Positions 1-64,000 of a stretch of DNA of 64,000 nucleotides are shown here, one piece after another; position 1 is the first letter of the stretch; the number at the start of each line of letters is the position of its first letter. The notes under the pieces were generated by a model. That model was not told the DNA's origin, did not search any database, and saw nothing but the letters and a program-made list of their open reading frames with translations. Where the stretch lies: NCBI GenBank assembly GCA_964017235.1, contig OZ024936.1, positions 60,563,028 to 60,627,027 of the forward strand, written 5' to 3'. Both the position numbers and the translations under genes were made by a program. Source of the stretch: Sabellastarte sp. h YS-2021 (Eukaryota > Annelida > Polychaeta > Sabellida > Sabellidae).

Positions 1-78
1 GTGCAGGGATTAGTTTCAGAAAGGGTCTTAGGTTTAGCCAGTCTCAGGCTCTTTTTTGTTAGACAAGTATGATACTTA

Positions 79-633
79 CAACAAGACAAAGTAGCATTCT
101 GAGTGAGGATGAATGCTAAAAATGATGTACAGTTAAATAAATTGGTTGATGCCAATTGGGTGTATTGCTCCAATATTCCACATCCACCACCTTTCGCACT
201 TCTTTCTGTGTTCAGGATTGGGTGTGTTGTATTTTAGAGTACACCATTCCAATATTGAGAATCTCAGATCTCTGACAGAATGCCCCTTGTCTGTAAAGTG
301 TTTGGACACTGGGGTGATTCTGTTGTCCTTGGGTTTTTTCACTGAGAGAATGTGTTCATACATTCTTGATCTGAATGCACGACCTGTTTCTCCCACATAG
401 TATTTGTTACACTTTTTACATGTAATAAGATATACTATGTCACTGAGCTCACAACTTATTAAATTTGGTAATTTACTAAGTTTGTGTACTTTATTGGATA
501 CATTGCATTTTACTGTAGTGTCTTTATGGATCATTGGGCAGTATGTACACCTGCCTAGTAGGCCCATCTTAAATTATAAGTGAACCACCATTGTGACTAC
601 ACATATCTATTTTTGTATTTTGTATTTTCTACA
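79..633 (-). mobile_element. 5'-truncated Penelope-like element (PLE) fragment
   Basis: A 555-bp insertion lies between two perfect 16-bp direct repeats (ACAAGTATGATACTTA at 63-78 and 634-649), which I read as its target-site duplication. It carries only the C-terminal GIY-YIG endonuclease segment, so the reverse transcriptase has been lost by 5' truncation. PLEs encode an RT followed by GIY-YIG. The flanks resemble a MITE family also seen near 2425-2705, so the PLE appears to have landed in another repeat. Confidence 0.7.
133..567 (-). CDS. GIY-YIG endonuclease domain of a Penelope-like retroelement (C-terminal remnant)
   Basis: The 144-aa open frame starts at the first ATG and ends inside the insertion. 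A Cys pair (CTYC, near residue 9) opens the fragment. Residues ~45-75 read VYLITCKKCNKYYVGETG followed by R-x-F-R-S-R and E-H; this is the GIY-YIG fold signature, with 'VYLI' and 'YYVGET' as the two halves, the catalytic Arg region and a zinc-binding CxxC between them. Downstream lie HF-x-x-x-GH and a W-rich tail typical of PLE and related endonucleases. In intact PLEs this domain nicks DNA for target-primed reverse transcription. Here the RT is absent, so the fragment is presumably inert. An isolated host GIY-YIG gene is unlikely because the piece is bounded by a target-site duplication. Confidence 0.72.
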   Translation of the reverse strand: MGLLGRCTYCPMIHKDTTVKCNVSNKVHKLSKLPNLISCELSDIVYLITCKKCNKYYVGETGRAFRSRMYEHILSVKKPKDNRITPVSKHFTDKGHSVRDLRFSILEWCTLKYNTPNPEHRKKCERWWMWNIGAIHPIGINQFI

Positions 634-649
634 ACAAGTATGATACTTA

Positions 650-1315
650 TCTGGGTTTACTCAAATTGTGTCTTGGCTAAGGGAAAGCTTAGTCGGATTT
701 GTCAAATAACCACAATGGTTTTCTCATGTGACCTTTTTTATTTCTAACAAAAAATCTACTACTTATAACATGCAAAAATTATAATGGCCATACTAAATCT
801 TTAGTTGGAAAAGTTAAGTCTACTCCCAAGTGGACTTGACTTTAAACCCAAGACTTACTTACAGCTTAGACTTAGCTGCTTTGTGAAATCCACAAAGTCT
901 AAGACCACATACTTAGCCTAAGTGTAACAACAAACACCTTAATTTTAAGTCCAGGCTATGTATACTTTTGTGAAACATTACCCTGCTCTGTATTTATTGT
1001 CTTGTATTAACTTTGTCAAAAAATTAAATTAAAAAAAGAAACAAAAAGGACAGGGAATACTGTTACTATTCGTATATTTTTCATCTAAATTACATCAGAT
1101 ATTCTTTTACTTATTATTTTGTGTTTTGTAATACTGTTGGTAGTTACAAACCAATAAAAAATAAATCAAAAATAAAGAATAGAATTATCAATGTTTTTCA
1201 TCTACACAAAATAAGGATCTAACTGTAATATTTTACCCCAAATTTCCTGGCACACACTAGAGAATTCAAACATAGGAAAAAACAGAGAGGCAACCATAAG
1301 AGGTCAATAAATCAG
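650..1315. other. Non-coding, MITE-like remnants
   Basis: No coding region is visible. The stretch 650-960 holds short phrases (TTGTGAAATCCACAAAGTC, CTTAGACTTAG) like the MITE-like repeat at 2425-2705. The rest is AT-rich and probably includes the 3' flank of the minus-strand membrane-protein gene. No clear polyadenylation signal was picked. Confidence 0.35.
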
Positions 1316-2338
1316 CTACGTTAGATGCGTAGTTTTCATCCCAGGAAACTGTCTGAGATCATCAATAGTACTTGACTGAATGGCTCCTGGCATGGAGCCC
1401 AGATGAAAGAGATTATTGATATCTTGACAGCTATGCACAATATTACTGCTACCTCCGGTGCCAGCTCCTGTAGGCTGGGAGTGTCCCACTTGACTGATAT
1501 CCCCACAATTACACATACACTGGCTTACATTGCCCAATGATGTCACAACGCTTGTCTCTTGAGCCGGTAATATTGCTGTGGCTCCATATGAAAAACAAGG
1601 TTCAAACCTTGTGTCTCTAAGGGAACCTTGTTCTACAAATTCTTCCTGTTCACAACTGTCTTCTATCTCCTTATGTTGCGGTAATGTCGAAGGTCTGAAG
1701 GCTTTGGTATGTTTAGAAGACTGCTTAGTCAATACGCTGACATGTAAACTTTTGCCGCCATTTTCATAGTTACAAGCACCTGCAAGATGACTGTCTGAGA
1801 GAGACATGGTGTCTTCCTCCAGTAATTGTCGGTATCCTTTCATTTTCTTCCGTGGGCTGCTAGTCTTTCCAAGTTCTGTCAAACTTGCAGCCCTCAGTGT
1901 CCTATGATTTTCTTTCTCTGCAGCTGACACTATCCTATTCTTGCCCAGTTTGCAACTTGACACACTTATTTCATCTACAGCTTTTGTCGGTTTCCGCTTA
2001 AAGAATGTTTCAAGCTCAGTGTGTAGTGGAAGGGATGTTTCAGGGTCTTCTGAGCACTGTGGTCCGAATTTATCCCTCAAGATAAAATAGTAACATAGTG
2101 CACAGCACTTGCCCTTTTTCACAGCACAGACTAGGCATGACAAGACCATGAAAATGAACCCAGCAATAAGTGTGGCTGGTCCAATCACCCTCACCGAATG
2201 TACAAAAGAATTGATGGGCGGGGCAAACCAACTGGAAAGAGTAAGGACAAAACCAGCAGTCATGGTCAGTAGGCTGATGTAGATCACTACAAAAGTTGGT
2301 GAACACTGCATTATGATATCACAATAGATGAGCGTCAT
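1316..2338 (-). CDS. Two-pass transmembrane protein, unknown function
   Basis: The 340-aa open frame has an in-frame TGA directly before the ATG, which supports the start. Residues ~13-37 and ~50-75 are hydrophobic membrane spans (TFVVIYISLLTMTAGF..., VIGPATLIAGFIFMVL...) joined by a short loop. A Cys-rich stretch follows (KKGKCCALCYY), then a long polar, Ser/Thr-rich, probably disordered cytoplasmic tail. The topology (two N-proximal spans, 'V-x-x-IGP' at the second span, long tail) is reminiscent of the TMEM200 family, but I cannot confirm homology. An AG preceded by a T-rich tract 28 bp upstream suggests a spliced 5'UTR and a single coding exon. It does not look like a TE product and is the best candidate for a second host gene. 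Confidence 0.6.
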   Translation of the reverse strand: MTLIYCDIIMQCSPTFVVIYISLLTMTAGFVLTLSSWFAPPINSFVHSVRVIGPATLIAGFIFMVLSCLVCAVKKGKCCALCYYFILRDKFGPQCSEDPETSLPLHTELETFFKRKPTKAVDEISVSSCKLGKNRIVSAAEKENHRTLRAASLTELGKTSSPRKKMKGYRQLLEEDTMSLSDSHLAGACNYENGGKSLHVSVLTKQSSKHTKAFRPSTLPQHKEIEDSCEQEEFVEQGSLRDTRFEPCFSYGATAILPAQETSVVTSLGNVSQCMCNCGDISQVGHSQPTGAGTGGSSNIVHSCQDINNLFHLGSMPGAIQSSTIDDLRQFPGMKTTHLT

Positions 2339-2365
2339 TCACAATTTTTTGTCGTATATATTTTG

Positions 2366-2380
2366 CCTGAAATATAAAAA
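2366..2380 (-). promoter_or_regulatory. Putative 3' splice site in the 5'UTR of the membrane-protein gene
   Basis: Reading the minus strand, a T-rich tract ending in TATTTCAG immediately precedes the exon that holds the start codon 28 bp later. This is a canonical acceptor and implies an upstream non-coding exon. Confidence 0.4.
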
Positions 2381-2424
2381 ATATATTGTATTCATAGTCA
2401 AATTAGTGTTTTGTCCCAATCAAA

Positions 2425-2705
2425 AACCTTTTCAATAAAAGGTCTCAGACATAGTCTAGTCTCAGGCTGAGGCATTGGCACAAATCTGAGACTTTGGGCT
2501 CAGCTAAGTTTTTGTCTCAAATGGTTTTCATACAAGGGGTCTCAATTGTGACTAAGCCAGAGGCTCAGCCAAAGCTGAGCCTGAGACCACAGGTAAAATC
2601 CATTAAGTCTAAGCACATGGGCTCAAATAATAATTTCCAAAAATTGAGACATAAGTCTTACCTTTGAGCCTGAAGCCAGGCTAAGACCTTTCGTGAAATC
2701 AGCCC
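2425..2705. mobile_element. MITE-like repeat with GGGCTGATTTCACGAAAG end
   Basis: The right end, read on the minus strand, starts GGGCTGATTTCACGAAAG, a form common to many animal MITEs. The body is full of CTCAG/CTGAG words, and an internal inverted repeat (CTCAGCCAAAGCTGAG) lies near 2567. The left end is not clearly delimited. Confidence 0.4.
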
Positions 2706-2706
2706 A

Positions 2707-2795
2707 AGATCATATTGGGATAGGTACTAAGCATTACCACTTGTGGAAGTTGAACCCATACAGAGGTGACAGCATGTGATTGGATACTACTCATT
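2707..2795 (-). mobile_element. tRNA-derived SINE fragment
   Basis: On the minus strand this matches the internal part of the SINE at 30364-30520: CTGTCACCTCTGTATGGGTT with a B-box-like GGGTTCAACT, then a diverged tail. The A-box half is not convincing, so it is a decayed partial copy. Confidence 0.45.
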
Positions 2796-3850
2796 AAACA
2801 CAGATCTGTAATTTACATGGGATCGAGTACTATTTTGAAAAGATTCAACACATATAATCTCTAAAATTTTCTTCAACTATGGCTCTCCTCAAAGATGACC
2901 CTAATCCGGATTGGGGCTCAAAATTATTTTAGGGATTTTTCGACAATATCCGCAATGTGATTAATAGTTTTTTAAGTAATGGAGCAGATGTTGTCCAAAA
3001 ATGTCCTTAAAATATTCTGGAGTCTCAGCCTGGATTCGGGTCACCGAGGACTGGTCCATGGGTAGACCACACTTGTGTAAATATGACCCCAACCTAATGC
3101 ATGTATATTGCTTTCTGAAAAAAAAATACATGGACATAAAAACAAATGGATGCGATTCCAGTACCATCGACTCCCCTCTTAATGGGGAGAGGGTGATAAC
3201 AATCAATATGAAAAGAAAAAAATTAGTTTGATATCAATACTTATGTTGTATTTCAATCTCTACGCTGACTGATACATTATATAACATCTACCTTTTTGCT
3301 TAGCATCATTAAATCCATTTTTGTCCCCTTACAGCAAAGAGATATACTCCGAATTTTAATGACCAAAAAACATCACTTGTTTAAAATAATTACATGAATA
3401 AGTTTACTCCGTATTCCAATGACCAAAAAACCTCACTTGTTTAAAAAATAATCACATGAACAGGTTTCTGTCGCTTTCTAGAATTTTTTAATTTTGCCAA
3501 ATTTAACATAAATATATGCAAGCGACAATATTTATTTGCGTTGTATTAAGATTTTGCTGCCTTTGCATGATATATCACACCCAGACCAAATTACTGTAAC
3601 ATTTATTGGACATCTCACAACTGAATACTATTCACTTCAATTTCTGATCTTTGGTCCTTGAAAATTTTAATGAAAAGTGTTGAGGGGGAAATAAATGCAC
3701 AGTGGGCCTATATTACAGTATTTATAGTATTACTTATTTCCAAACACACTTTTATTGTTTTAATACTTTTCTGCATATTGTGTAAGACAATTCTCAGAAC
3801 ATGAGTATTCTAATAACTAGAAAGCACTCACAGAGCGCCGACCTTCACCA

Positions 3851-3852
<2 letters not shown>
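2796..3852. other. Non-coding AT-rich interval
   Basis: I see no gene. It contains one diverged ~65-bp tandem duplication (3346-3475) and a G-run at its end. Short open frames here have no recognisable domain. Confidence 0.4.
3346..3475. repeat. Two-copy ~65-bp tandem duplication
   Basis: The phrase AATGACCAAAAAAC followed by TCACTTGTTTAAAA occurs twice with the same spacing. Differences between the copies indicate an old duplication. Confidence 0.75.

Positions 3853-3886
<34 letters not shown>
3853..3886. repeat. Poly(G) run, 34 bp
   Basis: An uninterrupted G homopolymer just upstream of the LINE fragment. It is potentially G-quadruplex forming, and its exact length is prone to assembly error. 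Confidence 0.9.
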
Positions 3887-3888
<2 letters not shown>

Positions 3889-4093
3889 ATTCCATATATT
3901 TCCCAAAATGTGCTCACTTCTTCCTTTGGTTAGGTCCTACCACACAAAAACTTTAGCCAAATCTATTCATTACTTTTGGTGTTACTTTTGAAAAGTGTGC
4001 TAAACACTCAGTGATTCGGCAGGAAGGGCATTAGGTGCTGTTATATCAAAATTTAAAAGATTTAGAAATATTGGTTTTAACAAATTCACTAAA

Positions 4094-4489
4094 TTGTATT
4101 ATGCTGGGGTTGACACTATTTTAGATCATGGGGCGTCTGTGTGGGGGTTTTCAAATCATAAATTTGGACAACAGATTCAGAACAGGGCAATGAAATACTT
4201 TTTAGGTGTACATAAGAATGCACCAAATTTGGCTGTGCAGGCAGACATGGGATGGTTAAATGTTAAATATCATTACCGTGTTTGTGCCATTAGATATTGG
4301 AACAGACTCCTACAGATGGATTCTGAGTGTTTAACACGACAGCTTTTTGAACACCAGTTGGTAAATTTGAGTGATTATAACTGGTGTGGTGAAATATATA
4401 AAATAATGGAGGAAATCAACAGAACAGAGATCATAAGCTCAGGTTCTACTTTAAACATGACTGACATAAACAATGACTTTTTTATTTAA
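4094..4489 (+). pseudogene. LINE reverse transcriptase, thumb/connection segment
   Basis: The frame reads YYAGVDTILDHGASVWG, then NRAMKYFLGVHKNAPN and QADMGWLN. This is the conserved 'Y-x-x-x-V-x-x-I-L-x-YG-x-x-x-WG ... R-x-x-L-G-V-x-x-x-x-P-N-x-A-V-x-x-E-L-G' block that follows the RT palm in CR1/L2/RTE-like LINEs. The catalytic YxDD palm is upstream and missing. The same frame can be followed back to ~3985 with at least one stop. Not functional. Confidence 0.75.
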
Positions 4490-4651
4490 TGCATTTGGAT
4501 TGGTCAAATAATGTCAGCTTTAAGCCAAAGCAGCGCTATTATACACAGTTTAAATAAGATGTTGATGCAGAAGAATAGGTTAAATTCTCTACAACAAAGT
4601 CACAAAGATCACTTTTGGCACAATTAAGGATGGGAATATTACCCTTACATA

Positions 4652-4921
4652 TTGAAACTGGCTGATACTACAGAAAACCATTACAAGAACATGTTTGGTT
4701 CTGATAATGTGATTGAAGACGAATATCACTTTCTTTGTTGTTGTACAGCATATAATTCAGAAAGAGACCAGTTGTGTAGAAAATTAAAAACTGTTTACCC
4801 AGATTTTGATTCTTGGAATTTGAATGAAAAATTTATTGCCATTTTATCATTTGATACAAACTATCATGCTAAATTTGTTGAGAAAATATGGAATATACGA
4901 AAAAACATTGTTTTAAATTAA
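4652..4921 (+). pseudogene. LINE ORF2 C-terminal domain
   Basis: The 89-aa frame contains VIEDEYHFLCCCTAYNSERD, which fits the C-terminal pattern C-x(n)-[IV]-EDE-x-HF-[LI]-x-x-C-x-x-Y-x-x-x-R found at the end of many LINE ORF2 proteins. It is in a different frame from the preceding RT segment, which indicates decay of a once continuous ORF2. The stop at 4919-4921 is followed by ~230 bp of AT-rich 3'UTR and the repeat tail. Confidence 0.72.
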
Positions 4922-5180
4922 GTATGCTTATTTTTGGTTTTTCTCCTTTAAATATGATACACTTTTTGGATTGTAATTGTGCATTTGTGGTTATTATTTT
5001 TTTATCTTCATATTTTAATATAGATTCCATTCCTAGTTTTAACTAATCAAACCAAACATGTTTTGAACTTTTATATCTAAAGTGACTTATAAGGGTATTT
5101 CTTTTTGTTTATGTTTTGTAATACCTTTTGTTACAGTATAATACTTGTCACTAAAATAAAATAAAATGAATGAATGAATG

Positions 5181-6728
5181 TTATCGTAAGCAGACACACA
5201 TGCAGACAAACGGATGCACCCAAAAACATAACCTTCAGGTGTAGAGAAGTAACAATATTAGCGAATCTGGACACTGTACATTTATTCGTTGCAAGTCCAG
5301 TGCTAATCTGTACACCGGCCAAAATTTGTAACACCTACTTTATATCCTCTGGACACAAAACAATAGAACTTGAAATTTAAAAAAAATCCACCAAGGATCT
5401 GCTACTGGTAGTTTTCAGCAAGTTCTGCCGTTGTTAGCGAATCTGTAATGATGAGAAAATCCAATTTCGCTCGCATAAATGGCTTTAGATGTAGCACAAA
5501 CTCGGGCTATGATGAAAAAGAGAGTGAACAGCTGTGTTACAGTTACTTTTTTGACAATGCTGAAATTTTACTTTTTCACACACATAAAAAAGAGACTTGC
5601 AAATACTCAGTGGCTAGTCATTCCGCCTTTGTGAGATGATCACATGGTTTTCATTATACATTTTGAAACCTCACATAAACTGTCATCCTTTTCAACCCCC
5701 CCCCAAAAAACTCTTCACAAGACTGCAACATACATGTCTCTATTGGTAGAATATAACATAACTGCTAAATGTACACGTCTATGACTTACCCATCATTAAC
5801 TCATCAATAACAACATTCAGTACACCTTTGTAGAATATAATCTATCCCTTTGATCCAACAAAAAGCAAATAAACCTGCATTAGGTATCTAATGCATAATC
5901 ATTGAACAAATAGTAACACAACACAGCTTCATATACACTGTATAAGAGAGAGGATCCTAAACAGATAAAAAACGAGAAAAAGATCACAACTTCCAAGTGA
6001 AAGATTTGTTTATTGTAAGCCAGGTTTTAGGCCAATCCCATCCTTCATTATGCTGTCGTCCTAATGTAAGCAACAGTTAATGTCAAGTTTGTTGGGGAGT
6101 GGTTCTTTAGGGAGCAGTCTCTCAAAAGGTTGTTTTTTTTCCAACACACACACAGGGGAGAAATCGTGTTTTTGCCCCTTTAACTAACCACTGCAAAAAT
6201 AATTAAGGCCTTGAATGCCATTTACGGAAACCTATGGCAAAACACCAATATATGGCAAAACAACAGTAGTCAGCTTTACAGAGATTCTTGAACTATGATT
6301 ATTAAAAAATATTAAAATTAAGCTGTTCTTTATTGTAATGAATTATTCTCCTTGTGGAATTGCTCAACGTTTAAGAAAAGGAGAAATTTGTGTGGTGAAT
6401 GAGTCTTGTTGTAGCAAAAGGGTGGATTTAAAGGGGGAAATCATAAGATGTCCAAGCTATTTGAATCTAAACTGGAAAGTACTCGTAGGGTGCACTCCTC
6501 AATTGATGGTGGTGGTGGGAGGGGCGTTTCTGAAAAAAACCTTTCTTCCTTTGGCATAAAAACAGAAGTAAGATTATTTCTTTTGGAGTAGTGCCTGTCA
6601 GAAAGCCAAAAGAAATTAACGTAACTACACTCAAAGCATGCAAAAATAAAGTCAGTGTATCTCAGTTGTGCAAAAGTAATTTAGGGGAGCACAAGTTGGT
6701 GAAGATTCTGCACTAAAATCGTATACAG
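5181..6728. other. Non-coding interval left of DIRS A
   Basis: No gene or recognisable element. Short open frames (for example 6338-6559) show no domain. It contains minor CA and A runs. Confidence 0.35.
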
Positions 6729-6772
6729 AATTGCAAATTTAATAAGTAAATTAAATTTTTATAAGTTAATAC

Positions 6773-6945
6773 CCTATCCAATGGACAATTGCTAAACTGG
6801 TCGGCGCAGACCGGCCCGCCAAACGCCAGAAAAAGACGTCCTGTGTTTCCACTGGCTGGCCGGTCCCAGTACTGTGCATTCGCCAGGTGGCGCATGGTAT
6901 TTACTTCCTGTCTAGACAACATGACGTCATAGCATCTTTTTCGTT
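6773..6945 (-). repeat. Left inverted terminal repeat of DIRS A
   Basis: It is the inverse of 12831-13003 with two mismatches in 173 bp, each a TG here against CG in the partner. It includes the palindrome TGACGTCA at 6922-6929. Confidence 0.92.
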
Positions 6946-7004
6946 GTCTAACACTATTAGACCCCTAGTAAGCTGATAGCGGGGTCGGTGGGAGGGTCTT
7001 GTGT

Positions 7005-7100
7005 GTCCATTGGATAGGGTATTAACTTATAAAAATTTAATTTACTTATTAAATTTGCAATTTTATTGCGTTAATACATCCTATCCAATGGACAATTGCT
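7005..7100 (-). repeat. Internal complementary region (ICR) of DIRS A
   Basis: The first half (7005-7060) is the inverse of the left terminus and the second half (7059-7100) is the inverse of the right terminus. The AATT at 7059-7062 is the junction. In the DIRS model this segment templates the joining of the ends into a circle. Confidence 0.9.
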
Positions 7101-7529
7101 GAATAACTACCGCTTGGTCGGCGGGTAAGTTACTAGGGACTTATGTGAACTCACAAGTAATAGCAAATTTTAACCTACGGTCTAGGCTGACTTCGTCAGG
7201 AGACCTATAGGTCCAGGCCTGGGTTGACTTTAAGGTAAGGAAACCCTGCAAGGCCATGGTCGGTTGCCAGCAGCCGGTTACCCGGGGCTATACCGCCGTC
7301 GCCCCCCCCTTTTTTTGTAGACCTGCTCTGAGGTAGGGGAAGAGAGGGATGAGTTCAGTCCCAGAATGCAAATAAGCCTCCCAAAGGAAGCACGCCACAC
7401 TTAATTCTTATGTACATGAAGAACTGTTATGCACATATAAAAATCTCCTCAATCTAAGGGCCACTTGTGGATCTGCTGAGCAGCCACTACCGAGCCCAAT
7501 TGGTAAAGCTCTGAATCAGCCCAAGCCCC

Positions 7530-8720
7530 GCCCTTCATATAGAACAGTGTGAAGGTATTGTGACTTCAGCGGCAGGCTGACAAGATTGGATCTAAGGAGA
7601 CTCCCGACTGGAAGACCTTAGAAGCAGCAAAGGCCCTGACATCATGGGCTTTAACCTGATGTTAAATGTGGGCCTCCTGGTCAGAGAGCTCATAACATAG
7701 GATCACAGTCTGCTTGATCCAAGAGGAGATAGTGGCAGGTGAGATGTCTTTGTTGAAAACCTTTCTTAAAGGAGACAAAAACCACCTCCTTATTCTGCCC
7801 GATGTCTGAGGTTCTGTCCAAATAGTAGCACAATGCTCTGACCGGACAGAGGGACCTGTCAGACTTGAGGGATCTATCCAGAGTCGGGGCCAGGGCTGTT
7901 ATAACCCCAGGGGCCACACTGGACACTCTATGGCCAGCTGATTCTAGGATAGAAAGCTGGGTGATGGATACAGGGACACCTTTGACCAATCGGATTGGTG
8001 TCCAATATATCAGTTTTGCCAGGCATGAATCTCACTTTTGCACTAGCCCGACCCAAGGGCCAAGAGGAATACCGTCTTGAAGGTCAAATGCTTCAAGGGG
8101 GGCCTCCTTGATTGGATCAAATGGATTCTTAGCTGGTGCACGGCCAGTAAGAAGTTCCAGGAGGGTATGCCACTCCTGCCTCTGGGTCTGTCTCTGAGGA
8201 AACTATCCAGGAGACGAGCGAGATTTTCGTCCTTACTGATGTTGAAGGGTGAATTTCCAGTTTATCAACAATGGGTGACCTATAACCATCAATGGTGCTG
8301 GGCTGTTTGCCAAGCATGTATCTCACTTCTACGCTTGCCCGAACCCAGGGCCAAGAGGAAAACTGCCTTGAAGGTCAAATGCTTCAAGGAGGCCTTTAAT
8401 TGGTTGAAAATGAACCTTGTCAGCTGGTGCAAAAACCAGGGAGAGGTTCCAGGAGGGGGTTCCCCTCCGGCCTTTGGGTCTGTCTCAGTGGAAGCTATCC
8501 AGGAGACGAGTGAGATTTTCATCCTTACTAACATTGATGGGCAAATTCTAGACTATCACCAATGGCTGACCTGTAACCATCAATGGTACTGGGCTGCCAC
8601 TTCCTGTCCTGAAACAGGTACCTAAGGAAGTAAACAACTGACTTAACAGGTGGTGCCCGAAGTCCACCTGATGAATGATACATCACTTGGTAAACAATGA
8701 CCCATTTGCCTCATAGACTG
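7530..8720 (-). pseudogene. DIRS A tyrosine recombinase (YR), degenerate
   Basis: Pieces in several frames give the YR order. There is an N-terminal core-binding part (IDGYRS-like), then the segment LALGSGKRRSEIHAW with the first catalytic Arg (present twice because of a tandem duplication), then CPVRALCYYLDRTSD, then KAHDVRAFAASK carrying the H-x-x-R pair, and FYMK with the nucleophilic Tyr (codon at 7539-7541). The usual His-Trp shortly before the Tyr is changed to Arg-stop at about 7566-7571. A YR would recombine the circular cDNA with target DNA. Stops, frameshifts and the duplication make this copy inactive. Confidence 0.8.
8015..8590 (-). repeat. ~285-bp tandem duplication inside the YR of DIRS A
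   Basis: The segments 8018-8300 and 8305-8590 align along their length (GGTCAAATGCTTCAAGG and ATCCAGGAGACGAG recur). They diverge by many substitutions, so the duplication is old. It repeats the part of the recombinase around the first catalytic Arg. Confidence 0.8.
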
Positions 8721-9153
8721 ATCTGATTGACCCCCCTTTGAGGAGCCTCAATTCTTGCTGCCACTGCCTCAGACAAGTCCTGCTCCTCAATTGCTGAGGC
8801 TCTAGGAGCCCTGCATGGAGATTAAGATTTGTCAGATTTCTGTGAGGGATCTGATCGAATGGCTGTGAACAGACTGGACAGATTGGGCAGGCTCAGTGGG
8901 ATGTGGCTGGACATGCCACTAGATCCCAAAACCAAGGCATATTGGGCCACCCCGGAGCAATCAGAATGATTCTCTTACATGGGGAGTCTTGCAACTTCTC
9001 CACCACTTTGCCCAATATGGCTGATGGTGAGAAGGTGTATGCTTTTAGATCCTACCATGGCCGACTGAGCACATCCACTGCTGTGGCCAGGGGATCCGGT
9101 ACCGGTGACACAAAACAGAGGCGACTTGTTGTTGAACCTCGTGGCAAATAAGT

Positions 9154-9800
9154 TTATTTTAGGCCGGTGCCACCTACTGCATAGAGTGGAAGACCTCTGG
9201 AAGGAGAAACCACTGTTGGGATGGTCTGGCCTAGCCTGGACAGCCTGTCTGCTACCATATTAGGCCGGCCTGGAATGTGTCGTGCTTTAGAGTCACTTGT
9301 TTCCTGGTACACCAGGTCAAGATTCTCCATGGCACAAAGTGGGCCCGACCTCATTCCTCCTTCCTTTATGTATGACACTACTGTGGTGTTGTCAGTTGCT
9401 ACAAGTACTATCTTGTTGAGCAAAGGTCGTGGAACTCTTTTAAAGCCAGAAAGGCTGCTTTAAGTTCTAGATAGTTTATATATAACTGGCTTCCCGGAGG
9501 GGACCAGGTTGCTCTTGCCAAGTGCTCATCTAAGTGAGCGCCCCACCCTTCTATTGATGCGTCTGTAAATATTTGCAGAGCATGTTTTATTGGGTGTAAT
9601 GGTTGGCCTGTAAGTGCCTTGTCTTCCTTCAGCCGCCATTGTAAATGGGGGTGCAGGGACCTGGGGACTTGGATCACCTTTTGCAGTGATTCTGGATACC
9701 CTCCAGTTGTTTTTGAGGTGCCACTGTATGGGTCTCATATGAAGTCTGCCTAGATTAACATGCTTTTCTGTAGATGTTAGTAACCTATCAAGGACATGAA
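9154..9800 (-). pseudogene. DIRS A RNase H domain, frameshifted
   Basis: Two overlapping minus-strand frames together show the DIRS/gypsy-type RNase H. The upstream one has FTDASIEGWGAHL and YLELKAAFLALKEF (first Asp and the Glu of the catalytic set). The downstream one has VATDNTTVVSYI and ARHIPGRPNMVADRLSR (second Asp, the H-x-P-G motif and the last Asp). The frame changes near 9410-9420. The domain would degrade the RNA of the RNA:DNA hybrid. Confidence 0.82.
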
Positions 9801-10330
9801 TTCCCGGACCGGGCAAGCCGGTAGGGATAGCAGTTTTAACAGTCTCTTGAAGGTTCTGTACCCAGTCCAGAGTCGGCCCGAACCGATCAGACCTGAAGTC
9901 GAAACTGGTAGCCTACAAAATCAAAGTCTTGATTGGGCTCCAGCTCTGATTTCTCTAAGTTCATTCGCCAACCCAGTTGCTGACACATTATTTACTAGTT
10001 CCTGTGTATTTTGGAGACAAGCCTGGTGGGATCTGGCTCTCACCAACCAGTCGTCTAGGTACTGGTGGCTTCTTAAATCCTTGTGTATGGCCATCAAATT
10101 CACCTCCTTTGGTATCACGGTGAACTCAAAAGGTGCTGTGGACAACCCGAATGGCATGGCCTTGAATTGGTATGCCCGACCTTGGATGTGAAATCTCCAT
10201 CTCCTGGATTGTTCTTGTATAGGTATATGGACGTAGGTATCCCTCCTTCAACAGTTGTACTACCTAAAGTCCAGCCCCCAAGGCTTCCTAAAATCCCAAA
10301 AAAGGGCTTAGTCTGGACCTTATAGGCAGA
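9801..10330 (-). pseudogene. DIRS A reverse transcriptase, palm only
   Basis: The frame 9921-10157 reads MPFGLSTAPFEFT then HQYLDDWL. YLDD (10050-10061) is the catalytic Y-x-DD box, and LPFGL-ST-AP is the conserved motif before it. Upstream of this the frame is broken, and the N-terminal fingers with the first catalytic Asp, seen in DIRS D as SIDFKDAYFHIP, are only partly traceable. Decayed copy. Confidence 0.8.
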
Positions 10331-10408
10331 TTGTGTGCCACATTTGGGACATTTGGTATTCTGACAATATTTTCTGTCCCTCCGGACACTGGTCCGGTCT
10401 GGTGACAA
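10115..10408 (-). pseudogene. Cys-rich segment upstream of the DIRS A RT
   Basis: The minus-strand frame begins with a basic, Cys-rich patch (RDRKYCQNTKCPKCGTQSA), a possible zinc-binding knuckle between Gag and RT. A comparable Cys cluster occurs at the same place in DIRS B (18968-19231), which argues that it is part of the family rather than chance. Function unknown. Confidence 0.4.
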
Positions 10409-10840
10409 TGATCCAGGTTAACAGTCTCTCTGTTTTTTATTGTGGTCTTATTTTCACATTAATAAACTCTTTGCCCCGGGCCAGCAGCCTGCAAGGTGCA
10501 GCATTTACAGAGCAATTGTCATATGTGAGATGTCAGTCCCCTGGCCGGACCTGATGACAAAATTTATTATTATCTCTGCAGTCAAGTCCAGCACCGATAA
10601 CAGGTTGTTGAGAGGTGTGATAAGGGAAGGTTGCCTGGCAGTAGCTTGGGAAACTGTCCTATCATCAAGATCACTGACCAGTTTAAGAATTCTCTGTAAC
10701 CCAATTAACCTTAGGCAACTCTGTCAGGTACCCGGACTCCATACCCGGTACTTTACTGTAACCAGTAATTCTTGTAACCGGCAAAAACTGGCAGGTTGGG
10801 GTCACCAATGAATTTTGACAGCTACTGGTCTATATTAGCC

Positions 10841-10853
<13 letters not shown>

Positions 10854-10882
<29 letters not shown>

Positions 10883-11560
10883 AAGCACTGTACAGTAAGG
10901 ACTGTGTAGCCAACACCCTGTTAGTAGACTTGTAACCCACAGAATGAAGCAAGTGTACAAGGCTGTGTAGCCAGTGCCAGTCGGTACACTCTGTAGCTAG
11001 TTGCTGAAGCAAGTGTACAAGGCTGTGTAGCCAGTACCAGCCGGTACACTCTGTAACCAGTTGTTGAAGCCAGTGTACAAGGCTGTGTAGCCGGTACACT
11101 GTAACCAGTTGAGGCTACTGTATAAGGCTGTGAAGCCGGTAGCCGGTCGGTACATACTGTAACCAGTTGTTGGAGTGAGTGTACAAGCTGTGTAGCCAGT
11201 ACCAGCCGGTACACTCTGTAACCAGTTGTTGAAGACAGTGTACAAGACTGTGTAGCCGGTACACTGTAACCAGTTGAGGCTACTGTATAAGGCTGTTTAG
11301 CCGGTAGCCGGTCGGTACATACTGTAACCAGTTATTGAAGTAACTGTACAAGGCTGTGTAGCCAGTAGGTGAATGAAGTTTACAACTATCTTGTGTTGAA
11401 TTCAGTTTCCTCCATTAATTCCTCTATAACCGGTTGTTGAAGCAAGTGTACAAGGCTGTATAGCCGGTACACTCTGTAACCAGTTGTTGAAACAAGTGTA
11501 CAAGGCTGTATAGCCGGTACTGGTCGATACACTCTGTAACCAGTTGTTGAAAAATTATTT
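10854..11560 (-). repeat. Poly(T) run followed by a ~60-bp minisatellite in DIRS A
   Basis: A run of 28 T (10854-10881) precedes about a dozen copies of a unit built from GTGTACAAGGCTGTGTAGCC, a GCCGGTACACT box and TGTAACCAGTTGTTGAAGC. Spacing is 60 bp for the first copies and shorter (~45 bp) in others, with a ~180-bp higher-order repeat. It replaces part of the Gag-RT junction and is absent from the related copy D. Confidence 0.85.
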
Positions 11561-11639
11561 ACAACTATCTTTGAACGCACGTCTTATTTGTAGATTTTGA
11601 CAGTTGCTGGGAAAGCCCTTGTGAGCTATATTTAGAAAC

Positions 11640-12415
11640 AAATGTTAGTCGGTCTGTCACGTGACCAGCTTGCTGGTCGGAGGGACAACGCGATTGGCTG
11701 ATTGGAGATGACGATCAGCTTCGTGAACTGGTCGGAAAATCACGTGACCAACTTCGGGGATACGCCCTCACTAGAGGTGTTCTTCCCTTATATCACAGTA
11801 AACGTAAGCTTACTGGTCGACTGATGTCTGTAGCAGAGAAGTCTGTACCAGTACGCTGGAGGTGGATTACAGGAACTAAAAAACTGGAATCACAGTAGAC
11901 GTGAGTGCAAAGAATGTACTTCCGACCTTCTTGTTCGGTGAATCACGTGATAAACTTCGTGACTGGTCGGTGAAAACACGTGACCTGCTTCGTGAAGACA
12001 CGCGATTGGCTGACTGTATATGACGTCAGAGGTCGCGTTCTTTTAGCTGGCCGGTCGGCTGATGCTTTAAAAGCAGAGAAGCCTGGACCAGTGCACTCTG
12101 TAGATGAAATTCCTGGCCGGTCTGAAGTCGGTTCTTCTTCTCAGCCGGCTGTACACTCAAACCAGTTTCCTGGCCATCCACTGCCCTTACTACCGACACA
12201 AGTGCCGGGTCCATAAGGGTGGGACTGAGAGTGACAAAAGTTCCTTCTATGTAGAGATCTGAAGAATTCACCTCTTGCTTCTGATGAAAAAATACTCGAG
12301 CTAGGCTGGTGTGACTGATGCTTAACAGCAGAGAAGTCTGTACCAGTGCGCTCTGATGAAGAATGCACCTTTCATAAGGGAATTCCTTGCAGGGTTCAAA
12401 ACCACGTAGACTCAA
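11640..12415 (-). pseudogene. DIRS A Gag-like region, degenerate
   Basis: The minus-strand frames contain SSERTGTDFSAVKHQSHQ and scattered phrases (GCAGAGAAGTC-type DNA) that match the in-frame 30-residue repeats of the Gag in DIRS D (KDFSAAKHQSTSQLQTG). At least three decayed repeat units are recognisable near 11830, 12070 and 12320. No long reading frame survives. DIRS Gag proteins package element RNA. The assignment rests on similarity to D. Confidence 0.6.
11656..12028. promoter_or_regulatory. Cluster of CACGTG boxes with one TGACGTCA
   Basis: CACGTG palindromes occur at 11658-11663, 11741-11746, 11944-11949 and 11977-11982, with the first inside a perfect GTCACGTGAC. TGACGTCA lies at 12021-12028. 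They sit in diverged repeats of the Gag region, so they may be repeat-borne by chance rather than a promoter. Confidence 0.3.
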
Positions 12416-12830
12416 GTTTCCGTGATTTCCATTTAAGTACTAGAAAGACGTTACTATGGTGACTGTAGCTGGAAGGTTACAGAAGATTCATTCAAAACAA
12501 AAGACACGGATAAAAATACCTGTAAATAGTATGTTCATAATTCCTCAATATTGTCGATCTGCCCCTAACAACCCCAAGGTTGAGTGGGAGGAAACTAGTA
12601 AAATGGCTGCCTTTATATTTCGCGTCGTAACTGCCCTATCATCAACACTAAATTGAGTCAGCTAGGGAGCGTTTCCAGCAGATTTCTAAATGTAAATCCG
12701 TGCTTGATCAGTAGATAATACTTCTACACTGAACATATCCATATATAAGGTTGAAAATCCGTCATAATGCACACTTTTCCTTAAAATATCTGGAGATTGT
12801 TGAAAACACGTTCGCACAGTACACGCGCCA

Positions 12831-13003
12831 AACGAAAAAGATGCTATGACGTCATGTTGTCTAGACAGGAAGTAAATACCATGCGCCACCTGGCGAATGC
12901 ACAGTACTGGGACCGGCCAGCCGGTGGAAACACAGGACGTCTTTTTCTGGCGTTTGGCGGGCCGGTCTGCGCCGACCGGTTTAGCAATTGTCCATTGGAT
13001 AGG
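12831..13003 (-). repeat. Right inverted terminal repeat of DIRS A
   Basis: Partner of 6773-6945. TGACGTCA lies at 12847-12854. The outer 13004-13020 arm (ATTAATTAACGCAATAA) corresponds to the second half of the ICR. Confidence 0.92.
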
Positions 13004-13024
13004 ATTAATTAACGCAATAAAATT

Positions 13025-13632
13025 ATCAATTCTAACATGACACGCTTGTGTCCGTGATTCTGATTTGTCAATTACCGTTGTAAAACCGAGCATAACCTCA
13101 CGGCTAGTTTTACACTGGTGGGCGATAATGCCACTTCACTTTTTAAAAGTCAAATTATGAAGAATATGCACTATAAATCTTCATCAAAACAGAATTAAAT
13201 ATGAAATATCATGTTAGAATCGGAATTAGAAACACTAAGGCTTTGCCTTCGTGTTAGTAATATCGCTATTCGTTGTAAAAACCCTGCATGTCTCCATGCT
13301 CGGAGTGTGTTATTCCTTAACTTTACCATGAGCGGTGGGACTACTGATCATGCACAGGACCTGACAGTAGGTGACAAGTGTGTTACCCCCACTGGGACCA
13401 CCATGGTAGTACTATTTACTTTGAAATTCACCCTGGTGTAACGTATAAGCAGAAAATATAACTAGAAGAACATTTCATGAATTCTCAGTTTTTAAGAGAT
13501 TCAACTAGAATTCATTTTCTCTAATTGCCCTTTTCCTCTTAAGAGAAAACTACAGGTTGGAAATTTTACTGGGCTTCATCAGCTAAAACCAGCTGAAATT
13601 AATGCTTAGTGTACTGAGAAAGAATTATTAAA
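13025..13632. other. Non-coding interval
   Basis: No gene or recognisable repeat. Confidence 0.35.
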
Positions 13633-13709
13633 TGTCTCTGCTGGGACTCGATCCCAGAATAAACAGAAATAAACACAAGTTACGTTCTTCAGCCAGCTGA
13701 ACTAAAGAA
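13633..13709 (-). tRNA. tRNA-like sequence (SINE head or tRNA pseudogene)
   Basis: On the minus strand TTTAGTTCAGCTGGCTGAAG resembles a tRNA 5' half with A box, and GGGATCGAGTCCC forms a T-arm-like B box. The spacing is close to a tRNA. The middle is T/A-rich and no proper acceptor pairing is evident, so a degenerate tRNA-derived repeat is more likely than a functional tRNA. Confidence 0.35.
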
Positions 13710-13741
13710 TAATCCCCGGAAGCCCAGGTGTCAGCAGAACT

Positions 13742-14220
13742 GGGCCTGTATTCACAAAGATTCTTATTCTTAGAATTAGTCTTGTTCTTAGAATTTTTCT
13801 TAGAATTGTTATTTTTCTTAGAAAAATGGTAAGAATAAGAATTTTCCTATTCACAAAAGTTCTTATTCTTAGAATTATACTTAGAATTTTTCTAAGAATG
13901 GCTTTTATTCTTAGAACTTTTCTAAGAATAAGAAATTGCTATATGCACAAAACTCACAAACTTCTTGACACCAGAATTGCATCCAAATACAGAAAGTCAC
14001 TTCTGGGTCTGTATTCACAAAGACTCTTGGAATTTTTCTTTGAATTACGCTTAGTCTAACCTGTGCACACATTTCTTCCATTCTTAGAATTATTCTTATC
14101 TAAGAATTGTTTTGTCAATAGGATTTTTTTTAAGAATAAGAAATTTCTTAACATAGAATTTTTCTTAGACTTAAGTGTAATTCTAAGAAAAATTCTAAGA
14201 ATCTTTGTGAATACAGGCCC
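13742..14220. mobile_element. MITE with GGGCCTGTATTCACAAAG terminal inverted repeats
   Basis: Left end GGGCCTGTATTCACAAAGAT and right end ATCTTTGTGAATACAGGCCC are perfect inverts over ~20 bp. The 479-bp interior is built almost wholly of TTCTTAGAA-type words in both orientations. CTG may be the flanking duplication. Extra internal copies of GTATTCACAAAG (near 14011) suggest nested or duplicated ends. Confidence 0.75.
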
Positions 14221-14858
14221 TGATATACATGTACTTCTATGTGAGGATATTACATGTGTGGAAATTCCAACACGGTAAGGGGTTCCAGGAATGTACACAA
14301 ATTTGTGGTCCCATAGTAATTCAACTCAACATAAATCAGTTGTTTATTCAGTTACTGCACAACAATGCATGACGATGAAACACAAACTTTCAATATTTGG
14401 GCATGATTTCAGAAATGACCCCAAAGTGCTTCCGCATACTGTTTGAAGTTTTTCCTCAGACTTTCTTGAGCTTCTCAGCATGTTTTGTCATTTTAAAATG
14501 GCATGTATCTCCTTAATACACCAGTTCAATGCAAAAGACGTTCCCTTTTTTACCTTCTTGGGTTACTACGGTTGAGTCCCTCAAGGCAGAACTCCGATAA
14601 TTAGAATTCTTTTTGAAAAAGAAATAGGTATCTAAAAGAAGCTATTTCCATTGAAATAAGCCAAGATAGCCTTGTTAAGCAGAAGTTGTTCTCTGGTCCC
14701 TTGCAATTTCACTAACTGTATTAAACAATAGAACACAAAGTTAAGTTAAAGCAAGCATTCAGTGTGACCAATTGGATCGACCACATACCTTGGAATTCGT
14801 CAAGTGAAGAGGATACATACAGTGCCGCAATGTGGGATGAAGTCAATTTTCCAAAATA
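14221..14858. other. Non-coding interval
   Basis: No gene or element recognised. Confidence 0.35.
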
Positions 14859-15492
14859 CAGGGGGGGGGGGGGGGGGGGGACAGCGATTCGCCCATAAAA
14901 ACAGCAAAATGAAGTTTCTTGAGAACAAATATGCAGTGTAGTTTTATAAAAGTTATCAGAATGAAAAGAGGTTCCTCAACTGTAAAATGATAGTAGCATC
15001 ATAAAATATATTTTGTGATAAGTACAAATACAACCATAGAACTTGTACCAAGGCAATAAGATTAGAGCTGTTGGAAAGTGGACAGCATTTTGCCGATTAT
15101 TTTATACTGTTCCCCCAAAAGTTACAAAGACTGTTAAACACTTTGCAAACAATAGTTAAAGCTAAAGATCAATTCTTCTCATTGTATTCTAGCACTTAAT
15201 GAAGCTATAAATAGTATTTATATTGACCCCAGACACAGTTTAGAGAACATACAGCTCTTTGCATCAGTCAGATACAGTTTGTTAGGCATATTTCTCACTG
15301 ACATATAAACTTTTTTATTTATCTTTCTAATCCTGCATGCTGTCAGTTCTAAAATCTTAGAAAAGTATCAAGACATGTTGCACACTTTTCTATGCTATAA
15401 GGCTCCTTCAGTATCAACACAGATATTAGTTTTCAATGAGGTACAATAGAAACTGGCGAATCGCTGTCCCCACGAATCGCTGTCCCCACCTG
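14859..15492. mobile_element. TA-flanked MITE, 634 bp
   Basis: The right end reads GGCGAATCGCTGTCCCC, a second CGAATCGCTGTCCCC, then ACCTG followed by TA. The left end is TA, CAG, a 20-bp G run, then ACAGCGATTCGCC. The ends are therefore inverted repeats, with the left GGTGGGG grown into poly(G). The TA duplication (14857-14858, 15493-15494) fits the Tc1/mariner/pogo superfamily. It has no transposase. Confidence 0.7.
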
Positions 15493-15964
15493 TACTACAA
15501 AGTTGCATGGTGCTTCAGTATGGTGAAGAGCTGAAAATTCAGTCACCATGTTAATTAGATTAACCCGACTTTCTATTTTCCACAAAAGGACAAAATCAAA
15601 TTTTTCTATTTGTTTTAGCAATTTTCACTAAAATATACATGCAAGATTCACTCAAAATTTCTCTGTTACTCTGTTTACAAGATAAAGGCAATTTCATGTT
15701 TTCCATGAATATAGAAGATGACAGTCAAAATGTGAGCAAACCAAATGATTCACCTATTAGATACAATTATAATGCAGATACAATATTATAATATTATTAA
15801 TTATAATTATTATAATATTAAAAATATGAGATACGATTAGATACAAGCAGCTCTGTATACCCTATTGGTTCAAAACCTCGCCCTGTTTGCAAAAACAGGA
15901 ACTTTCAGGTTTCACAAGAAAATCCAAAATGCCTGCCAAAACAGAGGGAAAGGGAAATTTCAGA
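15493..15964. other. Non-coding interval with AT palindrome
   Basis: No gene. An almost perfect AT-only palindrome lies at about 15781-15823 (AATATTATAATATT and its inverse). Confidence 0.4.
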
Positions 15965-16224
15965 ATTAAATTATTTTTTTAGTTAATACTTTACCTAATG
16001 GACAATTAGCTATCATGCCAGTGCAAGGCGGTCTTGCTAAATGTCAGAAAAAGACGTCCCCAGACTCCTCTGGCAAGGCCAGCTACGTGCAATCCACTAC
16101 CTCGGTGGTGTTACCTACTTCCTTCCTGGTTAGAGAATATGACGTCATAGCACCTTTTTCGTTCTTCTAACCTGTGATGAGGCCCTAGCAAGATGAATAC
16201 AGGGCCGGTTAGGATGGCCTCTCC

Positions 16225-16320
16225 TGTCCATTAGGTAAGGTATTAACTATTAAAAATTAAACTAATTCTTATATTTTCTATTTTATTGTGTTAATAAATC
16301 TTACCTAATGGGCAATTAGC
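16225..16320 (-). repeat. Internal complementary region of DIRS B
   Basis: Two inverted copies of the element ends (GTCCATTAGGTAAGG ... CTTACCTAATGGGC) meet at CTATTTTATTGTG. The first half is the diverged inverse of 15965-16010. Confidence 0.8.
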
Positions 16321-16625
16321 TAGAATAACTACCGTTTGGGAGGTGGGTAGTCTCCTGGGACTTTATATTGAACTCAGTTCAGACACAAGTTGGTCTCAAA
16401 GGGACAATACATGGTCCCATTGGCTGGTTGCTAGTAAAGTGGTGGTCGGAACCAGACAAACGTGCACCCCCCTTTTTAGCACAGGCCTCTTCAAAGGTGG
16501 GGGAAGAGAGGAATGAGTTCAGGCCCCTGGAGAGACCCTCTTCGGAAAGAACAGGAGTGGAGCTCGTAGCATCTGAGCAAGAACTGCCATCTTGAGAAAC
16601 CCTGCTGGATCAGGTGTGAGGTTGT

Positions 16626-17480
16626 TTAACCATGAGGTCTAGTAGTGGATCTGCTGGGCAGCCAAAAATGGCCCAAAAGTTCTGAATCAGCCCAAGCCAC
16701 ATCATTCAGGTAGAATTTTGTGAAGGTGTAGTTCGATTTCCAATGCCCGGCTGATAATAACTGTTCTAAGGAAATTTCTGACTGAGAGGCCTTGAAAGCA
16801 GCAAAGGACCTAACATCATGGGCTTTAACTTGATTTGGAGTGAGGGCCTCCTGATCAGAGAGCTCATAACATAGGAGGGCAGTCTTCGTGAAAAGAGAGT
16901 GGCAGGAGATATATTTTGTTGAAGCCATTCTTGACAAAGCTCTTTGTTCTGCCTGAGATCTGAGGTCCTTTCCAGACGGTAGTGTAGGCCTCTGTCTGGG
17001 CAGAGACCTGTCAGCCTTGAGTGATTTAGGGTTAGTACAGGAATGACTACTGTGGCTACACACTCTGGGCCCTCTTTAGCCAGTTGATTATTTGAAAGAA
17101 AACTGTGGTCGGGGTACAGGGACACCTTAGATCAGTCTGTCTGGTGACGTTTTGTTGAGCCAAACATGGATTTCACTCCTGTTTTTTTTGTCAGAATCCA
17201 AAGCTAAGATGAAGATTCCAAGAGGGAATGACTGTGACCCGTAGGTCTGCTTCTGTGAAAGCTGTACAGGAAACAAGCGAGATTTTCATCCTTGTTGACA
17301 CTCGTGTTGACGTTGGTTTTGTTGAGTCAAGCATGGATTTCACTCCTGTTTTTGCCAGAACCCAGAGATAAGAGGAAGATTCCAAGAGGGGATGACTGTG
17401 ACCCGTAGGTCTACGTCTGTGGAAGCTGTCAAGGAGACAAGTGAGATTTTCATTCTGGTTGATATCGGTGGGTGAATTCC
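16626..17480 (-). pseudogene. DIRS B tyrosine recombinase, frameshifted but catalytic C-terminus intact
   Basis: The 145-aa frame at 16626-17063 holds LTPNQVKAHDVRSFAAFKAS (H-x-x-R), then LSAGHWKSNYTFTKFYL. The latter carries the His-Trp and the nucleophilic Tyr (codon 16710-16712). This is the best preserved YR C-terminal half in the window. The N-terminal part, with the first catalytic Arg, lies in other frames and is disturbed by a ~165-bp tandem duplication at 17150-17475. Frameshifts near 17060 and in the duplicated part make it non-functional. Confidence 0.8.
17150..17475 (-). repeat. ~165-bp tandem duplication inside the YR of DIRS B
   Basis: ATGGATTTCACTCCTG, GAAGATTCCAAGAGGG and GAGATTTTCAT recur about 165 bp apart. 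The copies are diverged. It lies in the same part of the YR that is duplicated in A, but with a different unit length. Confidence 0.8.
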
Positions 17481-17639
17481 CCAGTTTGTCTGCTATGGGT
17501 TATCAAGAGCCACCAATAGTATTTGGCTGTAGCTTCCTCTCCCGGAAAATATACAGCAGGAAAACAACTATGGATAGGTGGAGCCCTGAAATCCACCTGA
17601 TTACTTTGTCACCATTTTGTGAAAATGGATCAGTTTGCT

Positions 17640-18280
17640 TCATAGACTGATCTGTTGAAGTCTCTTTGAAGAGCCTCAGTTTATGCTACCACTGCCTCAG
17701 AGGACTCCTGCTCTTTGATTGCTGAGGCTCTAGGAGCCATGCATGGATGTGTAGGCTTGTCAGATTCTTCTGTGGAATCTGATTGAAGGGCTGAGTTAGC
17801 AGATATGGTAGGTTACTCAGGCACAATGGGATCTGTCCTGACAGAGCCACCAGACCCCAAAACCAGGGCATTTTGGGCCACTCTGGGGCAATTAGAATGA
17901 TTGTCTTGAATCAGCAGTCCTACAGGTTTGCCACCCCTTTCCCCAGTTAGGCCACTGGTGGGAAGGCATAGAGGTCCAGATTGTCAAAGGGCAGGCTGAG
18001 TGAATCCACTGCCTAGACTAGAGGATCTGGAACTGGTGAAACAAATTGAGGCAACCTGATGATGAACCTTGTTGCAAACAGGTTTACCTGAGGTATGTCC
18101 ACCTGTTGTATATCATCTGGAAGACTTTGTTGAGACCATTCTGTTTGTATGATCTGGCATAATCTGGAGAGTTTGTCGGCTACCACACTTAAATGGCCTG
18201 GAATGTGTCAGGCCTTGAGGGTTACTCGTTTCCTTGAATACTTGTCAGCATTCTTCACAGTGGGGAACAAATTCGGATTG
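17640..18280 (-). pseudogene. DIRS B RNase H-YR linker and RNase H remnant
   Basis: The frame at 17686-17871 reads PWFWGLVALSGQIPL then QPFNQIP and LHIHAWLLEP. These phrases are shared with the RNase H-YR linker of copies D (41000-41330), F (28400-28560) and C (32600-32740). RNase H motifs upstream can be followed only weakly (Val-Ala-Asp-Lys-Leu-like at ~18175). Heavily decayed. Confidence 0.6.
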
Positions 18281-18289
18281 GTAGCCTAT

Positions 18290-18620
18290 AAAATGTAAGA
18301 CTTGTTTGGGCCCCAGTTATTATTTGTCTATATCGTCCCAGTTTCTGATTCAGGGTCTGTATATCCTGGAGACAGGTACAATGGGATTTGGGGCTGACCA
18401 ACCAATCATTTTAGGTACTGGTGGATTCTTATATCCTTGTTTTTGGCCAACAGTTTAACTGCCATGACTACCATTGTGAACTCCATTGGAGCAGTGTAGA
18501 GTCCATAGTAGAGCTTCGAATTGGTAGAATTGGCCTTGGACGTGAAAACATATTTCCTGGACTCTGTGTGTTTTCTTATAAGGAAGCAAGGATCCTTGAA
18601 GTCAAGGGACATAACCCATT
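18290..18620 (-). pseudogene. DIRS B reverse transcriptase remnant
   Basis: The frame 18406-18612 reads SLDFKDPCF, then YTAPMEFTMVVMAVKLLA and IRIHQYLK. This matches the RT palm (S-[IL]-D-F-K-DA-Y-F; ST-AP; HQYLDD), with the catalytic DD lost where the frame ends. Confidence 0.65.
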
Positions 18621-18967
18621 CTTGTTTGATGATAGGTCTTTATCCTCTCTGATGTCTTCTGGAGACCAAGAAAATTCTGTTGGACAAAGCCAGAGAAGTT
18701 TGAGTTTGACGATTCCTATTTCCTGCTTTGCATAAGGGCATGTAATGCCTCCATCAGGTAGATGATCATTGGAAACCTTGTTAGTGGTGTGTAGTTATGG
18801 AAGGAGAGGATGTAGCCTTCCTTGATGATTATTATGACCTTGGAGCTGGCCCCGTAGGGACCTCAAGTTTCCCCCAAATTGCTGCAGATTGGCACCTACT
18901 GGCAGTTACAGGTTAGATAAAATTTGATTGGTTTTCACAGAAAGCACCTTTGGCAGAATTTATTGGA

Positions 18968-19231
18968 TCAACAATGGGTCTTGCAACTTTCTCTTGTGGG
19001 CAGCCCGGCGACAAAAGGAACATGATTTACAGCATGACAAAAACATTTGTTTCTGGAGCATCTGACACATTTAAAACACTGTTTACAAAGGTTAAATGTC
19101 TTCCACAAGAAGCAATAGTCTCTCTTGTCCTGGCTTATCTTACAGAAGATGCGTGTATACAATGTCTCTCTCTTGTCCTGGCTTATCTTACAGAAGATGC
19201 GTATATACACTATACTATACAGTAATGTCAT
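18968..19231 (-). pseudogene. Cys-rich segment between Gag and RT in DIRS B
   Basis: The minus-strand frame contains LCKQCFKCVRCSRNKCFCH, a closely spaced Cys cluster like a zinc knuckle. Its first residues include a 41-bp tandem duplication (RIFCKISQDKR twice). Position and composition parallel the Cys-rich patch of DIRS A. Confidence 0.4.
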
Positions 19232-20246
19232 TTATATGAAGAGTGACCCTGGCTGGTCAGAATGATTTCCTTCTGCCTCTCTTGCTATGCCCATTCGGTT
19301 TTTCAAGCTGGTGGTCAACTGCTATGTCCATTATCTGCCATGATTCATGTGAGATCCACCAGTGTCCCTAACTTTCATACTGTGAGGTCTCAGTTTTCTT
19401 GACAGCAGATTGGAAATAGGGTGGTAGTGGCGCGTTCCTTAGAGCAGCCAGTGTCTGGTTTAATATCTGATCTCAGGTGGTCTAGGTAGGCATTTCATCA
19501 AGCTAGGGTTATGTTGGCCATCTGAAAAAAAATCCAGATTAAAAGTTAATCCGATACTTCAGTTCTCCTGTGACAAGCTGGATTCTTGCCGACTTGTCTT
19601 GGTTTGATTACTCTGTATGACTTTAAGCTAAATGAACATCTGTTTTCTATCCTAGTGAAGAACCTGTTAAATCTAGTCGATTCCTTTGTGGCTTTCTCGC
19701 GCATTCTTAGGGTTTCTTGTGATATCAGTCACAAAGCAGGTGGTGGTAAGGATAGGCTGGATGATTTGACGTGAATGTAGCAGCTTCAGTCTTTATTGTA
19801 CCAGAAGGAAACCTTGTTGCCTGTCAGTGTAGGGTTGTCGGTCTGGAGCCCATACCACTTCATCTGAGAGCATAGGGTCTTAACAAAATGGTCCTTTTGC
19901 AGTCCACCAGCGTCTGAACTTCTTACAGGTTATCATCCAACTACAGTTAGGTTCAGTTTTTCAAGCTTCTTACAGAGCCAGTCCTCTGGTGGTACGTTAA
20001 TTGAAACATGGCTGGTCAGTTGGGCTTGATGAGGAAGAGGACTCAAGCTCAGGGATCTGGGTCCAATCCATAAAGCTACTAATCCTACTGATAGTGTCTC
20101 CACAGGACTGCTCTACCGAGATAGACTGGTGGATTCACTGGGAGGTGGTCTGGCACCATTTCCTGACCAATAACCTTCCTCCTCTGCAGGTCTAGAATGG
20201 TGGCTTCAAGCACTATAGGTTCCAGCTCCTAGTCTGGATAAAGGTC

Positions 20247-20827
20247 CTATAGTGGTGACCCGGCCACTGATGTAGTTGGCCGGTCTTTCTGCAGAACAGG
20301 TTTCAAGTCAGTGGTCTTATTGGCTGGCTGCTTCATTGGTGGCAGGAAGGGAATCTGACCCACTGCATCAGCTAGGGGTGGATGTGATGTAGCCACACTG
20401 ACTGGAGTAAAGGTCGGCTGGTCATTAGCCTGATTCTCAGTAGCTTTCAAAGTTAGGAGAGCCTCAATCCTGGCCAGCCATTTCAACAATTTCTTGTCCA
20501 ATGCAGTTCTTTGGTGAAGGAACAAGACTTGGTGAGGGTCGGCTTCTTACTCATTTCCTGGTGACTTTTCAAGACCTTATCTGGAGTTTTCATGTCCCCT
20601 GGCCCTAGCATCAACACAGATTTCGGATCTATCATGATGGAACTTTCAGTTTTGTCTTTCTTCCGCATCTTTTCCTTCTTTATAGAAGGGTGGCGAGCTG
20701 ATCCCATTGATTTTTGCCCCTTCTCGTGATGTGCACATCTACTATGGTTGTGAAAACCAGCCATGAAGTGAGCGCAGGCACCTGTTCTCTGTCCTGGGGA
20801 AGCTATATTATCAGTCCGTAGAGACAA
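20247..20827 (-). pseudogene. DIRS B Gag-like region
   Basis: Two minus-strand frames are involved. The upstream one has SARHPSIKKEKMRKKDK. The downstream one has LDKKLLKWLARIEALLTLKA followed by Pro/Thr-rich sequence, matching the DIRS D Gag (LDQKWSDRFNRLEALLMART) in position and pattern. The two are offset by a frameshift near 20500. The N-terminal end abuts the truncation point. Confidence 0.6.
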
Positions 20828-20830
20828 AAG

Positions 20831-21248
20831 CTTTAAGATGTATCAATGCAACAAAACTGATTATTGTTCTTACCTTACACATATGCATGTTCTATATGAC
20901 TCCAAAAATCACTTAAAGTTATTCTATCTTGTTCTTTGTACAAGATAAATGGACATTTTCTAAAATAAACCAAGATGCAGCTTTTCTAAATAGTGGTATC
21001 TTTTCATGAACTATTTTTTGATCTCTAAAATTTGGTATCTACTTTGATAAAAGAAATTGCAAATTACACCAACAAACATTGAGGCACAGCAATACTGTGG
21101 CCTTTATGTCATGTTACCGATTCATTTGGATGAGAGATGTACAAACTGCAGAAATCCAGTTTCCTTTTACATGACAATTCAGCACTTTAAGACAACAGCT
21201 CAAAATGACAAGTGCTGATGGCCAAATACAGTGGAGTCAAACCAAATA
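20831..21248. other. Non-coding AT-rich interval
   Basis: No gene or known repeat recognised. Confidence 0.35.
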
Positions 21249-22120
21249 AGCCAACAAGCAATCAGTGCCAGTGAACGGGCTCTGTGTCAGCTGACTGTGT
21301 GTTTTGAGTTCCAGAGTAGAAGTGACAGAAGGACACAAAAGTTGTGCCCTGGAAATGGTGTTCAGAAGGAAAGTAAGAAGGTAACTGTTAAGGTGTAAAA
21401 AGTAAGTTAAAACATATTTAAAGAAAATATTGCAAATGCAATAGTTTTAATTTTACTATGTTATAGCTGACCCCAAAATAGGTGAATAACATACTGAAAC
21501 TAAATAATCTAAATGCAATAGTTTTCAAGTTATAAGTGTTTACTCAACAGTGATAAGCTAAAAGTAGCTGTTACTCAGCTATGCCATGAGCTACAGGTCT
21601 GAAATTTTACTATGTTATAGCTGACCCAAAAGTAGCTGAATAACATATTTACACAAAATTCTGTAAATGCAATAGTTTTCAAGTTACAAGTGATTTTACT
21701 GATGATGGAAGTTACTGAAAAGTCCAAAAGTAGCTATTACTCACTTAGCTATTGAGATAGACACCGTAGTTACTCACCATGTTGTAGCTATGGAAAAAGT
21801 AGCTGACTAACATATTTTAACGAAATGCTCTAAATGCAATACTTTTCAAGTTATAAATGATTTAGTGTTGAGTAAGAACCTCAAAGTAGCTTTTACTCAG
21901 CTATGCAATGAGCCACAGGTCTGGAATTTTACTATGTTATAGCTGACCCCCAAATAGGCGAATAACATGTTGAAGCTAAATACTCTAAATGCAATAGTTT
22001 TCAAGTTATAAGTGATTTACTGAACAGTGATAAGCTAAAGGTAGCTATTACTCAGGTATGCCATGAGCTACAGGTCTGAAATTTCACTATGTTATAGCTG
22101 ACCCAAAAGTAGCTGACTTG
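21249..22120 (+). repeat. Pearl-like element: conserved head plus ~165-bp tandem repeats (copy 1)
   Basis: The head CAAGCAATCAGTGCC...GGGCTCTGTGTCAGCTGACTG recurs at 53726 and 59088. It is followed by several ~165-bp units with ACTATGTTATAGCTGACC, AATGCAATAGTTTTCAAG and CTCAGCTATGCCATGAGC. A unique head with a tandem-repeat body is the layout of bivalve 'pearl' and Helitron-like elements. The last unit is cut by DIRS F. Confidence 0.75.
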
Positions 22121-22213
22121 CAAAATTTTGTTGTAATTTTAATTTTTATTAGATAAATACTTACCATTTCCTGACCTATGCTATATGTTGGAGCCATCCA
22201 ACTCACTGGCCAA

Positions 22214-22448
22214 TGGGGGGCCACGGTGGCAGAGTGGTAACACTCTCGCATCCCACCTCTGAGGCCGGGGTTCGATCCCCGCACGAGCTCAAGTGGGAAA
22301 GCTGGTAGTTGCTTGCCGTTTACAGTCGGCAGTTTACAGTACACAACCCTAGCGAACTCTATGTACTGGTTTCCTCTGCCCTTCCAACTACCCGTCGTGA
22401 TATGACCTGTACAGTGTTGAAAGTGACTTTAAACCCCAAATAAACAAA
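22214..22448 (+). mobile_element. tRNA-derived SINE (V-SINE-like) in the DIRS F ITR
   Basis: Flanked by the direct repeat CACTGGCCAA (22204-22213 and 22449-22458). The tRNA-like head has A box TGGCAGAGTGG (22227) and B box GGTTCGATCCC (22269-22279), so it should be transcribed by RNA polymerase III. The tail contains GTTGAAAGTGACTTTAAACC and ends AAATAAACAAA, resembling the 3' domain of bivalve V-type SINEs. Confidence 0.8.
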
Positions 22449-22614
22449 CACTGGCCAACGTTGAGAAACGTTTTAAGCTACCTTAAGAAGCCAGTGAGTG
22501 AGTGTGGACTAGGAAGCCCAACAATGGTCGTGTGACCACGCCAATAGGCGCCATTCATTGTTTTTGTTGCAAAGCTCACCCCTAGTACCCTAGTACTGAA
22601 TCCGCTGGGAGGCT

Positions 22615-22635
22615 GGGGGGGGGGGGGGGGGGGGG
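22615..22635. repeat. Poly(G) run, 21 bp
   Basis: Homopolymer immediately before the ICR of DIRS F. Confidence 0.9.
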
Positions 22636-22640
22636 ACTAT

Positions 22641-22744
22641 CCTGGTCAGGAAATGATAAGTATATATCTAATAAAAATTAAAATTACAACAAAATTTTTC
22701 AATTTTATTGCGAAAAATACACTTACCATTTCCTGACCTATGCT
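22641..22744 (-). repeat. Internal complementary region of DIRS F
   Basis: CCTGGTCAGGAAATG and CATTTCCTGACC face each other around TTCAATTTTATTGCG (AATT 22701-22704). The first half inverts the left terminus 22122-22180. Confidence 0.85.
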
Positions 22745-23184
22745 GAATGCAGCATTCATGGATGGCAGGCAGTACTAGAATAAAAGGACCTAGTAAACAG
22801 CCAAATGAACAGTTAATAAACACACCACAAACATACAGACATTCAGATTCAAACTCACCTCAATCATGAGGAAGCCGAACTGCTGAGTAATGCTGTGGAA
22901 GCCCCTACTCCATGTCATTGTACTGTTCAAATCCACCACCTTGAAACTCATCAAACAGCAAACTAACAGCTAACAAAACGGTATATCTACAGCTTTACAA
23001 TCACATCAGAACACATCTGAAAAACAAGAAGCCAAATATAAGAACCCAATCCTAATACAGGCTTCAATTATAAAACAGTCCAAATACAATGACATTATAA
23101 TAATATCTATATTTATTAGTAATGACATTACCTATTAACAATTTATAACATGTTGAGCCGCAACCACAGGCCCAATCTTCATAA

Positions 23185-23233
23185 CATCACCATTATGCCA
23201 GCACAAATCTTTCAGCTAAAAATTTGTGAAGGT
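23185..23233 (-). pseudogene. C-terminal tail of the DIRS F tyrosine recombinase, catalytic Tyr replaced by stop
   Basis: Reading the minus strand, the frame runs T-F-T-N-F-(TAG)-L-K-D-L-C-W, to be compared with T-F-T-K-F-Y-L-N-D-V-A-W of DIRS B. The codon of the nucleophilic Tyr is TAG (23216-23218). The rest of the YR continues after the LINE-like insertion at 27413. Confidence 0.75.
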
Positions 23234-23863
23234 TTATAAAAGCAGGAGGTCTTTTTTGTGCAGAGTGCTTAAAGCAAGAAATTTGTTTGGTTATTGAACA
23301 AACTACAGATTGAAAATTACATGATGTGAAATATAAACTACTAGTGATCATATCTGGAGTCACAAAAGGATGAATTTATAATTAATAAACTAAGAAATGT
23401 GAAACAAAAATTTCAAATTTCTTTGGTGTTAATATTATTTCGATATGGATGATTAACCATGCTGCATAGAATAACCAGTCAATAATTATCTTGATACCAG
23501 CCTGCTTTGTGGTGTGTGTGATATAAACAATCCTTTATAAAGGTACAAATTGAACCAGCAACCCTGTTAAGTAAATAATTTGGGATATTCAAGGTTGAAT
23601 AGTGCACTAGTGAACGTTTCAAAAGGTTCACAGAAAAGTTCTGCAAACTTAATCTGTATTCAGGGAAGTGAATCTACAAAACATACACATTGTTATGTGT
23701 TCACCTGTTGTTGCTATATCTGGAACACACCCAATGTATTAATTGACTTCTATGTGACACCTTTCAAACAGAGTGCATTTTGGATTGGCTTTCTTCCAGA
23801 GGGAACTGCTATTGTGAATAAGGTATTACATTTGTTTACACTTGTGGAGTATAACATTGAAAA

Positions 23864-25117
23864 ATGGACCACTGTTCTCTTGAGACCCCATATAAGAAAA
23901 GACCCTTCTTAGAAGTAGCTATTTCTCCAGAGGGAAAAGCCTCAATGGATACATCTAGCCTGAGAGAAGTCCTAGGTGATATCTTGGATGAAAAGTTGAA
24001 GGAACACTTACAGCCCATCAAAACAGAACTTGCAGAGTTTCAGAGGAATGCTCAAACTGTCAATGACAACACCTGCTCAGCAATATCCTCCTTGAGAACA
24101 GAATGTGAAAAAGCTAAAGCTGAGAACAGTCTTTTAAAACAACAGCTTCTAAAACTTGAGAGTTTCCAAAGGAGAAATAACCTTAAGATTGTTGGACTAT
24201 CAGAAAATAAAGGCGAGAACATTGAAATTGTAGTGATCTCAATGTTCAACGAATTCCTTCAGAAGCCTTATAAATTTGACGAGAGAACCCTGGAGCGCGT
24301 CCATCGCCTAGGTCCCTTTCAGAAAGGCAGTAGGAGGGATGTTCTTGCCAGATTTGCAAATTTCAAAGACAAATTAACTGCCCTCGAAATAAAAGAGAAG
24401 ATCCGAGAAAAATATGGCTTCTTACTATTTGATGATCTTCCACTGGATATTGAAAAAGCAAACAAAAAACTTCACCCGGTGCGTCAGGCCTTGAGGTATG
24501 TAAAGGAGAATTCTGACACCGACTGTGAAGTAAGGTCAGTCAGACTGAAACATGGATCCCTCATTTTGAATGGGAAAAGTTATGGAACAGATAACCTGCA
24601 TACTCTTCCACCATCTCTACAAACAGACAAACTTTTCACTGTCACGAAAGAAGGCATAACAGCTTTCTTCCGAAGCTATAGCCCTTTGTCAAACCACTAT
24701 AAATGTAGCTTTCAAGTGGGTGGAGAGACCTACACCAGTATGGAAAAATACCTGATGATCCAGAAGGCAAAATTGTTTGAGGATAGCCAGATGCTGGAAC
24801 AGATGAAGACTGAGGATGATCCGGTCAAGCTAAAGCATTTGGGGAAAATGGTCAAAAATTTCAACTCATCAACTTGGATGAAGGAAGTTGACAATATCCT
24901 TGCTGATGGACTCTACTCAAAATTTTCACAGAACAAAGACTTGTCTGATTTCCTCAGGGATACTGGGAGTAATGTGCTGGCAGAGGCCAACCCGAACGAT
25001 ACAGCTTTCTCAGTTGGTCTTCCACTGTTCACAAAAGACATCTGGAATATGGACAACTGGTGTGGCAAAAACAAATTAGGCAAGGCTCTAATGAAAACTA
25101 GAGGCACTTTGGAATAG
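23864..25117 (+). CDS. L1 ORF1-like RNA-binding protein fused to a NADAR (YbiA-like) domain
   Basis: Intact 417-aa ORF. Residues ~30-105 form a helical, heptad-rich coiled coil (REVLGDILDEKLKEHLQ ... KAENSLLKQQLLKLES). Residues ~103-255 fit the L1 ORF1/Transposase_22 RRM plus C-terminal domain (QRRNNLKIVGLSE, ERVHRLG, RRDVLARFANFKDK). Residues ~264-415 are a NADAR domain: FF-R-S-Y-S-PLSNHY, F-x-V-G-G-x-x-Y-x-S-M-E(294)-K-Y-L-M-x-x-KA, W338, KF 353-354, L-x-x-TG, LAEANPND (D379), W399-x-G-x-N-x-LG-x-x-LM-x-x-R. NADAR/YbiA proteins are N-glycosidases acting on riboflavin-pathway intermediates, and some remove ADP-ribose from guanine in nucleic acid. The usual D-x-x-WG is D-TA-FS here, so activity is uncertain. 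ATG 23864 is the first in frame; ATG at residue 28 is an alternative. Confidence 0.82.
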   Translation: MDHCSLETPYKKRPFLEVAISPEGKASMDTSSLREVLGDILDEKLKEHLQPIKTELAEFQRNAQTVNDNTCSAISSLRTECEKAKAENSLLKQQLLKLESFQRRNNLKIVGLSENKGENIEIVVISMFNEFLQKPYKFDERTLERVHRLGPFQKGSRRDVLARFANFKDKLTALEIKEKIREKYGFLLFDDLPLDIEKANKKLHPVRQALRYVKENSDTDCEVRSVRLKHGSLILNGKSYGTDNLHTLPPSLQTDKLFTVTKEGITAFFRSYSPLSNHYKCSFQVGGETYTSMEKYLMIQKAKLFEDSQMLEQMKTEDDPVKLKHLGKMVKNFNSSTWMKEVDNILADGLYSKFSQNKDLSDFLRDTGSNVLAEANPNDTAFSVGLPLFTKDIWNMDNWCGKNKLGKALMKTRGTLE

Positions 25118-25128
25118 AAAAATTGCAA

Positions 25129-27400
25129 TATTTTGTATGTGATAACTTAAAACTTTCAAACCTGTATTTGAACCATTTGTGTTAGTACTTAATATGCTTT
25201 TTGTACTTCCAAATACCATGTAATTCAATATTTTGCTTTGAGACAGTTACAATTTTTCATATCAAGAAAGTCAATAATTTGATTTGAGACGGACAATACA
25301 ACAAGTCTAAAGATAATTAGTAATGACATATAATCTGTTTACCTGAGACAGCATAAAAGTAATGTTATGTATTGATCAATAACTGTCTGACATATATATA
25401 GTATCATATCACATAGCAAAGTTGTATACGACTGGTTATACTTTTTTACACCTGTTTAAATTAATAGAATCATTCTTTACTGTATCTTTATTACAGTATT
25501 AATTTCTTAACTAGAGTTACCTTTTGAGATTTCTTCGTTTGTACAATTAATAAGTTGACCCAAAATATCTCTGTACAGAATGGGTTTCTAACTGATTAGA
25601 CTAATGTTTTAAAGCTCTAATGAAACTTTAAGACATTTTGGAATATACACAATGGTTATACAATGCATTTAATTGCTGTTTTATCAAAAAATTTGGTGTC
25701 AGTACTAAAAATACTTTAGATTTTCAAAGACATTGTAGTTAAATGTCTTAAATGTGTTTGAGTGATAACATATTTTGTATGTGATAACTTAAAACTTTCA
25801 AACCTGTATTTGAACCATTTGTGTTAGTACTTAATATGCTTTTGTACTTCCAAATACCATGTAATTCAACATTTTGCTTTGAGACAGTTACAATTTTTCA
25901 TATCAAGAAAGTCAATAATTTGATTTGAGACAGACAAATACCATGTAATTCAATATTTTGCTTTGAGACAGTTACAATTTTCCATATCAAGAAAGTCAAT
26001 AATTTGATTTGAGACAGACAATATAACAAGTCTAAAGATAATTAGTAATGACATATAATCTGCTTACCTGAAACAGCATAAAAGTAATGTTATGTATTGA
26101 TCAATAACTGTCTGACATATATATAGTATCATATCACATAGCAAAGCTGTATACGACTGGTTATACTTTTTTACACCTGTTTAAATTAATAGAGTCATTC
26201 TTTACTGTACCTTTATTACAGTATTAATTTCTTAACTGGAGTTATCTTTTGAGATTTCTTCGTTTGTATAATTAATAAGTTGACCTAAAATATCTCTGCA
26301 CAGAATGGGCTTCTAACTGATTAGACTAATGTTTTAAAGCTCTAATGAAACTTTAAGACTTTTTGGAATATACACAATGGTTATACAATGCATTTAATTG
26401 CTGTTTTATTACAAAAATTTGGTGTCAGTACTAAAAATACTTTAGATTTTCAAAGACATTGTAGTTAAATGTCTTAAATGTGTTTGAGTGATAACATATT
26501 TTGTATGTGAAAACTTAAAACTTTTCAAATCTGTATTTGAACCATTTGTGTTAGTACTTAATATGTTTTTTGTACTTCCAAATACCATGTAATTCAATAT
26601 TTTGCTTTGAGACAGTTACAATTTTTCATACCAAGAAAGTCAATAATTTGATTTGAGACAGACAATATAACAAGTCTAACGATAATTAGTAATGACATAT
26701 AATCTGCTTACCTGAGACAGCATAAAAATAATGTTATGTATTGATCAATAACTGTCCGACATATATATAGTATGTATAGTATTTGAACCAATTGTGTTAG
26801 TACTTAATATGCTTTTTGTACTTCCAAATACCATGTAATTCAATATTTTGCTTTGAGACAGTTACAATTTTTCATACCAAGAAAGTCAATAATTTGATTT
26901 GAGACAGACAATATAACAAGTCTAACGATAATTAGTAATGACATATAATCTGCTTTACCTGAGACAGCATAAAAATAATGTTATGTATTGATCAATAACT
27001 GTCTGACATATATATAGTATCATATCACATAACAAAGTTGTATACGACTGGTTATACTTTTTTACACCTGTTTAAAATAATAGAATCATTCTTTACAGTA
27101 TTAATTTCTTAACTGGAGTTATCTTTTGAGATTTCTTCGTTTGTATAATTAATAAGTTGACCCAAAATATCTCTGTACAGAATGGATTTCTAACTGATTA
27201 GACTAATGTTTTAAAGCTCTAATGAAACTTTAAGACATTTTGGAATATACACAATGGCTATACAATGCATTTAATTGCTGTTTTATTACAAAAATTTGTG
27301 GTGTCAATACACCTTTATTACAAAAATTTGGTGTCAATACTAAAAATACTTTAGATTTTCAAAGACATTGTAGTTAAATGTCTTAAATGTGTTTGAGTGA
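25129..27400 (+). repeat. Three tandem copies of the ~640-bp 3' region of the NADAR element
   Basis: Units begin at about 25129, 25771 and 26497 with ATTTTGTATGTGA, and each ends TTAAATGTGTTTGAGTGA. Copy 2 has an internal ~85-bp duplication (near 25930), and copy 3 has a partial restart at ~26778. Copies differ by only scattered substitutions. Confidence 0.85.
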
Positions 27401-27428
27401 ATTACTATTCTGAAAAATTTGTGAAGGT

Positions 27429-28600
27429 CGAATGGCTTCTCCAAAAACAGGAAGCCATAATCTCATCCAAAGCAACTCCTCCCTTAAAAGCCAAAGAGGC
27501 AGCCAAAGCTCTAACCTCATGTGCCTTGACTTGGGAAACATTTTGAACCTCCTGATCAGACTTTTGGTATGCCAAAACTGCTTAATCCAAGATGATATAG
27601 TAGCCTTTGAAATATCTTTTGAGTAGCCCTCCTTAATAGCCACAAAAAGAAGCTTCTTGCCTTTCCTGAGATCCTTTGTCTTATCAAGATAATATTCTCA
27701 AGGCTCTCACTGGACAAAGAGACTTATCTGCACCAAAGATGTGTCTAAAGTGGGTTTCAAAGCAGGAATGACCACAGGTTGAATAGTCAAAGGACCCTCA
27801 GAAGCCAACTGATTTTTAGCTATGAATGCAGTTGGAGGTGAAAAGGTAACTTCTGACAAGTCCCTTTTCCTACTGAAGGAGTCAAAAGTCCAAGCATGAA
27901 TTTCACTATGCCTCTTACCCGAAGCCAAAGCCATTAAGAAAACTGTCTTAAAAGTCAAAATCTTAAGATCAGCTTTCGCCAAAGGCTCAAATGGTGGTTG
28001 AGTGAAGGCAAGTAAGACCAAAGACAAGTCCCAATTGGGAATAGCCCTATTTGCTGAAGGTCTGTCCCTATGAAAGCTAGCAATCAAACGATTCAAGTCC
28101 AAACTCTGAAAAACCATTTGACCTGCGGAGCCTGGACCATCTGCTACTGAAGTTCTGTAACCACCAATAGTTCTGGGTTTCAAGTTCTTATCAGTAAAGA
28201 GATAATTAAAAAAATCAGCTATTTGAGGAAAAGTTGGTTTGGTGACATACACCTGATTCTCCTGGGGCCACTTTTGAAATATGGCCCACCTTGAATCATA
28301 CACTTGTCTTGAGGATTCTCTCTGAGGTGCCTTAATTCTATCTGCCACCTCAACAGAGAATCCTCCTTGACCTTCCTGTAGGAGTCCAGATACCACGCAT
28401 GGAGATTCAGATACTCCAGATTCTTGTGGAATCTGAGACTGAAGGGTTGGTTCAGGAGATTGTGCACTTGAGGAAGCCTCAGTGGAATCTTGGCTGACAA
28501 CTCCACCAGATCCCAAAACCAAGGCATCCCTGGCCACCCTGGTGCTATCGCAATGACCCTGCAACTGTAGGTGATCATTTTCTGAACTAACTGGGGCAGG
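27429..28600 (-). pseudogene. DIRS F tyrosine recombinase, main part
   Basis: The frame 27707-28756 gives a long stretch. Its first half is the RNase H-YR linker read out of frame, then the YR N-terminal part (FFNYLFTDKNLKPRTIGGYR) and LMALASGKRHSEIHAW with the first catalytic Arg. After a frameshift near 27700 the frame continues as VSQVKAHEVRALAASLAFK (H-x-x-R), then ASCFWRSHSTFT, where the 4.2-kb insertion cuts in. The final catalytic segment is at 23185-23233. The His before Trp is Phe here. It would encode the recombinase integrating circular cDNA; it is inactivated by the insertion, the frameshift and the Tyr codon change. Confidence 0.8.
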
Positions 28601-29300
28601 ATGGCCACTGGACAAAAGGCATAGGCGTCCAGAGCCTCCCAAGAGATGTTCAACGCATCTATCTGCCAGGCCTTCTCGTCTGGGACAGGAGATACGTAAG
28701 TTGGAAGTTTGGCATTCAAGCTGGTGGCAAACAGATCCACCATTGGTTTGTGCCAAACTTGGCAGATTTCTCGAAAGACCTGAGGGTGCAGATCACTCTG
28801 TCTGACTGGCTCTGTCCCTCCTGGATAGGGAATCTGCTATCACATTGAGATTCCCTGGCATATGTCTGGCTCTGATATGGATCTCCCTGGCATTGCACCA
28901 TGCCAGAATTCTCCACATCAATGTACACGTTTCGAAGGAGTGAGTGCCTCCTTCCTTGTTGATATAGGAGACCACAGTTGAGTTGTCTGATGAAACTAGC
29001 ACGACTTTTTTGCCACAATTGTTTTTGAAAACGTTTTAGGGCTAGAAAAACAGCTTTCAGCTCTAAAGTATTGATATGCAAATCTTTTTCCGATTATTGC
29101 CAAACCCCACTTATAGTACAATTGCTCAAGTGGGCCCCCCAACCCTTCTCTGATGCATCTGTGAACATCAACATATTGTGTTCTCACTGATGCAGATTCG
29201 AACCCTTGACTACGTTCTGAGGATCCATCCACCAAGCAAGATGGTCCTTTATCAGTTGAGAAATTGGGACAATTTTGTCCAGGCCCCTGATCTTAATCCT
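28601..29300 (-). pseudogene. DIRS F RNase H domain, frameshifted
   Basis: The frame at 28793-29002 contains SSDNSTVVSYINKEGG and ARHMPGNLNVIADSLSR. Neighbouring frames give INTLELKAVFLALKRF, F-T-D-A-S-x-K-G-W-G and LAWWMDPQNVVKG. These are the RNase H Asp/Glu/Asp motifs and the conserved segment linking it to RT, which is itself missing beyond ~29300. At least two frameshifts. Confidence 0.75.
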
Positions 29301-30363
29301 TGTTCGTGAATACTGCCCCTGATTTCTTGACTTGACGCCAATGCGGACGCCAATGCCGCAGAGTGACGACATAAAAATGATTATATGAGTTTTTTTACAC
29401 AATTTCCAAATGCAATCTTTAATCAACAAGAACACATATATTTTGCAAAGCTGTGATAAGTAATGGCAAATATGCATACTAATGTTTACCTGGAATTTGC
29501 TCAGGGACAAGATTCGCTTGCATTTCAATAATTGATGCATTACCAAATAGACGGGAATATCATCTAAGGTGCTGATTGTCCTAAAAATGGATAGACCTAC
29601 AGAGGGAAGGAGGTCAACACCAAATATTAGCATCCATAAGTGGAATAGCAGTTTTGGTAGTGTTAGCGCAAGTCTGAAAAGGTAAGTTTTTTGTTTGTAT
29701 TTGAATGAAGCAATTGTCGTTTATGACATGCTTAAAGGTGGAAATCTATTCAACTTAGGTGATGCCATAACTGCATAATTCTAGCACTGACTTGTCTGTG
29801 GACACCAGCAATGATCTGTTGCCATGACACCCATGGTTAAGCCATATTATGTGTCTAGTAAGGTCATCTTCAATAATGGTGACATAAAGAGGCACTTGGC
29901 ATCATATCATTGTGATTGTAATTTCACAATGCAATTGCAAATTTTATGTTTTGGATCATATCCAGTGGGTATGTGTACATTTACAACAATGTTAAAATGT
30001 ACTAAATTTGATTTTTATCAGTTCATATTTTGTGAAAAATTTAAATTTCTTCACTACTGGTGTATTTTCTAGTCAGAATGGCACTGAATGAATACTTTAC
30101 AGTCTTGACGGTTTCACAACACTAAACATCAGTTTTATGGAAATGAGGATATTTTGATGATCCAACGAGTAGGAACAATGGTAAAATGTGTCAACTTTGA
30201 TTAATATCTGTGTACACACTGGTATTTTGTGAAAAGTGTTCGTCACTACTTGTTTATTCTCCAAACAAAATTGCACTGAATGAATACTTCAGTTGACACT
30301 CTGTCACAACACTATAATGCCATCAGTTCTGTTGTGGTAAGGGTATTGTGAAAACATCTTGGT
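29301..30363. other. Non-coding interval between DIRS F and DIRS C
   Basis: No gene seen. The AT-rich sequence replaces the RT/Gag part of DIRS F. Short open frames have no domain. Confidence 0.4.
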
Positions 30364-30520
30364 CAAAGTCAAAGTTGGCGTCTTATGTCCCGTTCAACAG
30401 CCAGGGTCATACTGGGACAGGTCCTCAGCATTGTCACTTGTTGGACTCAAACCTACACAGAGGTGACAGCCTGTGATTAAATGCCAAACTTGCTAACCAC
30501 TAGGCCACTGAGGACCTCTG
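30364..30520 (-). mobile_element. tRNA-derived SINE (second family)
   Basis: On the minus strand: A box TGGCCTAGTGGTTAGC, B box GGTTTGAGTCC (30443-30453), then a tail containing GACCTGTCCCAGTATGACC. A diverged copy is at 2707-2795. Confidence 0.65.
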
Positions 30521-30811
30521 TGAAAACCTCTTGGAAAATTGCTGATATTCTGATGCAACTTTCATGTGGCGACTTATTTTATTGTCTATCTGGTTTCAAC
30601 GCAATGAAACTTACCATGTGGAACTGAATGCTTTCTCGGGAGGTCGCAGGCATCCGGCCAACGTCCAGAAAAATAGACATTTAGTATTGACTAGATCCCC
30701 GTGCTCAGAGTGAACCATAACAGTGTAATCTCACGTCTAACCCTTCTTCTCTCATTGTAAATTTGGCCCATACCCCCTCAGCTGAAATACAATGGGGAGG
30801 GACTCTCTTCA

Positions 30812-30910
30812 GTTCCACATGGTAAGCTTGTAGTTTATAAAAGCTGTATTTAAGTAATTAAAATTTTCAATTTTATTGTGCTACAATAGCTTACCATGTG
30901 GAACTTAATG
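30812..30910 (-). repeat. Internal complementary region of DIRS C
   Basis: GTTCCACATGGTAAGC and GCTTACCATGTGGAAC face each other around TTCAATTTTATTGTG (AATT 30869-30872). Confidence 0.87.
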
Positions 30911-31281
30911 CTGAATCCAACCACCCGGCGGAGGGATTACAGCTGAGACTGGAGAATAGTGAATTTTTCTTGGATTGAATAAATAAATAAATAAAATGAA
31001 CAGTTGAAAAAAAACCAGTCTGAGTCCCGCTTACAGGGCCCCAATTCTGAAAATCGGACCTATAAGAAGCCAAAAACCAGAAGATTAATGAATGACAGTA
31101 CAGATACTGTCTGGATGTTTTGATTGAAGGGTTAAGTGCAGCCGTGCTCACTTATGCGAGTATAGCCCCCAAGGACATCACTGTAATGAATACCAGCCCT
31201 AAGCTTGAATCTCATTAACTTGCCACCCTAAATATGAGATTATGGTACACTGAAAGACTTAATACATTATACACTTAAATA

Positions 31282-31485
31282 CAGAAATGATAGATAAGAG
31301 ACCTTACCATAACATCCTGAGGAGGTAACCAATACCTAGACTCCTGAAGACTTGGCTGCAGTGGATGTGCCCCATCACAGAAATGATAGATAAGAGACCT
31401 TACCATAACATCCTGAGGAGGTAACCAATACCTAGACTCCTGAAGACTTGGCTGCAGTGGATGTGCCCCCCCCCCCCCCCCCCCC
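31282..31485 (-). repeat. 95-bp tandem duplication ending in a 20-bp poly(C) run
   Basis: AGAAATGATAGATAAGAGAC through GCAGTGGATGTGCCCC occurs twice with near-identity (31282-31376 and 31377-31470). The second copy runs into C20 (31466-31485). It lies in the 3' untranslated part of DIRS C. Confidence 0.88.
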
Positions 31486-31628
31486 TCTTCTTTTCTTTCC
31501 ATGGATGAGCAGTCTGACGGGAAGGGTCTAGGACTGAGCAGTCTGACGGGAAGGGTCTAGGACTCTTTGTGCCACTACTACTGGTCTCAGATACATATTG
31601 GTGCTGTTGTCTGACCAAATAAGGTATT

Positions 31629-32750
31629 TTATGTCAAAATTTGTAAATGTGTTGTGAGCTTTCCAGTGACATGCTTGCATGATTTGGTCGACCGATACCC
31701 CACCGTAAAAGGCCTTAGAGGCCGCAAAGACTCTAATGTCATGCGCTTTGACTTGGGACCAGGTCCAAGGCTTGTTGGTCTGCTTATTTGTAACAAAGTA
31801 GAATGGTTTGTTTGGGCCAAGAAGAGAGTGTAGCAGGTCTGATGTTTGAGGTATGTCCTTTCTTAAAGGAGATAAAGAGAAGGCATTGAGACCCTCTTAG
31901 GTCTTTGGTTCAATCCAAATAGTACCTCAGGGCCTGTACCGGACACAAGGTCCAGTCTTCTTTGAATTGTCTATCTACAATGGTAGTCAGAGCAGGAATA
32001 GTCACTGGAGACAGACTTTGAGAACCTTCTCTTGCTAGTTGGTTTTTGGCTATGAAATCTGAAGAGGGGAACAAGCAACCTTTTCCCATTGGCCTAGATT
32101 AGATACTTTGTTTGCAAACCCAGCATGGATTTTGCTGCAGCGCTTGCCGGAGGCCAGAGCTAGCAAGAAAGCAGTTTTGAGGGTAAGATGTTTGAGGTCT
32201 GTGTCTTTCATAGGTTCAAAGGGTGCTTTTGTGAGCTCATTGAGTACAACAGAAAGGTTCCATTTAGGAAGATTCCTGGAACTTTTTGGACAATCCCTGT
32301 GAAAACTGGCGAGTAACCTGTTAAGGTCTAAACTTTGAGAAATATGAAGCCTGTTTTGCCCAAGGTGTCAACAATAGCCGTCCAATAACCATCAATGGTC
32401 GAAGAGTGCATGTTTAGGTCTTGGTACAGGTACATGAAGTCTGAGACTTGCTTTACAGAGGAAGTGGAGAAATCCACTGAATTTTCTCTGCACCATTTCT
32501 CAAATAGGCCCCACTTTCACTTGTAGATGGTCCTTGTTCATGACCTCTTAGGGGCAGCAATTCTCTCTGCCACCTCCACAGAGAAGCCTTGTTCTTAGAT
32601 CTGTTCACTCCTAGAAGAGTTCTTGACACAGGTAGTTGAAGTGGGATATCTGTTGAGAGGTACACTAGGTCCCAAAACCAGGGCATCTCTGGCCAGCCTG
32701 GGGCTATTACAATGATCAGACAACTGGATTGCCTGATTTTTTGGATCACC
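31629..32750 (-). pseudogene. DIRS C tyrosine recombinase with Tyr-to-Asp change
   Basis: The minus strand near 31630-31750 reads SQVKAHDIRVFAASKAF (H-x-x-R), then QACHWKAHNTFTNF followed by Asp-Ile where other copies have the nucleophilic Tyr. The codon is GAC instead of TAC. Upstream frames show the first Arg region (LALASGKRCSKIHAG-like, ~32120-32160) and the linker motif PGWPEMPWFWDLVYLS (32600-32740). Frames shift several times. It cannot be catalytically active as read. Confidence 0.78.
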
Positions 32751-32783
32751 CTGTGAAGGAAAGTCGTGGGAGCGTAAGCATAA

Positions 32784-33371
32784 TTAAGCAGTGAGAACTG
32801 ACCAGTTTATGTTCAGAGCATCTATGTCCCAAGCATTTTGGTCTGGGACTGGAGATATGTCGAGTGGAACTTTGTGGTCTAGATCTACATGAGGAGTGAA
32901 CCACTTGTGAGAGATCTGTTTGAACACCTGCGGATGCAGTGACCATTCTGTTGACTGAACTTGGTTCGACCTGGACAGGTCGGCCATCGCATTCAGACAC
33001 CCTGGAATGTGTCTGGCTTTTAAGGTTATCTGGTGAAAATGGCACCAGGTCATGATCTTCCACAGGAGAGCGAACATCTCCACTGAGTGAGTTCCTCCTT
33101 GTTTGTTTATGTAGGCTACCACTGTTGAGTTGTCAGTAGCAACCAACACCGTTTGGTTTTGACACTGGTTCTTGAACTTTTGAAGGGCCAGAGAAACCAC
33201 CTGCAGCTCTAGAACATGTAGCCTTTTTTCCCCGTTTGACCACAGACCCTTTGTAGAGGCTTGCTCTAAGTGCCCGAGCCTACGTTTGAGGTGTCTGTAA
33301 AAAGTTGGATACTGTGGTCTTTGGGATGAAGGTCTACACCTTTCATCACGTTTGCTGGATTCTGTCACCAC
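32784..33371 (-). pseudogene. DIRS C RNase H domain, nearly open
   Basis: The 195-aa frame includes RLHVLELQVVSLALQKF (Glu motif), VLVATDNSTVVAYINKQGG (Asp) and LKARHIPGCLNAMADLSR (H-x-P-G and the last Asp). The linker towards the YR follows (VPLDISPVPDQNAWDIDAL). The first Asp (TDAS) lies just upstream in another frame. This is the best preserved RNase H in the window. Confidence 0.8.
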
Positions 33372-33779
33372 TCTAGGTGTGCTGAAATGGTTTTATGTTC
33401 AAGGAAGGAGACTGTCAAACGACTGAGGAAATCTCCAGTGCTACTTGAGGTGAAACTGAAAGGGCGTCATGTGAAGGCATCCCTCTGGGACCATTTTCTC
33501 CATTGAGGCAAGCAACCCAATTAGTGACATCAAACATCTTGCAGTCAAAGCATGTTTTGACTTGAGTTGTAGGATCAAATCCTGAAGTTTGAGCCATCTC
33601 TCTTGACAGGGTTTTTACAAGGGCTGAATCTAGATGGTATTTGTAGCCCTTGAATGAAAACACTTGAGTAGGTTTTAGTTTGGACTTCTCCTGAATTATT
33701 ATCCACCCTAAGGACTGATTAGGTCTACCACTGTCTGAGTGTTCACTTGTGCTTCTTTCTGAGACTGCGGCCTGATAAG

Positions 33780-34649
33780 CTAATCATCTAGGTACTGGTG
33801 AAGTCTCATTCCCCTTGTCAGGGCCATCAGCTTCATTTCTTTTACAATCATTGTAAATACCTGAGGGGCCGTGGCTAGCCCGAAGGGAAGGGAGGTGAAC
33901 TGGAACACCTGTGACTTGTGGCAAAACTTGTGGTACTTCCTTAAATTTTGGTGGATGTGGATGTGAAGGTTGGCATCTGATAGGTCTATTGAAGACCATT
34001 CCCCTGGAATCAGAGAGGCCCCGATGGACTCTGGTGTTTCCATTTTGAACCTTTCTACAAGTAGGAAGGTGTTGAGCCTGCTTAGGTCTATTACTGCCCT
34101 CCACCTTTGGTGAGGCTTGGGTACAAGAAACAGATGACTGTAAAACCTGAGAGGATTTACATTTTCTTCCCTTTGTATTGCGCTGACTAAATTTGGTTTT
34201 GAGATGAATGGAAGAACGTAACCATTGGTGATAAGGTTTAACACGTTGTCTGAACATTTGTTTGTTAGCCAGTCTCTTCTGAAAGAACGGAGGCGACCTC
34301 CTACTGGTGGACTGAGGGAGGCTTTTAAGGAGTCATTGGGGAGAGGGGTTTCCATGCCCTCGCCCCTTGAATGGGGTGGAAAATGACCCCTGAAGCCTCT
34401 GTTGTTCGATTTGCCCCTACCTGAGGAAAACGATTGATTAACGCTTTGGGAGGAATTGCCCCCATAGGGGCATTTCCTGTAGGAGCCTCTTTTCTTATTG
34501 TTGTGGGGACCACGAAAGGGCTTGTTTTGATAGGGTCCAAAACCCTGTGAATCTTTGGGGGTGCCTCTTTTAAGGAGGAAGTCTTCTCCATACTTGACTG
34601 TGACTTGAACAGAGAAGGCCAGAAAGGCGAATTCCTCAGTTCTTGACAT
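33780..34649 (-). pseudogene. DIRS C reverse transcriptase, stop directly after YLDD
   Basis: The 289-aa frame opens with a Gly/Arg/Asn-rich basic stretch (end of Gag or linker). Then follow GGRLRSFRRDW, HLFLVPKPHQRWRAVIDLSR, SSIDLSDANLHIHI (first catalytic Asp), SLPFGLATAPQVFT and HQYLDD, in RT order (fingers, palm motifs A-C). The codon after YLDD is TAG (33780-33782) where other copies have Trp. The RT is otherwise intact and is the best in the window. Confidence 0.85.
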
Positions 34650-36168
34650 CTATAGCCCCTAGATTTGGTTGAAGGAGGGTCATCTTGGCCTCGCGTCTTA
34701 GCAGGCCAGTGTTGCCAATGGTATAGAGCTCCCTCTGGAGTATGTGGGCTACAGATTTGCTGAGGCAGGCTAAGACTCTCTGTTGAATAAGACTTCTCTT
34801 ATTCATAATCTCAAAATAGTCACATGCATTTTCATAGCCACACCTGGCAGCTCTTTCAGGATCGGCACCCTTCTGAATCTGGCTTTTAACCCTCTTAAAG
34901 ATAGCCTTGATACTGTGCTGACACTTCTCCATAACAGTATTACAAGCAGAAAGCAGTCTGCGAAAGTAGCTGTGAAACTGATGGCAGAGAGATTCTGTCT
35001 AGTTTGGTGTTCAAGTTCCTCGAGAACTTGTAGGGAAACCTTGTCCATAGGGGCCTTAGAGGGCTCAGGAGAAATACAGATCTTGGCAGAATCTGTATGG
35101 AGCTCCTGAAGTTTGTCTTCAAAACAAGGTTGTCCCACCTTGTAGTATTTTGTTGTTGAAGCAGGGGGTTTGATATATTTACCCTCAGGTAAATTAGAGG
35201 CCAAGAAATCCTGTTCAAACTTCTCAAAAGCATCTTTGAGAATGGGATTTAAAGGGAGCATAGCTGAAGGGCCTCTTGGCCTTCAACCCTGTTGGCCTTT
35301 CTCGTCATCCAGGCCTAGCACAGTGGTAGAGGACCTAGGCAAAGTTTCCCTGGGGTCAGGGAGATCAAGAATGTGCCTAAAAGTTTCCACTTCCTCTGCA
35401 TATTGTGAAGGGAGGTCAGACATGTCTACCTCCCTGTAGAACACTGGGTCTTTGCAAACCTGTTGTTGATCATGTTCAGGAGCCTGTTGAGGTTTAGCAG
35501 ACTTCTTAATAGGGACAGAGTACTGACCCTCCTCTGAAGAAGACGACTGAGAAAAGTATTTTGCCCGAACTTTGTGTTTTTTCTTGTCAGACTGCTTTTT
35601 GGCTTTGGAACACACCCTTTTAGGTTGTTCCAAGTGGTCCTCGGAATGAGTATCCGAGTTGTCAGATTCAGGATCCGAGTGCTTGGAGCCATGGTCGGAC
35701 TGAACACCTTGAGTAAACTTTGGTGGAAGGGAAGGACCATATAAGTCCATGTCCATGGTCCAGGTTGAGCATCCGAGTGGTCAGATCTGAAGTCTGAGTG
35801 GTCGGGTCTGGTTGTTTACTTGGTCCAGCTTTAGACAAAGAAGCGGAGGTCTTAACTACATCTGTCTCAGAGGATTTTTTCATTGAATGCATTTCGTCTT
35901 GGAGAGACTTCATAGCCTCCAGTATAGATGCTTGAAAGACCCCCATTTGCTGTTGGATGTTAAATTGATTACCCAGGGATTTCTGTAGTCTACTCTCTAT
36001 TTTATTATGCAAGGCAGTAACTGGGGTTGGGGGGACAGTTTGAGGAGTCCTTAAAGACAAAGACTCGAAACGTAAGGGTTGGGGGCATGGAGGAGATGAA
36101 AATAAATTATCAGCAGCACCCTCAAGGTCTGCTTGAGAGCCAGAAAACGCCTCCACATCATCCCCCAA
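34650..36168 (-). pseudogene. DIRS C Gag-like region
   Basis: Three successive minus-strand frames (35668-36168, 35283-35756, 34803-35261) form one Gag reading split by frameshifts. The first has ~60-80 residues of helix-rich sequence (NQFNIQQQMGVFQASIL). The middle is acidic/basic low complexity (SDHGSKHSDPESDNSD; SKAKKQSDKKKHKVRAKY). The last carries EVDMSDLPSQYAEEVETF and KYYKVGQPCFEDKLQEL. A close relative of the middle part is at 61698-62460. No enzymatic motif; assigned by position. Confidence 0.65.
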
Positions 36169-36714
36169 TAAGTCCAGATCATCATCTTTACTAGTATTGC
36201 AGGGATCGGATACCTTCTGTTTTCTTATATATCTATGTCTGTGCTTGATTTTTATTTGTTGTTCTTCAGTAAAATAAGAAACAAAAATGCCTGCATTTAG
36301 AAAGATGTGGGCTTTGCACTCGTTTGGTGGGAAGACAATTTTACTGCTATAAAATCCGAGTCGAAACAGAGAAAACTCACAAACAAGAAATATTCAAAGA
36401 ATACTTATCCTGCATCAAACTTTGTCAGAATAAACTATGACACAAAATAAAATAAATGGCTGAAATATAACATCTAACAATATGTATATTCTGAGAAAAC
36501 AGTAAATAAAGTAAGCTTATTTTAAACGCTTGCTAGTCATGCAGCCAACGAGAGAAGGAGAGTTTGACACGAGATTACACTGTTATGGTACAATCTCAAC
36601 ACAGGGACCCGGTCAATACTAAACATCCATTTTTCTTGGACGTTGGCTGGATGACTGCGGCTTCCAAAGAAAGCATTCAGTTCCACATGGCAAGCTATTG
36701 TAGCGCAATAAAAG

Positions 36715-38098
36715 TGAAATATCACAGCCTATCCACTTTTATAGCAAATGCTGAAATCAACCGTGAGCATCTTGATACAACAAAGTCAGGACACCTGCAA
36801 TATCTCTCGACTTTTAATTATGAAGTTTGTATGAATTAAATCACTGATTGGGGCTCATACAACTGATAAAATCACCAAAATGGTCACCCAATACAAGTGT
36901 CCAGGGACAGAAAGGGACAAGCATCACCTGAAACAACCAGGGGGATATTTACTATGACATTTACCATTTACGGATCATTTACCACAATGGTAAGTAAGTA
37001 CCAACTATCCCATTCTTGCCAGGAATCAAATTTAGGGCAGGAAAGGTCAGAGGGGTGTTCGATGCACCACATCCCAATGCCAACCCTATCTGAGGGCTTG
37101 TAAGATATTTGAAACTTAATTTGTTAGGTGAAATAAAAGACTCTGGAATACATACTTTTACTTTTTATTTCAGTTTAATCAATAGTTAACAAAACCTAAC
37201 CATTTTCAGCAGATAATTTGCGTATACATATACAAGAGTTCTGAATTCTACAAAAACATGGGATGAAAGTTGATTATTCTTTAGATTTAGGGTTTGAATA
37301 CAATATTTTAACTGTGGAAGATGGCGGCTGTAAACTTTCATCAGTGTGGTACAGTGAAACGGTCTCGAAATCGAGATACCAGCACTACCAATTCACCCCT
37401 ACTAAAAAGAATACTCACAAGAGTAAAATCCAACATTAATAGAGTAAGAATGGTGGCATTCTCTACAATGCATGAAAATAGCTTCTATTTAATTGATATC
37501 TGAAGTCTAGACTCATTTGTGACTTTTGTGACGAAACTGGGCTTTTGATCTTCCCAGGTTCAAAACTGCCACAACTTTTTATAATTTTGTTTAATTTTAA
37601 GAGTGTGCACACACTATGGCAAATTTGATATTTTTTACTGTACTTGTCAAAGACACCAAATGCTTCAAATTATGAAAAAGTAAAATTTTAACATAAACTG
37701 TGAGCAAAATTTTCCACTGGGTAGAGGGTGGTGATTAGTCCACAATAAATAAATTCTTTTAAACAGGAAATTCTCAAGGTAAAAATATGGGAAGAGTTCC
37801 CCAGGGTGGAATTTCATATTCTGTTGCGAATGTCACATCTACATACTCTATATATGACTGTAAAATACAATAATAAATTTCTTCATCTACATCACTTTTC
37901 ACACCACTCAAAAGTGCAAACTAAGAATATATGACATTTATCACTGTAGTTATAAAACAAAACTTTAAAATTAAGTGATGCGAAGCAAAAATTCCCTAAG
38001 AATTCTACAACAGCTAAAATGGATGGCCTTAAACTTGTCGTCATAGACCACAATTTGGGAAGAAGAGCTGAGAACTTAACATCAGTTAGAGTAAGAAA
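36715..38098. other. Non-coding interval
   Basis: No convincing gene. Small open frames (36897-37103, 37321-37503) lack recognisable features. Confidence 0.35.
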
Positions 38099-38313
38099 TC
38101 TAAAATTCACCACATATCTGAAATTCGCCACATGTGAAAATACTACTAAAATAAATGAATTGTGGTGAGATTTGTTGACTGTATAGTAAATTAAGGCTTT
38201 TTGAACTGAAAAATACCAATTTTTGGACAAAAACATAATTTTCTTCATAAAATTAACTAAGGTTTTATAGGTGGCGAATTTTAGATTCCTGGCGAATTTT
38301 AGATTTCTTACTC
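38099..38313. mobile_element. TA-flanked MITE, 215 bp
   Basis: Left end TA-GAGTAAGAAATCTAAAATTC and right end GAATTTTAGATTTCTTACTC-TA are perfect inverts over 20 bp, with a second subterminal pair (GAAATTCGCCAC / GTGGCGAATTTT). This agrees with a Tc1/mariner-type MITE. It lies in the middle of a chance minus-strand open frame (37892-38374). Confidence 0.78.
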
Positions 38314-38397
38314 TATTATATGGGCTTTTGACGATGGTCTGTTTCATATTTTTGCAACAAACTACAGATTTCAACTAAAGATTGCGTCGAGACGCAG

Positions 38398-39752
38398 TGT
38401 ATCCCCAGATGGGACATGGTTGAAGCGTGACATACAGAGTATTATGGTTGACACAAATATAACCCTGTGGGGAAGGGGCATAATTGTTTTTGGGGGCAAC
38501 TTGTACTGACACTAAGTAAACAAAATGTTTGCTTAATGAAAGATACAAATGCAACTAGATGTAGCACATCAGAGAACCGATGCAAATTGTATCCACCAGA
38601 AAGAAAACTCGCCAATCAACCATCACTTCACCTTGAAGGAGCGCAAGGTAAAATCTGACCACATTAAAAGATTCTTAGCCCATGATTTCCAATAGGTTGG
38701 TGTGACATTGCAAACCTCTAGGAACACAAATAAGCGAGTTATAAGCACTTTTAATTTTGGCTATACTCGTTTGACCTTGAAAGAGGGGCCAAAGCTGAAA
38801 TCTGATAACATCAAAAGATTCCTAGTGCATGATTTCGTATAGGATGCTTTCACATTACAAACCTCTAGGACCAAGAAAAAGCGATTTATAAGCACTTAAG
38901 ATTTTGCTATCCTCATTTGACCTCGAAGGAAGGGCCCAAGGTGAAATCTGACCACATCAAAAGATTCCCAGCCCATGATTTCCTATAGGTTGGTTTCACA
39001 TTGCAAACCTCTAGGACCAATAATAATTGAGATATAAGCACTTTTAAGTTTTGGTATCCTTGTTTGACCTTGAAGGAGGGGGTCCAAGGTCAAATCTGAC
39101 CACATAAAAAGATTCCCGGCCCATGATTTCCTGTAAGTTGGTTTGCCATCCCAAACCTGCACGATCAATAATAAGCGAGTTATGAGCACTTTTAAGTTTG
39201 GTACCATTTTGAGTCATTTTAGCTGGCCTAAGGTGCCCTTGAAAACAATAGCCAAGGTCAACAAACTGGATGCTGGTACTCCATCATGTACTCAACCTTC
39301 AAAGCCATTTTCAATAGTTTCCATGCAATATAGTCAGCATTAAGTGTGAAAATATCTCCAAAGAGGCCAAAAATGGCCTCGGTGAGGTACTTTGGCGGTC
39401 TGTGGATGACCTTCAATGAAAAGCTTCAAGGTCAAATTTCTGCAAGCTTACAGAGGACATATAAATGTATTATATATATCAGCCATAGGATGATCTAACT
39501 TGCTGTATATGAGAACTGGGCCAAAATGTGAAAAAATGGCCAAAATCTGACCTTTAAGAGGCCACCAGTGACCTTGAAATAGAAGGTCAAGATCACAAAA
39601 CAATAGCGTTCATGGCATTGCCCATATATACACAAATACCAAATTTGAAAGGTCTAACTAAAATATTTTTTAAGTTATTGCATTCGAAAGGAAATCTCTG
39701 ACGACGTGACCGTACTGAATCCTAAGTAACCACGACTTTCGTCCGGGGATAC
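38398..39752. mobile_element. GTATCCCC-ended non-autonomous element with internal repeats, copy 1
   Basis: Left TGTATCCCCAGATGG and right TCGTCCGGGGATACA are inverse ends. The interior has four diverged ~155-bp repeats (GACCTTGAAGGAGGGG, ATGATTTCCTATAGGTTGG, CAAACCTCTAGGACC) and then a unique part. It matches 54859-56408 along most of its length. Its right end is 29 bp from the MRTO4 stop codon, so it supplies most of the 3'UTR or 3' flank. Confidence 0.75.
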
Positions 39753-39781
39753 AATAACTCTGTACATTCCAGTAAAATGCA

Positions 39782-39924
39782 CTAAGACTCATCGTCACTG
39801 TCTTCTTCACTCTGCTCTTCACTCATTTCATTGTCTTTGTTTTGACTTTCATCGTCACTAGCAGCTGTTGCCTCATAGCCTAAATCTTCATCAGACATCT
39901 CTTCTTGTCCTAATTTTTTCCGGG
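39782..39924 (-). CDS. MRTO4: MRTO4 last coding exon (ribosome assembly factor mrt4)
   Basis: Final exon: a polypyrimidine tract and TTTCAG precede it on the minus strand. The first two bases complete a Pro codon begun by the previous exon. It encodes RKKLGQEEMSDEDLGYEA followed by an acidic Ser/Glu/Asp tail and stop. Acidic C-termini are typical of Mrt4 and P0-related proteins. The apparent open frame continuing to 40102 is intron read-through. The gene product is nucleolar: it occupies the P0/uL10 site on pre-60S particles before exchange in the cytoplasm. Confidence 0.82.
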
Positions 39925-40596
39925 CTGAAACAAGAAGCGTTAGCCAGTAGAGCTTTTTGAAAGAATATAAAAGTACTGTGTTGAAGAATGGATTAAATGA
40001 TATGAGTATTCTAAAGCTTAAAGTTGAGTAAATAGTACTCTTTTCAGATATCTTTTTTTTATATCTACAGAGATAATTACTTGTAAGTATTTTAAACTCC
40101 ATAGTGCTTCCACTCTAACACATTTCAAGAAAGGGTTCAAAATCTATTCATTATTACTTTCTAGGATTCCCTGGCGTCTGAGCTTTACACATACCATGTA
40201 ATCCTTGTTGTGTAAATTAGAGCCTGCTAGTGCAGAGATTAACCAGTATAAGGTATACAGACCTGAAGGAAAGGTGAAAAAGACATAATTTCTTAGCATG
40301 ATAGCTGCACTTCCAAAAAACCTAAAGTCTTGTGCATTATGTTAGAATTTTTGACTGAACTCTTGACCATTATGTACATCCTAATTAGATTCGATTATTT
40401 TATTTTAAAATAGGCATTTTTATGCTAAAAATAAGTCACTAATAAGTCGCCAGTTAATGGGAGAGGGAGATTACTGGACTACTGATGAATGAGCATATGA
40501 GCGTAACACCTGCCTCTGCTTGACCAAGCAAACAGAATGTTTCAATTGATAGTGTGGTCATTGTAGGTGTAAAATACATCATACATCATACAAAAT
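39925..40596 (-). other. MRTO4 intron, no recognised feature
   Basis: This stretch of the 5.8-kb intron has no identified TE; DIRS D begins at ~40597. Confidence 0.5.
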
Positions 40597-41160
40597 ACAT
40601 CTGTCTCTGTGAAAACTATCCAGGAGAAGAGTGAGATTTTCATCTTTGCTTATGATATTAATGGGAGAGTTCCCCAGTTTATCAACAATGGCTGACCTGT
40701 ATCCATCAATGGTACTATGCTGCAACTTCCTGTCCTGAAAGAGGTACATAAGGAACTCAGCAAATGACTTTACAGGGGGTGCCCTAAGTCCACCTGATTA
40801 GTGAGGCACCATTTTGTAAAAATGGTCCACTTTGCTTCATAGACTAATCTGGTTGATCTCTGTTGAGGGGCCTAAATTCTTGCTTCCACTGCCTCAGAGA
40901 AGCCCTGCTCCTTGATTGTTGAGGCTCTAGGAGCCATGCATGGAGATTCAGATTTGTCAGATTTCTGTCAGGGATCTGATTGAAGGGCTGTGTCAACAGG
41001 TTGGACAGGTTGGGCAGACTCAGTGGGATTTGGCTGGACATGGCCACTAGATCCCAGAAGCAAGGCATGTTGGGCCACCCCGGAGCAATCAGAATCGGGG
41101 AGTCCAGAAAGTTCTCCACCACTTTGCCCAAGATGGCTGCTGGTGAGAAGGCATATGCGT
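40597..41160 (-). pseudogene. DIRS D RNase H-YR linker and YR N-terminal remnant
   Basis: The frame ending at 40844 contains AFSPAAILGKVVENF, APGWPNMPCFWDLVAMS and QPFNQIPDRNLTNLNLHAW, the linker shared with copies B, C and F. Below 40800 a decayed YR N-terminal part follows. The catalytic half is deleted. Confidence 0.65.
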
Positions 41161-41538
41161 TAGTGGTCGGACCAGTTATGAAAATAAAAACCTGTTTTCG
41201 GTGCTTTGAAACCAAACAAAATCCAGGATTTCGAAAGTGTGCAGAGATATGATAACAAATTTTATGCGAGCGTACATGAGCTGTATTATCAAGAGGAAAT
41301 ATGCATTCGCAAGATATTTTGAACTTTATAAACTTCATTTACCATGAATATAAAGTGCAAATGTAAGTTGTTTCCTCAAATATATACGTTCTTTATTGTT
41401 TTTACGAAATATTAACCTGTAGAAAGCCTAATATAATGAAGTTTTCAATAACCGGTTCTTAAATATTCTTTGCGGATTTCGTCATTTCTACCTAAACAAA
41501 ACGAAAAACGGTATACCGGTTTACCATTCACACCACTA
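41161..41538. mobile_element. hAT-like non-autonomous element, 378 bp, in DIRS D
   Basis: Ends TAGTGGTCGG and CACACCACTA, with 8-bp flanks ATATGCGT (41153-41160) and ATATGCAT (41539-41546), a 7/8 match. The 8-bp duplication and TAGTG ends fit hAT. Removing it rejoins the RNase H-YR linker DNA. No transposase. Confidence 0.72.
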
Positions 41539-41546
41539 ATATGCAT

Positions 41547-42333
41547 CCAGATCCTCCCATGGCAGGCATGAGTGCATCCTCTGCTGAGGCCAGGGGATCC
41601 AGTACCGGTGACACAGAGGTAACTTGTTGCTGAACCTCGTGGCAAAAAGGTTATTTGGGGCCGGTGCCACCTGCTGCATGTTGTTTGGAAGACGTCTGGA
41701 AGGAGAGACCACTCTGTTTGGATTGTCTGGCCTAGCCTGGATAGCTTGTCTGCTACCATGTTCAGCCGGCCTGGAATGTGTCAGGCTTTGAGAGTCACTT
41801 GTTTTCTGGTACACCAGGTCAAGATTCTCCACAGCAGGGCACAAAGTGGGCCCGACCTCATGCCTCCTTCCTTGTTTATGTATGACACCATTGTGGTGTT
41901 GTCAGTTGATACAAGAACTATCTTGTCTGAACAGAGATCCTGAAACTATTTTAAGGCTAAAGAGACTGCTTTTAGTTCCAGATGGTTTATATGCAATTTT
42001 GCTTTCTGGAAGGGGCCAGGTTCCTCTTGCAGTGTGCTCGTTTAAGCGAGCACCCTACCCTTCTTTAGATGAGTCTGTAAAGATCTGCAGGACATATGTT
42101 ATTGGGTGTAATGGTTGACCTTGAAGCATGTTGTCTTCTTCCAGCCACCATTGTAGGTGGGAGTGCAGTGATCTGGGAATAGGGATCACTTTTTCTAGAG
42201 ATTCCGGTACCCTCCAGTTGTTCTTGAGATGCCACTGTATGGGTCTCATATGCAGTCGGCCGGAAGGGATAGCAGTGTCAGTATTTTTTTTTGAAGATTC
42301 TGCCACCAGTCCGGTGTGGGTCGTACCCGACAC
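41547..42333 (-). pseudogene. DIRS D RNase H domain, frameshifted
   Basis: Frames give LQIFTDSSKEG (first Asp), MVADKLSRLGQ (last Asp) and, between them in a third frame, a V-D-x-T-T-x-V-S-Y-I-like stretch. Upstream is LHMRPIQWHLKNNWRV, shared with A. Confidence 0.7.
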
Positions 42334-42870
42334 GACTTGAGGTCAAACTGGTAGCCTATAAAATTCAAAATTATGTTTTGGCTCCAGCTCTGATTTTTTC
42401 TAAATTCACCAGCCAACCCAGTTGTTGACACATTTTTACCAGATCCTGTGTATGCTGGAGAGACTTGGTGGAACTTGGCTGTCACCAACCAGTCGTCTAG
42501 GTACTGGTGGATCCTTATACCCTTGTGTATGGCCATCAGTTTCACCTCTTTTGCTACCAGTGGACTCTATGGATGCTGTGGACAAACCGAATGGCAGAGC
42601 CTTGAACTGGTATGTCCGAACTTGGATGTGAAATCTCAGATATTTCCTGGACTTTTCCTGTATTGGTATATGGAAGTAGGCATCCTTGAAGTCTATTGAG
42701 GTAACCCACTCCCCTTGTCGGAGGGAGGTTCTGATGGTTTCCGGTATCTCCATTTTGAATTTTTGCGCCTTGAGGAAATGGGTCAGATTGTTCAGGTCTA
42801 GTATGGGTCTCCACTTGTGGCTGGTTTTGGGCAGCAAGAAAAGTTGGTTGAAAAAAACCTAGAGATCTTT
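42246..42870 (-). pseudogene. DIRS D reverse transcriptase, two frames
   Basis: The frame 42436-42837 has KTSHKWRPILDLNNLTHF, VTSIDFKDAYFHIPI (first catalytic Asp) and FKALPFGLSTA. The frame 42246-42545 continues with GIRIHQYLDDWLVTAKF (catalytic YLDD) and FIGYQFDLK (motif D/thumb). A frameshift near 42550 separates them. Fingers and palm are otherwise complete. Confidence 0.82.
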
Positions 42871-43133
42871 TATTTTGTACCAGCTCGGCTGTGTCTTTGT
42901 CCATAAGCTGATGCAATGCCTCTAACAGGTAGAGGTTCCTGTGACGATTGGCATAGGAGCTTATGATGGTGGGTGACCTATTCTCCCATCTATGCAGGGT
43001 TTCCTGTGATATCCGGCGTGAAGCAGGTGTTGAAGAAGATGAACCAGGCTGCCTAGCAATCCTACTGTAGCTACTATTTAGTTTACTGGCATCAGTGTTC
43101 CAGGATGAGACGGCTGAGGGGTCAACTTTATGG

Positions 43134-44369
43134 TCAGAAAACAGCCCATACCACTTGGATTGTAACTTTGCAGGTCTCAGGAACTGATCTCTCATCAAGG
43201 CCACTGGCCTCTGACATATGGGAAGGATAATCTTCACCCAGAATAACATTCAGTTTAGACAGCTTTCTGCATAACCAATCCTCTGTTGGCATCTGGACTA
43301 ACACCTTGCCGGGAACTGGAGCCTTCGGGCCGGCAAAGGGGTTGTCAGCCATGTTGCTAGTTGAAGTGTCCATATCTGGGATGTGGGATCAGCCCATATA
43401 GGAATAAATGCCTCTCATAGTCTCTATGTAGGTCTGTTCCTGAGAAATGGACTGGTCCGGTTCAGTAAGGGTAGCATCTTGACCATCTGACAGTTCCCCT
43501 TCCTCCACATACAGATCCAGAGGGGGGTTGATTGGAGATGTCACTTTCCGCCCCAGAACTCAAGCTGGAGATACTGTCCTTCCTAGATCTGTGTAAAGCA
43601 GGAGAGTCGGTGCGGTCAGATTTGAAGATTTGGGTCGGTCGGTGTGAAGTTGGTCGGTTTGGAGCTGGCTGGTAGACTGATGCTTCTTAGCAGAGAAGTC
43701 TTTTCCAGTGCGCTGTGAAGAGGAAGATCTTGGTCGGTCGGTACCAGTCTGGAGCTGGCTGGTAGACTGATGCTTTGCAGCAGAGAAGTCTTTTCCAGTG
43801 CACTCAGTAGTAGAAGATCCCTGTCGGTCGGAACCGGTCTGGAGCTGGCTGGTAGACTGATGCTTTGCAGCAGAGAAGTCTTTTCCAGTGCACTCAGTAG
43901 TAGAAGATCCCTGTCGGTCGGAACCAGTCTGGAGCTGGCTGGTAGACTGATGCTTTACAGCATCAGTGCCTTTACCAGTCCACTCTGAAGAAACAGCAGG
44001 TGACTTAGCTGGATCAATGAAGGGTTGAGTATCCTTGGCCATGATTGCTGGAGGTGAATGTGTAGGGGTTACCTTAACAGTTCCAAAGGTGGATTCAAAA
44101 GTCCTGGCCATGAGAAGGGCCTCCAAGCGATTAAATCTATCCGACCATTTCTGATCCAACTCTGCTATCTTGGAGTCTGTGGCTGATTTGTCAGATATAA
44201 CAGTTTTACTTTTAGAAGTGGAAGGCTTGTCTTTCTTCAGTTTCTTGGTAGAGGGCTCACTGCCAGAAGGGGATTGCAAATCACCCTGAACTTTCACAGC
44301 ACCAATTACTGAAACAGTGGCTGGATCAACTAAAGCAGAACTACTGTCTTTACTGGGAGTAGATTCCAA
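43134..44369 (-). pseudogene. DIRS D Gag-like protein with in-frame 30-aa repeats
   Basis: The frame 43560-44369 (269 aa) starts MESTPSKDSSSALVDPA. It has a Lys/Ser-rich stretch and a helical segment (LDQKWSDRFNRLEALLMART), then four tandem repeats of about 30 residues with core KDFSAAKHQSTSQLQTGSDR. After a frameshift it resumes at 43134-43373 with DWLCRKLSKLNVILGEDY. Position upstream of RT marks it as DIRS Gag (RNA packaging). Confidence 0.7.
43659..43985 (-). repeat. 90-bp tandem repeats within the DIRS D Gag
   Basis: Units with GAGCTGGCTGGTAGACTGA and GCAGAGAAGTCTTTTCCAG repeat every 90 bp, about 3.6 copies, preserving frame. The central two are almost identical. Confidence 0.9.
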
Positions 44370-44536
44370 TGTCTTCCTTCACGTTTCTCTTTCTTTATTT
44401 GATAAGAGGGGGTAGCAAGTTGACAACGCTGTTCTTCAGTAAGATTATTAAACACTCTGTTTTTTTTCTGACATTTGGCAGGCCAGTCTGCGCCGACCAG
44501 ATTAGCAATTTTTCATTGGATAGGATGTATTAGCGC

Positions 44537-45061
44537 TAGTGCTGGGAGATCGCCAAGGTTTGACCTCTCGATGCTCGAATCGGAATAATGTAAACAGAGA
44601 TGGATCATCGCCGATCATTCATGGAATCAAAAGTGTGAACCAGATCATAAAAATCAAATATTAAACAAAAACAAGGCAAATGGACAGAAATTACCACAAA
44701 TATAACCAATATAATATAACCTAAAAGCTATTTACAAATGTCTACGTCACTCCCTGCCATGCTTTATGTATCCTCGTCTGTGGCTGGCTGATTTTATGAT
44801 CACCTAGACTACAGTGGGAAAACCCCAAGGTGTTTTTTGTTGTTATTTCGTGGTTTTGTATTACGGCTAGTTTTGTGATTTTTAACTGGTGAATGAACAA
44901 TATTTTCACAAAATAAGATTTTTAATGTAACAAAAATGCTACAAAGAATTGAAAGAAATGAGTTTTGCAACTATCGATTGTTTTTAAATTTTACCGATCA
45001 TTGCTCGGCAATGAGCGAGCGAGTGATAATACCGAACTTTGCAAACATCATCCCAGCACTA
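44537..45061. mobile_element. hAT-like non-autonomous element, 525 bp, in the DIRS D right ITR
   Basis: Perfect terminal inverted repeats TAGTGCTGGGA / TCCCAGCACTA, with 8-bp flanks ATTAGCGC (44529-44536) and ATTAACGC (45062-45069). Without it the DNA reads like the right terminus of DIRS A. No transposase. Confidence 0.82.
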
Positions 45062-45740
45062 ATTAACGCAATAAAAAACTATTTCAGAATAAGTACCCAC
45101 CTAGTCAGCGATCGAATAATCTAAAGTTTTGAATTTTTTTCTTCAAAAAAGTGAGGCCAAACTTACTTCTAAGCATTGCAGGTACGCAGACAACCAACTG
45201 ATCCAGATGCCGTGAACATTTTTCAGAGTAATGTGATTAAAGCCCAAAGTTGAGGGGTCAAATAGCATTTAAGAACCTTCATTCCTCTGTCAAGTGCGAT
45301 GCTAAAGTAAAGAAACTAATGTTGCATGGCAAGTGCACTGTAATGTATACCCATCTCAGATAATTACAATTGCTGGGAGTTTCTTATGTAGGATTCTGCT
45401 GTTGAAAATTTAAATAAAAATAAATGCACCAAGTAATAAAATACCTTCAGGACTTATGAAAAAAGAGTTTATCAGTATTGTCCAAAGGTGATATGTTTAT
45501 ATCCCAGTAAACTGTGGTGTTTGTTGATATTTGTACATAATGACTCCAAAGGTATGATCTTTCTAATTTGAGGAGAATTTTGTCCTGGAATGAAACCTTT
45601 CCCCTTTAAGCTATCCAAATAAAACTATCCACAAATCTGTAGGTGTTATAGTTTTGGGAAGAAGGTGATGCTGCTTACAACAATAGACTAACATTATGTC
45701 AATTTAATTTATTTGCAACATAGCAAGAAGGCATACTCAC

Positions 45741-45876
45741 GCCTCAGCCGCACTTTACCGACTTTCAGCAAGTATTGTTCATCATCTTCCTCGGTGAAAA
45801 CTGTCAGTGTGCCGTCATTCTGCCACATACATTCTATAGTGACATGAAACTCTGCCATCTGATGCCCAAACAATTT
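45741..45876 (-). CDS. MRTO4: MRTO4 internal coding exon
   Basis: 136-nt exon with TTTATTCAG acceptor and GGC|GTGAGT donor on the minus strand. It encodes KLFGHQMAEFHVTIECMW and onward to LKVGKVRLR. This matches the strongly conserved Mrt4 region K-L-F-G-x-x-MAEF-x-V-x-I-x-x-MW. It enters in phase 0 from the exon at 56418-56494 (...ARIL | KLFG...) and leaves with one base that joins the exon at 39924. This part belongs to the P0-like second half of the protein. Confidence 0.88.
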
Positions 45877-46935
45877 CTGAATAAAAAAGAATGATAAAAC
45901 TTTTCTAAGCCAAAAACTATACTGTGAGAACGGGAAGCCAACAGCTTTTTCAATATTTTAGTCATGTTATATTAACACTATCCACTATGGTGACAGACCA
46001 CATGCCAAGGGTGATTAGTTGTATAAGTGAAATAACGAGTAAAGCAGCTCAAGCATCAGCCTGCAGATGACAAATAATCAAACTCTGAACCACTTTTCAA
46101 AAGCCGATGGCCTGTTCTGGAAAGTAATCTGAACAGGAAGGTGACCAGTCTTCCAAATCAGACAAAGATTAGCCGTAAATGGGTGTATGACAGCCCACAT
46201 TGGGAGATGACAGAACCCTTGAAGTTGAGGGCTGAAAAGGTAATCCAGTGGCTTGTAGACTGAATCTGTGATTCTTTCATCAAGGATGAGGACTGCCAGT
46301 ATAACTCCCTCCCCCCTCCAACATTCTTAGACAACTGAAGGCCATGCTGCCAGATAAGTGTAAAAATCACGAATGGAACATAGATATTAGATATTTGAAT
46401 TTTATGAGAACAAAAACAGAATAATTGTTATTGTCCAAATGATATTTGAATAGTAGTGTTGGTGAATGAATCTGGTGTCTTTACTTTTCAGCCTTAAAAT
46501 CCTAGTTTCTCATAGATAGAAGTTGATGAATTAACAATTTCCAAAACAAACATCAAAAGAATTTTTACACTAGAGGGTCAGAGATGCCCCAAAAGGCGGG
46601 CTGCGCAGGCAGCAATAAGGATAGCGACTGCTGTAATTAAATTTAGGGTCGGCAAAACAATGTTACCATTATGCTACAAAATAATAAACTAAAGAGTGAC
46701 AAGAATTCAGTAGAATTGTACTGTCACCGGCTTTGGTTAAAGACTGAAGTGGATGAAATTCGAAAAGACATAAATTATGCTGGATAGACAAAAATAGTTG
46801 GCTGATGTGTAGTACTTTTGCAGATCCAGACCATCTTTCAGAAGGATTGAGTCATGGTGAAGCCCCACCTTGCTGAAAAATATAACTTAAACTGCTAGTC
46901 ATATGACCATACAAATTAATGCATTGTGAAAGATG
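45877..46935 (-). other. MRTO4 intron, no recognised feature
   Basis: No TE or exon identified. A 70-aa open frame at 46158-46370 has no recognisable domain. Confidence 0.45.
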
Positions 46936-46939
46936 TCGT

Positions 46940-47122
46940 GTCTTGTCTGCCTCCTCTCTTCATGCAGGAAAGAAGGACTTATATTTGTCCACCTCCTCTC
47001 TTCATAGAGCAAAGAAGGACTTATATTTGTCCACCTCCTCTCTTCATAGAGCAAAGAAGGACTTATATTTGTCCACCTCCTCTCTTCATGCAGGAAAGAA
47101 GGACTTATATTTGTCCGCCACT
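46940..47122. repeat. 42-bp minisatellite, four units
   Basis: CCTCCTCTCTTCAT plus AGAGCAAAG or GCAGGAAAG plus AAGGACTTATATTTGTCC, period 42 bp, units arranged A-B-B-A by the variable bases. The period is a multiple of three, so several frames stay open by chance. Confidence 0.9.
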
Positions 47123-47221
47123 TTGTGAGAGAACAAACAAGCAAGATATTTTCCAATCTTGTGGATAATCTTTACCATACAGTTCTTCTTCAGGACTTTT
47201 TATATCCACAACCTGGAAACA

Positions 47222-47515
47222 GAAAAAAGTGTTGTCATGGCAACACTAGCTGCCAGATATTGCTGAAAAGTTGACCAGCTCCTGTTTATGCAGGGGTTTG
47301 GAATACAAAAAAATCCACACAAATATAAGTCAAAGAAACAGAAAAATTGCTGAAAAGTTAACCAGCTCCTATTCATGCAGGGATTTGGAATGCAAAAAAA
47401 TCCACAGAAATATAAGTCAAAGAAACAGAAAAAGGTGTTGCCATGGTATGGAAAACAAAGAACCCATAAAAATATTTGTAAGTCCAAAAAAAAAAAAAAG
47501 AAAAAAATAGTATCA
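47222..47515. repeat. ~120-bp dispersed/tandem repeat with RFX-type palindrome
   Basis: GCTGAAAAGTTGACCAGCTCC and AAATATAAGTCAAAGAAACAG repeat about 120 bp apart. The related copies at 51396-51745 and 53605-53725 start with GTTGCCATGGCAAC or variants (47231-47244 here). Confidence 0.7.
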
Positions 47516-47723
47516 GAGATGCCCGTACCCCACAGCCTGGGGAAATAGTTTTCAACACCATGAGATATAGAAGTAGTGAAATTGGGATAATTTCAGAGCA
47601 GTGTCAGTCTTCAAATAATGTTTAAGTAGAAAAAATAACATCTAAGAGAATGAAACTGCATGTAAAGATTAAGTATTAAAACAGGACAATTCAGTTAACT
47701 AAAAATAGCATCAGAGATGCCCG

Positions 47724-49715
47724 TACCCCACAGCCTTGGGAAATATTTTCAACACCATGAGATATAGAAGTACTGTACCAGTACAAACTTCAGGATACTT
47801 TCAGAGCACTGTCAGTTATATAAAGGTCCAAACAATGTTGAAATGGAGAAATAATGTTTAAAAGAAAGATAATGCGTATAAAGATGAAGTATTAAAACAA
47901 GATAATTCAATGACAAGATGACAGCATTAATCAGTAAACTAAAATTCAACACTCTTTATATACATCTGCATTTCCGAATTATGGTTTAGATGGTTTGAAT
48001 ATTACCATGCATACAGAAGTGGTAATACATTTAATGAATGCTTATGTGTGGTGTTGGAGTAAAATCTGTGGCTCACTTGATGAAATTCTATCTCTTACAA
48101 TGGGAAGTTATGAAAGTAAAATTCTTAATAAATTCTAATATGACTTTTGCTTAATCTGCATCAAAAGACAGACCCAAAGGTGCAACATGATTTTAAAGGT
48201 CAAGGTCACTACGGCAAGGTAAAAGGTCAAATTAAGGTCACACCATGATAATACACACCTATAGCCAATAACCAATGTCCCTACCAAGTATCAACTTCCG
48301 ACACCTTACGGTTTCCGAGATACAGCCCTGACGATTTTATAGGTCAAGGTCACTATGGCAAAGTCAAATCAAGGTCACACCATGATGCTGCACACCTACA
48401 CGCCCTAGCCAGTGTCTCTACCAAATATCAACTTCCTGCACCTAACAGTTTCCGAGATAAAGCCCGGACAATATTTATAGGTCAAGGTCACTACAGCAAG
48501 GTTAAAGGTCAAATCAAGGTCAGACCATGACGGTGCACACCTACACCCCCTAATCAATATCCCTACCAGGTATCAACTTCCTACACCTTACGGTTTCTGA
48601 GATATAGCCCAGACAACATTTTATAGGTCATGGTCACTACGGCAAGGTCAAAGGTCAAATCAAGGTCACACCATGACGTTGCACACCTACACCCCCTAAC
48701 CAATATCCGTACCAGGTATCAACTTCCTACACCTTACGGTTTCTGAGATATAGCCCGGACAACATTTTATAGGTCAAGGTCACTACGGCAAGGTCAAAGA
48801 TCAAATCAAGGTCACACCATGATGTTGCACACCTACACCCCCTAACCAATGTCCCTACCAAATATCAACTTCCCAAGCCTTACAGTTTCCGAGATATAGC
48901 CCGGACAACATTTTATAGGTCAAGGTCACTACGGCAAGGTCACAGGTCAAATCAAGGTCAGACCATGACGTTGCACACCTACACCCCCTAACCAATATCC
49001 CTACCAAGTATCAACTCCCTACACCTTACGGTTTCCGAGATATAGCCCGGACAAGATTTTATAGGTCAAGGTTACTACGGCAAGGTCAAAGGTCAAATCA
49101 AGGTCAGACTATGACGTTGCACAACTACACCCCCTAACCAATGTCCCTACCAAGTATCAACTTCCTACACCTTACAGTTTCCGAGATATAGCCCAGACAA
49201 GATTTTCAAACTCAAGGTCACTACGGCAAGGTCAAAGGTCAAATCAAGGTCAGACCATGACGTTGCACAGCTACACCCCCTAACCAATGTCCCTACCAAG
49301 TATCAACTTCCTACACCTTACAGTTTCCGAGATATAGCCCAGACAAGATTTTCAAACTCAAGGTCACTACGGCAAGGTCAAAGGTCAAATCAAGGTCAGA
49401 CCATGACGGTGCACACCTACACCCCCTAATCAATATCCCTACCAAGTATCAACTTCCTACACCTTACAGTTTCCGAGATATAGCCCAGACAAGATTTTCA
49501 AACTCAAGGTCACTACGGCAAGGTCAAAGGTCAAATCAAGGTCAGACCATGACGTTGCACAGCTACACCCCCTAACCAATGTCCCTACCAAGTATCAACT
49601 TCCTACACCTTACGGTTTCTGAGATACAGCCCGGACAAACTATTTCCCGCCGCCCGCCCGCCCGGACACCATGGGTGAAAACAATACCCCAACAGCCATT
49701 AAGGGCTGTGGGGTA
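47724..49715 (+). mobile_element. Helentron-like non-autonomous element 1 with 146-bp repeats
   Basis: TACCCCACAGCC at 47724 and its inverse GGCTGTGGGGTA at 49704-49715 are short subterminal inverted repeats. A palindrome (CAGCC..TTAAGGGCTG) sits at the 3' end. A ~450-bp leader is followed by ~10 tandem 146-bp units. Short inverted subtermini, 3' hairpin and internal satellite fit Helentron/HINE elements; this classification is tentative. Confidence 0.6.
48180..49640 (+). repeat. 146-bp tandem array 1 (~10 units)
   Basis: Each unit contains GGTCAAGGTCACTACGGC, AAGGTCAAAGGTCAAATC, AAGGTCA, CCATGACGTTGCACACC, ACCAATGTCCCTACCAAG, CAACTTCCTACACCTTACGG and TTTCCGAGATATAGCCC. Unit length is 146 bp with small variants. 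Confidence 0.93.
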
Positions 49716-49769
49716 AAAATTATGAAGCTTTAAAACTTCTCCCATTTTGATATTCATTTGTATGGTCAA

Positions 49770-51391
49770 ATTATGCTTTGAATGTTTTGAATATTACCCA
49801 TACATACAGATGTGGCAATACATGCTTTTATGTGGAGTAGGGGCAAAACCTGTGGCTCACTTGATGCAATACCATCTGTTACAATGGGAAGTTGCAAAAG
49901 CAAAACAGTTAATGAATTCTAATATGACTTTAACAGTACTTAATCTACATCAAAAAGACACCCAAAGGTGAAACAACTAAGATTCAAGTAAAAAGATATG
50001 AGAGAGATATAAGAGATAAAACTGTGTTAGATATCCCTGTAGAGAGATAAAATAGCATCAGATATGCAAGATCAAAGGTCAAATCCAGGTCACACCATGA
50101 CATTGCAAACGTGTAACGCCCGACCAATGTCCCTACCAAGTATCAACTTCCTACACCTTATGGTTTCTGAGATATAGCCTGGACAAGAGTTTCAAACTCA
50201 AGGTCACTACAACAAGGTCAAATCAAGGTCACACCATAACATTGCACACCTACAGGCTCTAACCAATGTCCCTACCAGGTATCAACTTCCTACACCTTAC
50301 GGTTTCTGAGATATACCCCGAACAAGATTTTATAGGTCAAGGTCACTATGGCAAAGTTAAAGGTCAAATCAAGGTCACACCATGACGTTTTACATCTACA
50401 CACCCTAGCCAATGTCCCTACCCAGTATCAACTTCCTACACCTTACGGGATATACCCCGAAAAAGATTTTATAGGTCAAGGTCACTACAGCAAGGTCAAA
50501 GGTCAAATCAAGGTCACGTCATGACGCTGCACACCTACAACCCCTAACCAATGTCCCTAGAAAGTACCAACTTCCTACACCCTACAGTTTCCGAGATATA
50601 GCCTGGACAAGTTTTTATAGGTCAAGGTCACTACGGCAAGGTCAAATCTAGGTCACACCATGATGTTTTACATCTACACACCCTAGCCTATGTCCCTACC
50701 CAGTATCAACTTCCTACACCTTACGGTTTCCGAGATATACCCCAAAAAAGATTCTATAGGTCAAGGTCACTACAGCAAGGTCAAATCAAGGTCACGTCAT
50801 GATGATGCACACCTACAACCTCTAACCAATGTCCCTAGAAAGTACCAACTTCCTACACCATCCAGTTTCCGAGATATAGCCTGGACAAGTTTTTATAGGT
50901 CAAGGTCACTACGGCAAGGTCAAAGGTCAAATCAAGGTCAGACCATGATGTTGCACACAAAGAGCCCCTAACCAATGACCTTACCAAGTATCAACTTCCT
51001 ACACCTTACGGTTTCTGTGATATAGCCTGGACAAGATTTTATAGCTCAAGGTCACTACGGCAAGGTCAAATCAAGGTCACACCATGACGTTGCACACCTA
51101 CATGCCCTAACCAATGTCCCTACCAAGTATCAACTTCCTACATCTTACGGTTTCCGAGATGTTGCCCGGACAAGATTTTCAAACTCAAGGTCACTACGGT
51201 CAAATCAAGGTCACACTATGACCTTGCACACTAACACCCCTAACCAATGTCCCTACCAAGTGTCAACTTCTTACACCTTACAATTTCCAAGATACAGGCT
51301 GGACAAACTTCTTCCTGCCGCCCGCTCACCCGCCCATCCAGACACAATGGGTGAAAACATTACCCTGACAGCCCTTATGGGCTGTGGGGTA
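49770..51391 (+). mobile_element. Helentron-like non-autonomous element 2
   Basis: The right end has GCCCGCTCACCCGCCC and GGCTGTGGGGTA (51380-51391). The leader 49770-50050 is homologous to 47960-48180 (TGTGGCTCACTTGATG, ACAATGGGAAGTT). The left TACCCCACAGCC is not found, so the left end is approximate. Confidence 0.55.
50060..51310 (+). repeat. 146-bp tandem array 2 (~8 units)
   Basis: Same unit as array 1, but more diverged and with several shortened units. Confidence 0.9.
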
Positions 51392-51395
51392 AAAA

Positions 51396-51745
51396 GTATG
51401 ATGGCAACAGTTGTTGCCAGGTGTTGCCGAAAAGCTAATCAGCTCAAATCTGTCCAGTTGTGCAGGGATATGGAAAGCAAAGAACCCATAAAAATATTTA
51501 TATGTCCCAGAAACAAAAAAAAAGTGTTGCCATGGCATCATTGAAAAGCAAATCAGCACCAATCCATGCAGGGGTTTGGAGTGTAAAGAACACCAAGAAA
51601 GACCTTTAAGGCCAAGAAACATGAAAAAATGTTGCTATGACAACACTTGTTGCCAGGTGTTGCCCAAAAACTAATCAGCTCCAATCTATGTAGGGATATG
51701 GAAAGCAGAAAACCCATAAAAATATTTGTAAGTCCAAGAAACAAA
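51396..51745. repeat. ~120-bp repeats between Helentron-like elements
   Basis: AGCTAATCAGCTC, TGCAGGGATATGGAAAGC and CCCATAAAAATATTT recur. They include GTTGCTATGACAAC at 51631-51644. Confidence 0.7.
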
Positions 51746-51767
51746 AAAATAGCATCAGGGATGCCCG

Positions 51768-53602
51768 TACCCCACAGCCTAGGGAAATATTTTCAACACC
51801 ATGAGATACAGAAGTACTGTATCAGTACAAACTTCAGGATACTTTCAGAGCACTGTCAGTTATATAAAGGTCCAAATAATGTTTAAAAGAAAGATCATGC
51901 ATATAAAGATGAAGTATTAAAACAAGATAATTCAATAACAAGGTGACAGCATTAATCAGCAAACTAAAATTCAACCCTCTTTATCTACATCTGCATGGCC
52001 AAATTATGGTTTAGATGGTTTGAATATTACCATGCATACAGAAGTGGTAATACATTTAATGAATGCTTATGTGTGGTGTTGGAGCAAAATCTGCGGCTCA
52101 CTTGATGAAATTCTATCTCTTACAATGGGAAGTTATGAAAGTAAAATTCTTAATAAATTCTAATATGACTTTAACAGTGCTTAATCTGCATCAAAAGACA
52201 GACAGAAAGGTGCAACAAGATTTTATAGGTCAAGGTCACTACGCCAAGGTCAAATCAAGGTCAGACTATGACGTTGCACAACTACATCCCCTAACCAATG
52301 TCCCTACCAAGTATCAACTTCCTACACCTTACGGTTTCCGAGATATAGCCCGGACAAGATTTTTAAACTCAAGGTCACTACGGCAAGGTCAAAGGTCAAA
52401 TCCTGGTCAGACCATGACGTTGCACACCTACACACCCTAACCAATGTCCCTACCAAGTACCAACTTCCTACACCATACGGTTTCCGAGATATAGCCTGGA
52501 CAACATTTTATAGGTCAAGGTCACTATGGCAAGGTCAAAGGTCAAATCAAGGTCAGACCATGACATTGCACACCTACACCCCTAACCAATTTCCCTACCA
52601 AGTATCAACTTCCTACACCTTACGGTTTCTGAGATATAGCCAGGACAAGATTTTATAGGTCAAGGCCACTACGGCAAGGTCAAAGGTCAAATCAAGGTCA
52701 GACCATGACACTGCACACCTACACCCCCTAGCAAATGTCCCTACCAAATATCAACTTCCTACACCTTACGGTTTCCGAGATATAGCCCGGACAAGATTTT
52801 ATAGGTCAAGGCCACTATGGCAAGGTCAAAGGTCAAATCAAGGTCAGACCATGACGTTGCACACCTACACCCCCTAACCAATATCCCTACCAAGTATCAA
52901 TTTCCTACACCTTACAGTTTCCGAGATATAGCCCGGACAAGATTTTATAGGTCAAGGTCACTACGGCAAGGTCAAAGGTCAAATCAAGGTCAGACCATGA
53001 CGTGGCACATCTACACCCCCTAACCAATAATCCTACAAAGTATCAACGTCCTACACCTTACGGTTTCCGAGATATAGCCCGGACAAGATTTTATAGGTCA
53101 AGGTCACTACGGCAAGGTCAAAGGTCAAATCAAGGTCAGACTATGACACTGCACAACTACACCCCCTAACCAATGTCCCTACCAAGTATCAACTTCCTAC
53201 ACCTTACGGTTTCCGAGATACAGCCCGGACAAGATTTTATAGGTCAAGGTCACTACGGCAAGGTCAAAGGTCAAATCAAGGTCAGACTATGACACTGCAC
53301 AACTACACCCCCTAACCAATGTCCCTACCAAGTATCAACTTCCTACACCTTACGGTTTCCGAGATACAGCCCGGACAAGATTTTCAAACTCAAGGTCACT
53401 ACGGCAAGGTCAAATCAAGGTCAGACCATGACGTTGCACACCTACACCCCCTAACCAATGTCCCTACCAAGTATCAACTTCCTACACCTTACGGTTTCTG
53501 AGATACAGCCCGGACAAACTATTTCCCGCCGCCCGCCCACCCGCCCATCCGGACACCATGGGTGAAAACAATACCCCGACAGCCCTTAAGGGCTGTGGGG
53601 TA
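51768..53602 (+). mobile_element. Helentron-like non-autonomous element 3 with 146-bp repeats
   Basis: TACCCCACAGCC at 51768-51779 and GGCTGTGGGGTA at 53591-53602. The leader is nearly identical to element 1, and the 3' end has CAGCCCTTAAGGGCTG as a perfect palindrome. Confidence 0.62.
52210..53530 (+). repeat. 146-bp tandem array 3 (~9 units)
   Basis: Same unit as arrays 1 and 2, the most homogeneous of the three. Confidence 0.93.
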
Positions 53603-53604
53603 AA

Positions 53605-53725
53605 AAGTGTTGCCATGGCAACACTTGTTGCCAGTTATCGTTAAAAAGCTAATCAGCTCCGATCCATACTGGGGTTTGGAATGCAAAGAACACCAAAAAA
53701 GATATTAAAGCACAAGAAACATGAA
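53605..53725. repeat. Single ~120-bp repeat unit with perfect GTTGCCATGGCAAC
   Basis: Homologous to 51396-51745. A perfect 14-bp palindrome, an X-box-type RFX site, lies at 53609-53622. Confidence 0.6.
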
Positions 53726-54190
53726 CAAGCAATCAGTGCCCGTGAATGGGCTCTGTGTCAGCTGACTGTGTGTTTTGAGTTCCAGAGTAGAAGTGACAGA
53801 AGAAAAGGACACAAAAGTTGTGCCCTGGAAATGGTGTTCAGAAGGAAAGTAAGAACTTCAAGGTAATTGTTAAGGTGTAAAAAGTAAGTTCAAAACATAT
53901 TTAAAGAAAATATTGCAAATGCAATAGTTTTAATTTTACTATGTTATAGCTGACCCCAAAATAGGTGAATAACATACTGAAACTAAATAATCTAAATGCA
54001 ATAGTTTTCAAGTTATAAGTGATTTACTCAACAGTGATAACCTAAAAGTAGCTATTACTCAGCTATACCATGAGCTACAGGTCTGAAATTTTACTATGTT
54101 GTAGCTGACCCAAAAGTAGCTGAATAACAAATTTACACAAAATTCTCTAAATGCAATAGTTTTCAAGTTACAAGTGATTTTACTCTATTT
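53726..54190 (+). repeat. Pearl-like element, copy 2
   Basis: The same head as 21249 (CAAGCAATCAGTGCCCGTGA) and two to three ~165-bp units. It matches copy 1 closely for >400 bp. Confidence 0.75.
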
Positions 54191-54234
54191 TACAGTATTT
54201 GAAATACTGTTCAAAAATTGTCAAACTTAAAGTG

Positions 54235-54670
54235 AACATAATTCTGTTACCACTAGGAGCTTAAGGTCACCTTATTGTATGACACTTATCTGTGACCAGT
54301 TACATATAAATGCAAAATTTGAATGAAATTTCTCAAGTTATTTTCAGTGTACTCTATGGAAAAAGAAAAAAAAATGTAAACTCAATAAATAACTTTTTAA
54401 TACGTGGGAGTTTAAGGTCACCTTTAGATAGGGCACACCTTGAAAACCAGTTACAACCACATGGCAAATTTGAATTGAATCCATCAACCCATTTTTGAGA
54501 TACTGTCTGGAAACGAAAAAACTTAACCTCAATATAAATATGTTACTACTGGGAGTTGATGGTCACCTTAAAATAGGGCACATCTTGAGGACCAGTTACA
54601 TGCACATGCCAAATTTTAATTTAATCCATCAAACCATTTTTGAGATACTCTCTGGAAAGGGAGTGTGACA
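54235..54670. repeat. ~140-bp tandem repeats, three diverged units
   Basis: GAGTTTAAGGTCACCTT-type, ACCAGTTACA and TTTGAGATACTGTCTGGAAA phrases recur about 140 bp apart. Confidence 0.65.
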
Positions 54671-54858
54671 ATGACACTGACCATATTTGTCCTCAAACAT
54701 AGCTGCTAGTGACACAAAAGTAATGCAACCTTAAACTCATAAGTTTATCAAATATCAGGAATTTACTATAACCTTACAAAAGAGACTTTTTTTGGTGTAG
54801 ACAGATCTACATGAATATCAAAGAGTAAACTTTTAACTAGTGATTGTGTCTCGACGCA

Positions 54859-56408
54859 ATGTATCCCCGGACGAGACATGGTTGAAGAGTGACATACAGA
54901 GTATTATGGTTGACACAAATATACCCCTGTGGGGAGGGGGCATAAGTGTTTATGGGGGCAACTTGTACTGACACTAAGTAAACAAAATGTTTGCTTAATG
55001 AAAGATATAAATGTAACTAGACGCAGCACATCGGAGAACCGATGCAAACTGTATCCACCAGAAAGAAAACTCGCCAATCAACCATCACTTAACCTTGAAG
55101 GAGGAGCGCAAGGTAAAATCTGACCACATCAAAAGATTCTTGGCCCATGATTTCCAATAGGTTGGTGTGACATTGCAAACCTCTAGGAAAACGAATATGC
55201 GAGTTATAAGCACTTTTACTTTTGGCTATTCTCATTTGACCTTGAAAGAGGGGCCAAAGCTCAAATCTGATCACATCAAAAGATTCCTAGCGCATGATTT
55301 TGCATAGGATGCTTTCACATTACAAACCTCTAGGACCAAGAAAAAGCGATTTATAAGCATTTTAGATTTTGCTATTCTCGTTTGACCTCGAAGGAAGGGC
55401 CCAAGGTCAAATCTGACAACACCAAAAGATTCCCAGCTCATGATTTCCTATAGGTTGGTTTTCCATCCCAAACCTCTAGGACCAATAATAAGGGAGATAT
55501 AAGCACTTTTCATGACTGACACAAAATGCCTGTGGCGGCCATCTTGTTTTCCAAATGGGTCCAAAAATATTTCCAGTCAAGATTTTGTAATGCGGAACAT
55601 ATTCTGCGAATTTGAGATCTCTACCTATAATACCCTTTGCTCTAGAGGGCCAACAACAGTCCTTGCTTTAAGTCGAATAAACGTCCCTGGCGGCCATCTT
55701 GTTATTCAAAATGAGGCCAAAAATATTCCCAGGCAAGATTTTATGGTTATTAATATATCCTGCAAATTTGAGAAGGCTAGGTATAATATTTTATTTTGTT
55801 AGACAGGTAACAGCCAATAATAAAGGAGGTATATGGCCTCACAGACTAAGGTACCATTTTGAGTCATTTTAGCAGGCCTAAGGTGACCTTGAAAACAATA
55901 GCCATGGTCAACAACTGGATGCTGGTACTCCATCATGTACTCAACCTCCAAAGCCATTTTCAATAGCTTCCATTCAATATAGTCAGCATTAAGTGTGAAA
56001 ATATCTCCAAAAAGGCCAAAAATGGCCTCGGTGAGGTACTTTGGCAGTCTGTGGATGACCTTCAATGAAGAGCCTCAAGGTCAAATTTCTGCATGTTTAC
56101 AGAAGACATATATATGTATTATATATACCAGCCATAGGATGATTAACTTTCTGTATATGAGAACTGGGCCAAAATGTGAAAAAATGGCCAAAATCTGACC
56201 TTTAAGAGGCCACCAGTGACCTTGAAATTGAAGGTCAATGTCACAAAACAATAGTGTTCGTGGCATTGACCATATATACCCACATACCAAATTTGAAAGG
56301 TTAAACTAAAATATTTCTTAAGTTATCGCATCCAAAAGGAAATCTATGCGGCAGCGGCGTGACCGTACTGAATCCTAAGTATCCGCGACTTTTGTCCGGA
56401 GATACAAT
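54859..56408. mobile_element. GTATCCCC-ended non-autonomous element with internal repeats, copy 2
   Basis: Ends TGTATCCCCGGACG and TTGTCCGGAGATACA. Interior repeats as in 38398-39752. Its right end is 9 bp from the 5' splice site of the MRTO4 exon at 56418. The extra length relative to copy 1 comes from an additional segment near 55510-55840. Confidence 0.75.
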
Positions 56409-56417
56409 AATACTTAC

Positions 56418-56494
56418 CAATATTCTGGCCTGTTCTGGAGTGAGGGTCTCATCTTTTGAACACACTTTATGATCCTGCGTCAATGTTATCACAC
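56418..56494 (-). CDS. MRTO4: MRTO4 coding exon (upstream-most visible)
   Basis: 77-nt exon with acceptor TTTAACACAG and donor TTG|GTAAGT on the minus strand. It encodes [G]VITLTQDHKVCSKDETLTP, then EQARIL, matching the Mrt4 signature G-V-[VI]-TL-x-x-D-x-x-VC-x-x-x-x-x-LTPEQAR-[VI]-L. Its first two bases complete a Gly codon, so one base comes from an upstream exon that I could not find before the window ends. Mrt4 binds 25S/28S rRNA of pre-60S subunits in place of P0. Confidence 0.87.
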
Positions 56495-57096
56495 CTGTGT
56501 TAAATTAATAAATGCAATTATATTCTAATCTATAATATGAATGTCCCATATTCATGACATATTATAAGACCTAGCTGTTCTGAGTGATAACTAGGGGTGA
56601 GACTGTTCTAGATTTTCTAGTTCGGGATTCTGCAAGTGCAAAACCATCACGATTCCGGGATACCGAAAAAGAGTTTAAGCATTTTGTCAATCGAATAGAC
56701 CTACAAACAGGGAGTGATTGTCCGTAGTCCAAAGTATATAAGTTTTTCTCAAAGAAATAGCTATAAATGTATTAAAATCTAGTGAAATATGAGGTAATAG
56801 TTTAAAATTTCTTCAGATTCAGCTTTGACATTAAATATTTCACATTTCCCAATAATTATATAAGCTGACATTCGAGATTCCGGTTGTTAAACTACTGACA
56901 GTATTTCAGTAAAATTGTCTCGATACCGGTATACCGCCACTACTGACTCACCCCCTAGTGATAACAAAGACGCATTAATGAAAACAATATGTCTTAAACT
57001 GAAGATTAGTCAAAATACTTTAATGATTAGAAGGGGTGTTGCGGTAGCATCACCGGTACGGTAAATAAACTAGAAGAATGTTTTTGCTGACAAAAA
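56495..57096. other. MRTO4 intron, no recognised feature
   Basis: No exon or clear TE found. Confidence 0.4.
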
Positions 57097-58528
57097 CGAA
57101 GCGGCCCTGATGAAAAAGAAGTCACCCATAAAAGATGTCAACATATGCATCATAAGCAATAGAAACTGTGAACTTTATTGCATTGTGTATGTTAGTTGTC
57201 CCTATTTTCATCTTTAATGAGTGCGCACAATTAAAGTGAGATCAGCTGAACAATACAATAGCTGGAGATTAAAAACTCTATAATTTTGCTGCAAGATGGC
57301 CATAACTTCATTCATATGGGGACTTTAAGGTGACCATAAAATAAGAATGTCCCTTTTCTCATCCTTTATAAGTGCATAAAGTTTAGCTCAGGTCAGTTGA
57401 ACAACAAGATAGCTGGAGGCTGAAATTTCCTTTTTCACTGTAAGGTGACCATAACTTCATTCATATTGCGACTTTAAGGTGACCATAATATGAGAATGTC
57501 CCTTCAATATCAATATATGTTAGATATGGAAAAAGAAAGGAGCCAGATGGCTTTATTCAAATGTTATGACTTTAGGGGGGCCAAAATTATATTAACAGTT
57601 TAAGGTCACCTTAAAGTCAGGATAACCCTTTGGTTTGCCATCCTTTATAAGTGTGCAAAGTTTAACTGAGGTCAGTCGAACAATAAGATACTTGGAGGCT
57701 GAAAACCCCCTTATTTCACTTTAAGGTGGCTACAACTCCATTCATACTGAGAGTTTAAGGTGACCATAAGTATTATTTTTATCTAGTTTAATACCAGTGA
57801 TAATTTCGAAATAAAAAAAATGGAAAAAGAAAGGAGCCAGAGCATTTTATTCCAATTTGATGACTTTAAGCAGGCCATATGTCCATTAACATTTTGAGTT
57901 TAAGGTCACCATAAAGTCAGGATATTCCTTTGAGAAATCTTAATATATGTGCCAAGTTTGGTTGAAAAAAGTGAAAAACTAAGTGAACTGGAGGGCTAAA
58001 ACCCCCTTTTTTGACATTAAGGTGACCTTAAAATTGCAGATACAGGGCTAAAACTTCGGCATGTGAAAGATTATCAAAAAGTAGCTGAATAAGTTATTCC
58101 AACAAAACGTCGAAATCCTGACCGTTTTCGAGATACAGACCAAGTACCCATTTTTAAAAAATTTACAAAAATAAAACGCCTCCCATTCAGGCATCTATGG
58201 TCCGATTGATGAGAACATCCTTTCGGACCTTGGAAATTTGGTCTAGAATGTACCTGATAAATTTTATATTACAGGTGAGTGTGGTTTTTTTCCGAAACGT
58301 GATGACGAGGTGTTTTGGAGTTATGCTTAAGGTTACCTTAAGTAAAGCTTAAGGTCTACGCAAAGTATCTCAAAAATTTTTCCCGCCCCTATAGTTTTAA
58401 AGAAAGATAAGAAGGAAAGAAAAATTTGAAAGGCTAAGAAGTTATTCTAGGGAGACCATAATCCGGCGGCGGCGGTGATCAGTCGAACTTCGGTGAAAAC
58501 AAATAAGCGTCCCTGACGGGCCGCTTAA
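57097..58528. mobile_element. AAGCGGCCC-ended element with ~200-bp internal repeats
   Basis: Left AAGCGGCCCTGATG and right CTGACGGGCCGCTT are inverse ends. The interior has diverged repeats with GGAGGCTGAAA, CATAACTTCATTCATAT and TTTAAGGTGACCATAA. A similar left end occurs near 62500 and a repeat unit near 63480-63600. Confidence 0.55.
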
Positions 58529-59087
58529 TTACTGCAAACTGCCATAAAGTTCAGCTACCAGTTTTCCGCTTACACTTCAATGTAAATTATCTTTACTAAC
58601 CTTACATACAAAATAAATGTCATAATCCACTTTTATTTGCTTTTTACTGTATAATGAGCGATAATTCGGAGATACCAAGTTATGCTGTATTTACCCATGA
58701 AGTATTCCGTCGTTAAGCCAATCAGAATGAAGGACATATCCATGTCATGTTAGAATTCCTGTTTTACAGTATGGAAAACTATTTGGTTCTAATATTTCAT
58801 TAAATAAGAGATGGTTAACCGGTGACCGACCGAAAAAGTCGGGATACTTAAAAAGTTTTTGCTTTAGTGTATCCCCAACCACTAACAGAAAGTGAAGTTT
58901 ACCAAAATGGCAGTTTCATCAACAATGCATTGAAAACTACAAGAATTTCAGATAAAAATGTACAATTTCTTCAGATTAAGGCTTTATTTCAAATGTTTGC
59001 AGTGTAAGTTGACAGTTTTACTTAAAACGGCAATATTGATATATGTCTTCAGGCATCAATATCGGCAACCCTGTACCAAAACAATAA
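58529..59087. other. Non-coding interval
   Basis: No gene or recognised element. Confidence 0.35.
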
Positions 59088-59737
59088 CAAGCAATCAGTG
59101 CCCGTGAATGGGCTCTGTGTCAGCTGACTGTGTGTTTTGAGTTTCAGAAAAAAAGTGAATGACGAAAAGTACACAAAAGTTGTGCCCTGCAAATGGTATT
59201 AAGAAGTAAAGTACAAAGTTAACTCTTAAGATAAAAAAGTAGGTGAAAAACATATTTCAAGAAAATACTGCAAATGCAATAGATTTCAAGTTATAACTAA
59301 TTTCCTCAACAGTAAGAATCTTAAAGTACTTTTGCTCAGCTATGCAATGAGCTACAGGTCCACGATTTTACTATGTTATAGCTGACCAAAAAGAGGGTGA
59401 ATAACTAATTTAAAGAAAATTCTCTCAATGCAATAACTTTCAAGTTACAATTGATTTACTCAACAGTGCAAACCTGAAAGTAGCTATTGCTCAGCTATAC
59501 AATGAACTACAGGCCTGCAATTTCACTATATTATAGGTGACCCATAAGTAGGTGAATAACATATTCAAACAAAATTCTCTAAATGCAATAGTTTTCAAAT
59601 TACAATTTATTTACTAAACAGTGAGAATCTGAAAGTTGCTATTGCTCAACTATGCCATGAGCTACAGGTCTACAATTTCACTATGATAAAGCTGACCCAT
59701 AAGCAGGTGAATAACATATTTAAACAATATTCTCTAA
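59088..59737 (+). repeat. Pearl-like element, copy 3
   Basis: Head CAAGCAATCAGTGCCCGTGA and about four ~165-bp units, more diverged than copies 1 and 2. The last unit is interrupted at TTCTCTAAAT by DIRS E. Confidence 0.72.
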
Positions 59738-59991
59738 ATTTGAAAATTTTAAATACTTAAATGTAGCTTTTATAAGCTACAAGCTTACCATGTGGGACTG
59801 AATGCTAACTCAGGAAGCCGCGACTCCATCCAACGACCAAGAAAAATGGACGTTTGGAACTGGCCGAGTCTGTGGTTTAGTATGTACCATAGCAGTGTTG
59901 TTTGGTAATTCGTCCTTCTTCTCTCGTGGTAAATTTAGTCCTTACCCCCTCAGCTGAAATAGAGCGGGGAGGTAGGGTGGGACTTTCTTCA

Positions 59992-60265
59992 GTCCCACAT
60001 GGTAAGCTTGCAGCTTACAAAAGCTACATTTAAGTACAGTAGAACCTCTATTATCCGACCCTGTTGGGAGAGTAAAAATTAGGTCGGATAATAGAAAGGT
60101 CGGATAATAGGAAGGCTAAAATAACAGGCTTAAATGGAGTTGGGAGAGTGGGTCTGAGGTTGGATAATTGAAAATTTGGATAATAGAGGGTCGGATAATG
60201 GAGGTTCTACTGTAATTAAAATTTTCAATTTTATTTCGCTACAATAGCTTACCATGTGGGACTGA
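59992..60265 (-). repeat. ICR of DIRS E, interrupted
   Basis: GTCCCACATGGTAAGC and GCTTACCATGTGGGAC meet at TTCAATTTTATTTCG once the MITE 60037-60212 is removed. Confidence 0.83.
60037..60212. mobile_element. pogo/Tigger-like MITE, 176 bp
   Basis: Ends CAGTAGAACCTCTATTATCC and GGATAATGGAGGTTCTACTG, flanked by TA (60035-60036, 60213-60214). With one TA kept, the flanks read exactly like the uninterrupted ICR of DIRS C. Interior is further TCGGATAAT repeats. No transposase. Confidence 0.88.
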
Positions 60266-60837
60266 ATGCTGAATTCAACCGCCCGGTGGCGGGATTACAG
60301 CTGAGACTGGAGGAATGTTGTCCATTTTTCTAGAATTTAGAATTACAAAATATACCAAAAAATGTCCAAAAATATCAGTCTAAGTCCCAGTTACTGAGCC
60401 CCAGTTCTAAAGTTGGGTCTGTAAGTAGCCAAAAACCAAAATTGAATGAATGACAGTACGGATACTGTCTAGATGTTTTGAGAGAAGAGAGTGCAGCCAT
60501 GCTCACTCAGGAAGTAGCCTGTAAGAGTATCACTGCTATAATAATACAGCCCTAGGGTTGAATCTCATTGAATTTGCCACCATAAAAATGAGATATGGTA
60601 CACTGATAAACTAGAAATAGGACGCCCTGTTGATAGTAGCTGCGACATATGAATAGAAACAGGATAGCACAGAAGAACACACATTATCATGTGTAATGTC
60701 CACCCCATGAACCTTTTGCAAAAATTGTACAGTAGTCCTACAAGACCCTGTTTCATTTGTAAAATATATCAATGATGCTTAAATATTTATTAGAATACAT
60801 GTAAATTATTTCAGTTTCATTCCTTTTTGCATTGGTT

Positions 60838-61697
60838 GGGTCGAAAATTTTGATGAAATTGCTCTATCTTGCACGGTTAAGGAGATAGAAGCAAATTTCT
60901 GTTTTTCAATTTTTGGCAAAAATTCGAAAATTCAAAATGGCTGCCATTTTTGGAAAGAGGAAAATTTTTTGAAAATTGCAAATATTACATTCCTTAGATA
61001 CCCTGTGGGTCGAAAATTTCGACGAAATCGCCTTATCTCGCACGGTTACGGAGATAAGCAAATTTGTGTTTTTCCATTTTTGACAAAAATTAGAAAATTC
61101 AAAATGGCCGCCATATGTGGGAAGAGGAAATTTTTTTGAAACTTGCCAAGAGGCCACTGCTCACATACCCTGTGGGTCGAAAATTTCGACGAAATTGCTC
61201 TATCTGGCACGGTTAAGGAGATAGAAGCAAATTTGTGTTTTTCCACTTTTGGCAAAAATTCGAAAATTCAAAATGGCCGCCATTTTTGGGGAGAGGAAAT
61301 TTTTTTTGAAAATTGCCAATGGTACATTTCTTAGATACCCTGTGAGTCGAACATTTCGACGAAATCGTTCTATCTCACACGGTTAAGGCGATAGAAGAAA
61401 ATTTGTGTTTTTCCATTTTTAGCAAAAATTCGAAAATTCCAAATGGCCGCCATTTTTGGGGAGAGCAAAACTTTTTGAAAATTGCCAATAGTACATTTCT
61501 CAGATACCCTGTGGGTCGAAAATTTCAACGAAATCACTCTATCTCGCAAGGTTAAGGAGATAGAAGGAAATTTGTGTTTTTTCATTTTGGCAAAAATTCG
61601 AAAATTCAAAACGGCTGCCATACGTGGGAAGAGGAAAATGTTTTTGAAAATTGCCTACAGTACACTGCTCAGACACCCTGTGGGTCGAAAATTTACA
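60838..61697. repeat. ~168-bp satellite, five units
   Basis: Units start GGGTCGAAAATTTCGACGAA and contain TATCTCGCACGGTTAAGGAG and TCAAAATGGCCGCCAT. Starts are near 60838, 61008, 61173, 61345 and 61513, with a final partial unit at 61680. It ends abruptly in the DIRS E Gag. Confidence 0.93.
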
Positions 61698-62460
61698 CTC
61701 TACACAGTGGTAGAGGACCTAGGCAAATTTTCCCTGGGGTCAGGGAGCTCAAGAATCTGCCTAAAAGTTTCCACTTCCTCTGCATATTGTAAAGGGAGGT
61801 CAGACATATCTACCTCGCTGTAGGAAACTGAGTCTGTGCTATCCTGTTGATCCTCATGCTCAGAAGGAGCCTGTAGAGGTTTAGTAGACTTTTTGATAGG
61901 GACAGAGGACTGAGAATAGTACTTTGCCCGAACCTTGCATTTTTTCTTGTCTGAGTGCTTCTTAGCTTTGGAATACACCCTTTTAGGTTGTTCTGAGTGG
62001 TCCCCGGATTGAGGATCTGAGTGGTCGGATTGAAGATCCGAGTGCCTGGGACTGTGGTTGGACTGGATACTTTGAGTGAACTTTGGTGGAAGTGGAGGAC
62101 CATATATGTCCGTATCCATTGGTTGACCATCCGAGTAGTTGGATGGCCCAGTGGTCGAGTTTGAAGCCCGAGTGGTCGGGTCTGGTTGTTTACTTGATCC
62201 AGCTTGTGACAAAGAAGTGGAGGTACTATTTTCATTGAATGCATTTCGTCCTGGAGAGACTTCATAGCCTCCAGGATGGACGCTTGAAAGACCCCTATTT
62301 GCTGTTGAAGTTGAATGTTAAATTGATTACCCAGGGATTTTTCTAGTCTACTGTCTCTCTTTTATTCTGCAAGGCAATACCTGGGGTTGGTGGGACAGTT
62401 TAAGGACTCTTTAAAGACAAAAACTCGGAACGTAAGGGTTGGGGGCGTGCAGGAGAGGAA
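61698..62460 (-). pseudogene. Gag-like remnant of DIRS E
   Basis: The frame 61700-62212 reads GQPMDTDIYGPPLPPKFTQ, SKAKKHSDKKKCKVRAKY and EVDMSDLPLQYAEEVETF, near-identical in phrase to the DIRS C Gag middle part (35283-35756). A frameshift near 62215 separates the more N-terminal helical part. It is cut on its C-terminal side by the satellite. Confidence 0.7.
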
Positions 62461-62696
62461 AATAAACTAGAAAAATGTGTTTTTGCTAACAAAAACGAGT
62501 GGCCCGGATGGAGACTTGAGTTATTAAAGCTGTAGTAGTTGTGGTATGAGACTGTAAGGAGAAGGTAAGCTTTACTGTGTTTTGTATCTGATGGGAAAGT
62601 AGATTATCTTAAAACTGTATCAGTTTCAGTATTAGACTGCAAGCAGAATAACAGCATGCATAGCTAGGCTTGATAAAGCTCAGTGAGAGTGAACCA

Positions 62697-62720
62697 TTTT
62701 TTTTTTTTTTTTTTTTTTTT
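62697..62720. repeat. Poly(T) run, 24 bp
   Basis: Homopolymer next to the foldback at 62771. Confidence 0.9.
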
Positions 62721-62770
62721 GCAAGACAGAAAAGATACACACTTCCCCCCCATCCCCCATACACAGAGCA

Positions 62771-62892
62771 ATTCTTTTCTCACATCCATTTTTATTTGAG
62801 TGAGGGGAGTGAGGAGGGGGCAGATCTGTGCAGAAAAAGACTGCCTCTTCCTCACTCCCCTCACTGAAATAAAATGCAGGTGAGAAAAAGAT
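62771..62892. repeat. Long foldback hairpin
   Basis: Arm 62771-62823 (TTTTCTCAC ... GAGTGAGGGGAGTGAGGA ... GGCAG) is inverse to 62841-62892 (CTGCCTCTTCCTCACTCCCC ... GGTGAGAAAA) with few mismatches and a ~17-nt loop. It could be a foldback MITE or a double-stranded-RNA/miRNA-like precursor. Confidence 0.75.
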
Positions 62893-62934
62893 TATTTACT
62901 GCAGTAGAATGTTTAGATTTTACAGAAATTACTT

Positions 62935-63060
62935 ATTTATGTAAGGGGCTACAGTTCTGAAATTTTACTATGTTATAACTGACACAAAACTACATCAAAA
63001 ACACATTTAACAAAATGCTCTAAATGTAATACTTTTCAAGTTATAAGTGAATTAGTGCAT
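62935..63060. repeat. Pearl-like ~165-bp repeat unit, isolated
   Basis: TTTTACTATGTTATAACTGAC and ACTTTTCAAGTTATAAGTGA match the tandem unit of 21249-22120. Confidence 0.6.
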
Positions 63061-64000
63061 GAATACAGGAATTTTAATGCATCAAAAATTCATAAAAAAA
63101 TAATTGAGAAAGATCCAGGCCTGATACTCCCGCAAGAGAATCTACTGGTGGCCTAGTACATATATGCAAGATATGAAAGAAAATCCTCTAATAGTCAATG
63201 AGAAAATAATTATAAAGTGTTGAAATTTTCAGACTTTGGGTGGGGGTACCTCTCTTCTAATGGCTTTGGGGAAGAAACAAAACGACAGATCTGCATGGAT
63301 TTTACGATTTATCATCCTCGATAGATAAGGTATGTCAGCATGTCTCTGGGTTTTGTAGTTTTGGAGGAGAAGTTGTTCATGTGGAGGCGTATGCCATAGA
63401 GTGATGCCATAATGTCAGCTGACTGACAAGTCAGCTGACATAAAAACAGGAATTTTAAGGACAAAAGTCATTAAAAGTCTTCCCTAAACTTAATCAATGT
63501 GTCAAGTTGAACTGATGTCATTGAACAGTAAGTCGTTTGGGAGCTGAAAACCCTCATTTTTACTTCAAGGTGGCCATGACTGTACTTGTATTCGAACTCC
63601 AAAGTGGAACGAAAACTAGATTGGGCCAACTCGGCGCCAACATATCCCCAGACAGGTCATCACTCACGCCACAGGTTTTGATCGGGAATTTTTTAAAGCA
63701 TAATTACCCATTATTATATGAACTTCAGCACATCAATCTACTCTGTTTGTATCTTCCCAAGAAGATGGTGTATCCCCAGACGCCGAATACATAACTCAAA
63801 TTATATTTTCAATCTTCCTGCAATGATAACTCTAAACCTATTTTCAAAGTATTTATTAATAAATGATTGATGATTGAATGTCCATTCTAAAATAATAATC
63901 CCAAAAGAGCATATCTCTTTCTATATTTGTTGACAAATAAAATATTATTTTTAACTCAACATCATACTTTTCAATCTTCCTGCAATGATAACTCTTAACC
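63061..64000. other. Repeat-derived non-coding end of window
   Basis: Contains a unit like 57097-58528 (near 63480-63600), two GTATCCCC/ATATCCCC-type end fragments (63644, 63769), and a perfect 28-bp direct repeat (63806-63833 and 63968-63995) containing AATCTTCCTGCAATGATAAC. No gene. Confidence 0.45.

Follow-up and report, generated by a model that had tools for sequence, protein, structure and literature searches.

The window, by which we mean the whole stretch of 64,000 nucleotides that was analysed, was found to contain a gene of 417 codons which almost certainly encodes the ORF1 protein of a recently active LINE of L1 type (probably of the Tx1 clade), and in which a NADAR domain is joined to the RNA-binding protein. 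This ORF1-NADAR fusion is real, recurrent and selected, and its kind has, as far as we have seen, been noted once in print. The relevant features of the window are listed here by position.

23218 to 23230, forward strand: 5' target-site duplication AAAAATTTGTGAA, possibly with GG in addition (the first two bases of the element); the exact 13-mer is repeated at 27413.
23231 to 27412, forward strand: LINE insertion with a complete 5' end, ORF1 and a repeat spacer, stopping before ORF2.
23864 to 25117, forward strand: ORF1-NADAR protein, 417 amino acids and a stop (open frame).
23954 to 24172, forward strand: coiled-coil helix, residues 31-103 (DSSP on the AlphaFold2 model).
24173 to 24604, forward strand: RRM and CTD of LINE-1 ORF1p type, approximately residues 104-247.
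24674 to 25111, forward strand: NADAR domain, residues 271-416 (fold match 253-417).
25128 to 27412, forward strand: non-coding spacer after ORF1, partly made of repeated units of approximately 0.6-0.7 kb and common to sister copies (self-matches).
27413 to 27425, forward strand: 3' target-site duplication, the second copy of the 13-mer.

An earlier note, made from the sequence, had described an ORF1 protein fused to a NADAR domain in one uninterrupted frame of 417 amino acids, and this was borne out by the frame itself, by profile matches and by structure prediction, in which a single confident AlphaFold2 model spans both the RNA-binding half and the NADAR half. The order along the chain (from the model, DSSP and fold comparison) is coiled coil, RRM, CTD and NADAR, the first three standing in the order of L1-type ORF1 proteins and the last having the YbiA fold of the NADAR superfamily. 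The NADAR assignment held in profile searches, with scores of 126.2 bits for PF08719 (curated cut-off 35.1) and 111.4 bits for TIGR02464 (cut-off 73.7). The same note had described the first half as a coiled coil and an L1 ORF1-type RNA-binding region, a description which stood by fold and failed by HMM search: the structural match to the L1 ORF1p trimer starts at residue 59, while the Pfam L1 ORF1 profiles (Transposase_22 type) gave no match to the window protein at E values up to 1, and the protein therefore has the L1 ORF1 fold without being filed under that Pfam family. Human LINE-1 ORF1p (PDB 2yko), which is 16% identical to the window protein, differs from it in having no NADAR domain, and the YbiA-type NADAR of Phytophthora nicotianae (PDB 8bau) and YbiA of E. 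coli (PDB 2b3w) are not LINE ORF1 proteins, unlike the window NADAR, which is part of one.

The window protein was used as query against the assembly holding the window (1.786 Gb in 647 contigs) and at least 102 genomic matches were identified (from 100 scored of 2610 candidates), so the fusion is not a single-copy oddity. Among the matches listed, 43 of 102 cover at least 400 of the 417 residues with no stop, which was our rule for an intact copy (47 of 102 when the stop rule is dropped); 75 are free of stops and 27 are decayed copies with stops. Identity to the window protein among these matches, which lie on many chromosome-sized contigs, runs from 100% down to 35%, a spread which shows that several ORF1-NADAR families coexist in the genome. 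Loci L002-L006 are 98.3-99.7% identical to the window DNA over 2.7-3.4 kb, and L007 is 98.1% identical, which is the mark of a recent amplification of the window family. In the protein database 27 relatives of the window protein were found, 25 of them with a precomputed NADAR domain, and a divergent query added 8 further relatives (NADAR annotation in 6); P0005, P0006, P0009 and P0010 are identical or nearly identical to own-genome families in the tree described below. When the RNA-binding half was the query, the protein search returned 5 matches, all of them close relatives with NADAR (5 of 5), distant NADAR-less ORF1s being outside its reach. No relatives of P0001 were found in the viral contigs scanned.

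Residues E294, K301 and E374 of the window protein correspond to E43, K50 and E125 of the Phytophthora NADAR, and W338 and D379 to W89 and D130; equivalents of all five occur in each of the 21 own-genome copies that were aligned. E43, K50 and E125 are positions whose equivalents in the E. coli C7 NADAR have been reported to matter, E125 being the glutamate that marks the YbiA subfamily and the K50-equivalent lysine of C7 being essential for efficient hydrolysis (PMC11543638); the E125 position is D in BC4488 and H in phage NADARs (PMC11543638, PMC11125620). The earlier note was right that most landmark NADAR positions are kept and that F stands for W in the D-x-x-W-G motif of the window domain: the 21 own-genome copies have F, Y, D or C in place of this tryptophan (W133 in Phytophthora numbering), and the window NADAR also has V at R93, S at D86 and K at R79. 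The 33 rows of alignment A1, taken from 36 proteins (P0027, with no ORF1 half, and P0035 and P0036, with no NADAR, being left out), have E43 in 32, K50 in 26 and E125 in 31 cases, the E125 exceptions being P0020 (K, with its tail out of register) and P0014 (a gap, with no NADAR end). The R93 equivalent is R in 0 of 33 rows and the D86 equivalent is D in 1 of 33, and both are kept in 0 of the 21 own-genome copies.

Six of the 33 rows (P0013, P0019 and P0029-P0032) have I, L, M or Q at the position of the lysine, and all six keep both glutamates, W89 and K75. They form one clade with 100/100 support in a tree of 28 of the 33 rows (P0002, P0014, P0018, P0020 and P0022 left out) and 8 of the 21 own-genome frames, in which three long branches (P0025, P0026 and P0028) are of unsure placement. 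The conservation of the two halves was compared in 20 of the 33 rows, 15 of them outside the lysine-loss clade and five of the six within it (P0019, which has a short start, was omitted). Within the clade, 10 of 10 pairs show stronger conservation of NADAR than of the RNA-binding half; for the 15 other rows this holds in 78 of 105 pairs, and in 15 of 33 when divergence is matched. The domain has thus outlasted the loss of the standard catalytic lysine, and the constraint on these NADARs means that hydrolysis of the C7 kind is not needed everywhere. No other observation speaks as strongly against an account by enzyme activity alone as the lysine-loss clade, which provides a natural experiment that separates catalysis from binding.

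The account that we favour, and which we hold tentatively, is that the ORF1-borne NADAR may clear ADP-ribose adducts from the RNA or cDNA of the element, a role which the earlier note had suggested together with the countering of a host defence of PARP type. L1 ORF1p coats its own RNA as trimers, and ORF1-NADAR, to judge from its fold, would trimerise on the element RNA in a similar manner, placing several NADARs in each ribonucleoprotein. These would act as N-glycosidases which take ADP-ribose, or a related ADP-ribosyl or NAD-derived adduct, off guanine in the element RNA or cDNA, and reverse transcription would thereby be unblocked despite a host ADP-ribosyltransferase or damage; we infer both the step from fold to activity and the step from activity to benefit. 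It has been reported that guanine-linked ADP-ribose is hydrolysed by NADARs, including a eukaryotic one of YbiA type (PMC11543638), and that the guanosine ADP-ribosylation made by ScARP is reversed by a myxobacterial YbiA (PMC11125620). The recurrence of NADAR in other mobile elements, namely a virus-like element of the same genome and a Gypsy lineage of Ectocarpus (PMC12477816), also favours this account. That a guanine transferase of CARP-1 type is the host opponent, an idea prompted by the N2-guanine ADP-ribosylation of DNA reported in six edible clams (PMC11209040), is speculative for the present host. Counting against the mechanism, de-ADP-ribosylation alone had no antitoxin function against DarT1 in tests in E. 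coli (PMC11125620). Also speaking against catalysis is the replacement of the W133 equivalent in 21 of 21 own-genome copies, since by spacing (our own mapping) this position corresponds to W346 of nematode SNA-3, which was among the residues mutated in that protein for their homology to N-glycosidase residues of YbiA (PMC9303266). The near-total absence of the R93 and D86 residues from the aligned rows counts on the same side. Scabin-like (pierisin-type) guanine ADP-ribosyltransferases were sought in the host genome with 0 matches; the control likewise matched nowhere, and the result speaks for neither presence nor absence. An active domain would mean that animal LINEs bring with them an eraser of nucleic-acid ADP-ribosylation, and would in turn suggest that this modification serves as a host defence against retrotransposition, a proposition that is directly testable. 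The physiological role of animal NADARs has been described as unclear (PMC11125620), and fusion to a LINE ORF1 gives some of them a concrete context.

The main rival to ADP-ribose removal is docking without hydrolysis, in which the NADAR would serve as a binding or assembly module that attaches the ORF1 particle to ADP-ribose, to NAD-capped or cap-bound RNA, or to host RNA-processing proteins; we rate it as unlikely, while taking it seriously. The 10 of 10 pairs of the lysine-loss clade in which the NADAR half is the more conserved favour such a module, as does nematode SNA-3, which requires its NADAR domains and contacts the cap-binding complex and the SL1 snRNP (PMC9303266). A pure scaffold, however, would not need the E43, K50 and E125 pattern found in all 21 own-genome copies aligned, and in the six lysine-loss rows themselves both glutamates and W89 persist. 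SNA-3 also supplies an argument on the other side, as its function is impaired by mutation of catalytic-type residues, an effect for which its authors allow that folding may be responsible (PMC9303266).

A further alternative to ADP-ribose removal from nucleic acid, that the NADAR substrate is a small molecule, seems to us improbable. It draws on the removal of riboflavin-pathway intermediates by bacterial and plant NADARs (PMC11543638) and on the proposal that viral NADARs act on soluble derivatives of ADP-ribose, in which the NADARs of animal RNA viruses are set apart as likely acting on macromolecules (PMC9503650). In the LINE families aligned, however, the NADAR is part of a protein that coats RNA, an arrangement more in keeping with a nucleic-acid target, and the D-x-x-W tryptophan that has been linked to the N-glycosidase activity of YbiA is the residue replaced in the own-genome copies.

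The insertion in the window could be delimited at both ends. The 13-mer AAAAATTTGTGAA occurs in the 64 kb twice on the forward strand, at 23218 and 27413 only, and never on the reverse strand, and it thus provides the target-site duplication at both ends that is the mark of target-primed reverse transcription. The 5' end GGTTTATAAAAGCAGGAGG (23229-23231) is common to L003, L004 and L024, copies whose flanks differ. Self-matches of the spacer begin at 25128, 25770, 26496 and 26779, and homology between the window and L031 ends at approximately 27414, where L031 continues towards its ORF2. Given the duplications at both ends and the shared 5' end, the window copy is a 3'-truncated insertion which begins at that 5' end and breaks off within the spacer. 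A tblastn search of the window with pieces of ORF2 gave no match; this copy could thus supply ORF1-NADAR but would be unable to move on its own.

An ORF2 with endonuclease and reverse transcriptase domains was identified downstream of ORF1 in three of the five regions read (L031, L034 and L035). All three matched Exo_endo_phos and RVT_1, and zf-RVT as well (below the cut-off in L034); they share 46-57% identity with one another and lie approximately 3.2 kb (L031), 1.2 kb (L034) and 3.2 kb (L035) from ORF1, as read off the coordinates. Each is frameshifted as read, and that of L035 also runs off the stretch. The reverse transcriptase piece of L034 matched human L1 ORF2 with an E value of 8e-52, compared to 8e-17 for R2; an APE endonuclease with a reverse transcriptase nearest to L1 ORF2, as in LINEs of the L1 superfamily, is therefore present downstream of related copies and absent from the window copy. 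The element is probably a LINE of the Tx1 clade, an assignment made by analogy with PMC12477816. The ORF2 downstream in L033 is of L1 type but more distant, with 30-32% identity to the other three, and is possibly part of a different element, while no ORF2 was found in the downstream region of L032. The spacer between ORF1 and ORF2 is long in these LINEs, at approximately 1.2 to 3.2 kb, and in the window family it consists partly of tandem units.

The window copy, having an intact open frame and no ORF2, might on its own be taken for a host gene, but that the 417-amino-acid genes are domesticated is very improbable. This reading was rejected on the 13-bp target-site duplications, on the number of dispersed, near-identical copies with unrelated flanks and on the related ORF2s downstream in three of the five regions read; the decayed copies with stops (27 of the 102 matches listed) also speak against it.

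Selection was examined with 21 frames of the genome itself, in 22 chosen pairs. Most families are saturated with synonymous changes relative to one another, and the values given for these are pS and pN: for the window family against L009, pS was 0.787 and pN 0.201 in the RNA-binding half, against 0.804 and 0.206 in the NADAR half, pN being approximately a quarter of pS in both. For L009 and L012 the dN/dS ratios of the two halves were 0.09 and 0.11, and the NADAR half, for which the earlier note had singled out dN/dS as informative, is accordingly under purifying selection, as is the RNA-binding half. Pairs of nearly identical copies differ at too few sites for a ratio to be interpreted (L001-L006, ratio of 1.14 in the RNA-binding half from 5 changes; L001-L002, 0.57 from 3). 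The similar pS and pN and the low dN/dS of both halves indicate that the lineages that moved have, in these pairs, conserved both halves, NADAR and RNA-binding, with equal strictness. An assembly or annotation artefact, or a chance read-through of two genes, for which no supporting evidence was found, has next to no probability and is refuted by the same fusion in database proteins from other contigs, by its many genomic copies on chromosome-sized contigs at 35-100% identity and by the selection on both halves, in addition to the one confident model that covers them.

The best genomic NADAR matches are not LINE ORF1s. Among 150 scored NADAR places (2705 candidates), the top 38 have frames of 167-179 amino acids, with a stop inside the match in 3, and among the 30 loci fetched (L036-L065) the DNA in common with L036 extends past the gene in 29 of the 29 others. 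The free-standing NADAR at L066:6833-7333 matched PF08719 with an E value of 1.3e-49, and the free-standing frames printed have the canonical DTVWG motif. Two copies of this element are 99% alike over more than 8 kb and have a 166-bp tandem repeat array. Frames for a dUTPase, a deoxynucleoside kinase and an rve integrase lie downstream of the free NADAR (L066, L067, L068 and L069), a gene set which we take to be a Maverick/Polinton-like make-up. A frame of 1206 amino acids in the element has no Pfam match and a short endonuclease VII match in PHROGs, and resembles a polymerase by eye only; neither a polymerase nor a capsid was confirmed in the element, which is unrelated to the LINE, virus-like and Maverick/Polinton-like.

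It is conceivable, if doubtful, that the NADAR is a counter-defence cassette captured repeatedly by unrelated mobile elements, in one genome both as a LINE ORF1 fusion and as a free gene of a Maverick/Polinton-like element, the host ADP-ribosylating the nucleic acids or complexes of these elements and one LINE clade having swapped the catalytic lysine. Two unrelated elements of one host with a NADAR are what such a role predicts, and two cases are few. Were it true, there would be a layer of host defence against transposons which works by ADP-ribosylation of their nucleic acids or complexes.

In several Tx1 LINE families of Crassostrea gigas (Repbase) the ORF1 appears to contain a NADAR of the YbiA family, for which the authors suggest processing of RNA intermediates (PMC12477816), and a NADAR-bearing LINE ORF1 is therefore already in print. 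The Crassostrea case shares with ours the joining of a NADAR to a LINE ORF1, a likeness by description only; in the accessible text of that paper it occupies one sentence, with no analysis of fold, selection, active site, ORF2 or insertion. To this we add a fold for the entire protein, the finding that both halves are under selection, a clade in which the lysine is lost, a linked ORF2 and target-site duplications. The NADAR in Pol of a Gypsy lineage of Ectocarpus (PMC12477816) is also part of a retrotransposon protein, but the element is an LTR retrotransposon, and both the protein and the lineage are different. SNA-3 is an animal RNA-processing protein with NADAR, but it has three such domains and is a host gene with no retroelement (PMC9303266). 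Besides PMC12477816, no report of NADAR in a LINE was found by title or start of abstract among the matches listed, and no paper was found that joins ADP-ribosylation, LINE-1, ORF1p and macrodomain, most subscription papers and bioRxiv preprints being outside both searches. NADAR was absent among the matches listed for Maverick, Polinton and adintovirus, and by title nothing on the topic was returned for DUF1768 and transposons.

Some further proteins and remains were observed. P0035 (Actinostola sp., 281 amino acids) is related to the RNA-binding half, has no NADAR annotation and is possibly an ORF1 of the pre-capture type; P0036 is another ORF1 relative with no NADAR annotation. In P0027 (346 amino acids) a NADAR is joined to a macrodomain (PF01661), giving two ADP-ribose domains in one chain. 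Other retroelement remains lie on the minus strand of the window at 27707-36393, beginning shortly past the 3' duplication of the LINE insertion, and at 40844-44378; they are DIRS-like by eye only, and include matches to RVT_1 at 33783-34649 (E 1.2e-6) and RVT_3 at 32787-33371 (E 2.9e-4), both slightly below the Pfam cut-off.
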